Shown here: positions 1 through 39,800 of the stretch, one piece after another
Layout of the letters: each line of letters starts with the position of its first letter
How positions within the stretch are numbered: the first letter of the stretch is position 1
Origin: Pirellulales bacterium
Lineage (GTDB): Bacteria > Planctomycetota > Planctomycetia > Pirellulales > UBA1268
Assembly: GCA_029246985.1 (NCBI GenBank)
Contig: JAQWMC010000012.1
Location: forward strand, 1-39,800
DNA: 39,800 nt
Direction of reading: 5' to 3'
Notes under the pieces: model-generated
What the model saw: only the letters and a program-made list of their open reading frames with translations
Database searches by the model: none
What the model was told of the DNA's origin: nothing
Position numbers and translations under genes: made by a program

Positions 1-1674
1 ATTGAGGAAATGGAACTCACCTTTTCGCGTGGATTCTCTCCAGGTTGGCTCAATGGTTGTGATCACAAGATGCTTGTTCCAGCGACAAGTAGTGCAAAAC
101 GTGGCGTATTACTTGGCCAGGTATGTGGCATTTCACAAGACGGCATTGCGGTTGAACTCACCGCATCAGTGAAGCGAGGAGACGGAGTCGCCTTTGATAC
201 TTCGGCTGACGTAGCGTCGCAGGGAGCCAGAGTCTATGAGGTGTTTTCTCAGAGACGATCGATTACAGAAGTTGTGAGTCATGGTGTTGTTGAACTTACC
301 TTTGGGCGAGACGCCATCGACTTCGATGCGATTGAAATTGGTTCGCAGGTATGGAAGACCGATGATCCACAAGTAACCCAGCGTTTACGAAAGTCTTTTC
401 AGAGAAATAATCTGCAAAGGCAACAGCCTATTTGGCTTGAAGTTGTAGCCACCGTTGGTGAGCTATTGCACGTCACGGCAACACTCCCAAACGGCCTAAG
501 CTGTCATGTTACTACCGAGGTAAAATTGGTAGAGGCCAAGCGGCATCCACTAACGCAGAAAGTACTCGAGGACCAACTTGGCCGGCTTGGTGGAACACCA
601 TTTATGTTGAGTGGCATTGAAGCCACGATCACAGGCAATCCAATGGCACCGTTTAGTGTCTTGGGAAGCCTTCGCAAAAAGTTAATTGCAGCTCTCGAGG
701 ACGTGGTTATCTTTCGGCCAAGTCGTCAACGCACGAGAGACGTCACCAGTGTCGTTCAGGAAATTGTATCAACTGTTTCATCAAAAAATACTCCTGAGCA
801 ATCCAGCAGTATCGATCCCACGTTGCACGTCATGGTCCGAACGTTACAGCAGCTAGAAGCAGTGCTCCGTTTGGGTGAAAAAAATCTTGTGGCAGATTTT
901 TCTGACATTCGGCAGTACCGGGAATCTGTGGAAATGGCAAAGCAAGAAGATGCTCGTTTATTTATTGCCACACCACGCATACAAAAACCGTCTGAGATGG
1001 GAATATTTACATCGTTGGCCAAATGTGACCCAGCTGGTGTTCTTGTACGAAATTTCAGTGGACTCGAATATTTTAGGGACAAGGGTATCCCAGTCACTGC
1101 TGACTTTTCGTTTAATGCAACAAATCCACTCACTGTTGAATTCTTTAATCAACAGGGTGTTGAACGAATTGCAGTTTCCTATGACTGCAATCGTGAACAG
1201 CTGGTGAATTTGACCTCGGCAGTGGCGGGGAATCTCCTCGAAGTTGTGATTCATCAGCATATGCCAATGTTCCATATGGAGCATTGTGTGTTCTGCTCGG
1301 TTCTTTCTCCGGGTACGGATAAGACAAACTGTGGCAGGCCGTGTGATGATCACGTTGTGCAGCTACGGGACAGAATCGCTGTCGATCATCTGCTGACTGC
1401 TGATGTTGGTTGTCGCAACACGCTTTTCAATGCTGTGCCACAAAGCGGGGCAGAAGTGGTGACACAACTCATTAATAAAGGAGTGAAGCACCTGCGAATT
1501 GAAATGCTGAATCAAAGTCAAGAAGAAATGGCAGATATTCTTGAAGCATATAGAAAGCTTCTGGTTGGTGAAGTTACTGGACGGGAAGTGTGGGCGAAAC
1601 TTAGAGCAGCAAATCGTATTGGGGTTACTCGTGGAACACTAGAAGAGCGACGAAACCCCCTCGCTATTCTCTAG
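1..1674 (+). CDS. Peptidase U32 family protein, 3' part (5' end outside window)
   Basis: This is the C-terminal 557 residues of a U32-family protein. The reading frame is open from base 1, and the first ATG at base 10 is internal because family members carry the FSRGF segment mid-protein. The Cys cluster HCVFC ... NCGRPC followed by CRNTLFNA, at about residues 430-475 of the visible part, is the U32 signature, thought to bind an iron-sulfur cluster. Long bacterial members of this type (RlhA/YdcP-like) hydroxylate 23S rRNA; others are called collagenase-like proteases. The order FSRGF, beta-rich middle, then a second U32 half fits the long RlhA-like architecture. The stop codon overlaps the end of the convergent AraC gene by 11 bp. 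The family is sure; the substrate is not. Confidence 0.85.
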   Translation: MEEMELTFSRGFSPGWLNGCDHKMLVPATSSAKRGVLLGQVCGISQDGIAVELTASVKRGDGVAFDTSADVASQGARVYEVFSQRRSITEVVSHGVVELTFGRDAIDFDAIEIGSQVWKTDDPQVTQRLRKSFQRNNLQRQQPIWLEVVATVGELLHVTATLPNGLSCHVTTEVKLVEAKRHPLTQKVLEDQLGRLGGTPFMLSGIEATITGNPMAPFSVLGSLRKKLIAALEDVVIFRPSRQRTRDVTSVVQEIVSTVSSKNTPEQSSSIDPTLHVMVRTLQQLEAVLRLGEKNLVADFSDIRQYRESVEMAKQEDARLFIATPRIQKPSEMGIFTSLAKCDPAGVLVRNFSGLEYFRDKGIPVTADFSFNATNPLTVEFFNQQGVERIAVSYDCNREQLVNLTSAVAGNLLEVVIHQHMPMFHMEHCVFCSVLSPGTDKTNCGRPCDDHVVQLRDRIAVDHLLTADVGCRNTLFNAVPQSGAEVVTQLINKGVKHLRIEMLNQSQEEMADILEAYRKLLVGEVTGREVWAKLRAANRIGVTRGTLEERRNPLAIL

Positions 1675-2410
1675 GAGTATTTTGCATCCATGCTTTACTG
1701 CGATATTGTGAAGGGGCAAGGCCAGTGTGTTTTCGAAATGCACGAGTGAAGTGACTTTGATCAAAAAAACCACAATCCGAGGCAATTTTTCCAACTGCAT
1801 TGTTTGAATTAATAAGTTGTCGCTGAGCAAGTTGAAGACGAAGACGCATTACGTATTCCCCCGGACTCATCCGGAATAATCTACGAAAGTCTCGCTGAAG
1901 TTGACTCGTAGAGATATCAGACTTCTTTGCCATTTCAGGTATGCTTACATTGTGGCAACAATTGTTGAACGCGTACTCAAGTGATGGTGTCAAACGCTGA
2001 TAATCGCTAGGAGCGTTGTCGCCTGGCTGATCAATTTGCCTCATAACGCCAGCTAAGCCGACGATGTTGTTCTGGGAGTCTGAAAGAGGCAATTTAGTGA
2101 TCAGGTACCACCGAGGCATACCAGAGTGGTGCGTGACCAATTCAGTCTGATCATAGACTGGTCTTGCGGATTCCATGACTCGATTGTCTTCTGCAAAATA
2201 TTCAGCAGCGAGAGCGGGTGGATGAAAATCAAAATCTTGCTTTCCAATCATGTCAGACGCGTCCGAACATCCATGAAGGCGCACAAAGCAGTCATTGACA
2301 TGGACAAATTGGCTCTGCCGATCTTTTACAAAGAAGGACACATCAGGGATGGCATTAAAAAGTCCAGAAACCTGATCAATACTGATCGAATTCTCTATTT
2401 CTTTGGCCAT
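1664..2410 (-). CDS. PAS domain-containing AraC family transcriptional regulator
   Basis: This 248-residue DNA-binding regulator has an N-terminal PAS sensor domain (about residues 8-125) and a C-terminal AraC double helix-turn-helix (about 145-240). The PAS part shows the PDVSFFVKD strand and a DFHPP loop. The AraC part shows ISTSQLQRDFRRLF in the first HTH and the signature FFDQSHFTRAFRKHTGLAPS in the second. I chose the ATG at 2410 because the PAS domain begins just after it. The frame stays open far upstream, but that stretch runs antisense into the thioredoxin reductase gene and matches nothing recognisable. No strong ribosome binding site is visible. The ligand and target genes are unknown. 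Confidence 0.85.
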   Translation of the reverse strand: MAKEIENSISIDQVSGLFNAIPDVSFFVKDRQSQFVHVNDCFVRLHGCSDASDMIGKQDFDFHPPALAAEYFAEDNRVMESARPVYDQTELVTHHSGMPRWYLITKLPLSDSQNNIVGLAGVMRQIDQPGDNAPSDYQRLTPSLEYAFNNCCHNVSIPEMAKKSDISTSQLQRDFRRLFRMSPGEYVMRLRLQLAQRQLINSNNAVGKIASDCGFFDQSHFTRAFRKHTGLAPSQYRSKAWMQNTPRE

Positions 2411-2768
2411 TTTTACACATACGTGATGGGCAGAAAATAAATATATAATAACACCATGCGTCGAAAATACAAAAATAATCGGTATCACGCTAGGTGCCGG
2501 TTGCTTCTTTTTTACTAATCCCGTGTCTACGGAGTTGGGTAGCTGACCAAAACCTCGTTGAAACCGGAGGGAGGCAAGCAAAAGGGCTGGTGCGAGTATG
2601 TTGTGCTGAAACGAGTGACAGAAGTAATACGAATATGTCGAGATGACACGTACACGCAGGAATGTGAGTTTCACGTTATCATGCGAACAGCAAAAATTGT
2701 TTTTGAGAACGTTGGTGTGGACACAATAGTGAGGGCACACTGCGTGAGTAATCCCAAGGGAGTAAGGA
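2411..2768. other. Intergenic region between divergent araC-type and trxB genes
   Basis: This 358-base gap separates two divergent genes and must hold both promoters. It has an AT-rich stretch near 2435-2475 on the regulator side and a purine-rich ribosome binding site (AGGGAGTAAGG) directly in front of the trxB start. I see no tRNA, no clear riboswitch and no convincing small gene. The open frames here are continuations or shadows of the neighbours. Confidence 0.5.
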
Positions 2769-3827
2769 ATGTCAGAAGATTCACTCGAGAATGTTGTCAT
2801 CATTGGGAGCGGCCCAGCAGGTTGGTGCGCCGCAACGTATGCCGCCAGAGCACAGTTGAACCCACTTGTTTTTGAGGGGGCTATTACTGAAGAAAATCGC
2901 ATGTCAGGAACCTTGCCACTTGGCCAGTTAGCGCTGACAAGTGAAGTAGAGAATTATGCTGGCTTCCCGGCGGGTGATCTGGCTGCATTCCTTGATTCGG
3001 CATTGCCTCAAGACCGTCGAATGATGATGGCACCACACGCTGGTGAAGGTGTAACGGGTCCAGAATTAATGGAACTCATGCGGCAGCAGGCAGTGAACTT
3101 TGGCACTCGTGTCATTACCGACGATATTCAGGAAGTAGAGTTCTCTGAAAGTCCATTCACACTGACGCGGGCAGCAGGCGGTGAAATCCGTGCCCGGAGT
3201 GTGATTGTGGCAACAGGAGCAAGTGCAAACTGGCTTGGGTTGGAGAGTGAAGAACGTTTTAAGAATCGTGGAGTCAGTGCCTGTGCAGTCTGTGATGGAG
3301 CGCTTCCGAGATTTCGTGATAAAGAACTTGTTGTGGTTGGTGGTGGAGATTCAGCCGTGGAAGAGGCCACCTATCTCACCAAGTTTGCGAGTCGAGTTCA
3401 TCTTATTCACCGTAGGGATGAGTTGCGTGCGAGCAAAATCATGGCAAAACGAGCGTATGATAGTGAGAAAATAGAAATCCACTATCATTCGAAACTGGTT
3501 GAAGTCCTTGGTGATGATACTGATGGTGTTACAGGTGTTCGGTTGCAAAGTACAACAGAATCGGGCGATGAAACCACATTAAGCGCAGCCGGTGTATTTC
3601 TGGCAATTGGTCATACGCCGAACACAGCTTTTCTGAATGGGCAGTTAGAACTAACCCCCAAGAAATATGTTGTTTGGCAAAACCATTTCCGCACATCAAC
3701 GAACATTGAGGGCGTCTTTGCAGCTGGTGACGTAGCTGATGACTATTATCGGCAGGCTATCTCTGCAGCCGGTACGGGGTGTATGGCGGCTCTTGATGCC
3801 GAACGATGGCTGGCTGAACACGAGTAG
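2769..3827 (+). CDS. trxB: Thioredoxin-disulfide reductase
   Basis: This FAD/NADPH enzyme reduces oxidised thioredoxin in the cytoplasm. The FAD-binding GSGPAG lies at residue 13, the redox-active CAVC at about residues 172-175, the NADPH-binding [10 protein letters not shown] soon after, and the second FAD motif (FAAGDVAD) near the C-terminus. At 352 residues it is slightly longer than the usual 310-330, because of extra residues in the N-terminal third (near [18 protein letters not shown]). The ATG follows a purine-rich ribosome binding site. It stands alone, divergent from the PAS-AraC gene. Its neighbour encodes a very Cys-rich secreted protein, which may be coincidence. Confidence 0.95.
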
Positions 3828-3918
3828 ATCATCTGGCGTGAAGGAGTTACGGCGTCGATCTGCAAGAGCGGGGACATCTTGGTGACTCTAAAGGAATCGA
3901 CTCTGAAAAAGCGTGCTC

Positions 3919-3958
3919 ACAAAAAAGAAAAACCCGACCGGATGATATCCGGCCGGGT
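3919..3958 (-). terminator. Rho-independent terminator of the CEPxC-repeat gene
   Basis: A 12-bp stem (3932-3943 with 3947-3958, one mismatch) and a 3-base loop are followed on the minus strand by a T-rich run (complement of 3920-3931). It sits about 55 bases beyond the stop codon at 4012. On the plus strand no T run follows the hairpin, so it serves the minus-strand gene and not trxB. Confidence 0.8.
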
Positions 3959-4011
3959 CGATGTGGCATAGTCTCTAAACTATCGGGGAATAGTTCAGAA
4001 GTCACGCTGAT

Positions 4012-4503
4012 TTAGATTCCGCAAGATGGCTCGCAACCACAGGTTGGCTCGCATCCGCAGGTTGGCTCGCATCCACAAGCTGGCTCACAAGCTGGCTCAC
4101 ATCCGCAAGTTGGCTCACACCCGCAAGCTGGTTCACAACCACAAGCTGGTTCACAACCACAAGCTGGCTCACAGCAGCGACGTTGCGCTCGTCGGGCCAT
4201 CTTTGCTTCGTGAAGGCTTCGAAGCCATGTACCGAGCTTGCAGCATCGCTTCTTGGTGCAGCATCCGGAGTCACAGCAAGCTGGCTCACAACCACAGCTT
4301 GGCTCGCAGCCACAAGCTGGTTCGCAAGCTGGCTCGCAACCGCAGGTTGGCTCGCAGCCACACGTTGGCTCACAACCACAAGCCGGCTCACAGCAACCTG
4401 CTTGACCATGGTTGTGATGACCGAAAAGACCGGCTTCGGCAAAAGAACCTAGACACAATAAAAGTGCGGCCGACAGACCGCCAAAGTAAAACGCACGACT
4501 CAT
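4012..4503 (-). CDS. Secreted cysteine-rich CEPxC-repeat protein
   Basis: This 163-residue protein is predicted to be exported. It has a signal peptide (MSRAFYFGGLSAALLLCLGSF, cleavage near AEAG) and then two blocks of six-residue CEPxCG repeats, where x is Ala, Thr or Ser. I count 7 EPx units in the first block and 9 in the second. Between them is a Cys-rich basic spacer with CCTKKRCC and KMARRAQRRCC. The start at 4503 has a strong GGAGG site 7 bases upstream; the longer frame to 4608 lacks a signal peptide. The function is unknown. A disulfide-linked structural role in the cell envelope is my inference, since similar Cys-rich repeat proteins are typical of planctomycetes. At the DNA level the repeats have an 18-bp period. 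Confidence 0.85.
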   Translation of the reverse strand: MSRAFYFGGLSAALLLCLGSFAEAGLFGHHNHGQAGCCEPACGCEPTCGCEPTCGCEPACEPACGCEPSCGCEPACCDSGCCTKKRCCKLGTWLRSLHEAKMARRAQRRCCEPACGCEPACGCEPACGCEPTCGCEPACEPACGCEPTCGCEPTCGCEPSCGI

Positions 4504-4616
4504 GGGTGAGCCTCCTTGACACTTGAATAGGGAGAAAAACCGCCGAATCCGTTGATCGACAGTGAAGCGACGGAGGCGCCCGTAGCTTCCCTCAAAAATT
4601 GCACACAAAAACCTGA

Positions 4617-4622
4617 TGTCAA
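4617..4622 (-). promoter_or_regulatory. Possible -35 box of the CEPxC-repeat gene
   Basis: The minus strand reads TTGACA here, with a long A-tract just upstream that resembles an UP element. No good -10 box lies at the usual spacing (the region reads AATTTTTG), so this is only a candidate. Planctomycete promoters are poorly defined. Confidence 0.3.
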
Positions 4623-4753
4623 ACTTTTCCGGGGGGTTTTTTTTAAAAACTAAATCTGGTAGGTGCTTTTTGGGCTTTTATAAAGCTAAAAAAATGGCCT
4701 CTCAACGGTATTTTTCTTCAGGTGTGTCGAGTTCTCAGGGAACTCTTGGCCCG

Positions 4754-4779
4754 AAAACAGGGTTCAGCTGGCCCCCTGT
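4754..4779 (-). terminator. Possible weak carA terminator
   Basis: On the minus strand ACAGGG pairs with CCCTGT (4774-4779 with 4757-4762) across an 11-base loop, followed by a short TTT. It is about 55 bases after the carA stop. The stem and T run are both short, so the call is tentative. Confidence 0.3.
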
Positions 4780-4833
4780 AAAGTGGTAGAAAAGTGTTGT
4801 GCTGACTTTTTGATTATTAGTTCAACCTAATTG

Positions 4834-5976
4834 CTAGTTCAGCATTTCACGAAAGCGGACGAAAAGAGGTGATGAATCGTGAGGGCCCGCTGCTGCCTCT
4901 GGATGGTACTGAACGCTTGCCGCAGCCTCATTCTTATGGCGGATGCCTTCAATGGTTCCATCATTGAGATTCCTATGTGTCACCTCAAGTGTTGGTGGAA
5001 GAGATTCTTCCTCGACGGCAAATCCATGATTCTGTGATGTGATTTCAACTCGACCAGTGTCAAGATCAAGAACAGGTTGGTTGGCTCCACGATGACCAAA
5101 CTTAAGTTTAAATGTCTTTGCACCACATGCCTGGGCCAACAATTGGTGTCCTAGGCATATGCCAAAGATTGGTACTTTTCCAACTAAATCTCGGACTGTC
5201 GATACTCCATAATCAACCACCTCAGGATCCCCTGGCCCATTGCTCAAGAAAACTCCATCCGGCTTTAACTGAAGCACGTCATTCGCAGTGGTGTTGCCCG
5301 GCAGGACAGTAACCCTACAGCCCTGTGAAACAAGGTGCCTTGCGATGTTCCATTTCATCCCGTAATCAAGTGCAACAACATGTTTTTCACCAGTATGCTG
5401 CGGATTGGGTGGGAATTCTCCACCCTCTGTTGGTTGGCGAAGTGGTGTGCCATCAGAAGCGAGCGGTTCATCCCATTGACTCATTTCAGAAGGCATGACT
5501 TCTTGCACAAGATCTCGACCAACGAGTTTCGGTGCCTCCCGGGCCATTTGCACCAGTTTCTCTTCCTGAAGAATTTCACTCGAAACAACACCAGTCATCG
5601 CTCCTTGAATTCGGATTTGGCGAACAAGAGCTCGTGTATCGATGCCGCTTATGCCCACAACACCGGCTGTCTTTAAATAATCATCAAGCGTGCCGGTTGC
5701 GGTAAAGTTACTTGCCACTCGGCTGGCTTCCCTGACGACGAAACCAGCCATTTGAAGATGACTGCTCTCGACGTCTTGAGGGTTGATCCCATAGTTGCCG
5801 ATCTGCGGAGCAGTCATGGTAAGAATCTGCCCGCGGTAGCTAGGGTCAGTAAGAATTTCCTGATACCCGGTCATTGAGGTATTGAAACAGACTTCTCCAG
5901 TCACCGTTCCCCGGTGACCAAATGCCTCACCCAAAAAAAATGTTCCGTCTTCGAGTGCAAGGGCTGCTTGTGCCAC
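4834..5976 (-). CDS. carA: Carbamoyl-phosphate synthase small (glutaminase) subunit
   Basis: This subunit releases ammonia from glutamine and passes it to CarB for carbamoyl phosphate, feeding arginine and pyrimidine synthesis. The N-terminal CarA domain starts at ALALEDGTFFLGEAFG. The class I glutamine amidotransferase domain has the nucleophile Cys at about residue 274 in GICLGHQ and the catalytic His-Glu in YHPEA near the C-terminus. I chose the GTG at 5976: GGAG sits 7 bases upstream and gives 380 residues, the normal family length. The frame is open to an ATG at 6099, but those extra 41 residues match nothing in the family. carB is not in the window. It is divergent from nnrE. Confidence 0.95.
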   Translation of the reverse strand: MAQAALALEDGTFFLGEAFGHRGTVTGEVCFNTSMTGYQEILTDPSYRGQILTMTAPQIGNYGINPQDVESSHLQMAGFVVREASRVASNFTATGTLDDYLKTAGVVGISGIDTRALVRQIRIQGAMTGVVSSEILQEEKLVQMAREAPKLVGRDLVQEVMPSEMSQWDEPLASDGTPLRQPTEGGEFPPNPQHTGEKHVVALDYGMKWNIARHLVSQGCRVTVLPGNTTANDVLQLKPDGVFLSNGPGDPEVVDYGVSTVRDLVGKVPIFGICLGHQLLAQACGAKTFKLKFGHRGANQPVLDLDTGRVEITSQNHGFAVEEESLPPTLEVTHRNLNDGTIEGIRHKNEAAASVQYHPEAAAGPHDSSPLFVRFREMLN

Positions 5977-6180
5977 ACCAAAACTCCTTTTCGATTTGGA
6001 TTGTCGAACGGTGAAAACCTTGAAGCCGGTTACACCGCTCTTGATCATAGCAGCACAAACTGCCGCGAAAACCAGTGTGGTCCGTCTGCGGCAAAACACA
6101 CAATTTCTCGGCTCCGGTTATGCTTTCCAAGGTACAAGAACGGTGTGCGGAAGAAGAAACGACTTTTTGGAGACATTCGT

Positions 6181-6870
6181 ATGCTGGCATTGAGTCGAGC
6201 CAAAGTGCGTGAGGTTGACGCGGTAGCAATGGACGAATATTCCCTCCCGGGTGTCGTTCTCATGGAAAATGCTGGCCGTAATGCGAGTGAAGCCATCGTA
6301 CGTCTATTCGATTCAATTTCAGACCAAGACGTGGTCGTAGTGGTAGGCTCCGGAAATAATGGTGGAGATGGGTTAGTCATTGCACGATATCTGGAACTTG
6401 CTGGAGCCAAGGTTCGGGTTGTGCTTGCAGCACCACCACAACGATTCAGAGGAGATTCGTTGACGAATCTTGAAATTGTCAATCGATCAGGCATAGACCT
6501 GGTATGCCTCGCCGGGGCTGTTGCAGAACGGTGGCAGAATGCATTGTTGTCGGCGACATGCGTAATCGATGCAATTCTTGGAACGGGTGCGACGGGTGCC
6601 GCAAGAGGTGATTCAAAAGTTGCCATCGAATCACTTTTAGGGCGAATGAAAATCGATCCCCAGCCTCGTGTCATCTCTATTGATGTGCCGTCAGGTTTTG
6701 ATTGTGATCGTGGAGTACCATGTGGCCCCTGTATTTATGCCAATGAGACGCTGACCTTTGTTGCATCGAAACAAGGTTTTATGACTATCGATGCAAAGCG
6801 TTATACGGGCAGGATTCAGGTTGTCGATATTGGAGTGCCACAAATTGTGCGGAATCGATTTGGTTTATAA
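6181..6870 (+). CDS. nnrE: NAD(P)H-hydrate epimerase (YjeF N-terminal domain)
   Basis: This enzyme interconverts the R and S forms of hydrated NAD(P)H so that a dehydratase can repair them. The 229 residues cover only the YjeF_N epimerase domain. Visible motifs are GSGNNGGDGLVIARYL (nucleotide binding), the Asp-containing VIDAILGTGATG, and SIDVPSGFDCDRG. The usual fused ADP/ATP-dependent dehydratase domain is absent, so that activity must be encoded elsewhere. I chose the ATG at 6181, preceded by TTGGAG at 8 bases; the longer frame upstream runs antisense into carA. It converges on the YHYH gene with a 37-base gap and no obvious terminator. Confidence 0.92.
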   Translation: MLALSRAKVREVDAVAMDEYSLPGVVLMENAGRNASEAIVRLFDSISDQDVVVVVGSGNNGGDGLVIARYLELAGAKVRVVLAAPPQRFRGDSLTNLEIVNRSGIDLVCLAGAVAERWQNALLSATCVIDAILGTGATGAARGDSKVAIESLLGRMKIDPQPRVISIDVPSGFDCDRGVPCGPCIYANETLTFVASKQGFMTIDAKRYTGRIQVVDIGVPQIVRNRFGL

Positions 6871-6907
6871 ATTGTTGCAGGCAAAGTCGCAGGCTTATAC
6901 AGGCGTG

Positions 6908-7903
6908 TCAACGCGGACGCCTTGAATGCGCACCGTGCCTTCTCTCTTTAAGCACGACAGGAGTTCCCCGGAAACCACGGGGAATAACTGGCCAGGAGTC
7001 CGTGAGGAAGTAGGCATATGTCCCCTCAGGGAAATCAGGTGTGATGCAGAACCGCCCATTGCACTCATCAAGATCACCAGTGCCTTCAACAAATTCATAA
7101 TCCTGAATAAAGGCTCCATCATATTGACCACCTGGCCCGGAACGGCCGCTTGGTCGTTCCCCTTTTTTTAATTGGAAACTTGTTGTGAGTTTTGCAATGT
7201 CACTTTTTGGGTCGTCTGCTTGTTGGTAACCAAAGGCGTAATACACAGGAAATCCGTCTGCGGCCCAGCCAATGAGTGGAGAATGCCTGTTTTGGTCGTC
7301 TTTGCCTGCAATAAAATCAAGTTCTTCGAGCAAGCCGGTAGGAAGGCCGTGGTAGTGATAGATGCCACCGGGCTGAACATGAGCATGATTGGAATCAAGT
7401 CCCAGACCAACGGCTCCTCCAAGTGCCTCGTAGTTCCAGTCAGCGTCTCGATCACCCATCCAGAACTCTGCCGTACCAGGCTCAAAAAGTACGCCGTTGA
7501 TACCAATACCGAAGGGCATATTCGGAGGGCCGTGGCTGGTGCTCTGGTGAAGAGGAGTTATCGTTTCGCTTAGGGCTGGCTGCAGCGGAATCTTAATTGT
7601 CCAATTCTGGGCAGCAATGGCGTTTGGATTGCCTCTGTTTGGAAATCCTCCGACTGTATGATTTGGAATGTCATTCGACTCAATGACCCGAAAGCCATCT
7701 TTTTCAGTTACTCGAACGCGGTTTGCTGCGGGAGGTTTTTTGTTTGCTGGAACGAGTTCCAAGGTTTTCGCCTCAGAAACTCTATGTTTCCGCATCCGCG
7801 GAGGACCTTGAGCAAAGAGCACTATTGAAAAAGTTGTCGCGACAAGAACAAAAGCGACGGCACGAAGCCAATACCTCGGTGCTTCTCTGGTTTCTTGATC
7901 CAT
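6908..7903 (-). CDS. YHYH domain-containing protein, membrane-anchored or secreted
   Basis: A 331-residue protein with an N-terminal hydrophobic segment (about residues 13-31, VAFVLVATTFSIVLFAQ) that acts as signal peptide or anchor. The hallmark is GGIYHYHGLP near residue 185, preceded by NHAHVQPG; this His-rich motif defines the YHYH family. Other conserved-looking stretches are IGWAADGFPVYYAFGY and LDECNGRFCITPDFPEGTYAYFLTD. The biochemical role of the family is not established; the His cluster suggests metal binding. The start has GGAG 7 bases upstream. It begins 23 bases after the proA stop on the same strand, so co-transcription is likely, but no functional link to proline synthesis is evident. 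Confidence 0.8.
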   Translation of the reverse strand: MDQETREAPRYWLRAVAFVLVATTFSIVLFAQGPPRMRKHRVSEAKTLELVPANKKPPAANRVRVTEKDGFRVIESNDIPNHTVGGFPNRGNPNAIAAQNWTIKIPLQPALSETITPLHQSTSHGPPNMPFGIGINGVLFEPGTAEFWMGDRDADWNYEALGGAVGLGLDSNHAHVQPGGIYHYHGLPTGLLEELDFIAGKDDQNRHSPLIGWAADGFPVYYAFGYQQADDPKSDIAKLTTSFQLKKGERPSGRSGPGGQYDGAFIQDYEFVEGTGDLDECNGRFCITPDFPEGTYAYFLTDSWPVIPRGFRGTPVVLKERRHGAHSRRPR

Positions 7904-7926
7904 CGAATTCTCCGGTTGATTTTTAA

Positions 7927-9213
7927 TTACGACCCTTTGGTTTGTCCGTTTCCTATGACGACATATTTATATGTGGTCAATTCCCTTGGGCCACACGGGC
8001 CACGTGCGTGGAGTTTGTCTGTTGAAATTCCAATCTCTGCACCGAGCCCAAGTTCACTGCCATCATTGAAGCGAGTGCTGGCATTGACGAGTACCACTGC
8101 GGTATCAACCCGAGCAGCAAATCTCTCAACAGCAGTTTTCTCCGAAGTTACGATTGCATCAGTGTGTCGAGATCCAAATCGGTTGATATGCTCGATAGCC
8201 TCATCAATTGAACGGACAACACCTACGGAAAGTTTCGGGCCCAGAAATTCGGTCGCGAAATCTGAATCGGTCGCCTGCCCTATTTTCGGAAGAATCTGGC
8301 AGGTAGCTACGTCCCCAAGCAACTCAACGTCCCGTGATCGAAGTTGTTCGGCTATTCGAGGAAGATATTCTTGTGCGATATCTCTGTGAACAAGAAGCGA
8401 TTCTGCTGCATTGCAGACCCCCATGCGTTGGCACTTGGCATCAATCAAAATTCGTTCAGCCATATCAAGCTCAGCAGATTTGTCGACATACACATGGCAA
8501 TTTCCACTGAAATGTTTGAGAACAGGCATGCGTGCTTCAGCACAGACACGTCGTATCAAACTTTCACCACCACGAGGAATCGCAAGATCAATCAGGTTGT
8601 CGAACTGGAGGAAGGCACCAACAGCCTCACGATCTGCAACGTCGACGAGTTGAACGCAATCAGCTGGGAGGCCATTTGCAGTGATCGCCTGACGAATACT
8701 TTCAATAATTCTTTTGCTTGAGTGAGCCGCTTCCTTTCCTCCTCGTAAAATGACAGCATTTCCCGAGGCCAGTGCGACTGCAGCGGCATCCGCAGTGACG
8801 TTTGGACGCGATTCATAAACAAAAAATATGACACCAAGGGGAACACGCACCTTACGAACCTCAAGGCCATTTGGTTGTGTTGATGTCTCAATCAGTTCAC
8901 CTACTGGGTCTGGTAGATCGGCTACTGCTTCGACTCCAGTGGCAATGCTTTGAATTCGCTGGCTATCGAGACGGAGTCTGTCTGTGGCAGCTTCTGTGAG
9001 GCCAAAGCCGGGTGCTGCGTCGAGATCCCGAAGGTTAGCCTCCATAATGTCGGCCTCATCCTTCCGGATTGTATCCGCAGCAGCCCGAAGGCATGCCGCT
9101 CGCTGCTGGCCTGAGACTGTTGCTAACTGTATCGCGGCCGCACGACTCTTTTCAGCAGTACGACGGCAATGATCTTGAAGCTCGTTATTTGAATTTGTTG
9201 AACTGTCTGGCAT
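7927..9213 (-). CDS. proA: Glutamate-5-semialdehyde dehydrogenase (gamma-glutamyl phosphate reductase)
   Basis: This enzyme performs the second step of proline synthesis, reducing gamma-glutamyl phosphate with NADPH. It is an aldehyde dehydrogenase-fold protein of 428 residues, the usual length. Family motifs include VPLGVIFFVYESRPNVTADAA, the IDLAIPRGG segment and the active-site Cys in MGVCNAAESLLVH. The C-terminus reads ELGLGAEIGISTDKLHARGPCG, typical of ProA. proB is not next to it. The ATG at 9213 lacks a strong ribosome binding site. It is divergent from the sugar isomerase-like gene across 166 bases. Confidence 0.95.
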   Translation of the reverse strand: MPDSSTNSNNELQDHCRRTAEKSRAAAIQLATVSGQQRAACLRAAADTIRKDEADIMEANLRDLDAAPGFGLTEAATDRLRLDSQRIQSIATGVEAVADLPDPVGELIETSTQPNGLEVRKVRVPLGVIFFVYESRPNVTADAAAVALASGNAVILRGGKEAAHSSKRIIESIRQAITANGLPADCVQLVDVADREAVGAFLQFDNLIDLAIPRGGESLIRRVCAEARMPVLKHFSGNCHVYVDKSAELDMAERILIDAKCQRMGVCNAAESLLVHRDIAQEYLPRIAEQLRSRDVELLGDVATCQILPKIGQATDSDFATEFLGPKLSVGVVRSIDEAIEHINRFGSRHTDAIVTSEKTAVERFAARVDTAVVLVNASTRFNDGSELGLGAEIGISTDKLHARGPCGPRELTTYKYVVIGNGQTKGS

Positions 9214-9379
9214 GAGGCGGCTCTTTGTAAGGAAAAAGAAAGTTTATGCGCAGATGCGGATGTTTCTCCTGTAATGGTACGCTACCAAATACCATGGTCT
9301 TGGTCAGCACACAGGACCAAGTACCACAGGACCAATTACTATTGTACGTTGAATTACACCGGCATGGAGGAGTTTATTT

Positions 9380-10201
9380 ATGGTTGCTCATAGTCGTCGA
9401 TCTTTTATTGCATCGGCTGCCGCAGGTGTCGCAGGAATTTCTGTCACCCATGCAGCTGCACCAGTACTCACAAGATTTAGCCTTGGAATCCAAGCATTCT
9501 CGTTGAGAAAGTATTCACTTGATGACGCTTTACGTCATGCAAAAGAGTTAGGTTTTGACGCGATTGAATTCTATCCCAAAATGTTTCCAGTGACGGATAG
9601 CCAGTCACAAATTAAGACAGTGCTGCAGAAGGTAAAAAATCAGGGCCTGAGGATTTCTGCCCATGGTGTTAATAAATTCACTGCAGACAGTGAAGCTAAT
9701 CGAAAAGTTTTTTCCTTTGCAAAACAGGCTGGAATAAAAACTCTGACAGCGGATCCATCAGCAGATTCCTTTGATAATCTTGAGGAGCTTGTTCAAGAAT
9801 TCGATATTCGTATTGCTATTCATAATCACGGACCAGGTCATCGCTACAGCAAAGTTCTTGATGTTTTACGAGCTATTGAAAACCGGGATCAACGTATTGG
9901 AGCATGTGCTGATCTTGGGCACTATATTCGTTCAGCTGAACGGCCCGTCGAAGTGATACGGCTTTTAAAAGGTAGGTTGTACGGCATCCATCTCAAAGAC
10001 TTTGCTGAAATGCAGAAAAAAGCAGAGGGAGTAATCCTTGGGCAAGGCCACCTTGACGTACCGGCTGTATTCGTCGCGCTCGAGCAGGTGGGGTTTCCAG
10101 AAGATGGTGCGCTTTCTCTGGAATATGAGAAAAACCCAGAAAATCCTTTGAATGATATTCGTCAGTGTGTTGCCATTGCCCGCAAAGCAATGGCTTTATA
10201 A
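9380..10201 (+). CDS. Tat-exported sugar phosphate isomerase/epimerase-like TIM barrel protein
   Basis: A 273-residue protein of the xylose isomerase-like TIM barrel superfamily (AP_endonuc_2 type). The N-terminus has a twin-arginine signal (HSRRSFIASAAAGVAG) with cleavage near HAAA, so it is predicted to be exported folded. The barrel shows the motifs LGFDAIEFYP, IAIHNHGPGHRY, GACADLGHY and YGIHLKDF, and the metal-ligand style Glu in LSLEYEKNPENP. Planctomycetes encode many such secreted paralogues, and the substrate cannot be read from sequence. GGAGGAG lies 7 bases before the ATG. Its stop overlaps the convergent folP stop by 6 bp. Confidence 0.85.
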   Translation: MVAHSRRSFIASAAAGVAGISVTHAAAPVLTRFSLGIQAFSLRKYSLDDALRHAKELGFDAIEFYPKMFPVTDSQSQIKTVLQKVKNQGLRISAHGVNKFTADSEANRKVFSFAKQAGIKTLTADPSADSFDNLEELVQEFDIRIAIHNHGPGHRYSKVLDVLRAIENRDQRIGACADLGHYIRSAERPVEVIRLLKGRLYGIHLKDFAEMQKKAEGVILGQGHLDVPAVFVALEQVGFPEDGALSLEYEKNPENPLNDIRQCVAIARKAMAL

Positions 10202-11092
10202 CAGCGACTCGGTTGTCCTGCTTGATGCGTAAGCAGTGAGAGCAAGTCGCACGGTTGCCACGTCATGCACTCGCAAGATGTGAATGCCTTGGTCAGCTAG
10301 ACTACAGGCTGTTGCAGCTGTTGCGATATCACGTTCGAGTAATGACGCTTCTCTGTGGATCGTCTGTTTTACTAGTTTACTAAGAAACCCTTTGCGGGAA
10401 TGGCCAATTAGAATCGGGCATCCAAGGTCAAGAAATTTCGACGCATGTTTCATTAGTTCAATATTATGAACGTGTGTTTTTCCAAAGCCGATGCCCGGAT
10501 CTAGACAGACTCTTTCAGGGGCAATACCAGCCGCAGCGAACGTATTCTTTCGCTCCTCTAGATACGTATAAACTTCTGCTACAACGCTTTCATACGCTGG
10601 GTTTATCTGCATTGTCTTTGGAGTGCCTTGCATATGCATGGCACAAATTCCAGCACCAGTCTCACTCGCAATTTGGATCATTGCGGGGTCGCCCTCAAGA
10701 CCAGTGACGTCGTTAATTATTTCGGCACCATTCTCCAATGCGCCTTTTGCCACAAAAGCCTTGGACGTATCAATAGATATGGGGCAGTCCGATTCATGTG
10801 AAAGAATCCGGACCACTTCTCCGACTCGGCGCCATTCCTCCGCCGAATCGACTGGATCTGAGAAAGGCCGAGTGCTCTCCCCACCGATATCAAGAATGTC
10901 AGCACCAGCTTCAATGAGGGAAAGTCCATGTGCTACCGCAGTTTCGATCTGTGTCCACAGACCACCGTCAGAAAAGCTATCCGGCGTAGTATTTACGATC
11001 CCCATTAAAAGTGGCAATTCGTCAGATCTGGGCAGACGCACACTCCGTGTACGGAGTCGCCACTCAGCAGGATCAGCAACATGTGGCTTCAT
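10196..11092 (-). CDS. folP: Dihydropteroate synthase
   Basis: This enzyme condenses p-aminobenzoate with the pterin pyrophosphate to make dihydropteroate in folate synthesis; it is the sulfonamide target. Motifs include GIVNTTPDSFSDGG near residue 32, DIGGESTRP, SIDTSK, GIGFGKTHVHN and GHSRKGFLSKL. The length is 298 residues. I chose the ATG at 11092 because it forms a TAATG junction with the lptE stop; a GTG two codons earlier (11098) is possible. It is the last gene of the phoH-to-folP operon. Confidence 0.95.
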   Translation of the reverse strand: MKPHVADPAEWRLRTRSVRLPRSDELPLLMGIVNTTPDSFSDGGLWTQIETAVAHGLSLIEAGADILDIGGESTRPFSDPVDSAEEWRRVGEVVRILSHESDCPISIDTSKAFVAKGALENGAEIINDVTGLEGDPAMIQIASETGAGICAMHMQGTPKTMQINPAYESVVAEVYTYLEERKNTFAAAGIAPERVCLDPGIGFGKTHVHNIELMKHASKFLDLGCPILIGHSRKGFLSKLVKQTIHREASLLERDIATAATACSLADQGIHILRVHDVATVRLALTAYASSRTTESLL

Positions 11093-11640
11093 TACCACGG
11101 TTCTTCCATGAGTCCAACAATTTGCTGTGACATTTTAACAATGCCCTCTTGTTGGGTGCTGACTACAGATCGACCATATTCTGGAACGAGTGCAGCCGAC
11201 TGACCAACATCAACACTTGCTGCAGGCACTGGGATGGAACCCGAAGCTAGAACGGCCCCACCTCGGTCAGCCCAGGTGACAAGAACTTGTAGATTCATCT
11301 CGACCATTCTCGATTGATCTGTTGGACTCTCGACCATCATCCGTTTGGTATCTGCAACAATTCGACCGGTTAAAATACTGTCAGCCCCAGCACTATCAAC
11401 GACCTTGAATGGAGTCCTCTTCTCAATTTCCTTACAGACGGCCTCAGTCAGACGCTCACCAATATCGAGAGCAGGCGTCATACGAAAGCTGTCACATTGA
11501 AAGAGTGGTACGTAGATCGTGCGAACATTTGTTGCATATAGGGTGCTGTTCCCAAACTGATATGCAGCACACCCTACGACTCCCGGCAGAAAGCAGGTAA
11601 GCCCGTACAAAATCTTTCGGCGGTTGATTGATGGGACCAT
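11092..11640 (-). CDS. lptE: LptE-like LPS assembly lipoprotein
   Basis: A predicted outer-membrane lipoprotein of 182 residues. After a short basic start (INRRK) and a hydrophobic stretch, the lipobox VVGC places the lipidated Cys at residue 24, followed by AAYQFG and the strand NVRTIYVPLF that is typical of distant LptE relatives. LptE plugs the LptD barrel that inserts lipopolysaccharide. The later part, with ERLTEAVCKEIEKRTPFKVV and the GADSILTGRI strand, fits the same fold. The similarity is family-level, so the name is tentative. The ATG at 11640 has GAGGTGAGG just upstream; a GTG at 11652 would give a GTGA overlap with bamD and is also possible. Confidence 0.7.
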   Translation of the reverse strand: MVPSINRRKILYGLTCFLPGVVGCAAYQFGNSTLYATNVRTIYVPLFQCDSFRMTPALDIGERLTEAVCKEIEKRTPFKVVDSAGADSILTGRIVADTKRMMVESPTDQSRMVEMNLQVLVTWADRGGAVLASGSIPVPAASVDVGQSAALVPEYGRSVVSTQQEGIVKMSQQIVGLMEEPW

Positions 11641-11648
11641 TGTGAGCC

Positions 11649-12935
11649 TCACCTCAGTGGCTGGCTTTCACCAGTGCTATCCTGGCTGGCAATAACGGTG
11701 TCGGCTTCGGCCATGGCATCAAGTTCAGCCTCTTTCAGAGAATCCGGATTCAGAAAAGCTGTAAGAGTTGGCCAAGGATTGTCATTGAAATCATCGAGTC
11801 CTGCGATGCCTTTGAGTTGCTTTCGTGCACGTTGAGCGAGCATGGTCTTTGGGTAGTCTTGAGCAATAAGTGCGTAATAGATTCGAGCAGAAGAATAGTG
11901 TTTTCCTTTTGCATAAAATTCAGCCCTCTTCCAGTGACGAAGGGCCTGCTGGGCTGCAATTTCAGCACGTGTTCGAACGACGCGTTCCTCTTCATCGGTA
12001 CCCAATTGATTTGGGAATTGAACAAGAATCTGGTCCGCTAAGATCTCCGCCTCATCGAGCATGCCTCCCTCGTATGCGGGGCCCTGATACGCCCGGAGTT
12101 TTGCCTGGAGTGCAAATAAATGGGCCGGCATCAGAAATTCGCTGTCTGGGTATTCTGTCCGCAGAACTGAATAAAAGTAATCAGCATCAAGCCATTCCTC
12201 CTCAAGGAAATGGGCATTTGCTTGTGCCATCAGGCTATCGTCAGCAAGTGATCCACGGGGATCATTCAGTTGAACATGTTCATATGCTTTGAGAGCTCGC
12301 CCTCGTGTGTCAAAGAGAGGACGACTTCGATTAATCAGATTCGGTATCAAGAGTGGAACGTGCTGCTTTTCATCTAGTGCCAGCCAGTACTGCGCGATCA
12401 CAAACTGTCGTTTTGCTATACGGTCAAGGTACCGAGTATTTGGGTACTTTTTCACAAGGGAATCATACTGATCTTCAGCCTTTGGATATTGGTCAGTAAA
12501 AAAAAGACATTCACCAACCTGCCACATGGCGTCTTCTTCGATAGAAGAATCCGGCCATCGGTCGACAACGCGATAATACTGCTTCAGAGCGGCTTTGTAT
12601 TCTTTCTGAACAAAAAGATCATCACCCTCGGCGAGAGCATCTTTTGCTACTGACTCATTCGGGCCACGACCAACAAGCTTTTTAAAACGTCGTTTCATTG
12701 TGTCACCCTTTAACGCATTCCAACCAAAATCATCATCACTCGGTGTGAATTCTGATGAGATGACAGAAGAAGATTCATCATCAATAGCCGAGTCATCTGG
12801 TCCTACGCTTGAATCACTCCATGGCCATGTTGGCTTAGTGAGTGTGGCGCATCCACTTGCAAGGAGCGTGATAAAGAACCCAATGACTAATGGGAAAGCC
12901 CTTGGACAAGTCCTCTGGTTGGTTGAACGGTTCAT
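11649..12935 (-). CDS. bamD: BamD-like outer membrane assembly lipoprotein with TPR repeats
   Basis: A 428-residue lipoprotein. The signal ends in LLASGC, with the lipidated Cys at residue 29, followed by an acidic Ser/Asp-rich linker (about 40-75) and tetratricopeptide-like helices from about residue 100 (DLFVQKEYKAALKQYYRVV, QYPKAEDQYDSLVKKYP). BamD is a partner of BamA in folding outer-membrane barrels. It is longer than the 240-residue proteobacterial protein because of extra TPR-like helices and a C-terminal tail. The ATG at 12935 overlaps the recO stop in ATGA; the longer frame to 12977 lies in recO. Being followed by an LptE-like lipoprotein supports an outer-membrane role. Confidence 0.8.
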   Translation of the reverse strand: MNRSTNQRTCPRAFPLVIGFFITLLASGCATLTKPTWPWSDSSVGPDDSAIDDESSSVISSEFTPSDDDFGWNALKGDTMKRRFKKLVGRGPNESVAKDALAEGDDLFVQKEYKAALKQYYRVVDRWPDSSIEEDAMWQVGECLFFTDQYPKAEDQYDSLVKKYPNTRYLDRIAKRQFVIAQYWLALDEKQHVPLLIPNLINRSRPLFDTRGRALKAYEHVQLNDPRGSLADDSLMAQANAHFLEEEWLDADYFYSVLRTEYPDSEFLMPAHLFALQAKLRAYQGPAYEGGMLDEAEILADQILVQFPNQLGTDEEERVVRTRAEIAAQQALRHWKRAEFYAKGKHYSSARIYYALIAQDYPKTMLAQRARKQLKGIAGLDDFNDNPWPTLTAFLNPDSLKEAELDAMAEADTVIASQDSTGESQPLR

Positions 12936-13741
12936 CGGTGTTTCTCGCGTGACGAGGGAAAGGTTGTCGCAAGCCAATGACTGGTTTTCAGGCGATATCC
13001 AAGAATATTGGCAAATAGTGTATTCATAATGGCACGAATCTCTCCAAACGGAGGTTCTGGCTGTGATATAGATTCACTCTGAACGAAGGAGTCGGCAAGC
13101 TGCCGCAAAGAAACAATTGCTTCACTTGAGATTGAGACAACAGATCTTTTTCCTCGTCGACATTGTGGGCAGAGCCCTCCCCCTCCAAGCATGCTGAACG
13201 ATATTCTTCGGCCTTCCAATGGTCGTTGACACTCGGCACAGCAATGGAGCGATGGAAGTTGTCCAAGTTGATGGAGGATGCCCAGTTCTGTGTGAATAAT
13301 AAGTGCCGAAACAGTTCTGGAGTCAAGCACAGACCGCTGTTCGTTTCTCTGTCCAGGTCTTGGTGCAGAGAGGAATCGGATCGCTCGTGTGGCGAGATCA
13401 AAGAGTTCAGGTTGGGGGTCTGCATCAACGGTGACTGAATCCAGGAGGTCGGCGATGTAGAGTCCGGCAGCAAATGATGATTCATAACGACCGATTCGAA
13501 ATCGATGCTCGAGGAAGGCCTCTGTGAAAAGATCAAGATTGCCAGACGAACTATGAAGGACGAGTACCTGACAGATGGAAAGGAGGTCAAGGGCGGCGTC
13601 AAATTTACTCTTTGGTCGCCACGCTCCCTTTGCCAGTCCCCGTACCTTACCGACCTCACGAGTCAGCAAGGTAATGATCGCACTTGTTTCACCAAATGGT
13701 CGGGCCCGCAGGACGAGAGCCTGAGCCTTTTCGGCACTCAT
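12932..13741 (-). CDS. recO: DNA repair protein RecO
   Basis: RecO works with RecR and RecF to load RecA on gapped DNA. The N-terminal OB fold is seen in ALVLRARPFGETSAIITLLTREVGKVRGLAKGAWRPKSKF. The C-terminal helical domain has a zinc finger, CAEC ... CPQC, at about residues 168-200. The 269 residues are close to family length. The ATG at 13741 overlaps the corC stop (ATGA), and its own stop overlaps the bamD start (ATGA), so translation is probably coupled. RecO downstream of the ybeY/corC group is a common bacterial gene order. Confidence 0.93.
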   Translation of the reverse strand: MSAEKAQALVLRARPFGETSAIITLLTREVGKVRGLAKGAWRPKSKFDAALDLLSICQVLVLHSSSGNLDLFTEAFLEHRFRIGRYESSFAAGLYIADLLDSVTVDADPQPELFDLATRAIRFLSAPRPGQRNEQRSVLDSRTVSALIIHTELGILHQLGQLPSLHCCAECQRPLEGRRISFSMLGGGGLCPQCRRGKRSVVSISSEAIVSLRQLADSFVQSESISQPEPPFGEIRAIMNTLFANILGYRLKTSHWLATTFPSSREKHR

Positions 13742-14997
13742 GGTGAATCAGGTGTTTGGGGTAATCTTGAAACACGGAGTCGATCAATTCGACGCCTTGA
13801 ACTTGCTAAAACCTCAAGCGATACGCCATCAGAAACTATGGTTTCTCCCTCGGATGGTATTCGTCCAAAAATATGGAAGGCGAAGCCGCCGACGGTATCG
13901 TAATCAGCTTCTTCCGGTAAGGAAAAATGCATTCGCTGGTTCAAGTCATCAATAGGAACATTGGCCAATGTTTCACACGTATCCTTCGACTGCACAAGAA
14001 TACCATCTATTAGTGTTTCATCATGCTCGTCTGTGATCTCTCCAACGATCTCTTCGAGAGCATCTTCAATTGTCACAATACCGCAGACACCACCAAATTC
14101 ATCAGTAACAATAGCCATATGTGATTTGCCACGCTGCAGATCGCGGAGCAAAGACTGAACACTCATAGTTTCAGGGATAAAGTAAGGAGGCCTAAGAAGA
14201 TCACGGAGATTTGGTTCGGTTCGTCCGGCCTCACTAAGAGAATCTTGGTACTGAGCCAGCTCGGCCAAAATTTCACGCAAATGGAGGACCCCAACGATGT
14301 CATCTGGGGAGGACTTCCAGACTGGGAGTCTTGAATACCCGCTTTCTACCGCGGCTTCTACCGAATCTTTCCACGTTGAGTTTAAAGCGATGCCGATAAC
14401 CTGAGTCCGAGGAGTCATGATCTCAGAGACTTGAGCGTCTTCAAGTTCCATGACTCCTTCGATCATTTCGCGCGCTTCTTCATCAAGATGCCCTTCACGA
14501 TGAGCCTCATCCATAGCGAGTCGAATTTCGTCTTGTGACTCATCAGCGGTAGCATGATTCTTGCTCCTGTAGAGCATCCACTGAATGGCCTCGATACATT
14601 TGGTGACCCCTTTGGAAACAGGTGCGATAAGCCGGATGAGAGGCCGCCACAACCACCATGTTGTCACAACAATCCAAACCCCAGCAAACCGTGTGAGTGT
14701 CATGGGTACAATCACCAGCATAATCCAGCAAAGACCTGCCCAGAGTCCAGTAGAAAGGCTGGTCGTGAGTATTTTTGAGATAAAAAAAGTTGACGCAACT
14801 CCGGCAAGCACCACAACAGTAGCGGCAAAAAATGCTATTCCTTCACTTGCTCGTACGAGTTCATCGTAAACATCAGGAAGCCCTTTCTGACGGCAGATGT
14901 CTTGAAGTTGATGCCGCTTCGCTCCCCGGATGGCACGTGACTGCAGGGCAGCGAGGCTTGCGATAATTAATAAGAGGATTGCAGTTTGCATGAGCAT
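13738..14997 (-). CDS. corC: CNNM/CorC family membrane protein with CBS domain pair
   Basis: A 419-residue membrane protein. The N-terminal third has hydrophobic segments at about residues 1-20, 53-77 and 84-112 (DUF21/CNNM-like). A CBS domain pair follows at about 205-330, with the motifs VSEIMTPRTQVIGI and AIVTDEFGGVCGIVTIEDALEEIVGEI, and the C-terminal CorC_HlyC domain (DYDTVGGFAFHIFGRIP). Such proteins are linked to Mg2+/Co2+ efflux, but here the substrate is not shown. The name is a family label. It lies between ybeY (21-base gap) and recO (4-bp overlap). Confidence 0.88.
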   Translation of the reverse strand: MLMQTAILLLIIASLAALQSRAIRGAKRHQLQDICRQKGLPDVYDELVRASEGIAFFAATVVVLAGVASTFFISKILTTSLSTGLWAGLCWIMLVIVPMTLTRFAGVWIVVTTWWLWRPLIRLIAPVSKGVTKCIEAIQWMLYRSKNHATADESQDEIRLAMDEAHREGHLDEEAREMIEGVMELEDAQVSEIMTPRTQVIGIALNSTWKDSVEAAVESGYSRLPVWKSSPDDIVGVLHLREILAELAQYQDSLSEAGRTEPNLRDLLRPPYFIPETMSVQSLLRDLQRGKSHMAIVTDEFGGVCGIVTIEDALEEIVGEITDEHDETLIDGILVQSKDTCETLANVPIDDLNQRMHFSLPEEADYDTVGGFAFHIFGRIPSEGETIVSDGVSLEVLASSRRRIDRLRVSRLPQTPDSP

Positions 14998-15018
14998 ATT
15001 TCAGGACAATAAGAAAGG

Positions 15019-15576
15019 TTAGCTTCGGTGACAAGTGGTTTTGGGACGTCTTCTTGGTGGAGACGGGAGCCCAATCACTTTCATTATCGCTCGCTCCTTC
15101 CGTCGCATAGAGATCCTTTCTGAGGGCGTCTGGTCGTCATAGCCGACGAGATGAAGCAAGCCATGGATAAGGGAGTAGGTTAATTCGTGTTCCGGGCTCC
15201 AGCCGTAGACACGAGCCTCTCGCGAAGCTGTCTCAGCACTTGCAATAATTTCGCCATGAATTCCATGCCGCTTTCCGTGCTGGGAGGGTTGGGCATGTTT
15301 AGGACTTGAAAGATCAAAGGAAAGGACGTCTGTTGGGCCGGAAATACCTAGCCATGTTTCATGGAGCACAGCAATTGCTTTGTCATTTACAATTGCCAGG
15401 CTGATATCAGAATCAGTCATTCCAAGGGCGTCTATGGCAACAAGGAAAAAACGTTTGAGTGTCTTCGAGCAAACTGCCATCGTCCGTTGACGATTGCATA
15501 GAACAACCTTGTTGCTGCCAGAAGTGGCTTGCGGGTAAAGTAGGCGCGGTGTGGAGCAGCGGTGTGAGGCGGCCAC
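15019..15576 (-). CDS. ybeY: rRNA maturation factor/endoribonuclease YbeY
   Basis: YbeY is a metal-dependent RNase needed for 16S rRNA 3' maturation. The core reads TDVLSFDLS and, at residues 138-148, HGLLHLVGYDD. Family members normally have HGxLHLxGYDH; the first two metal-binding His are present (138 and 142), but the third is Asp (148). The GTG at 15576 overlaps the pgpH stop by one base (TAGTG). A shorter start at an internal ATG would remove the N-terminal strand VVLCNRQR expected for the fold. The N-terminal 20 residues look unlike the family. Position after phoH and pgpH is the common bacterial arrangement. Confidence 0.9.
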   Translation of the reverse strand: MAASHRCSTPRLLYPQATSGSNKVVLCNRQRTMAVCSKTLKRFFLVAIDALGMTDSDISLAIVNDKAIAVLHETWLGISGPTDVLSFDLSSPKHAQPSQHGKRHGIHGEIIASAETASREARVYGWSPEHELTYSLIHGLLHLVGYDDQTPSERISMRRKERAIMKVIGLPSPPRRRPKTTCHRS

Positions 15577-18158
15577 TAGGCTAACCTCTGGTCCGGATAC
15601 TTCACTCGTCCGTGATAAACAGCCGTGAGACTTTTTACGAGGCTTTGCTCGATAAGTCGTAATTCTTCAAGCGTTAATCCACAATCCTCAAATTGGCCAT
15701 CAAGAAGTCGTTTCATAGCAAGGTCATGCACGAGGCTAGAAATTCTCGCTGGGGTCGGTTCTGTGAGTGAACGACTGGCACTCTCGACAGCATCAGAAAG
15801 CATCAAGACGGCAGACTCCCGCGTCCCTGGACGAGGTCCTGGATAACGGAAGGTCTGCTCATCAACACCGCCTCCATTTGGATCAGTTTGTGATTTCTCA
15901 GCGGCACGTCGGTAGAAGTACTCAACGAGCGTTGTGCCGTGATGTTCGAGGAGAAGGTCAACAATAGGTTGAGGAAGGTTGTACTGCCGTGCTAACTCGG
16001 CTCCCTCTTTGACGTGTGCAATGATAATGAGGCTACTCATTGCAGGCACAAGTGTTTCGTGTCTGTTTTCCTGTCTATTCTGATTTTCGACATAGTAGGC
16101 CGGCTTGAGCATCTTTCCGACATCATGGAAATACGCCCCGACTCGAACAAGGAGCCCACGTGCTCCAATTGCATCAGCCGCCGCCTCTCCGATGCTGGCA
16201 ACATTAATCGAATGGTTGTACGTGCCTGGAGCTCTTCGAACAAGTTCTTGAAGAAGAGGATGCGCAACATCACCGATCTCAAGCAGGCTTAGATCGGTGA
16301 GTACACCGAATGTTTTTTCTACGAACGGTAGTAAGCCCGTCATCAGAAAGCCTGCCAGAAGGGTCCATACACCAGTTCGTGCCGCTTCGAAAAGGAGGTA
16401 GAAGTCAAGCGGATGTTCTTCAAGGAGGTTGGCACCAATCTGAGTCGTCATGGCAACGGCGCCCGCCCATAAGCCAACGTAGATCAACTTACTACGACTC
16501 CTGATTCGACCCATCCAGAAAATAGTCGCAGCTGCTGCTGCAGTGAGCGTTATGTAGTCAGCAAGGCCCTGGCCTAAGCCCACGACAAGAACAAGGGCTA
16601 CCTCGGCAACAAGTAGGAGTGCGAGATCTTCGTCATAAGCGATTGCGACCGTCATTGCAAAAACCAGTAGGGGTAAGATTTCGGCGTGCCATGAGTCACC
16701 AGAGGCAAATACACAAGCGGCCATTGTTGCCACAACTAGAACAAGCAAGGTTGCTATATGACCGAGATCAACCATGACATCACGGTGATGAAGGTGGAGG
16801 TAAAATCCGGCGAGTGTGAACATTGCTACGAACAGACCAAACAGTGAAGTTGCTCGGCCAAAACGTTCGCCAACTGGTTGCTGCCTCAAAGATTCTTCGT
16901 GTTCGAGTTTTAAAAGTGTAAGTTGCTCATTCGTAATCTCGACGCCAGCAGGAGAGAGCAGGTCACCTGCTGAATAACGAATGAATTGTTCAGGCGTTTC
17001 TTCAACTGCTTCATTTTTGGCTTTTGCCGTCGCTTCGTTGTCAACTTCAAGTGATCCTGTTAGCCGTGGATCAATCCACATGAATACGCGATCTGTTAAA
17101 GGTCCAGGCCCCAATTCATCAGTCAGCCTTGCCTTGAAGCGAATCTTGGCCTCTCCGAGGAGTACTTCAGCAACCTGAACGCGAATCATCTCGGTTACGT
17201 TGCCAAGCGGGTGGACATCAATTTCTGTTTGGCTTCCCTCGTCGATGTCGTGCTGAATTTTTTCGAGTACACCTTGGGATTCCAGCGGCGCAAACGCACG
17301 ATCGATGGCTTTATTGAACTCGAGTATTTTTTCTTTGGTACCCACCGGATTTCGGAAGGCTGTAAATGCCTGTTCAGCCTGCAGCTTCTCTCGTGAGAAT
17401 TCTGTGACTGATGGGTTCGCTTGCCCAGCTTGATCTTCCGCAGCTGTTTCTAACGCTGCGTTTGGCTGTGCTTGTGCTCGTATCACATCATCAGCTAATC
17501 CGATATCTCCGTTCGATGGAGCACCCTCTTTGCCGCTACTTGCTTTCTGCTTCACCTGTGCTTTTGATGAGCCCAATATGTTCGAATCTAAAGAGGGAAG
17601 TGTGTTCTTGTCCTGTGGTTCTTCTTGTGTTGAGAAATCGGGTGGCTCAGGAGCAATTGGTAGTTCGGTGGGTTTCACAACAGTCCCTGGAGCCGGTATC
17701 GGAAGCCGTTCCAGAACAGCTGCTGTTTCTGGAGCAAACTCAAGCCATGCGGCACGTGAAACACCGGCCAAAGTTTCTGCTGCTGCAATTTCAGCAACAC
17801 GATTTTTGAGTCCGTCTCGAATACGAACCAATGGCGATCGGTCCTGGATGTAAACGACTCGGACCTGTGATGTTGCCCGTTGCTGTGCCGCACGAGTTCT
17901 AGCGAGATCGGGCTTCTCAAATGCAACTCGGGCAACAACACCTCGAGGAGCAACAGAGCCGAGTCTAAATGCGAATGGTTGCGACCATCCTCGTAGAAGA
18001 ATAAGAAGGAAAAAAGCTGCCAGAAGGCAAAGGCCGAGGCGCACGAGGACTTCTGACCGCGAAATAGTTTCGAGGAGCCTGCCCCAGAAACTCTGCGGAC
18101 CTTCCATTGAGGAGGCTCGGCGAATGCGGCGGCGAAATGACGACGGGGCGATACTCAT
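15576..18158 (-). CDS. pgpH: 7TM-HD family phosphodiesterase (PgpH-like)
   Basis: An 860-residue membrane enzyme likely to hydrolyse cyclic di-AMP. Order: an N-terminal membrane segment (about 37-58, LGLCLLAAFFLLILL), a large extracytoplasmic domain (about 60-425), six to seven hydrophobic helices (about 430-620), and a cytoplasmic HD domain (about 635-830). The catalytic motifs are GTYNHSINVASIGEAAA near residue 648, YFHDVGKMLKP near 678, and EHHGTTLVEYFY. The extracytoplasmic part has a low-complexity Ser/Gln/Glu-rich stretch at about 170-260. Cyclic di-AMP as substrate is by family analogy. The ATG at 18158 has only a weak ribosome binding site. Confidence 0.92.
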   Translation of the reverse strand: MSIAPSSFRRRIRRASSMEGPQSFWGRLLETISRSEVLVRLGLCLLAAFFLLILLRGWSQPFAFRLGSVAPRGVVARVAFEKPDLARTRAAQQRATSQVRVVYIQDRSPLVRIRDGLKNRVAEIAAAETLAGVSRAAWLEFAPETAAVLERLPIPAPGTVVKPTELPIAPEPPDFSTQEEPQDKNTLPSLDSNILGSSKAQVKQKASSGKEGAPSNGDIGLADDVIRAQAQPNAALETAAEDQAGQANPSVTEFSREKLQAEQAFTAFRNPVGTKEKILEFNKAIDRAFAPLESQGVLEKIQHDIDEGSQTEIDVHPLGNVTEMIRVQVAEVLLGEAKIRFKARLTDELGPGPLTDRVFMWIDPRLTGSLEVDNEATAKAKNEAVEETPEQFIRYSAGDLLSPAGVEITNEQLTLLKLEHEESLRQQPVGERFGRATSLFGLFVAMFTLAGFYLHLHHRDVMVDLGHIATLLVLVVATMAACVFASGDSWHAEILPLLVFAMTVAIAYDEDLALLLVAEVALVLVVGLGQGLADYITLTAAAAATIFWMGRIRSRSKLIYVGLWAGAVAMTTQIGANLLEEHPLDFYLLFEAARTGVWTLLAGFLMTGLLPFVEKTFGVLTDLSLLEIGDVAHPLLQELVRRAPGTYNHSINVASIGEAAADAIGARGLLVRVGAYFHDVGKMLKPAYYVENQNRQENRHETLVPAMSSLIIIAHVKEGAELARQYNLPQPIVDLLLEHHGTTLVEYFYRRAAEKSQTDPNGGGVDEQTFRYPGPRPGTRESAVLMLSDAVESASRSLTEPTPARISSLVHDLAMKRLLDGQFEDCGLTLEELRLIEQSLVKSLTAVYHGRVKYPDQRLA

Positions 18159-18209
18159 CGTAAACTGCTGTTAGTTTCTCATTTTCGGAAAGAGAATTGA
18201 AGTATGTAA

Positions 18210-19139
18210 TTATTCCTCGTAAGCATCGACAATGCGCTGAACAAGAGGATGCCGGACAATATCACTGCCTCCAAGGCTGATTTTGCTGCAGCCTGCAACC
18301 TTGCCAAGCCGTTCCATTGCATCAATAAGACCGCTTTTGCGGTTTGGAGGAAGGTCGATTTGCGTGGTATCCCCTGAAATCACCATTTTCGAGCCAACTC
18401 CTAGGCGAGTCAAAAACATTTTCATCTGAGCTGCAGTCGTGTTCTGTGCTTCGTCCAGAATGATGAAGGCGTCGTTTAGTGTTCTGCCTCGCATATAGGC
18501 GAGGGGAATCATTTCGATGACATCTTGCTCAGTCAGCTTTTTCAATAAGTCAAAGTCCATCATCTCGCGAAGTGCATCAAGTAGTGGTCGCAGGTAAGGA
18601 TTTATTTTTGCCTGAAGGTCACCCGGGAGAAAGCCAAGGCTTTCTCCCGCCTCAACAGCTGGACGCACAAGCACAATTTTTGTGACCTGTTCTTGGCGGA
18701 GAGCAGAAACGGCCATGGCGACAGCAAGAAAGGTTTTTCCGCAACCTGCCGGCCCCTCACAAAAAACGATATCAGATTGTCGAATAGTACGTACATAATC
18801 AGCCTGACCTGATGATCGAGGAACAATATGCCCTCCAGGTCGATGCACTTCAATCGATTCCTGATGAATGAGTTGTTCAGAGATGCTGCTTCCGTTGAGT
18901 AAACGGTCAACAAGTTGTCCTGTGATAGTGCCATGATCCTGGAGTGACTGATCTAGTGACTCAAAAATTTCTGTGGCTCTATGAACAGCAGTGTCCTCAC
19001 CCTCAATGTGTATCTCTCCATCTCGGGCTGAAATTCCAACGTCGAGAGCGGTTCGTATTTTTCGGAGGTGTTGATCACGAGGTCCGAAAAGTTCTAAAAG
19101 CCGCTTTGAGTCGACTACTGCAATCGTTGAGCGAGACAT
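18210..19139 (-). CDS. phoH: PhoH-like ATPase (YbeZ type)
   Basis: A 309-residue cytoplasmic P-loop ATPase, probably an RNA-related partner of YbeY. The N-terminal KH-like part (about 10-65) precedes the PhoH ATPase domain with Walker A GPAGCGKT at 129-136 and Walker B FIILDEAQN at about 225-231, followed by SGDTTQIDLP. I chose the ATG at 19139; the frame also allows a TTG one codon earlier. It is the first gene of the minus-strand operon that continues with pgpH 51 bases downstream. The upstream gap to cdsA (193 bases) should hold the operon promoter. Confidence 0.93.
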   Translation of the reverse strand: MSRSTIAVVDSKRLLELFGPRDQHLRKIRTALDVGISARDGEIHIEGEDTAVHRATEIFESLDQSLQDHGTITGQLVDRLLNGSSISEQLIHQESIEVHRPGGHIVPRSSGQADYVRTIRQSDIVFCEGPAGCGKTFLAVAMAVSALRQEQVTKIVLVRPAVEAGESLGFLPGDLQAKINPYLRPLLDALREMMDFDLLKKLTEQDVIEMIPLAYMRGRTLNDAFIILDEAQNTTAAQMKMFLTRLGVGSKMVISGDTTQIDLPPNRKSGLIDAMERLGKVAGCSKISLGGSDIVRHPLVQRIVDAYEE

Positions 19140-19332
19140 CAAAGTCCATCAACCGAGTGGGGTTCATGGCCTCGAGGAAAAGGTGCGTCCGCCACGTGGC
19201 AGACTGGCAGGAAACTGATTGGTGTCAGGTTCTCCCTATATACTACTCCCGCAGGAGAGGCGTTCCCAACAGGACCTGTTTTCATCGCTGAATTTGTTAG
19301 AAAAACCAGCATTTAGCCCGGCAGAATAGGTC

Positions 19333-20282
19333 TTAACCAGATGCATTCACCCACAGAAACCATGCAACAGGTGCAGCGAACAGGAGTGAGTCAATGAGGT
19401 CGAGTGCTCCTCCGAGGCCACCTAAAGACTTTCCAGAATCTTTTGTTTTGAGTTCACGCTTGATCAGTGATTCTGCAAGGTCACCTGCCATACCAGCCAG
19501 TCCAACACATACTCCGAAGGTGATCCATCCACCAAGGGGTTGCACTGGTAGCCCATTTTTGAAAATAAGCGAAGACTGCATTATCAACCACGCAGTGAAA
19601 AGCGAGCCAGTGAGTGACGCAGCTGCACCCTCCCACGTTTTCCCCGGGCTAATTTTTGGCATCAGCGGAATCCGCCCTAAAGCAGAGCCAATGAGATATG
19701 CAAAAATATCACCAGCTTTGACGACCGTAATAAGGCTGAGCAATGGAATGATCCCGAGATATTGAGGGTCTGTTTGCTCAGGACCCAAGTTGGCAATAGT
19801 GACAAGCCTTAAGCCAACCATGAATGCCATCGGGAGACCTAGATACGTCAGTACAAAAATGCTTGCTGCTAATCGATCAAGATCCTGATCATCATTGCGA
19901 GCGAGCCAAACTTCTTGGACAAAAAGTGATCCAACCGCGACTGCTGTTGCCAGTGCGGCCCAACTGAGAGCAGCTACGGGTGCAGCATCTCCCGTATCAG
20001 AAACCATCGCTTGAGTACCCACGGCAACGGCTAAAAATATAGCAACGACTCCGACACGAAGAATTCCACCTTTGAGTCTGATTCCCCGCTTCGTGTAGAG
20101 AACAATGAACTCGTTCACACCCCCAACTGCAAGGAGAATTAAAATTGGAAGGAGCCACCAGCCGGGTAAACCGCCAAGGAATCCAGTGGAGTCAGCCCAG
20201 GTGAGTGCAGTCAAGCAGATGATCAGAGTGCCCGAGACGATAAACCGTGAACCAAGCGTTGCAAAGGAAGTTGAATTTCTCT

Positions 20283-20286
<4 letters not shown>
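19333..20286 (-). CDS. cdsA: Phosphatidate cytidylyltransferase
   Basis: This integral membrane enzyme makes CDP-diacylglycerol from phosphatidic acid and CTP, the branch point of phospholipid synthesis. The 317 residues carry about eight hydrophobic segments and the motifs VKAGDIFAYLIGSALG, KISPGKTWEGAAASL and the C-terminal signature around SLIKRELKTKDSGKSL ... LDLIDSLLFAAPVAW. In that signature the usual PGHGG...DRxD reads GGLGG...DLID, so His and Arg are replaced. The ATG at 20286 overlaps the uppS stop (ATGA); the longer frame to 20415 lies within uppS. Confidence 0.92.
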
Positions 20287-22426
<2,140 letters not shown>

Positions 22427-22559
22427 TCACTTCGAGAATTTCTTTTTAGGCGGCGAACGGAACGCCACATTTATAAGAAAATGAGTCTAAAACTAGGTTT
22501 TTTGTGGTCAAGCGGTTGGCGGTTAGGCCGCTTTAGTCTCATGGTTTTGCCATCATTCG

Positions 22560-22604
22560 AGGGGTAACCCCTTAGAGCAGGCAGCTGCGGAATGTAAGAT
22601 TCCG
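22560..22604 (+). other. Two short hairpins upstream of the pseudouridine synthase gene
   Basis: AGGGG-TAA-CCCCT (22560-22572) and CGGAAT-GTAAG-ATTCCG (22588-22604) are perfect short inverted repeats in the gap between the divergent purA and pseudouridine synthase genes. Neither is followed by a T run, so they do not look like terminators. They could lie in a 5' leader. No riboswitch class is recognised. Confidence 0.3.
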
Positions 22605-22695
22605 TGAGGCGTGAAAGTGAAAATATTTCCTGTTCTTACAGAAAGTCATTCAAGGGCTCTCGAACAAGAACGTATTCGTTAGTTTTTGATTATCC

Positions 22696-23745
22696 ATGGT
22701 AAAGCACGGAACAGGTCAGGTTTTTCATGTGACCGATGATGAGAGTGGGTGCACGCTCGCAGCTTATCTAAGAGAGAAAATAGATGGAACGAGTTGGGCA
22801 GTTGCTGAACGATGGATTCGTAATCGGCGCATCACAATTCACGGCAATATCTGCGTGGATGCTGCCAGACGCCTGAAGACAGGCGAGGTCGTGAAATTTC
22901 TTGACGTGCCTGCCGCCGCACCGCCCGGGCCGCAAGATGTGAAAATCGTTCACCTCGATGATCACGTTGTTGTTGTCGATAAGCCCGCGGGTCTTACGAC
23001 CACTCGGCATCATGAAGAGGCAGGATGGCCGACCCGCCGCCGCCAGTTGCAGCCAACTCTTGATGAACTTCTTCCAACAGTAATAGGACGGTTCTTAAAA
23101 GCAGCACGACAAGGTAAATGGAAGAGTGGTTTAAAAAAGGAAAGACTGCATCGCTCGGGTCAAGTTCGAGCGGTTCATCGAATTGATCGTGAAACAAGTG
23201 GGCTCCTTGTGTTTGCCCGAACGGTGCCAGCTGGAAGAATTTTGGCTGAGCAGTTTCGACAGCATACGACTCGGCGTAAATACCTCGCCGTTGCCGTTGG
23301 TCGGGTTGGTAAAGGCACTATCATGTCGAGTCTTGTACGGGATCGGGGTGATGGCCGCCGGGGTTCAGCAGTTGATGGGAAAGGAAAACATGCGGTCACT
23401 CATGTTCAGCCGTGTGAACATTTTGGTGATGCATATACGTTGGTCGAGTGTCGCCTGGAGACCGGAAGGACGCATCAAATCCGAATTCATCTCGCTGAAA
23501 GTGGGCACCCCATTTGTGGTGAACGGGTCTATTCGGCCCCGTTGGGTTCTGACCTGAAAGACCAATCACTCGCACCGCGGGTGGCTTTGCATGCTGCTGA
23601 ATTAGGATTCACACATCCGGTCACCGGTGACGAGATACTCTTTCACTCAATTCTTCCCAAAGATCTACAGGAAGTCCTGAAAAGATTGGCGAAAATTCAT
23701 GGTCAAGAAATCATAGAGCCTCCCCACGAACCACCAATTTGCTGA
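22696..23745 (+). CDS. RluA-family pseudouridine synthase with S4 domain
   Basis: A 349-residue RNA modification enzyme that isomerises uridine in rRNA or tRNA. An S4 RNA-binding domain (about residues 15-75) precedes the catalytic domain. The catalytic Asp is in AVHRIDRETSGLLVFAR near residue 160, and later motifs are TRRKYLAVAVG, LETGRTHQIRIHL and the C-terminal LHAAELGFTHP. A basic insertion of about 45 residues lies before the catalytic loop (GWPTRRRQLQP to KERLHRSG). Which uridine it modifies cannot be told. No clear ribosome binding site precedes the ATG at 22696. Confidence 0.9.
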   Translation: MVKHGTGQVFHVTDDESGCTLAAYLREKIDGTSWAVAERWIRNRRITIHGNICVDAARRLKTGEVVKFLDVPAAAPPGPQDVKIVHLDDHVVVVDKPAGLTTTRHHEEAGWPTRRRQLQPTLDELLPTVIGRFLKAARQGKWKSGLKKERLHRSGQVRAVHRIDRETSGLLVFARTVPAGRILAEQFRQHTTRRKYLAVAVGRVGKGTIMSSLVRDRGDGRRGSAVDGKGKHAVTHVQPCEHFGDAYTLVECRLETGRTHQIRIHLAESGHPICGERVYSAPLGSDLKDQSLAPRVALHAAELGFTHPVTGDEILFHSILPKDLQEVLKRLAKIHGQEIIEPPHEPPIC

Positions 23746-23815
23746 TTTTGGGCGAGGGTGGGAATAATAAGGGCCAGAAGCAAAGGGCCAGTAACAATTC
23801 TTTTGGAGGCGTAGC

Positions 23816-24397
23816 GTGAGAATTATTCAAGGGATTCTTGCCTGTGTTGGCAGGCTGATGATTTCCATTATCTTTTTGCTAAGTGCATTCGGAAACAAAA
23901 TTCTGAATTTCAGTAGCGTTGCAGACCTGATGGCGGCACAAGGTATGCCTCAGGATGAAATTCTGGGAATACCTGCTCATAAGTATTTACTGTGCGGTGC
24001 GATAGTATTTTTGATCTTTGGAGGACTTTCGGTTGCTGCGGGATTTAAAGCTCGTCTTGGTGCGAGCATGCTCCTTCTCTTTCTTGCGGGAGCAACCTAT
24101 TATTTCCACGACTTCTGGAACGCAGAGGCGGATCAAAAACCGACCGAAATGATTCAGTTTCTCAAGAACTTGGCACTTAGTGGCACAATGCTATTTATCA
24201 TTGCCAACGGAGCGGGTCCAGGAAGTCTTGACCAAAGGAAGAAGTCTAAGAGCATGCGTGATGACGACACGGTTGGTAGCCAAGGGACGGGCAAAAAACA
24301 GATTCGTAATTCGGATGCAGCGTCTTCCAAACCACTTCACAATCTGAGGGGCACGACTCCGGGATCTGACAGTCAGTCAACACAGCTACCCGGCTAG
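23816..24397 (+). CDS. DoxX family membrane protein
   Basis: A 193-residue protein with four hydrophobic segments (about residues 5-27, 58-78, 82-100 and 122-138) typical of DoxX/SURF4-like proteins, followed by a hydrophilic tail of about 55 residues that is longer than usual. The start is the GTG at 23816 with TTTTGGAGG 6-7 bases upstream. The last four codons (including the stop) lie antisense to the 3' end of the tRNA-Gln gene. It may follow the pseudouridine synthase in one transcript (70-base gap). The function of this family is mostly unknown; some members relate to oxidative stress or quinones. Confidence 0.82.
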   Translation: MRIIQGILACVGRLMISIIFLLSAFGNKILNFSSVADLMAAQGMPQDEILGIPAHKYLLCGAIVFLIFGGLSVAAGFKARLGASMLLLFLAGATYYFHDFWNAEADQKPTEMIQFLKNLALSGTMLFIIANGAGPGSLDQRKKSKSMRDDDTVGSQGTGKKQIRNSDAASSKPLHNLRGTTPGSDSQSTQLPG

Positions 24398-24456
24398 GAT
24401 TTGAACCTAGACTAAGGGTACCAAAAACCCTTGTGCTACCATTACACCACCGGGTA
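24386..24456 (-). tRNA. tRNA-Gln (anticodon TTG)
   Basis: A full 71-nt cloverleaf folds on the minus strand: acceptor TACCCGG/CCGGGTA with discriminator G, D arm GTGT-AATGGTA-GCAC, anticodon stem AGGGT/ACCCT with loop TTTTGGT (anticodon TTG, reading CAA), and T arm CTAGG-TTCAAAT-CCTAG. CCA is not encoded. It lies downstream of rex on the same strand, and its 3' end overlaps the end of the opposite-strand DoxX gene by 12 bp. Confidence 0.95.
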
Positions 24457-24644
24457 GTGAAGTTTCCTTAGTATAGCGTGTTTCTCTCCATTTTGTTGAA
24501 GCCCAATCCGGCGTCAGTTCGGAATATTATTTAAGTGTTTTAAACGCATAGGGAGATTCTTAAAATCTGGCGTATTTCTTTCTTCTGAAAACTGAGAAAG
24601 CAGAGATGCTTTTCCAATGGTTTGGTCTCCTACAACGATCAAAT

Positions 24645-25391
24645 CTAGTCACGCTGGTGCGGCGATACGGTAGGCGGGTTCGTCAACACGTCATGGGGAT
24701 CAGAGGGCTGATCGGTTGGGCGATTCAGAATGCTCGTCACAGCAAAAGAAAGTTGTTCGAGCTCTATTGCAAGATCTACGGCTACTTCTTGTACGTTGGC
24801 TGGAAGGGTGAGTGTCACGGGAGCAAAATTGACAATGCCCTCGATGCCAGCCTTCACAAGATCATTGGCTGCTTCTTGTGCACGATTCGCAGGGACAACA
24901 ACCATACCCAGCCGAATTCCCTTTGTTTTGACGGTTTTAGATAATTCGTTGAGGGGCTGAATCTGAATCCCCTGAATGACTTTCCCTATTTTTTTTGAAT
25001 CGGCGTCAAAAGCTGCTTCGATAGAGAAATTCTGTTGACCAAAACCTTTGTATCCAAGAAGTGCAAGACCAAGATTGCCTGCTCCAATCATGACAACGGG
25101 CCAGGATTGGTTTGTGCCCAAGATGTCACGCATGGCGTTGATGAGTTCGTCGCAACGATAACCAACTCCTGGGTAGCCGAATTGCCCAAAAAAGCCGAGG
25201 TCTTTTCTCACCTGAGCATCACTGAAGCCAAGAAGAGTCCCGAGCTGACTGGAAGAGATAGTTTCTTTGCCCGCAGACTGAAGCCGTTGCAGTTCTCGTA
25301 GATAGAGACTGATTCTGCTGACAACAACCTTTGGAACAGTAGCGTCCGAAGGCATCTCGTTCGGGCGTTCATTTGTGTCTTCAGTCACCAT
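24645..25391 (-). CDS. rex: Redox-sensing transcriptional repressor Rex
   Basis: Rex senses the NADH/NAD+ ratio and represses fermentation and respiration genes when NADH is low. The N-terminal winged helix (about residues 20-78) includes ISLYLRELQRL, SSSQLGTLLGFSDAQVRKDL and FGQFGYPGVGY, and the Rossmann domain has MIGAGNLGLALLGY near 101. The 248 residues include a longer N-terminus and a Pro/Thr-rich C-terminal tail. I chose the ATG at 25391; the frame continues to 25541, but that part has no family similarity. The region upstream shows no clear Rex operator (TTGTGA...TCACAA). A tRNA-Gln lies downstream. Confidence 0.93.
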   Translation of the reverse strand: MVTEDTNERPNEMPSDATVPKVVVSRISLYLRELQRLQSAGKETISSSQLGTLLGFSDAQVRKDLGFFGQFGYPGVGYRCDELINAMRDILGTNQSWPVVMIGAGNLGLALLGYKGFGQQNFSIEAAFDADSKKIGKVIQGIQIQPLNELSKTVKTKGIRLGMVVVPANRAQEAANDLVKAGIEGIVNFAPVTLTLPANVQEVAVDLAIELEQLSFAVTSILNRPTDQPSDPHDVLTNPPTVSPHQRD

Positions 25392-25675
25392 GAAATATCT
25401 GCCAGACCCCAGTGGAATATTAGAAGACTTTAACCCGGGGGAATGAACTATCGCAAATCTCTCGAGTCCAACGTCCGGATGTAACGGTTGTAATGCCATA
25501 GTGACAATGGAAAAACTGCACCGATTTCGAAAAGAAATCATCCTGCGCAGAGTTTATGGGCGATCTTTAAAGAGTACTCGCTGACGTTTTATTGGCCGTA
25601 CCAATTTGCGTCCGCTGAATATTTAAGAATCGAAGGATTGATTTCTATCGGGATTGAAGAGCAAGAGAGAACGTT

Positions 25676-27646
25676 ATGAACAAGATTTTTGTCTGTGCCA
25701 TGATGTCGGTGGCAACGGTGTTACTCAGTGCAACCAAAGTTGATGCTGCTTACTGTGGGTTAGCTAACTACCAACACGGTGCCTCGAAAGTTTCTACCGT
25801 AAGCTTTTCGAAAGCTCGCAAGAATTGTAGCTGCAGTGAAGGCTGTGAGCCGTCGTGCGCAGCTCCTTCATGCTGTGGTCCTCGGCTTGTCAAGGATGTT
25901 GTTTACGAGAAGAAACAGTACACATGTTACAAAACCGTATGCGAAAAGGTTGTTGAGCAAAAGGAAATCAACTGCATTCGCTACGAGAAGGATCAATGCT
26001 ACCGGGACGTTGAGTACACAGTCTGCAAGCCGGCCTGGGAGACTCGTACAAGAACAATTCCGTACACGGTATGCAAGCCTGTGTACGAGACGAGGACGAA
26101 AGAGATTCCATACACGGTGTGCAAACCTGTGTATGAGACACGCGAGCAGTGCTACACGGTATGCAAGCCTGTGTACGAGACAAGGACGAAAGAGATTCCA
26201 TACACGGTGTGCAAACCTGTGTATGAGACCCGCGAGCAGTGTTACACGGTATGCAAGCCTGTGTACGAGACAAGGACAAAAGAAATTCCATACACAGTGT
26301 GCAAACCTGTATATGAGACACGCGAGCAGTGTTACACGGTATGCAAGCCTGTGTACGAGACGAGGACGAAAGAGATTCCATACACAGTGTGCAAGCCTGT
26401 ATATGAGACACGCGAGCAATGCTACACGGTATGCAAGCCCGTTTACGAGACGTGCACGAAAGAGATTCCGTATACAGTGTGCAAGCCTGTCTGGGAAACA
26501 CGAGAGCGAGATATTTGTCATACCATCTGTAAGCCAGTGCACTACACCAAGACTGTAAAGGTCTGCAAGGGTCACTGGGAAACTGAAAGGTGTGAAATTC
26601 CGGGGCCATTGGTCACAAAGTGTGTTCGACAGCCAGGTTGTTGGGAGACGGACTGTTCAGGGAAACGGTGTTACCATCCGGGGCCTGTGAAGAAGATTCA
26701 GGTTCAGTGCCCATCCAGGACAATCTGCAAAAAAGTATGGGTTCCTGAAATTTGTGAGAAGCAGATTGACTGTGTCCGCTATGAGCGAGAGACCATTGTC
26801 AAAAAGCAATGCTACAAAGTCTGCAAGATGGTCCAGGAGCAAAGAATCAAGACCTGCTGTTACAAGGTCTGCAAGATGGTGCCAGAGCAACGCGTACGCA
26901 CCTATAAAGTCTGCAAGATGGTGCCAGAACAGCGGGTGCGAACCTGCTCGTATAGAGTTTGCAAGATGGTACCGGAGCAACGTGTGCGAACGTACAAGGT
27001 CTGCAAGATGGTGCCAGAGCGTCGGGTTAAGACCTGCTGTTACAAGGTCTGCAAGATGGTGCCGGAGCAACGTGTTCGGACATACCAGGTTTGCAAGATG
27101 GTACCGGAGCAGCGTGTACGAACCTGCTGTTACAAGGTTTGCAAGATGGTGCCAGAGCAACGTGTACGGACGTATCAGGTTTGCAAAATGGTACCGGAGC
27201 AGCGCGTGCGGACCTGCTGCTACAAGGTTTGCAAGATGGTGCCAGAGCAACGTGTACGGACATATCAGGTTTGTAAGATGGTGCCGGAGAAGCGTGTACG
27301 AACCTGCTGTTACAAGGTCTGCAAGATGGTACCGGAGCAGCGTGTGCGGACGTATAAGGTTTGCAAGATGGTGCCGGAGCAGCGGATGAAGACATGCTCA
27401 TATCAAGTGTGCAAAATGGTTCGGGAACAGCGTTGTCGTGAAGAGTGTTACAAAGTGTGCAAGACGGTTAAAGAGACACACATAAAGAAAGTGCCTTATT
27501 GTGTGACGCGACCTGTTCACTACACAAAAACCATTGATGTTTATCGCATGGTTCCAAAGAAGGTTGCCTACACGGTGACGAAGTGTGTTCCAAAGACAGT
27601 TTGGCGTGAAGTCCCATGTGAGCCATCATGTGGATATGAGGACTAG
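25676..27646 (+). CDS. Secreted cysteine-rich YTV/CKP repeat protein
   Basis: A 656-residue secreted protein with signal peptide MNKIFVCAMMSVATVLL ... VDA. Array 1 (about residues 112-285) has 11 YTVCKP units alternating between TKEIP and EQC linkers. A Cys/Pro-rich middle (about 290-375, with GCWETDCSGKRC) follows. Array 2 (about 378-600) has 14 VCKMV units of the type YKVCKMVPEQRVRT. The ends carry CEPSC motifs (GCEPSCAAPSCC and PCEPSCGYED). The repeats belong to the YTV family that I recall from Rhodopirellula, where such Cys-rich proteins are reported in the cell wall; the structural role here is inferred. Both arrays repeat every 90 bp. An AAGAGAG site precedes the ATG. Confidence 0.88.
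   Translation: MNKIFVCAMMSVATVLLSATKVDAAYCGLANYQHGASKVSTVSFSKARKNCSCSEGCEPSCAAPSCCGPRLVKDVVYEKKQYTCYKTVCEKVVEQKEINCIRYEKDQCYRDVEYTVCKPAWETRTRTIPYTVCKPVYETRTKEIPYTVCKPVYETREQCYTVCKPVYETRTKEIPYTVCKPVYETREQCYTVCKPVYETRTKEIPYTVCKPVYETREQCYTVCKPVYETRTKEIPYTVCKPVYETREQCYTVCKPVYETCTKEIPYTVCKPVWETRERDICHTICKPVHYTKTVKVCKGHWETERCEIPGPLVTKCVRQPGCWETDCSGKRCYHPGPVKKIQVQCPSRTICKKVWVPEICEKQIDCVRYERETIVKKQCYKVCKMVQEQRIKTCCYKVCKMVPEQRVRTYKVCKMVPEQRVRTCSYRVCKMVPEQRVRTYKVCKMVPERRVKTCCYKVCKMVPEQRVRTYQVCKMVPEQRVRTCCYKVCKMVPEQRVRTYQVCKMVPEQRVRTCCYKVCKMVPEQRVRTYQVCKMVPEKRVRTCCYKVCKMVPEQRVRTYKVCKMVPEQRMKTCSYQVCKMVREQRCREECYKVCKTVKETHIKKVPYCVTRPVHYTKTIDVYRMVPKKVAYTVTKCVPKTVWREVPCEPSCGYED
26013..26530 (+). repeat. 90-bp tandem repeat array 1 inside the YTV protein gene
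   Basis: The string ATGCAAGCCTGTGTACGAGA recurs at 26071, 26161, 26251 and 26341, and in a diverged form at 26431, a strict 90-bp period equal to 30 codons. Each period encodes two YTVCKPVYETR units. The copies are nearly identical at the DNA level, which suggests recent duplication or gene conversion. Confidence 0.9.
26809..27474 (+). repeat. 90-bp tandem repeat array 2 inside the YTV protein gene
   Basis: Units encoding CYKVCKMVPEQRVRT plus YQVCKMVPEQRVRT repeat; the start ACCTGCTGT/C TACAAGGT is seen at about 27122, 27212 and 27302, again a 90-bp period. The two arrays differ in sequence but share the 30-codon period. Confidence 0.88.
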
Positions 27647-27698
27647 GCGTACCCAGCCAGTTTTTGGAGACTATCTTCTGAAAAGCCATTAAAACAAA

Positions 27699-27728
27699 TG
27701 TGGCCCAGATCAACTGATCTGGGCCACA
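27699..27728. terminator. Strong bidirectional rho-independent terminator
   Basis: A perfect 14-bp inverted repeat (27699-27712 with 27715-27728) sits between the convergent YTV-protein gene and the clpS-like gene. On the plus strand GCTTTTC follows; on the minus strand TTTGTTTT follows. It is 53 bases after the plus-strand stop and 36 bases after the minus-strand stop, so it can end both transcripts. Confidence 0.88.
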
Positions 27729-27763
27729 GCTTTTCTGGACCTACCCCGAGTTATGTGTTCACG

Positions 27764-28108
27764 TTATGAATCGGGTTCAATGGATGCTGACATAGCTCCC
27801 TTTGACCTGCGAATAAGTTTATCAGCACCGAAAGCATGGATTTGGTCTCGTTTGAATTCAGCGTGTTCCCGTGTTGTGGTAAGAACGATAACTTTCCCTT
27901 TTTGATCTACCTCTGTGGCCATTTTGATTCCTGTTGGCGATGGGTGACCAAAGAGCTTTTGGAGCATTGAGACAACATATTGATAGGTGTGGTCATTGTC
28001 ATTCCAAAGGACGACATGGTACCGAGGTTGCCGTCTATTGGCCCTCTTTTTACGAAAAGAGGGATTTGGCTGGACGTCTGGAACAGTGGTGGTCGCTGTT
28101 TGAGTCAT
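27764..28108 (-). CDS. clpS: ClpS-like ATP-dependent Clp protease adaptor
   Basis: A 114-residue protein of the ClpS family, which hands N-degron substrates to ClpAP/ClpCP. Seen: a basic, disordered N-terminus, RYHVVLWNDNDHTYQYVV (the substrate-pocket Asn-Asp region), then KMATEVDQKGKVIVLTTTREHAEFKRDQI. In canonical ClpS the loop reads VHxxGK, and its His contacts the substrate amino group; here the aligned residue is Asp (VDQKGK). It might therefore recognise other ligands. It is divergent from serS across 107 bases. Confidence 0.82.
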   Translation of the reverse strand: MTQTATTTVPDVQPNPSFRKKRANRRQPRYHVVLWNDNDHTYQYVVSMLQKLFGHPSPTGIKMATEVDQKGKVIVLTTTREHAEFKRDQIHAFGADKLIRRSKGAMSASIEPDS

Positions 28109-28215
28109 TATGCGTATGGGCCATACAAACAGTGTCGAGGTTCAAAATCTTTGTCTTTGAGTATAGAGTCTTCTTGAATCAGACAACTGTCTGAACCTTT
28201 TGAGAGGAGAAATTT

Positions 28216-29490
28216 GTGCTCGATCGCCGTTTTGTTGCTGACAATATTGATCTTATTACAGAAAACTGTCGTATTCGGGGGGCTTCCGTTGATGTGACAA
28301 AGTTTGCGGAATTAGACATTCTACGTCGGCAGTTGCAGTTGGATATTGATCGTCTCAATCAGGAGGCTGGTCAAGTCAGTAAATCGATCGGGAAAGTGCC
28401 TCCCGATGAACGTGAGCCACTGAAGGCGGAGGGGCGTCGACTTCGTGAAGAGGCATCTAAACTTCAGTCGCGTCAGGCGGAAGTGATTGAAGAATCGGAT
28501 AGGATTCTACGATCCATACCGAATCTCACGCACCCAGATGCACCTCACGGTGGCGAAGCAGACGCAACAGAAGTTCGTCGTGGCGTTTCGAGTGTTCCAG
28601 ATTTTCCATTTACACCTAAAGACCACGTTGAATTAGGTGAGACTTTGAAGCTCTTTGACTTTGAAGCGGGCAGTCGAGTCGCTGGGCATGGTTTTTATTT
28701 TCTTACCAATGATGGAGTTCTTCTTGAGCTTGCTTTACAGAAGTACGCAGTCGACTTATTGATGCAAGAAGGCTTTACGGTCATGACAACACCAGACGTT
28801 GCTCGTGATTCAATACTGGAGGGTACTGGGTTTATGCCCAGGGGGCCTGAGACCCAGATCTACTCAATTAGTAATAGTGATTTGTCACTCGTTGCAACCG
28901 CCGAGATCACCCTTGGCGGCGCAATGCACGAAAAAATATTTAATATCAATGAACTGCCACTCAAACTCTGTGGGATTAGCCATTGCTTCCGAACAGAAGC
29001 GGGTGCTCATGGCAGGGCGACTCGAGGTCTCTACCGGGTTCACCAATTTACAAAGGTAGAAATGTTTGCTTTTACAGCACCCGATCAGAGTGATGCGATG
29101 CATCAACAACTGCTCGATCTTGAGTGTAAAATTTTTGATGGTTTAGGAATACCATACCGAGTTGTCGATACGGCAACAGGTGACCTCGGCGGTCCCGCGT
29201 ACAGGAAATATGACTTGGAGGCTTGGATGCCAGGCCGGGGTGAAGCTGGCGAGTGGGGCGAAGTGACGAGCACGTCGAATTGCACCGAATATCAAGCTCG
29301 AAGATTAGGTATTCGCTTCCGTAAACCCAGCGAAAAGGGAACGCAATTTGTTCATACTTTGAATGGGACAGCAGTCGCAATCAGTCGGGCAATTGTTGCG
29401 ATTTTAGAGAACTACCAACAGGCAGATGGATCCGTGAAGGTTCCTGATGCGTTGGTTTCATGGATAGGGAAAACGGTCCTAACGGTCTAA
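28216..29490 (+). CDS. serS: Seryl-tRNA synthetase
   Basis: A class II aminoacyl-tRNA synthetase that charges tRNA-Ser and supplies the substrate for selenocysteine where used. The N-terminal coiled-coil arm spans about residues 25-100 (LRRQLQLDIDRLNQEAGQV ...). The catalytic domain has motif 2 in CFRTEAGAHGRATRGLYRVHQF and motif 3 in NGTAVAISRAIVAILENYQ. The 424 residues are standard. The start is the GTG at 28216 with GAGAGGAG just upstream. It converges on the S1 gene with a 19-base gap and no visible terminator. Confidence 0.96.
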   Translation: MLDRRFVADNIDLITENCRIRGASVDVTKFAELDILRRQLQLDIDRLNQEAGQVSKSIGKVPPDEREPLKAEGRRLREEASKLQSRQAEVIEESDRILRSIPNLTHPDAPHGGEADATEVRRGVSSVPDFPFTPKDHVELGETLKLFDFEAGSRVAGHGFYFLTNDGVLLELALQKYAVDLLMQEGFTVMTTPDVARDSILEGTGFMPRGPETQIYSISNSDLSLVATAEITLGGAMHEKIFNINELPLKLCGISHCFRTEAGAHGRATRGLYRVHQFTKVEMFAFTAPDQSDAMHQQLLDLECKIFDGLGIPYRVVDTATGDLGGPAYRKYDLEAWMPGRGEAGEWGEVTSTSNCTEYQARRLGIRFRKPSEKGTQFVHTLNGTAVAISRAIVAILENYQQADGSVKVPDALVSWIGKTVLTV

Positions 29491-29509
29491 CACACGTCAG
29501 ACAAAGTGC

Positions 29510-31168
29510 TTACCATTTAAGGCCAAAGCGGGCTCCATCTGACTGTCCGCTAGTTCCACCTTTTAAGGCAACATTGCTCTTCTTTCGTTGTTTTTCGGAA
29601 GAAGCTGGCATGTCATCCTCGTCGCTCGAAGGATCTTCTTCGGGTACGGAGTCAGTCTTGTTAAGCGCCTTAAGAGAGAGCGAAAGCCTTTGTTCGGCGG
29701 GATCAACAGATAGGACCCGGCATTCTATCTTCTCGCCTTCCCGTACAACGTCGCTTACACTGCGAATGCGTCGAGTTGCTAGCTCGGAGACATGAATCAA
29801 GCCCTCAACACCAGGCTCCAGTTTAACAAAGGCACCAAAGTCAGCGATTCGACTCACCGTGCCTCGAACTGTTGATCCGACTGAATATTTGGCATCTGCT
29901 CTGGTCCATGGGCTCTCGACAAGGTCACGAATTGAAAGGCCGATCTTCCCGGTGTCGCTGTCTACTTTCTTGATCATGGCGTGGACGTGCTGACCAATCT
30001 CAAGGATTTCCTTCGGGTCGCTCACCCTTTCCCATGCGAGTTGGCTCACGTGAACAAGACCTTCCACGCCATGGCCAATATCAACAAAAGCACCAAAGTC
30101 ACGAATCGAACGCACGATGCCCTCAACTTGGTCACCAGGTTCCAACGTCTCAAGCATTTTTGATTTTGCGTCTGCTGCCTGTTTTTCAATAACTGCTCGA
30201 CGAGACAAAACAAGGCGACGAGCTTGAGGAACAACTTCGGTGACAAGGCTTTCGAGCGTTTGCCCGATCATCTCTTCAGGGCTTTCAATTCGCCATGGGC
30301 TAATAAGGCTGATAGGCATGAATCCTCGGATTCCGGAGACGTCACATTCAAGTCCACCTTTGTTGACAGCAGTGCATCGTGCTTCAACAATCATGCCAAC
30401 TTCTAATTGGGACCAGTCTTCTACCGCAACTGCTCGGTTCGCAGGAGCAACCTCATAGAGGCCGTCTTCTTCATTACGTCCCCCTACAGATAGTTTTAGC
30501 GTCTGCCCTACTTCAGGTAGTTCATCACTTTCTTCCAATAACCCTGCGAGTTGAAGAGCACCTTGTCGTTGGTTTCCCAGGTCGATAAAGGCTGTCTCAG
30601 GGCCAACTGAGAGAACGGTTCCTTCAACTTTTGCACCTGGCTGAATTGGTTGATCAACGAGAGATGTTTGTTCAAGCAATGACTCAACTTCAAGCCCCGC
30701 TAGGGCTGCTTCAAAGTCTTTCTCAAGATCTTCATCGAGATCTTGTCTCAGGTTTGGAATATTAACCCGCTTCTGATGAGGTACAGAATCGGTGAAAGCG
30801 GAAGCTTTACTACTACGGTCTGATCGACCACGGCGACGCTCTTTGGTTTTTTTCGGCTGAGTGTTCTTCTCGTCTTCCGTTGCGGAGGAAGAACTGTCAC
30901 TTGTTTCTGATGGCGTGTCACCGGAAGTCGAAGGAGTTTTGGACGTGATGTAAGTATAGCGTGCCGCCGTCTCTGTTTGTGCGGAATCGGCTCGCTGTGT
31001 ACCTATCGCAATTCGTCGTTTTGGGCGATCACCATCAGGAGTTGATTGTTGAGAACTATTGTGTTCCTGAACAGGTGTTATATCTCCATCAACAGCCTTA
31101 GATGCTGCATCACTATCACGAGGATAAGACTCTGCGGACTCAGTTCTACTGCCGGCTGTGTCGTCCAT
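29510..31168 (-). CDS. rpsA: Ribosomal protein S1 homologue with four S1 domains
   Basis: A 552-residue RNA-binding protein. The first 130 residues are low-complexity, rich in Ser, Thr, Glu and Lys, and probably disordered. Four S1 domains follow at about 178-245, 262-330, 352-420 and 437-507; the last two have the strong RDFGAFVDIGHGVEGLVHVSQL-like pattern. The tail is again Ser/Asp/Lys-rich. Proteobacterial S1 has six domains, so this is a shorter form. The ATG at 31168 has AAGG 9 bases upstream and lies 21 bases after the tRNA-Leu; the longer frame runs into the tRNA and is not used. Confidence 0.88.
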   Translation of the reverse strand: MDDTAGSRTESAESYPRDSDAASKAVDGDITPVQEHNSSQQSTPDGDRPKRRIAIGTQRADSAQTETAARYTYITSKTPSTSGDTPSETSDSSSSATEDEKNTQPKKTKERRRGRSDRSSKASAFTDSVPHQKRVNIPNLRQDLDEDLEKDFEAALAGLEVESLLEQTSLVDQPIQPGAKVEGTVLSVGPETAFIDLGNQRQGALQLAGLLEESDELPEVGQTLKLSVGGRNEEDGLYEVAPANRAVAVEDWSQLEVGMIVEARCTAVNKGGLECDVSGIRGFMPISLISPWRIESPEEMIGQTLESLVTEVVPQARRLVLSRRAVIEKQAADAKSKMLETLEPGDQVEGIVRSIRDFGAFVDIGHGVEGLVHVSQLAWERVSDPKEILEIGQHVHAMIKKVDSDTGKIGLSIRDLVESPWTRADAKYSVGSTVRGTVSRIADFGAFVKLEPGVEGLIHVSELATRRIRSVSDVVREGEKIECRVLSVDPAEQRLSLSLKALNKTDSVPEEDPSSDEDDMPASSEKQRKKSNVALKGGTSGQSDGARFGLKW

Positions 31169-31189
31169 CAAAAGAACCTTAATGAATAA

Positions 31190-31273
<84 letters not shown>

Positions 31274-31331
31274 GGAGAGTGAGTTAGTGTGGCTGTTGAC
31301 CTGTGGCTTTTACCAGATCCTCCACGAACTT

Positions 31332-31955
31332 CTATTGTCGGCCCCTTTGCTCGTCAGTCAAGCGATCCACGGTTTGTTGGTGGACAGTTGTTACTGGGAT
31401 GGCTTGTACCGGTTGCACGAGTTGCTGAATCCGCCCGACTGCAACAAGCGAAGAGAATAATGAAATACTCCACACGGCATCACCCACGGGCATCCATCGA
31501 TAGAATGGAAGAGCAGCTATGTAACACGTTGTGAGGCCAGATAAAGTATGGGGGTAGAGTTCAGACAGAGCCCACGTAGCAAAGTTCGTTGTTGTAAAAA
31601 AGATGAGAGAGGAAGCAAGGCTTCCTCCTAAGACTGCAACCCATCCTTGTCGTTGGACGAGGCTGCCAAATAATATCGGACAGGCAAGCGAAGCATATAT
31701 AACAAGAGTCATAACGGTAGAACCATAGCCGGGCAGTACCATGTTGCTAATAACAAGTGCTACAATTGGAACTGCTGCAGCAGCGAGCGAAATTCCAAAA
31801 AGAGAGCCTGCCGCAAGTCCAATTGCCGCGAATGGAGTAACGTTATAAGCGGGTTGCCACAGCCTGCCGCAAATTCCAACTGCAACAAGGGCAAGCCATA
31901 ATGCAATTTTTGCACGCGAACTGAATTTTAGTGAATCACCTAGTTTTGAAGCCAT
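31332..31955 (-). CDS. DUF6580-like multi-pass membrane protein
   Basis: A 207-residue integral membrane protein with about six hydrophobic segments. The pattern YNVTPFAAIGLAAGSLFG, then VLPGYGSTVMTLVIY, then SSLIFFTTTNFATWALSELYPHTLSGLTTCYIAALPFYR and GDAVWSISLF resembles DUF6580 proteins, which look similar to substrate-binding subunits of ECF-type vitamin transporters. That transporter role is only an inference. It ends 58 bases before the tRNA-Leu gene. The C-terminal 40 residues are hydrophilic. No strong ribosome binding site is seen. Confidence 0.7.
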   Translation of the reverse strand: MASKLGDSLKFSSRAKIALWLALVAVGICGRLWQPAYNVTPFAAIGLAAGSLFGISLAAAAVPIVALVISNMVLPGYGSTVMTLVIYASLACPILFGSLVQRQGWVAVLGGSLASSLIFFTTTNFATWALSELYPHTLSGLTTCYIAALPFYRWMPVGDAVWSISLFSSLVAVGRIQQLVQPVQAIPVTTVHQQTVDRLTDEQRGRQ

Positions 31956-32145
31956 CAGACTGCTCGGTATAGAAGAGATAGAAATAAGAAACCATTAGTT
32001 CCTATGAATATCATAATACGGGTCTTTTTAAAGGCCCAGCGGTCTCTAAAACTCTCGGTACACTAGCGGTTTTTGTCAATCGAGCAAGTGAATGCGGTAA
32101 GCCCGGAACTCTGCTACAGGAAGTACCACGACAGGATCACCGACT

Positions 32146-34362
32146 ATGCCGGAACCAATAGCACCCCTCAACACCCTCGTCATTGAGAAATTATCAGGGG
32201 GGATAACTGCTATTGGCATCAATGTGCCGGGCTGCTCACAGAATGTGATGAATCAGGATTTTATGCAAGAACTTGAACAAGTTTTTGCCTTTCTCCAGCA
32301 AAACCCACCTCGCGGCCTTCTTGTAGAGTCCCTTCGAGATGACTCATTTCTTGCCGGTGCTGACATTGGTCAGATTGATACCGTTTGGTCGTTGCCACCC
32401 GCTCGCCTGAAGGAATTATGCGATCACGGCAGGAAACTCCTTGGTACGTTTGCTTCATCGCCATGGCCTAGCGTTGCAGTAATAGACGGCGTTTGTCTCG
32501 GGGGAGGTCTTGAACTTGCACTTGCATGTGATCTACGCATAGCGACTGAAAATCACAAGACAATTCTCGGCATGCCGGAAGTTAAGCTTGGGCTGTTGCC
32601 CGGGTGGGGTGGCACTGTTCGTTTGCCCCGACTAATCGGAATCGGTCCTGCGATCGAACTAATAGCTTCGGGTGATGCGATCACCGGTTCTCAAGCGAAG
32701 ACTCTTGGTTTAGTTGACGCCTGCGTGCCCGTTCATTCAGCACGAGAGTCTGCATGTGTCTTAATAGAGCAAGCCATTGCTACTGGAGACTATTTAAAAC
32801 GTCGATCTGAGTTGCAGTTGCCGCACATCCTGGATAAGCCAGAGAGTGATTTTTTATTGGCGACCACAGGCGCCGTCATTGTGGGTCGTACAAAAGGAAA
32901 TTATCCAGCACCGATGGTTGCTTTCAACACAATCATGCAGAGCGCTGCAAAGTCAACAACAGAAGCAGCCGCTCTTGAAAGCAAAGCCTTTTCTGAACTG
33001 GCGAAAACGTCAGTCGCGAAACAACTTGTTCGTGTGTACCGGCTTGGCGAACGAAACCGTAGTGACTGTGGTCTTGGTAAGTCGACACAATTGACTCCAA
33101 ATAAGTCGCTGCGTGTAAACGAGTTGCAAAAGCCATCAATTGTTGGCGCAGGGATTATGGGTGCTGGCATTACAGCACGTCATGTGCGATCAGGGTTTGT
33201 TACAAAACTTGTTGACATTAATGCCGAGGCACTTGGTCAAAGCATTCCTACTATCCTCGAGGAGGCTGCTTGGGACCGTTACTATCAGAAGACGAACCAG
33301 GAGAGAGTGGGCGAGTTGACAGGTCGTCTCATGTCTTCAACACAGCTTTCATCAATCGCGGGCACGGATATTGTCATAGAAAGTGTGATTGAACGGACTG
33401 ACTTAAAACGACAAGTCCTTGCAGAAATTGAAACCACAGTGTCCCCGAGCACCATTATTTGCACGAACACCTCAACAAATCCGATAGCGACACTTGCTGA
33501 TGTATTTTCTGATCCGACACGTTTTTGTGGCATGCATTTCTTCAATCCTGTCAGGAAAATGTCTTTGGTCGAAGTCATTCGTGGTCCAGATACCAGTGAC
33601 TCCACAGTTGCTTCAGTCGTTCTGCACGCAAAACGACTGAAGAAAGTTCCAGTTGTCGTTCAAGACAGTCCAGGATTTCTAGTCAATCGGGTTCTGACAC
33701 CATACCTGCATGAATCAGTTGAATTGTTGCGGGAAGGAGTTGATCCATCACGAATTGACAAAGTCTCTCGACGATTTGGTATGCCTCTTGGACCACTTGA
33801 ACTCTATGACATGGTCGGCCTTGATACTGCCTTCTACGCCGGACTGGTCATGGCAAATGCCATCGGTGATCGTATTGACGCCTCGCCCGTCATACCAGCA
33901 CTTGTAAAAGCTGGTTGGTTAGGACGCAAAACAGGAACAGGGTTTTACACATACAAGGGTACTGGTCATGATGCAACAATCGAAAGTGTCAATGAGAAAC
34001 TAAATGATCTAATCGATCCGTATCGTTTGGCAGAGCAGCAGACGACTGATGAGCAAATTCGTGATCGATTATTCTTGCCGATGTTACTCGAATCACTCCT
34101 TGTCCTAGATGAAGGTATTGTGCGGGATGGATGTGATATCGATCTCGCTGTTATTCATGCACTTGGATTTCCGGCCTTCCGTGGTGGAGTGCTTGCGTGG
34201 GGTGATTACCTTGGTGCAGCTGAGATTGTTCGTCGGCTCGATCAATTCAATTACCTGGGGCCACGAATGACACCGCCGGCAAGGCTTCTAGCTCATGCTG
34301 AATCAGGTCGTCCTTTTACATTGGTGGAAGAAAGCGGAAGTCATTCAAGCCAAGCTACTTGA
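32146..34362 (+). CDS. fadJ: Bifunctional enoyl-CoA hydratase/3-hydroxyacyl-CoA dehydrogenase
   Basis: This 738-residue protein does the second and third steps of fatty acid beta-oxidation. The N-terminal crotonase domain (about 1-200) has the oxyanion-hole SFLAGADIGQID and both catalytic Glu, in CLGGGLELALACD and GMPEVKLGLLPGWGG. The NAD-binding Rossmann part starts at IVGAGIMGAG near residue 331; the catalytic His is in MHFFNPV near 464. The C-terminal 3HCDH domain spans about 515-720. It is FadJ/FadB-like; which one cannot be decided. The next gene, a thiolase, begins 9 bases after the stop. The ATG at 32146 has only a weak upstream purine site. Confidence 0.93.
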   Translation: MPEPIAPLNTLVIEKLSGGITAIGINVPGCSQNVMNQDFMQELEQVFAFLQQNPPRGLLVESLRDDSFLAGADIGQIDTVWSLPPARLKELCDHGRKLLGTFASSPWPSVAVIDGVCLGGGLELALACDLRIATENHKTILGMPEVKLGLLPGWGGTVRLPRLIGIGPAIELIASGDAITGSQAKTLGLVDACVPVHSARESACVLIEQAIATGDYLKRRSELQLPHILDKPESDFLLATTGAVIVGRTKGNYPAPMVAFNTIMQSAAKSTTEAAALESKAFSELAKTSVAKQLVRVYRLGERNRSDCGLGKSTQLTPNKSLRVNELQKPSIVGAGIMGAGITARHVRSGFVTKLVDINAEALGQSIPTILEEAAWDRYYQKTNQERVGELTGRLMSSTQLSSIAGTDIVIESVIERTDLKRQVLAEIETTVSPSTIICTNTSTNPIATLADVFSDPTRFCGMHFFNPVRKMSLVEVIRGPDTSDSTVASVVLHAKRLKKVPVVVQDSPGFLVNRVLTPYLHESVELLREGVDPSRIDKVSRRFGMPLGPLELYDMVGLDTAFYAGLVMANAIGDRIDASPVIPALVKAGWLGRKTGTGFYTYKGTGHDATIESVNEKLNDLIDPYRLAEQQTTDEQIRDRLFLPMLLESLLVLDEGIVRDGCDIDLAVIHALGFPAFRGGVLAWGDYLGAAEIVRRLDQFNYLGPRMTPPARLLAHAESGRPFTLVEESGSHSSQAT

Positions 34363-34371
34363 GAGTGAAAA

Positions 34372-35556
34372 ATGACACGATTGTCTCGCTTCCCGGAAAA
34401 TACCCCAGTTGTTGTGTCCTGCTGCCGAACTGCAATCGGTCGGTCTGATGCAGATCGTGGTGTTTTCCGAAAAGTTCGTGGTGATGAACTAGCTGCTTTG
34501 GTTGTAGCCGAAGCAGTCGCAAGAGGAAAAGTCTCACCAGAATGCATCGAGGATGTTCTTGTAGGCGTGACCCAGCAACGAGCAGAGCTTGGTGGTAATG
34601 TAGCGCGTACGATAGCCATGTTAGCGGGGCTGCCTTTCACCACAGCGGCATCCACAACGAATCGTCTGTGTGGTTCATCGCTCCAAGGTTTGTCACAGGC
34701 ATGCCACTCAATCATAGCCGGTGCAGAAGATGTTCATGTTGTTGCAGGTGTTGAGCATATGCAACGTCTCCCAATGAATTCTGAAATCAATTTTCATCCT
34801 CAAGCTTTTTCAAGGTCGAGTCGTGCAATCCTTTCAATGGGCTTAACGGCTGAGTTTCTCGCCTCGAGTCGTGGTATTCGTCGCAAGTCGCAAGAGGAAT
34901 ATGCGCTTGAAAGTCATCGTCGAGCAGCACAAGCAGCAGATACAGATGTTTTTAAGAATGAGATCGTTCAGTGCCAGGGTTTGGATGACAACGGCGTGCT
35001 CTCTTTCGTAGATCGTGACCAGTCGATCCGTTCTGACGCGAACCTTGCAGCGATGAAAAAACTTAATCCGGTATTTTTGCCGAAACTAGGGAGTATCACT
35101 GCTGCTACAAGTGCTCCACTGAGTGACGGAGCCGCTGCAATGGTTGTCATGTCTGAAGCAACAGCACATCGTCATCAGCTCACTCCGATGGTTCGCGTGT
35201 TAAGCACAGCGGTTGTTGGTGTATCGCCAGCTCTGATGGGCATGGGCCCGGTACACGCGACTCATAAAGTACTCCATCGTTCGGGAGTCCGCTTGCAAGA
35301 TATTGGAATCATAGAATTAAATGAAGCTTTTGCGGCTCAGGCTATTGCGTGTATTGAAGAATTGAAACTTGATTACGACAAGGTGAATGTCTGTGGTGGT
35401 AGTTTGGCTATTGGACATCCTCTCGGAGCAACCGGTGTCCGTATTTCAACAACACTTATTCATGCTATGCGAGCTCGTCAGATTCGCCTTGGCCTGGCTA
35501 CGATGTGTATTGGTCTTGGGCAGGGAATCGCAGTTATTTTTGAATTGATAGAATGA
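34372..35556 (+). CDS. fadA: Acetyl-CoA acyltransferase (3-ketoacyl-CoA thiolase)
   Basis: This enzyme cleaves 3-ketoacyl-CoA to acetyl-CoA and a shortened acyl-CoA, the last beta-oxidation step. Of the 394 residues, the nucleophile Cys is at about 100 in NRLCGSSLQ, the His is in GGSLAIGHPLGATG near 349, and the acid-base Cys is in MCIGLGQG near 379, where most thiolases have CIGGGQG. It lies 9 bases after the fadJ stop, with GAGAGTG before the ATG, so translation is probably coupled. The active site is intact. Confidence 0.94.
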   Translation: MTRLSRFPENTPVVVSCCRTAIGRSDADRGVFRKVRGDELAALVVAEAVARGKVSPECIEDVLVGVTQQRAELGGNVARTIAMLAGLPFTTAASTTNRLCGSSLQGLSQACHSIIAGAEDVHVVAGVEHMQRLPMNSEINFHPQAFSRSSRAILSMGLTAEFLASSRGIRRKSQEEYALESHRRAAQAADTDVFKNEIVQCQGLDDNGVLSFVDRDQSIRSDANLAAMKKLNPVFLPKLGSITAATSAPLSDGAAAMVVMSEATAHRHQLTPMVRVLSTAVVGVSPALMGMGPVHATHKVLHRSGVRLQDIGIIELNEAFAAQAIACIEELKLDYDKVNVCGGSLAIGHPLGATGVRISTTLIHAMRARQIRLGLATMCIGLGQGIAVIFELIE

Positions 35557-35599
35557 TTTTCTTGGATTACGGTGTGCTGGTAGAGCGAATGGTTCTCCC

Positions 35600-35619
35600 C
35601 GACTCCTCTCCGAGGATCG
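35600..35619 (+). other. Short hairpin between thiolase and ligase-dehydrogenase genes
   Basis: TCCTC (35604-35608) pairs with GAGGA (35612-35616), extended by CGA/TCG with a bulged C. No T run follows, so it is probably not a terminator; it could reduce readthrough or be chance. The 108-base gap holds no other visible element. Confidence 0.25.
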
Positions 35620-35664
35620 TTGTGACATAATAATTCGGCTTAAGGTTTTCAATAAGATTGCTGT

Positions 35665-38600
35665 ATGGAAAAAACTTTGCATCATACAGCGAAAGCTACA
35701 CCAGACATTCTGGCTAATGGATGTATGCCTTCATCATTGGTTCAACTTTTGCTTGAACGTTGTAATACGAGTTTTGATCGTCCAGCAATAATTGATTCTC
35801 TTTCAGGCGAGCAGCTTCGCTGGGGGCAACTGCTGCAACAATCAGTCAGAGTTGCTGAGCGGATTGAGGCTGCTGGTCTGAGGCCAGGTGATCGGGTGCT
35901 TCATATAGGTCCGCATACCGCTGCATGGCCGATCGTAGATTTCGCATGCTTGCTTAGTGGTGTTGTTCATGTAGCCCTTCATGCAGAGGGAAGTCAGTCA
36001 GAACAAATTCGGCATCTGCAACTATTTCAACCATGCGGTTTGATTTTTTCAGGCGGAATTTCTCTGCGACACGTCAGTCAAAGTGGATTGCCGCTCCTTG
36101 AGGTGCAAGCAGAATTGCGTACAAACCACGTGGCGTATGCAACTGTCTGTGATTACATTGCTGAACGAGCCAGGCAGTGTGACCCTGATGGGCCAGCCTC
36201 AGTTCTTATTTCTTCAGGCACAACAGGTCGCCCCAAAGGATTTGTGCACAGTCAGCGATCATTGGTGATGAATGCAGTGGCATCTGCAGCAGAATTTTTA
36301 GAAGAGCCTGATGACGTGCGGCTTTCGTGGCTGCCTCAAAGCCATGCTCTGGCACGAGTTGGAGATCTTTATACGACACTTGTTAGGGGAGGTTCCCTGA
36401 ATATTGTTCGTGATCGCCACAAAATTCTTGAAGCGTGTGAAAAAATACCACCAGCGGTAATTCTCGGAGTACCAATCTTCTACGACAGACTGGCACGAGC
36501 CGCTCAGCAAGGAAGAATTACAAGCCTTGTTGATGCATTAGGAGGACGAATACGGGTTTGTGTTTCGGGGGGGGCTCCACTTCGACGATGGACTGCCCGC
36601 ATTTTTCAACAACACGGTATACCGCTTGTTGGAGGGTATGGTTTGGCCGAAGCAGGTCCTGTTGTCGCCGTATCAAATCCTCGATGCGAGCAAACCGGTG
36701 CCGTTGGACATCCATTGCAAGGTATAGAAATCGCGATCTCCGAAGAAAGTTCGCGCCCGGGTGAGGTTCTAGTGCGAACTCCATGCCGAGCACTTGCTGT
36801 AATAGATCCATCTCAAGGCCGGGAAGAGTCTCCGATCGATCGAACAGCTTGGCTGGAAACAGGTGACAGAGGTGTCATTGATAGTGACGGCCAGTTAAGA
36901 ATTACTGGACGGATAGATGATGTGCTGACACTTGCCAATGGTACGAAGTTGTTGCCAGCCGATGTGGAGTCGGTGCTACTAGAAGAACCAGCGGTTGCTC
37001 AAGTTTGCGTGACGGGCGAAGGGCTTCCGTGGCCAGTGGCGTTTATAGTACCTGAACCAGTGACAGTAAGGGCTCTGCTTAAACGATTTCGTTGCAGAGT
37101 ATGGAGTCCCAAACAGGCTCTTTCTCACCCAAAAATACTTTGTTGGTTTTCTCATAGACTGTCTGAGCAACAAAAATGTTTGCCTCGTCGAATACGTATC
37201 AGAAGATTTCTACTTGTTGATCATCCATTCGATATGGCACATGGCGAAGCAACAGAGTCTTTTAAAATAAAACGTCGTAGTATCACAAAGAATTTTGCAT
37301 CGTATATCCGCTCTTTTGATCCACAAGCGAGCGGTGCAAAAGAAGGTCTCCTGCCTGGAGTCGGCACAATAAACAGTACAAACCAGGCGTCTACTGAAAG
37401 AGGAGAATCAGTCCCACTGCGTCAAAGTTCATCTCGAATCAATTGGCTTCCTTCAGCAGTGTGGGGAGAAGAAGATTCTTCTGGAAATAGAAATGGATTT
37501 TCCCATGCTGCGGCCCAGACGGTGGCAGGAATGTCCGATGAAGTTTCTACAATCGTAGACAGCACGAAAGACGTTGTCGAAAACCTTCGAGACAATGACG
37601 AACTTTATGAAAGGATAGAGGGTGCGATATTACCAGCAGCTCCGTTAGCAGATGCACCAACGCCGCCCACGGGAAAACTTTCAGAACGTGCAGAGCGAGC
37701 GATTGGCGAAACGGGCCTATGGGGTTTGTTGGTGCCACGGATATACGGTGGATCGGGTTGTAGTTACATAGAGCTCACGCAAGCGATTACACATCTTGCT
37801 TGCGTCAATCCTACGATCTCTGGATTACTGTCAGTCCATTCAACAATTGGTGCTATTTCGGCACTCACTGCATTTGGCTCTGATGAGCAACGGCAATGCT
37901 GGTTGCCGAGGCTGGCCGAAGGAGCCCCGATGTCAGTCTTTGCAGCAACCGAGTCAGATGCGGGATGTGACCTTCATAGGGTCGCATCACAACTCGAGTA
38001 TGACGGGAAACAGTACCGACTAACTGGGACAAAGATGTTTATTACAGGGGCAACGTATGGTCGCTTAGTCAAACTTCTGGCGATTTTTGAAGGGCGGCCC
38101 GTCATTGTTCTTGTCAAACTTCCTGATTCAAATACACCATATTTCTCATTGCAGAGCTACGGTCTTCATCCACTTAAGCATGCTCACAACAATGCTCTGA
38201 AATTTGATCGGTTTCCAGTAGATTCTTCTTGTGTGCTGCGTCCAGAAAAAACTTTCGATGGGCAAGAAAGCGATGGCATGTCAATTGTTTGGCATGGACT
38301 CAATCGTGGGCGTGTGGCGCTTGCCGCACAAGCAGCTGGAACAATCAGCCTGTTATTGAATCAGGCGGCTGTATTTTCAGGAAAGCGACATACCTGGGGA
38401 CAGCCAATTCAGAAGCGGGAGCTTGTGCTGGGCCGTCTGGGAAGAATGGCATCTGCAAGACTCGTCTGTGAGGCTTTGTCTGGGTGGTCAGCATCGGTGA
38501 TTGATGGTGGTGGATCAGGAGAACTTGAAGCAATTCTTGCCAAGGTTGTTGCTAGTCGTTGCCTGCGTCAGGTCGCAATTGATGCTCTAGGGATTCATGG

Positions 38601-39159
38601 AGGTCGAGCATTTCTCATCGGTCACCCACTTGGAGATTCGTTTCATGATCATTTTGCTGCTGGGATCTATGAAGGCGAAAGTGACCTACTTGGATTGGCA
38701 CTGTTTAAGGGTATTGCAAAGCATCACCCACTTGCATCGAAGAAAAATCCTCTGGAATGGATACGATGGAGATGTTCTCAAAGCCTGAAGTATTTCTCAT
38801 CCAAGGAAGATGCGACTCTTCTAGATGGTGAACTCCGTGATTTAGCAATCCAAGCTCGCCGTGGTCTTGTGGCCGCAAGTGTTGAGGCCGATCAGCTCTT
38901 GAGAAGGCATGGCAAAAAACTTATTGAACAACAACTGGTAATTGCAAATCTTTCAGATCAGATTCAAGGTTTTATTTCGTGTCTTGCTGTCATCTACCTT
39001 GCAGATAGGAGAGCTGATAATGCTTCACTGCATGCTGCAGTATGTTGGTGTCGTCCTGTAATCATGAAATTTCTTGGGAAGCCACTCGGTTCTCATGATT
39101 ACAAACGGCTAGCAGAACTTGGTCGCTGTTCCTTAGGTAGTCATTCTGACAAGGGGTAA
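35665..39159 (+). CDS. Fusion of acyl-CoA ligase and VLCAD-type acyl-CoA dehydrogenase
   Basis: This 1164-residue protein has two enzymes in one frame. The N-terminal half is an AMP-forming ligase: P-loop ISSGTTGRPKGFVHS at about 180-195, GGYGLAEAGPV, WLETGDRG near 395, GRIDDVLTLANG, and a late SFKIKRR at about 531 that fits the A10 lysine of long-chain ligases. A linker of about 70 residues follows. From about 620 comes an acyl-CoA dehydrogenase with GLWGLLVPRIYGG, FAATESDAG, TGTKMFITGA and the catalytic Glu region IYEGESDLL near 1001. The last 130 residues (HGKKLIEQQLVIANLSDQ) resemble the C-terminal domain of VLCAD/ACAD9. It should activate and then desaturate fatty acids. An internal Met at 21 could be the start. 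Confidence 0.88.
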   Translation: MEKTLHHTAKATPDILANGCMPSSLVQLLLERCNTSFDRPAIIDSLSGEQLRWGQLLQQSVRVAERIEAAGLRPGDRVLHIGPHTAAWPIVDFACLLSGVVHVALHAEGSQSEQIRHLQLFQPCGLIFSGGISLRHVSQSGLPLLEVQAELRTNHVAYATVCDYIAERARQCDPDGPASVLISSGTTGRPKGFVHSQRSLVMNAVASAAEFLEEPDDVRLSWLPQSHALARVGDLYTTLVRGGSLNIVRDRHKILEACEKIPPAVILGVPIFYDRLARAAQQGRITSLVDALGGRIRVCVSGGAPLRRWTARIFQQHGIPLVGGYGLAEAGPVVAVSNPRCEQTGAVGHPLQGIEIAISEESSRPGEVLVRTPCRALAVIDPSQGREESPIDRTAWLETGDRGVIDSDGQLRITGRIDDVLTLANGTKLLPADVESVLLEEPAVAQVCVTGEGLPWPVAFIVPEPVTVRALLKRFRCRVWSPKQALSHPKILCWFSHRLSEQQKCLPRRIRIRRFLLVDHPFDMAHGEATESFKIKRRSITKNFASYIRSFDPQASGAKEGLLPGVGTINSTNQASTERGESVPLRQSSSRINWLPSAVWGEEDSSGNRNGFSHAAAQTVAGMSDEVSTIVDSTKDVVENLRDNDELYERIEGAILPAAPLADAPTPPTGKLSERAERAIGETGLWGLLVPRIYGGSGCSYIELTQAITHLACVNPTISGLLSVHSTIGAISALTAFGSDEQRQCWLPRLAEGAPMSVFAATESDAGCDLHRVASQLEYDGKQYRLTGTKMFITGATYGRLVKLLAIFEGRPVIVLVKLPDSNTPYFSLQSYGLHPLKHAHNNALKFDRFPVDSSCVLRPEKTFDGQESDGMSIVWHGLNRGRVALAAQAAGTISLLLNQAAVFSGKRHTWGQPIQKRELVLGRLGRMASARLVCEALSGWSASVIDGGGSGELEAILAKVVASRCLRQVAIDALGIHGGRAFLIGHPLGDSFHDHFAAGIYEGESDLLGLALFKGIAKHHPLASKKNPLEWIRWRCSQSLKYFSSKEDATLLDGELRDLAIQARRGLVAASVEADQLLRRHGKKLIEQQLVIANLSDQIQGFISCLAVIYLADRRADNASLHAAVCWCRPVIMKFLGKPLGSHDYKRLAELGRCSLGSHSDKG

Positions 39160-39800
39160 CTTGTTGTAATCACTGGCCACCACGAGCAGAGATACCAGGC
39201 TCTGGGTGTGGTCCATTCGACAAGCATTTCTAAGCTGTTGAATGAGCGCGCTTGAGAGGCGCCGCCAAGAAGCTCGTCGAAGAGCCCTTGTGGTTTCTTA
39301 TATTGAATGACCCGCACTGAATCTTCTTGAAGATCAGCCAGAACTACTGCTCTGGCAATCGCATCTTCAAGAAATCCAATCTTGTCAATCAGACCGAATG
39401 TGATTGCCTGATTCGCCGTAAACACCTGCCCGGTAGTAACCGACTCAATCGTTTTATCATCGAGTTTCGGACGACCTTTGCGGACAATGTCCTTAAAACG
39501 AGTAAACATTTCATCAACAAGATCTTGGACAATCTCTCGTTCTTTCTTAGCCAGTTCTGGTGAACGGTTTTTGGTAACACTAAGCATTTCTTTGAGAGGT
39601 CCACTGGTAATTGAGTCATCTGTGACATCGAATCGCTTAAGCAGTTGCGAAAAGTCAAAATGTGGAATTATTACACCAATTGATCCAGTGATTGTTGAGG
39701 GTTCAGCAAAAATTGTGTCATCTTGGCCGCCATTGGCCATTGCGACGTAGTACCCACCACTCGCCGCAATACTACCCATGCTGACAACAACAGGCAGATT
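39141..39800 (-). CDS. sppA: Signal peptide peptidase SppA-type S49 protease, 3' part
   Basis: Only the C-terminal 219 residues are in the window; the frame is open to the window edge at 39800, and the Met at 39779 is internal. The visible start NLPVVVSMGSIAASGGYY contains the catalytic Ser in AASGGYY, followed by IFAEPSTITGSIGV, both typical of S49 proteases that clear signal peptides in the membrane. The paired catalytic Lys would be in the missing part. The C-terminus has a hydrophobic, Trp-rich tail (about the last 25 residues). Its stop lies 19 bases inside the convergent fusion gene. Confidence 0.88.
   Translation of the reverse strand, partial: NLPVVVSMGSIAASGGYYVAMANGGQDDTIFAEPSTITGSIGVIIPHFDFSQLLKRFDVTDDSITSGPLKEMLSVTKNRSPELAKKEREIVQDLVDEMFTRFKDIVRKGRPKLDDKTIESVTTGQVFTANQAITFGLIDKIGFLEDAIARAVVLADLQEDSVRVIQYKKPQGLFDELLGGASQARSFNSLEMLVEWTTPRAWYLCSWWPVITTSYPLSE

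Follow-up and report, generated by a model that had tools for sequence, protein, structure and literature searches.

The stretch of DNA analysed here, referred to as the window, comprises 39,800 nucleotides of a contig from a Pirellulales bacterium (JAQWMC010000012.1, assembly GCA_029246985.1). Its forward strand contains, at 25,676–27,646 and exactly where the original prediction had placed it in the list of open reading frames, a gene for a protein of 656 amino acids, 74 of which (11%) are cysteines. The protein is a member of the known YTV family, matching the Pfam YTV profile (PF07639) over 14 stretches with 373.7 bits (E 2.3e-114; gathering cut-off 21), such that neither the protein nor its likely location is new. 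Its N-terminus, MNKIFVCAMMSVATVLLSATKVDA-AYCG, is judged by eye to be a Sec-type signal sequence of residues 1–24 (25,676–25,747, + strand) with a predicted cleavage before AYCG; AlphaFold2 (AF2) draws a helix at residues 2–17, the starts of relatives are alike, and a filter picked up a signal-type start in the window protein and in all 73 of the 73 loci with a YTV gene beside rex.

The neighbours of the gene are readily assigned. Divergent from it on the reverse strand lies rex (24,645–25,541; Pfam CoA_binding and Put_DNA-bind_N), the gene for a redox-sensing repressor, whose true start is perhaps further inside, followed on its 3' side by tRNA-Gln (ttg; 24,385–24,456, − strand), which serves in the neighbour counts as a control for synteny. 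On the other side is the convergent clpS (27,764–28,108, − strand; Pfam ClpS). The terminator-like hairpin of 13 pairs between the two genes (27,699–27,728) had been taken as the YTV gene's own strong terminator and hence as a sign of abundant expression; it has T-rich tails on both strands, however, and may equally serve clpS, making it uninformative on abundance. Elsewhere in the window a second cysteine-rich repeat protein with a signal-like start and CGCEPAC/CGCEPTC units is encoded at 4012–4608 (− strand), adjoining a gene at 2769–3827 (+ strand) which, from its motif, may be that of a thioredoxin reductase.

Downstream of the signal sequence the YTV protein has five parts, all encoded on the + strand. 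An N-cap (residues 70–125; 25,883–26,050) forms a long strand in the AF2 model, with a pLDDT of ~78–86 to residue 110 and lower values thereafter. It leads into array 1, or arm 1 (residues 114–297; 26,015–26,566), which consists of 12 half-units of 16 or 14 residues of the YTVCKPVYETR type. A central domain (residues 309–347; 26,600–26,716; AF2 pLDDT ~78–87), conserved in an alignment of relatives (A3) and the putative tip of a hairpin, separates this from array 2, or arm 2 (residues 380–607; 26,813–27,496), which is of the YKVCKMVPEQRVRT type with steps of 16 and 14. The C-cap (residues 591–646; 27,446–27,613) is again a long strand, and its predicted pairing with residues 70–125 comes from the symmetry of the AF2 strand ends.

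The periodicity of the arrays is far above chance level. Tandem Repeats Finder reports a period of 90 for both, with 4.8 copies and 94% matches at 26,063–26,490 (score 716) and 5.9 copies and 84% matches at 26,852–27,385 (score 704). A strict 30-codon period common to both arrays had been proposed, and this stands, with the refinement that each 30 residues are made of a 16- and a 14-residue half-unit in alternation. The accompanying notion of two different repeat families does not: the arrays are two sub-types of one family, the 14 Pfam stretches being YTV matches throughout, and in a profile search of the genome the match to array 1 and the match to array 2 each exceed the family cut-off. The near-identity of the array 1 copies in DNA was seen correctly, since the four aligned units have a mean identity of 94% and identical proteins, with all nine of their nine variable columns at silent third codon positions. 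Array 2 is more diverged (six units, mean identity 83%, variable columns 4/4/24 by codon position). Copy number, which had been expected to change between strains, is found to change between species; a relative that is 87% identical measures 476 amino acids, with arrays shorter than those of the window protein.

Relatives of the protein were found in all 39 of the 39 genomes searched, its own included, and PF07639 in 12 of 12 genomes from other orders of the class and in none of 14 control genomes, which is a small test of restriction to planctomycetes. The assembly of the genome itself (2.45 Mb, 167 contigs) is incomplete, and additional YTV genes lie on three of its other contigs. One of these paralogues, cut by a contig end, has 8.4% cysteine and a central domain that is alike by eye, and two others have 1.2% and 0.5%. 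The first of these two (locus L093, 2889–4607, − strand; 7 cysteines in 572 residues) has a proline-rich tail and may have a job that does not involve disulfides.

As to location, the available passages of the literature report that YTV proteins were identified in walls prepared from Rhodopirellula baltica and Gemmataceae (PMC8567305) and that in Gemmata obscuriglobus walls boiled in 10% SDS they are major constituents (PMC5287468); one YTV gene is listed as essential in Planctopirus limnophila, in a group almost confined to planctomycetes (PMC10632474). The proposal of an extracellular, cysteine-rich structural protein is supported by these partial accounts of its relatives, by the signal sequence and by the family membership; by analogy with the relatives, for which the wall location is reported, the window protein itself is probably in the wall.

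Arm lengths and step order in relatives

Arms were measured with profiles for the N-cap, the centre and the C-cap, and 64 of the 67 proteins examined have all three anchors. In 37 of the 64 the arms are equal, meaning a difference of −12, which is the offset between the anchors, with arm 1 ranging from 97 to 307 residues. Some of the measured rows are one genome met twice, and counting was therefore by distinct arm pairs: 17 of the 38 match to the residue, where permutation gives a mean of 1.05 and a maximum of 6 in 20,000, the sequences being related such that these counts, and those of step order below, are not independent. Arm differences mostly amount to whole 30-residue dimers (0 modulo 30 in 53 of 64). 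Outside the order, two of 12 proteins have the three anchors, one with equal arms (472 amino acids, difference −12) and one, weak-scoring, with arms that are not equal.

The window protein is among the 27 of 64 with unequal arms, its arm 2 being longer in this assembly than in equal-armed relatives by 60 residues, or two 30-residue dimers; this could be either real or an assembly artefact. Of the 13 proteins whose contigs reach 1 Mb or more, two have unequal arms, and assembly errors are thus unlikely to explain all cases. Nor does contig size separate the two classes significantly (equal arms in 11 of 13 proteins on large contigs versus 18 of 31 on small ones, p = 0.16), which leaves an artefactual cause unsupported. 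Short-read arm lengths do call for care, as 30 of the 52 related loci L041–L092 end inside the YTV gene.

The order of the steps mirrors between the arms. Scored on all proteins save one that contains unknown residues, 11 of the 15 non-trivial equal-armed patterns mirror fully, where shuffling leads to an expectation of 0.05. Outward from the centre, 148 of the 152 steps in the 12 irregular equal-armed patterns agree; the agreement falls to 0.50 with rotations and to 0.62 with the arms of other proteins. Among unequal-armed patterns only five of 19 show a full mirror over the overlap, several of the others suggesting one arm without alternating dimers. The window protein agrees at 10 of 12 steps, which is weakly informative, as alternating arrays mirror easily. 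Motif spacings no longer than 64 residues number 709 in 53 sequences, and every one of them is even. The two arms share their step length, whichever length is used: a relative in another family (L037, family f5) has 16-residue steps or multiples thereof in both arms, and an own-genome paralogue (contig C2) has mostly 14-residue steps.

Predicted structure and the hairpin model

For the window protein AF2 was run on a single chain with a 22-sequence alignment, and strand pairing was read from the sums of strand-end positions rather than from coordinates. Overall confidence is low, both here and for a relative from Adhaeretor mobilis (mean pLDDT 45.5 and 55.1, pTM 0.22 and 0.21, respectively); the cores of the arrays have a pLDDT below 50 and only the tip and the caps are well modelled, with block pLDDT values of 71–87 in the window protein outside the near-identical repeats (residues ~71–110, 281–370 and 601–640). 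Long strands are drawn at 70–125, 263–308, 348–393 and 591–646, partly reaching into low-confidence regions, and short ones at the tip at 312–318, 322–325, 331–334 and 338–344. The ends of the tip strands sum to one value (263+393 = 308+348 = 312+344 = 318+338 = 322+334 = 325+331 = 656) and those of the caps to another (70+646 = 125+591 = 716). The shift of 60 residues between the two registers equals the amount by which arm 2 exceeds the length expected for equal arms (48 versus −12). In the 508-residue A. mobilis protein (L069), which is encoded on a complete chromosome and has equal arms, the strand pairs 44–137/410–503, 185–253/294–362, 257–263/284–290 and 267–271/276–280 all sum to 547. 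AF2 draws, in other words, one antiparallel hairpin, of which both the path and the register are predicted. The sheet or fibre originally envisaged outside the cell is narrowed by this model to one two-stranded ribbon per chain, with the low confidence of the array cores (pLDDT below 50) bearing on the ribbon itself.

The predicted register has consequences for the cysteines. All 639 of the 639 YxVC cysteines fall on one face, as do 1190 of the 1630 array cysteines taken together, and across 35 proteins only one of 8009 facing pairs at offset 0 is Cys–Cys. Cross-strand disulfides between the arms, which were also considered, are rejected as the cysteines almost never face each other in this register. 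Charges in the same 35 proteins give a test dominated by one repeat motif: like-charge facing pairs number 17 at offset 0 and 14 at +2, and none of the 19 remaining offsets has fewer than 29; opposite-charge pairs number 870 at +2, a count exceeded only at −6 (918).

It is quite probable, in our assessment, that the YTV protein is a secreted wall protein whose arms, lying in register, make up a single long beta ribbon of two antiparallel strands. In this planctomycete, which belongs to the order of Botrimarina and Adhaeretor, the secreted chain would run out along array 1, turn at the central domain and come back along array 2, with the resulting ribbon closed by the N-cap and the C-cap. The common period of the arrays would then exist because the arms must keep register, and pairs of units would be gained or lost in both arms. 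Even step lengths, of 14 or 16 residues, would hold every YxVC cysteine on the same face of the ribbon; not facing each other across the strands, these cysteines would be free to bond neighbouring ribbons, and ribbons linked by such putative disulfides between molecules would build up a protein sacculus. An extended strand measures 0.33 nm per residue, and with 258 residues from the N-cap to the tip the window hairpin would be ~75–85 nm long if fully extended. What this interpretation adds is a reason for the shared period, namely matched and mirrored arms, together with a testable model of the build, and it applies to the YTV family rather than to the window gene alone.

The same traces in the sequence would be left if arm 1 paired antiparallel with arm 2 of a neighbouring molecule, so as to form a sheet or fibre without breaks. 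This arrangement, too, leads one to expect arms of equal length with mirrored steps, and it would moreover tolerate unequal arms, any surplus units being left for more partners; set against it is the AF2 single-chain model, albeit computed on monomers only, in which the caps close together and the tip is a tight hairpin. We consider pairing between molecules unlikely.

Conserved neighbours and the leader

Rex was found in 93 of the 118 genomes searched, which, less the window's own, gives 92 rex loci from the order. A divergent YTV gene lies within 3 kb of rex in 73 of these, representing 15 of the 19 families of the order; another 17 lack it, three of them breaking off within 2.4 kb, and two allow no decision. 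The other neighbours, clpS, serS and rluD, occur in at most six of the 92 loci, in flanks of limited length. Given this conserved divergent synteny, Rex, as an NADH-sensing repressor, might control the YTV gene such that the building of the wall follows the redox state, which would be compatible with the hairpin model. Several results make such control doubtful. Regions scoring at least 14/18 against the operator consensus number seven of 91, with 4.9% expected from shuffles, and 15 of 74 regions scored at least 8/10, with 13.3 expected; the tRNA-Gln on the 3' side of rex is equally conserved (78 of the 92 loci here, 23 of 40 beyond the order), and plain synteny may suffice; YTV is beside rex in none of the 40 rex loci from outside the order (taken from 40 of the 60 such genomes with Rex); and 26 of the 92 loci have a prepilin-like gene in between. 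With both operator scans at chance and the tRNA-Gln control as conserved, Rex is not claimed here as the regulator. The prepilin-like gene, which has a FTLIEVLIVVVI start, lies between rex and YTV on the rex strand, up to 1.5 kb upstream of rex.

Upstream of the YTV genes of many families the leaders share an order of elements, GCTAA, CCGA, a hairpin, GACCAG and the ribosome site (39 leaders, alignment A2). The hairpin of the leader model, R2, was drawn manually on the alignment before its pairs were counted, such that the proportion of paired cells (82%, versus 72% for shuffled alignments and no more than 52% for slid ones) is to some extent built in. Better evidence for the hairpin comes from the slid control and from compensatory changes; the covariation score is 0.44, versus 0.29 in shuffles and no more than 0.15 after sliding. 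RNAalifold predicted no pairs on A2, a run on the first alignment having given the hairpin; model R1 is sequence-only as a consequence and was not used. An additional hairpin, the first of the leader and located after GCTAA, pairs differently between families and is outside R2.

Searched against 33 whole genomes, R2 has one match at E <1e-7 in 20 of them, and 19 of these matches are rex-side YTV genes used in the model. In a genome outside the model (G077), where rex lies elsewhere, 47 bases separate the end of the match from a YTV start, and R2 also lies just before YTV in five loci that the model did not include. There are seven weaker matches (E 0.003–0.04), only one of which precedes a YTV gene (genome G028, E 0.029). 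R2 has no match in the window's genome, nor in any of the four genomes searched from the window's own family, and in all four of family f15 it matches no YTV leader, with two weak matches elsewhere. Against Rfam, gathering scores on 11 loci return only tRNAs, and two of the leaders have no match up to E 10. The text of PMC2864571 lists a 'Rhodopirellula-1' motif without details, with which the R2 element may be identical.

The window family has leader features of its own. A block at 25,538–25,565 (+ strand), in a leader where R2 gives no match, is conserved across an alignment of 29 leaders including that of the window. A small candidate hairpin seen by eye, ATTGG/CCAAT at 25,591–25,605 (+ strand), has the counterpart ACTGG/CCAGT in a relative. 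Between AGGAG and the start codon, leaders of this family also contain a small hairpin, CCTC-GAGA-GAGG, with altered pairs in relatives.

Remaining alternatives and known systems

Equal arms might instead be a by-product of repeat duplication, for example by coupled gene conversion, without any structural pairing. Recombination is indeed likely in view of the 94% DNA identity of the array 1 copies. The repeat type differs between the arms, however, and irregular 14/16 steps stand equidistant from the centre in reversed order, which duplication alone does not yield, making this explanation very improbable. That the protein is a soluble metal-binding or redox-buffering one, with no structural role, is suggested by its 11% cysteine; its signal sequence, the wall location of its relatives, its regular architecture and the lack of a match to any known metal-site family speak against it, and it is scarcely credible.

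The single-chain hairpin can then be put in its fuller form. On balance it is likely that YTV proteins are giant beta hairpins of one chain, whose arms co-evolve with a mirrored 14/16 code, whose motif cysteines all lie on one face such that ribbons join by that face in a covalent protein sacculus, and whose mRNA, in several families, carries a conserved structured leader absent from Rfam. With its arms matched, such a hairpin would make the length of the rod predictable from sequence and indicate which cysteines are able to bond, such that the architecture of a protein-based bacterial wall becomes testable; the mirrored spacing code between arms of one chain, if true, would be an unusual sequence rule among repeat proteins. 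In the published passages available, YTV proteins are reported as the main proteins of planctomycete walls, one of them being listed as essential in a model species, yet no structure of a relative has been solved. Among titles and the openings of abstracts, with subscription journals thinly covered, no report of a YTV structure or of a two-armed arrangement was found.

With the YTV proteins recorded in the walls of Rhodopirellula baltica, Gemmata obscuriglobus and Tuwongella immobilis, as far as the published passages go, the window protein has in common its family, richness in cysteine, repeats and secretion signal, whereas the two-armed hairpin, the mirrored steps and the leader element are absent from those passages. 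Among solved structures, Foldseek finds none similar beyond local long hairpins, and none belongs to a sequence relative. The best matches are the phi29 collar/tail (6qz9), the Andhra tail (8egr) and the lysenin pore (5ec5), the best local E values being 3.6e-4 and 4.4e-4. The hairpin stems of such pore-forming and phage tail proteins share with the window model a long antiparallel hairpin, but TM-scores of 0.03–0.22 and the lack of any sequence relation make this a resemblance of shape only; we know of no such stem with repeats in matched arms. A possible functional analogue exists within the same superphylum, in the cysteine-rich outer-membrane proteins of chlamydiae, which form a disulfide-linked protein envelope.

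Follow-up and report, generated by a model that had tools for sequence, protein, structure and literature searches.

A fused acyl-CoA ligase and acyl-CoA dehydrogenase gene in the fadB-fadA operon of one Pirellulales family

The 39,800-nucleotide stretch of planctomycete DNA analyzed here, referred to as the window, carries a single gene (35665..39159, + strand) that encodes an acyl-CoA ligase and an acyl-CoA dehydrogenase (ACAD) in one protein of 1164 amino acids. The original prediction of one uninterrupted 1164-codon frame containing both enzyme types was borne out by the open reading frame (ORF) listing, by the translation, which begins with ATG and has no internal stops, and by the Pfam matches. 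The carriers of the fusion belong to one Pirellulales family (f1) of mostly uncultured planctomycete bacteria, in which both halves were found in a single ORF in 57 of 72 genomes. The order was assigned from the named close relatives, metagenome genomes that carry the label Pirellulales, Planctomycetaceae or Planctomycetota. The protein is likely to be a catabolic bifunctional enzyme that converts fatty acids to enoyl-CoA ahead of FadBA; we infer both activities and the fatty-acid substrate from homology.

The ligase half comprises residues 1 to approximately 551 (35665..37317, + strand), with its end placed by the drop in conservation and by the C-termini of separate ligases. Pfam matched AMP-binding (PF00501) to residues 32-374 (E 2.9e-54) and AMP-binding_C_3 (PF23562) to residues 418-480 (E 5.9e-8). 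This half has the features of the ANL superfamily, namely an AMP-binding domain with its P-loop, SSGTTGRPKG (residues 183-192; 36211..36240, + strand), and a C-terminal domain with the A10 lysine, K534, within SFKIKRR (residues 532-538; 37258..37278, + strand). Its top NCBIfam match was a long-chain-fatty-acid-CoA ligase subfamily, with a score below the cut-off of that model. The dehydrogenase core, which could be aligned to solved ACADs, comprises residues 669-1022 (37669..38730, + strand). Acyl-CoA_dh_N (PF02771; residues 676-753, E 1.9e-16) and Acyl-CoA_dh_1 (PF00441; residues 870-1009, E 1.5e-16) matched over their cut-offs, and Acyl-CoA_dh_M (PF02770; residues 759-830, E 1.4e-6) scored 28.9 bits against a curated cut-off of 33.3. 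The features of the ACAD family are present, that is, the N-terminal, middle and C-terminal domains and a glutamate at the IYEG position of the VLCAD/SCAD type. The candidate for the catalytic base is Glu1003 in YEGES (residues 1002-1006; 38668..38682, + strand), which aligns with the IYEG of 4u83, 5lnx and 4m9a. The nearest sequence matches of this half are dehydrogenases.

The active-site motifs were expected to be intact, and the family alignment agrees with this. Among the 57 members, S183, S184, G185, T186 and G188 of the P-loop, K534 and E1003 are near-invariant (at least 97%), as are E528, T530 and R537 around the A10 lysine, Y1002, G1004 and E1005 around the candidate base, and the FAD motifs of the dehydrogenase half. 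Within one FAD motif, GCD replaces GSD only in fused forms, while YEGE in place of YEGT is also seen in separate relatives. The ligase gave dN/dS values (Nei-Gojobori) of approximately 0.10-0.23, compared with 0.09-0.15 in the dehydrogenase core and 0.13-0.20 in the C-terminus. Because the catalytic motifs are near-invariant and dN/dS is low, both halves look to be under purifying selection and maintained as enzymes.

The two halves are joined by a stretch that was initially described as a linker of about 70 residues. A joining stretch does exist, but only about 44 of its residues (552-595; 37318..37449, + strand) are unconserved, and what follows (residues 596-668; 37450..37668, + strand) is an N-terminal arm that the dehydrogenase has kept. 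Both the sequence and the length of the linker vary among the 57 family members, with a mean identity to the window of 0.13-0.19 with gaps. Linker and arm gave dN/dS values of approximately 0.3-0.55; the linker by itself gave 0.40-1.1, where the value of 1.1 comes from one pair with very few sites. Trp600 and Phe612 of the arm are common to 56 of the 57 fused dehydrogenases and to all 13 separate ones, and in a single comparison hhalign matched the arm, from about residue 596, to the separate dehydrogenases with an E-value of 1.5e-4 and a probability of 51%. The approximately 60 conserved residues with which the separate dehydrogenase begins (from SFAETALKLGG on) are missing from the fusion. 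It may be speculated that these lost residues once aided docking to the ligase. The region from residue 545 to residue 620 was checked for a break, and the window has none; a frameshift between the domains was found in three relatives (G008, G014 and G064). In these three (loci L111, L094 and L112, respectively), which hold the only frameshifts seen in the family, the shift lies within or beside the linker, and each frameshifted stretch contains five or six consecutive C. The shifts may stem from sequencing error, from slippage or from genuine re-splitting.

The C-terminal helical domain (residues 1023-1164; 38731..39156, + strand) was predicted to be of the VLCAD/ACAD9 type. Support for this comes from profile alignment, in that the family profile spans the C-terminal domains of both human VLCAD (profile 673-1137 on 3b96) and human ACAD9 (profile 659-1132 on 8phf), but the domain is a divergent form, as the corresponding Pfam model (PF21343, ACAD9/ACADV C-terminal) matched the fusion protein under its cut-off (E 0.0053). 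The two human proteins share the ACAD core with the fusion, and differ from it in that they have no ligase and in their roles, VLCAD being linked to the electron-transfer flavoprotein (ETF) and ACAD9 being a complex I assembly factor. AlphaFold models built from five sequences reached a mean pLDDT of 30 for the whole protein and 36 for the dehydrogenase half, which is too low for use. Because VLCAD-type dehydrogenases work as dimers, a monomer model could not decide whether the two active sites face each other.

Of the 72 family genomes, 71 matched one or both halves of the fusion strongly. Apart from the 57 single-ORF copies, most of which are approximately 44-55% identical to the window protein, and the 3 frameshifted ones, the fusion region is missing or cut by contig ends in 10 genomes and the gene has been cleanly lost in 2 (G015 and G016). 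The fusion in the window is thus real and, rather than a one-off, is spread across the whole family. At the two loci without the gene (L126 in G015 and L125 in G016), the spacing between fadA and sppA is now 26 bp, and G015 has a further fadB-fadA-ligase cluster and a separate dehydrogenase elsewhere (L127). An internal TAG listed in two close relatives proved to be the terminal stop, placed two codons earlier.

As originally stated, the ligase and the dehydrogenase are normally separate proteins, and the closest relatives outside the family have them as adjacent genes of the same operon. A fadB-fadA-ligase-dehydrogenase operon with separate ligase and dehydrogenase genes is common in the other families of the order that were sampled, although some outgroups have another gene order or a nearby dehydrogenase alone. 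This operon resembles that of the window in gene order, neighbors, homologous domains (at most loci 31-36% identical to the window for the ligase and 34-38% for the dehydrogenase), the YEGE motif and the N-terminal arm. It differs in specifying two proteins, in the approximately 60 further N-terminal residues conserved in its dehydrogenase, and in the GSD of the FAD motif, which is GCD in fused forms. In the 12 outgroup junctions that were read, the two genes are 79-321 bp apart, with at least one and mostly several stops in the ligase frame. Outgroup open frames of 1264-1336 amino acids listed by the order scan gave the impression of a fusion, but in each of the 7 such loci that were read, several in-frame stops separate the genes. 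Of 294 genomes sampled across the phylum, 5 besides that of the window matched at E 1e-40, and those read have separate genes. Eight of the separate ligases (L055-L061 and L066) have TPKLSLRR or similar in the A10 region, compared with TPTLKLRR; a serine occupies the usual position of the A10 lysine and a lysine lies two residues earlier.

In quick maximum-likelihood trees of both halves, which have no independent rooting, the fused and frameshifted forms lie on one side of a single branch with support of 100 for the dehydrogenase half and 99 for the ligase half. A long stem lies between the fused and the separate forms, and both halves are strongly diverged. Since the fused forms fall on one side of one well-supported branch in both trees, the fusion most likely arose once, by the joining of adjacent operon genes, and we infer from the separate genes of the other families that the fused arrangement is derived. 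The joining would have taken place at the base of one Pirellulales family, from the adjacent ligase and dehydrogenase genes of a fadB-fadA-ligase-dehydrogenase operon, and would have removed the intergenic stops together with the approximately 60 N-terminal residues of the dehydrogenase.

In the window, the fusion gene follows two genes of the same operon, both conserved neighbors: one for a FadB/FadJ-like hydratase/3-hydroxyacyl-CoA dehydrogenase (32146..34362, + strand; PF00378, PF02737 and PF00725) and one for a FadA-like thiolase (34372..35556, + strand; PF00108 and PF02803), which ends 108 bp upstream of the fusion and is a conserved neighbor in the outgroups as well. On the other side lies a convergent SppA-like peptidase gene (39141..39779, - strand; PF01343) that is cut by the end of the window and that adjoins the fusion across the family. 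Further upstream, at 25676-27646, is a 656-residue protein with 14 matched YTV repeats (PF07639). In the role proposed here, the N-terminal half would use ATP and CoA to turn a fatty acid into acyl-CoA, the C-terminal FAD domain tethered to it would oxidize the acyl-CoA to trans-2-enoyl-CoA, and the FadB and FadA homologs of the operon would take this product through the remaining beta-oxidation cycle. The shortened acyl-CoAs would return to the dehydrogenase half alone.

The number of dehydrogenases per genome bears on this proposal. PF00441 has one match, located at the fusion, in 61 of the 72 family genomes, two in 9 and none in 2. That the fusion is usually the only PF00441 protein detected, and that the gene was lost as a unit in two members, counts for the catabolic role; that the same two members do without the gene counts against it. 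A second, separate dehydrogenase is present in 4 members of the window's own genus. Such a copy may simply be missing from the window genome, because two of these four are the closest full-length relatives of the window and the window genome is incomplete. In one of the four (G062, L150:348-2207), the second, separate dehydrogenase has an ACAD9/ACADV C-terminus that scores above the cut-off, and its cluster includes a nitronate-monooxygenase-like gene. The eight genomes checked have four to twelve AMP-binding proteins each, and other ligases could therefore feed the pathway.

Several other explanations were weighed against a catabolic bifunctional enzyme. The window lies on contig 163 of a 2.45 Mb draft genome of 167 contigs that is 79.5% complete, and an assembly or sequencing error could in principle have joined two genes; the 57 single-ORF copies in separately assembled genomes, at the identities to the window given above, rule out an assembly artefact and make an artefact of either kind vanishingly improbable. 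It is also very improbable that one half is catalytically dead and serves as a scaffold or regulator of the other. The strong divergence of both halves from the separate forms, visible as the long tree stem, would fit such a role, but it is opposed by the near-invariant motifs of both halves and by the purifying selection on both. A comparably slight chance is given to a biosynthetic starter enzyme that would supply unsaturated acyl groups for a natural product. A precedent of this kind, the only one found for such a fusion, is Orf45 from the enduracidin cluster (PMC9113097), in which a fatty acyl-AMP ligase and an ACAD domain are fused; like the planctomycete protein, it pairs an adenylate-forming ligase with a domain of the acyl-CoA dehydrogenase family. 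By description, Orf45 acts in lipopeptide starter-unit biosynthesis and not in a beta-oxidation operon, and the planctomycete fusion has a different genetic setting and, judged by family match, a different type of ligase. Furthermore, the fadB and fadA homologs adjoin the planctomycete gene in a setting that is conserved in the family, and no carrier-protein or NRPS domains were detected by Pfam among the scanned neighbors (FadB, FadA, SppA, DUF6580, S1 and SerS). A closer question is what the joining achieves in a catabolic enzyme. The fusion fixes the stoichiometry of the two enzymes at 1:1, and we lean slightly towards the view that 1:1 expression and co-localization are all that it provides, with acyl-CoA diffusing freely and no channelling. 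The weakly constrained linker of variable length and the adjacency of the genes in one operon before the fusion point in this direction, and so does the fact that acyl-CoAs of later cycles must in every case come to the dehydrogenase without help from the ligase. On the other hand, the fusion has been kept family-wide despite deep divergence, which suggests some benefit, though not necessarily channelling.

The route of the electrons is the other matter on which explanations diverge. Ten family genomes, of which eight are 90% complete or better, gave no match to PF00766 or PF01012 (ETF) or to PF21162 (ETF-quinone oxidoreductase), and none of the f1 genomes is among the ETF matches of the order-wide scan. 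With no ETF found in the family, the standard ETF-linked pathway is incomplete on paper. The lack of ETF is wider than the fusion, because family f15, which often has the separate-gene operon, has just one ETF match in the order scan, and it is probably older than the fusion. In family f17, ETF is present without a strong match to the fadB-fadA-ligase-dehydrogenase operon. A dehydrogenase half that acts as an acyl-CoA oxidase and passes electrons to oxygen would account for the absence of ETF and of ETF-quinone oxidoreductase. The cysteine of the GCD motif (Cys768, 37966-37968) is in keeping with this, as is Phe792, which lies at the site where a change from Trp to Phe aided oxidase activity in an engineered enzyme (PMC6017585). 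However, that enzyme also required a change from Thr to Gly at the gatekeeper of the K-x-W/F-I-T motif (PMC6017585), and the fused forms keep this residue as Thr794 (38044-38046), near-invariant in the 57 family members, where an oxidase would be expected to carry a small residue. Thr794 argues against a simple oxidase, as do the closest sequence matches being dehydrogenases, and we regard an oxidase as unlikely. Somewhat better placed, but still tentative and short of an even chance, is the suggestion that the fusion is an obligate enzyme of activation and oxidation, the only acyl-CoA dehydrogenase of the cell, that functions free of ETF, donates its electrons straight to the quinone pool of the membrane or to another, undescribed acceptor, and is held to the source of its substrate by the ligase tether. 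For E. coli, too, a FadE-type dehydrogenase that feeds the quinone pool directly has been considered (PMC11495604).

Whether such fusions are already well described in many phyla was also considered. In E. coli, FadD and FadE catalyze the same two successive steps as separate, unlinked proteins. Apart from the biosynthetic Orf45, no description of a FadD-like and FadE-like fusion in a catabolic operon was found in the open-access literature on fusions and on planctomycete beta-oxidation. The survey beyond the planctomycetes drew on plasmid records and on a single scan of named genomes with a short pattern. Among the plasmid records with both halves close together, none covers 80% of the query at one place, and all six loci inspected are separate genes; the Kocuria matches in the named-genome scan involve the ligase half only.

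Because the sister families have the ligase and the dehydrogenase as separate, adjacent genes, the fusion offers a clean natural before-and-after test of the effect of enzyme joining on flux. As the usual single dehydrogenase of genomes in which no ETF was found, the protein is an entry point to how planctomycete beta-oxidation reaches the respiratory chain.
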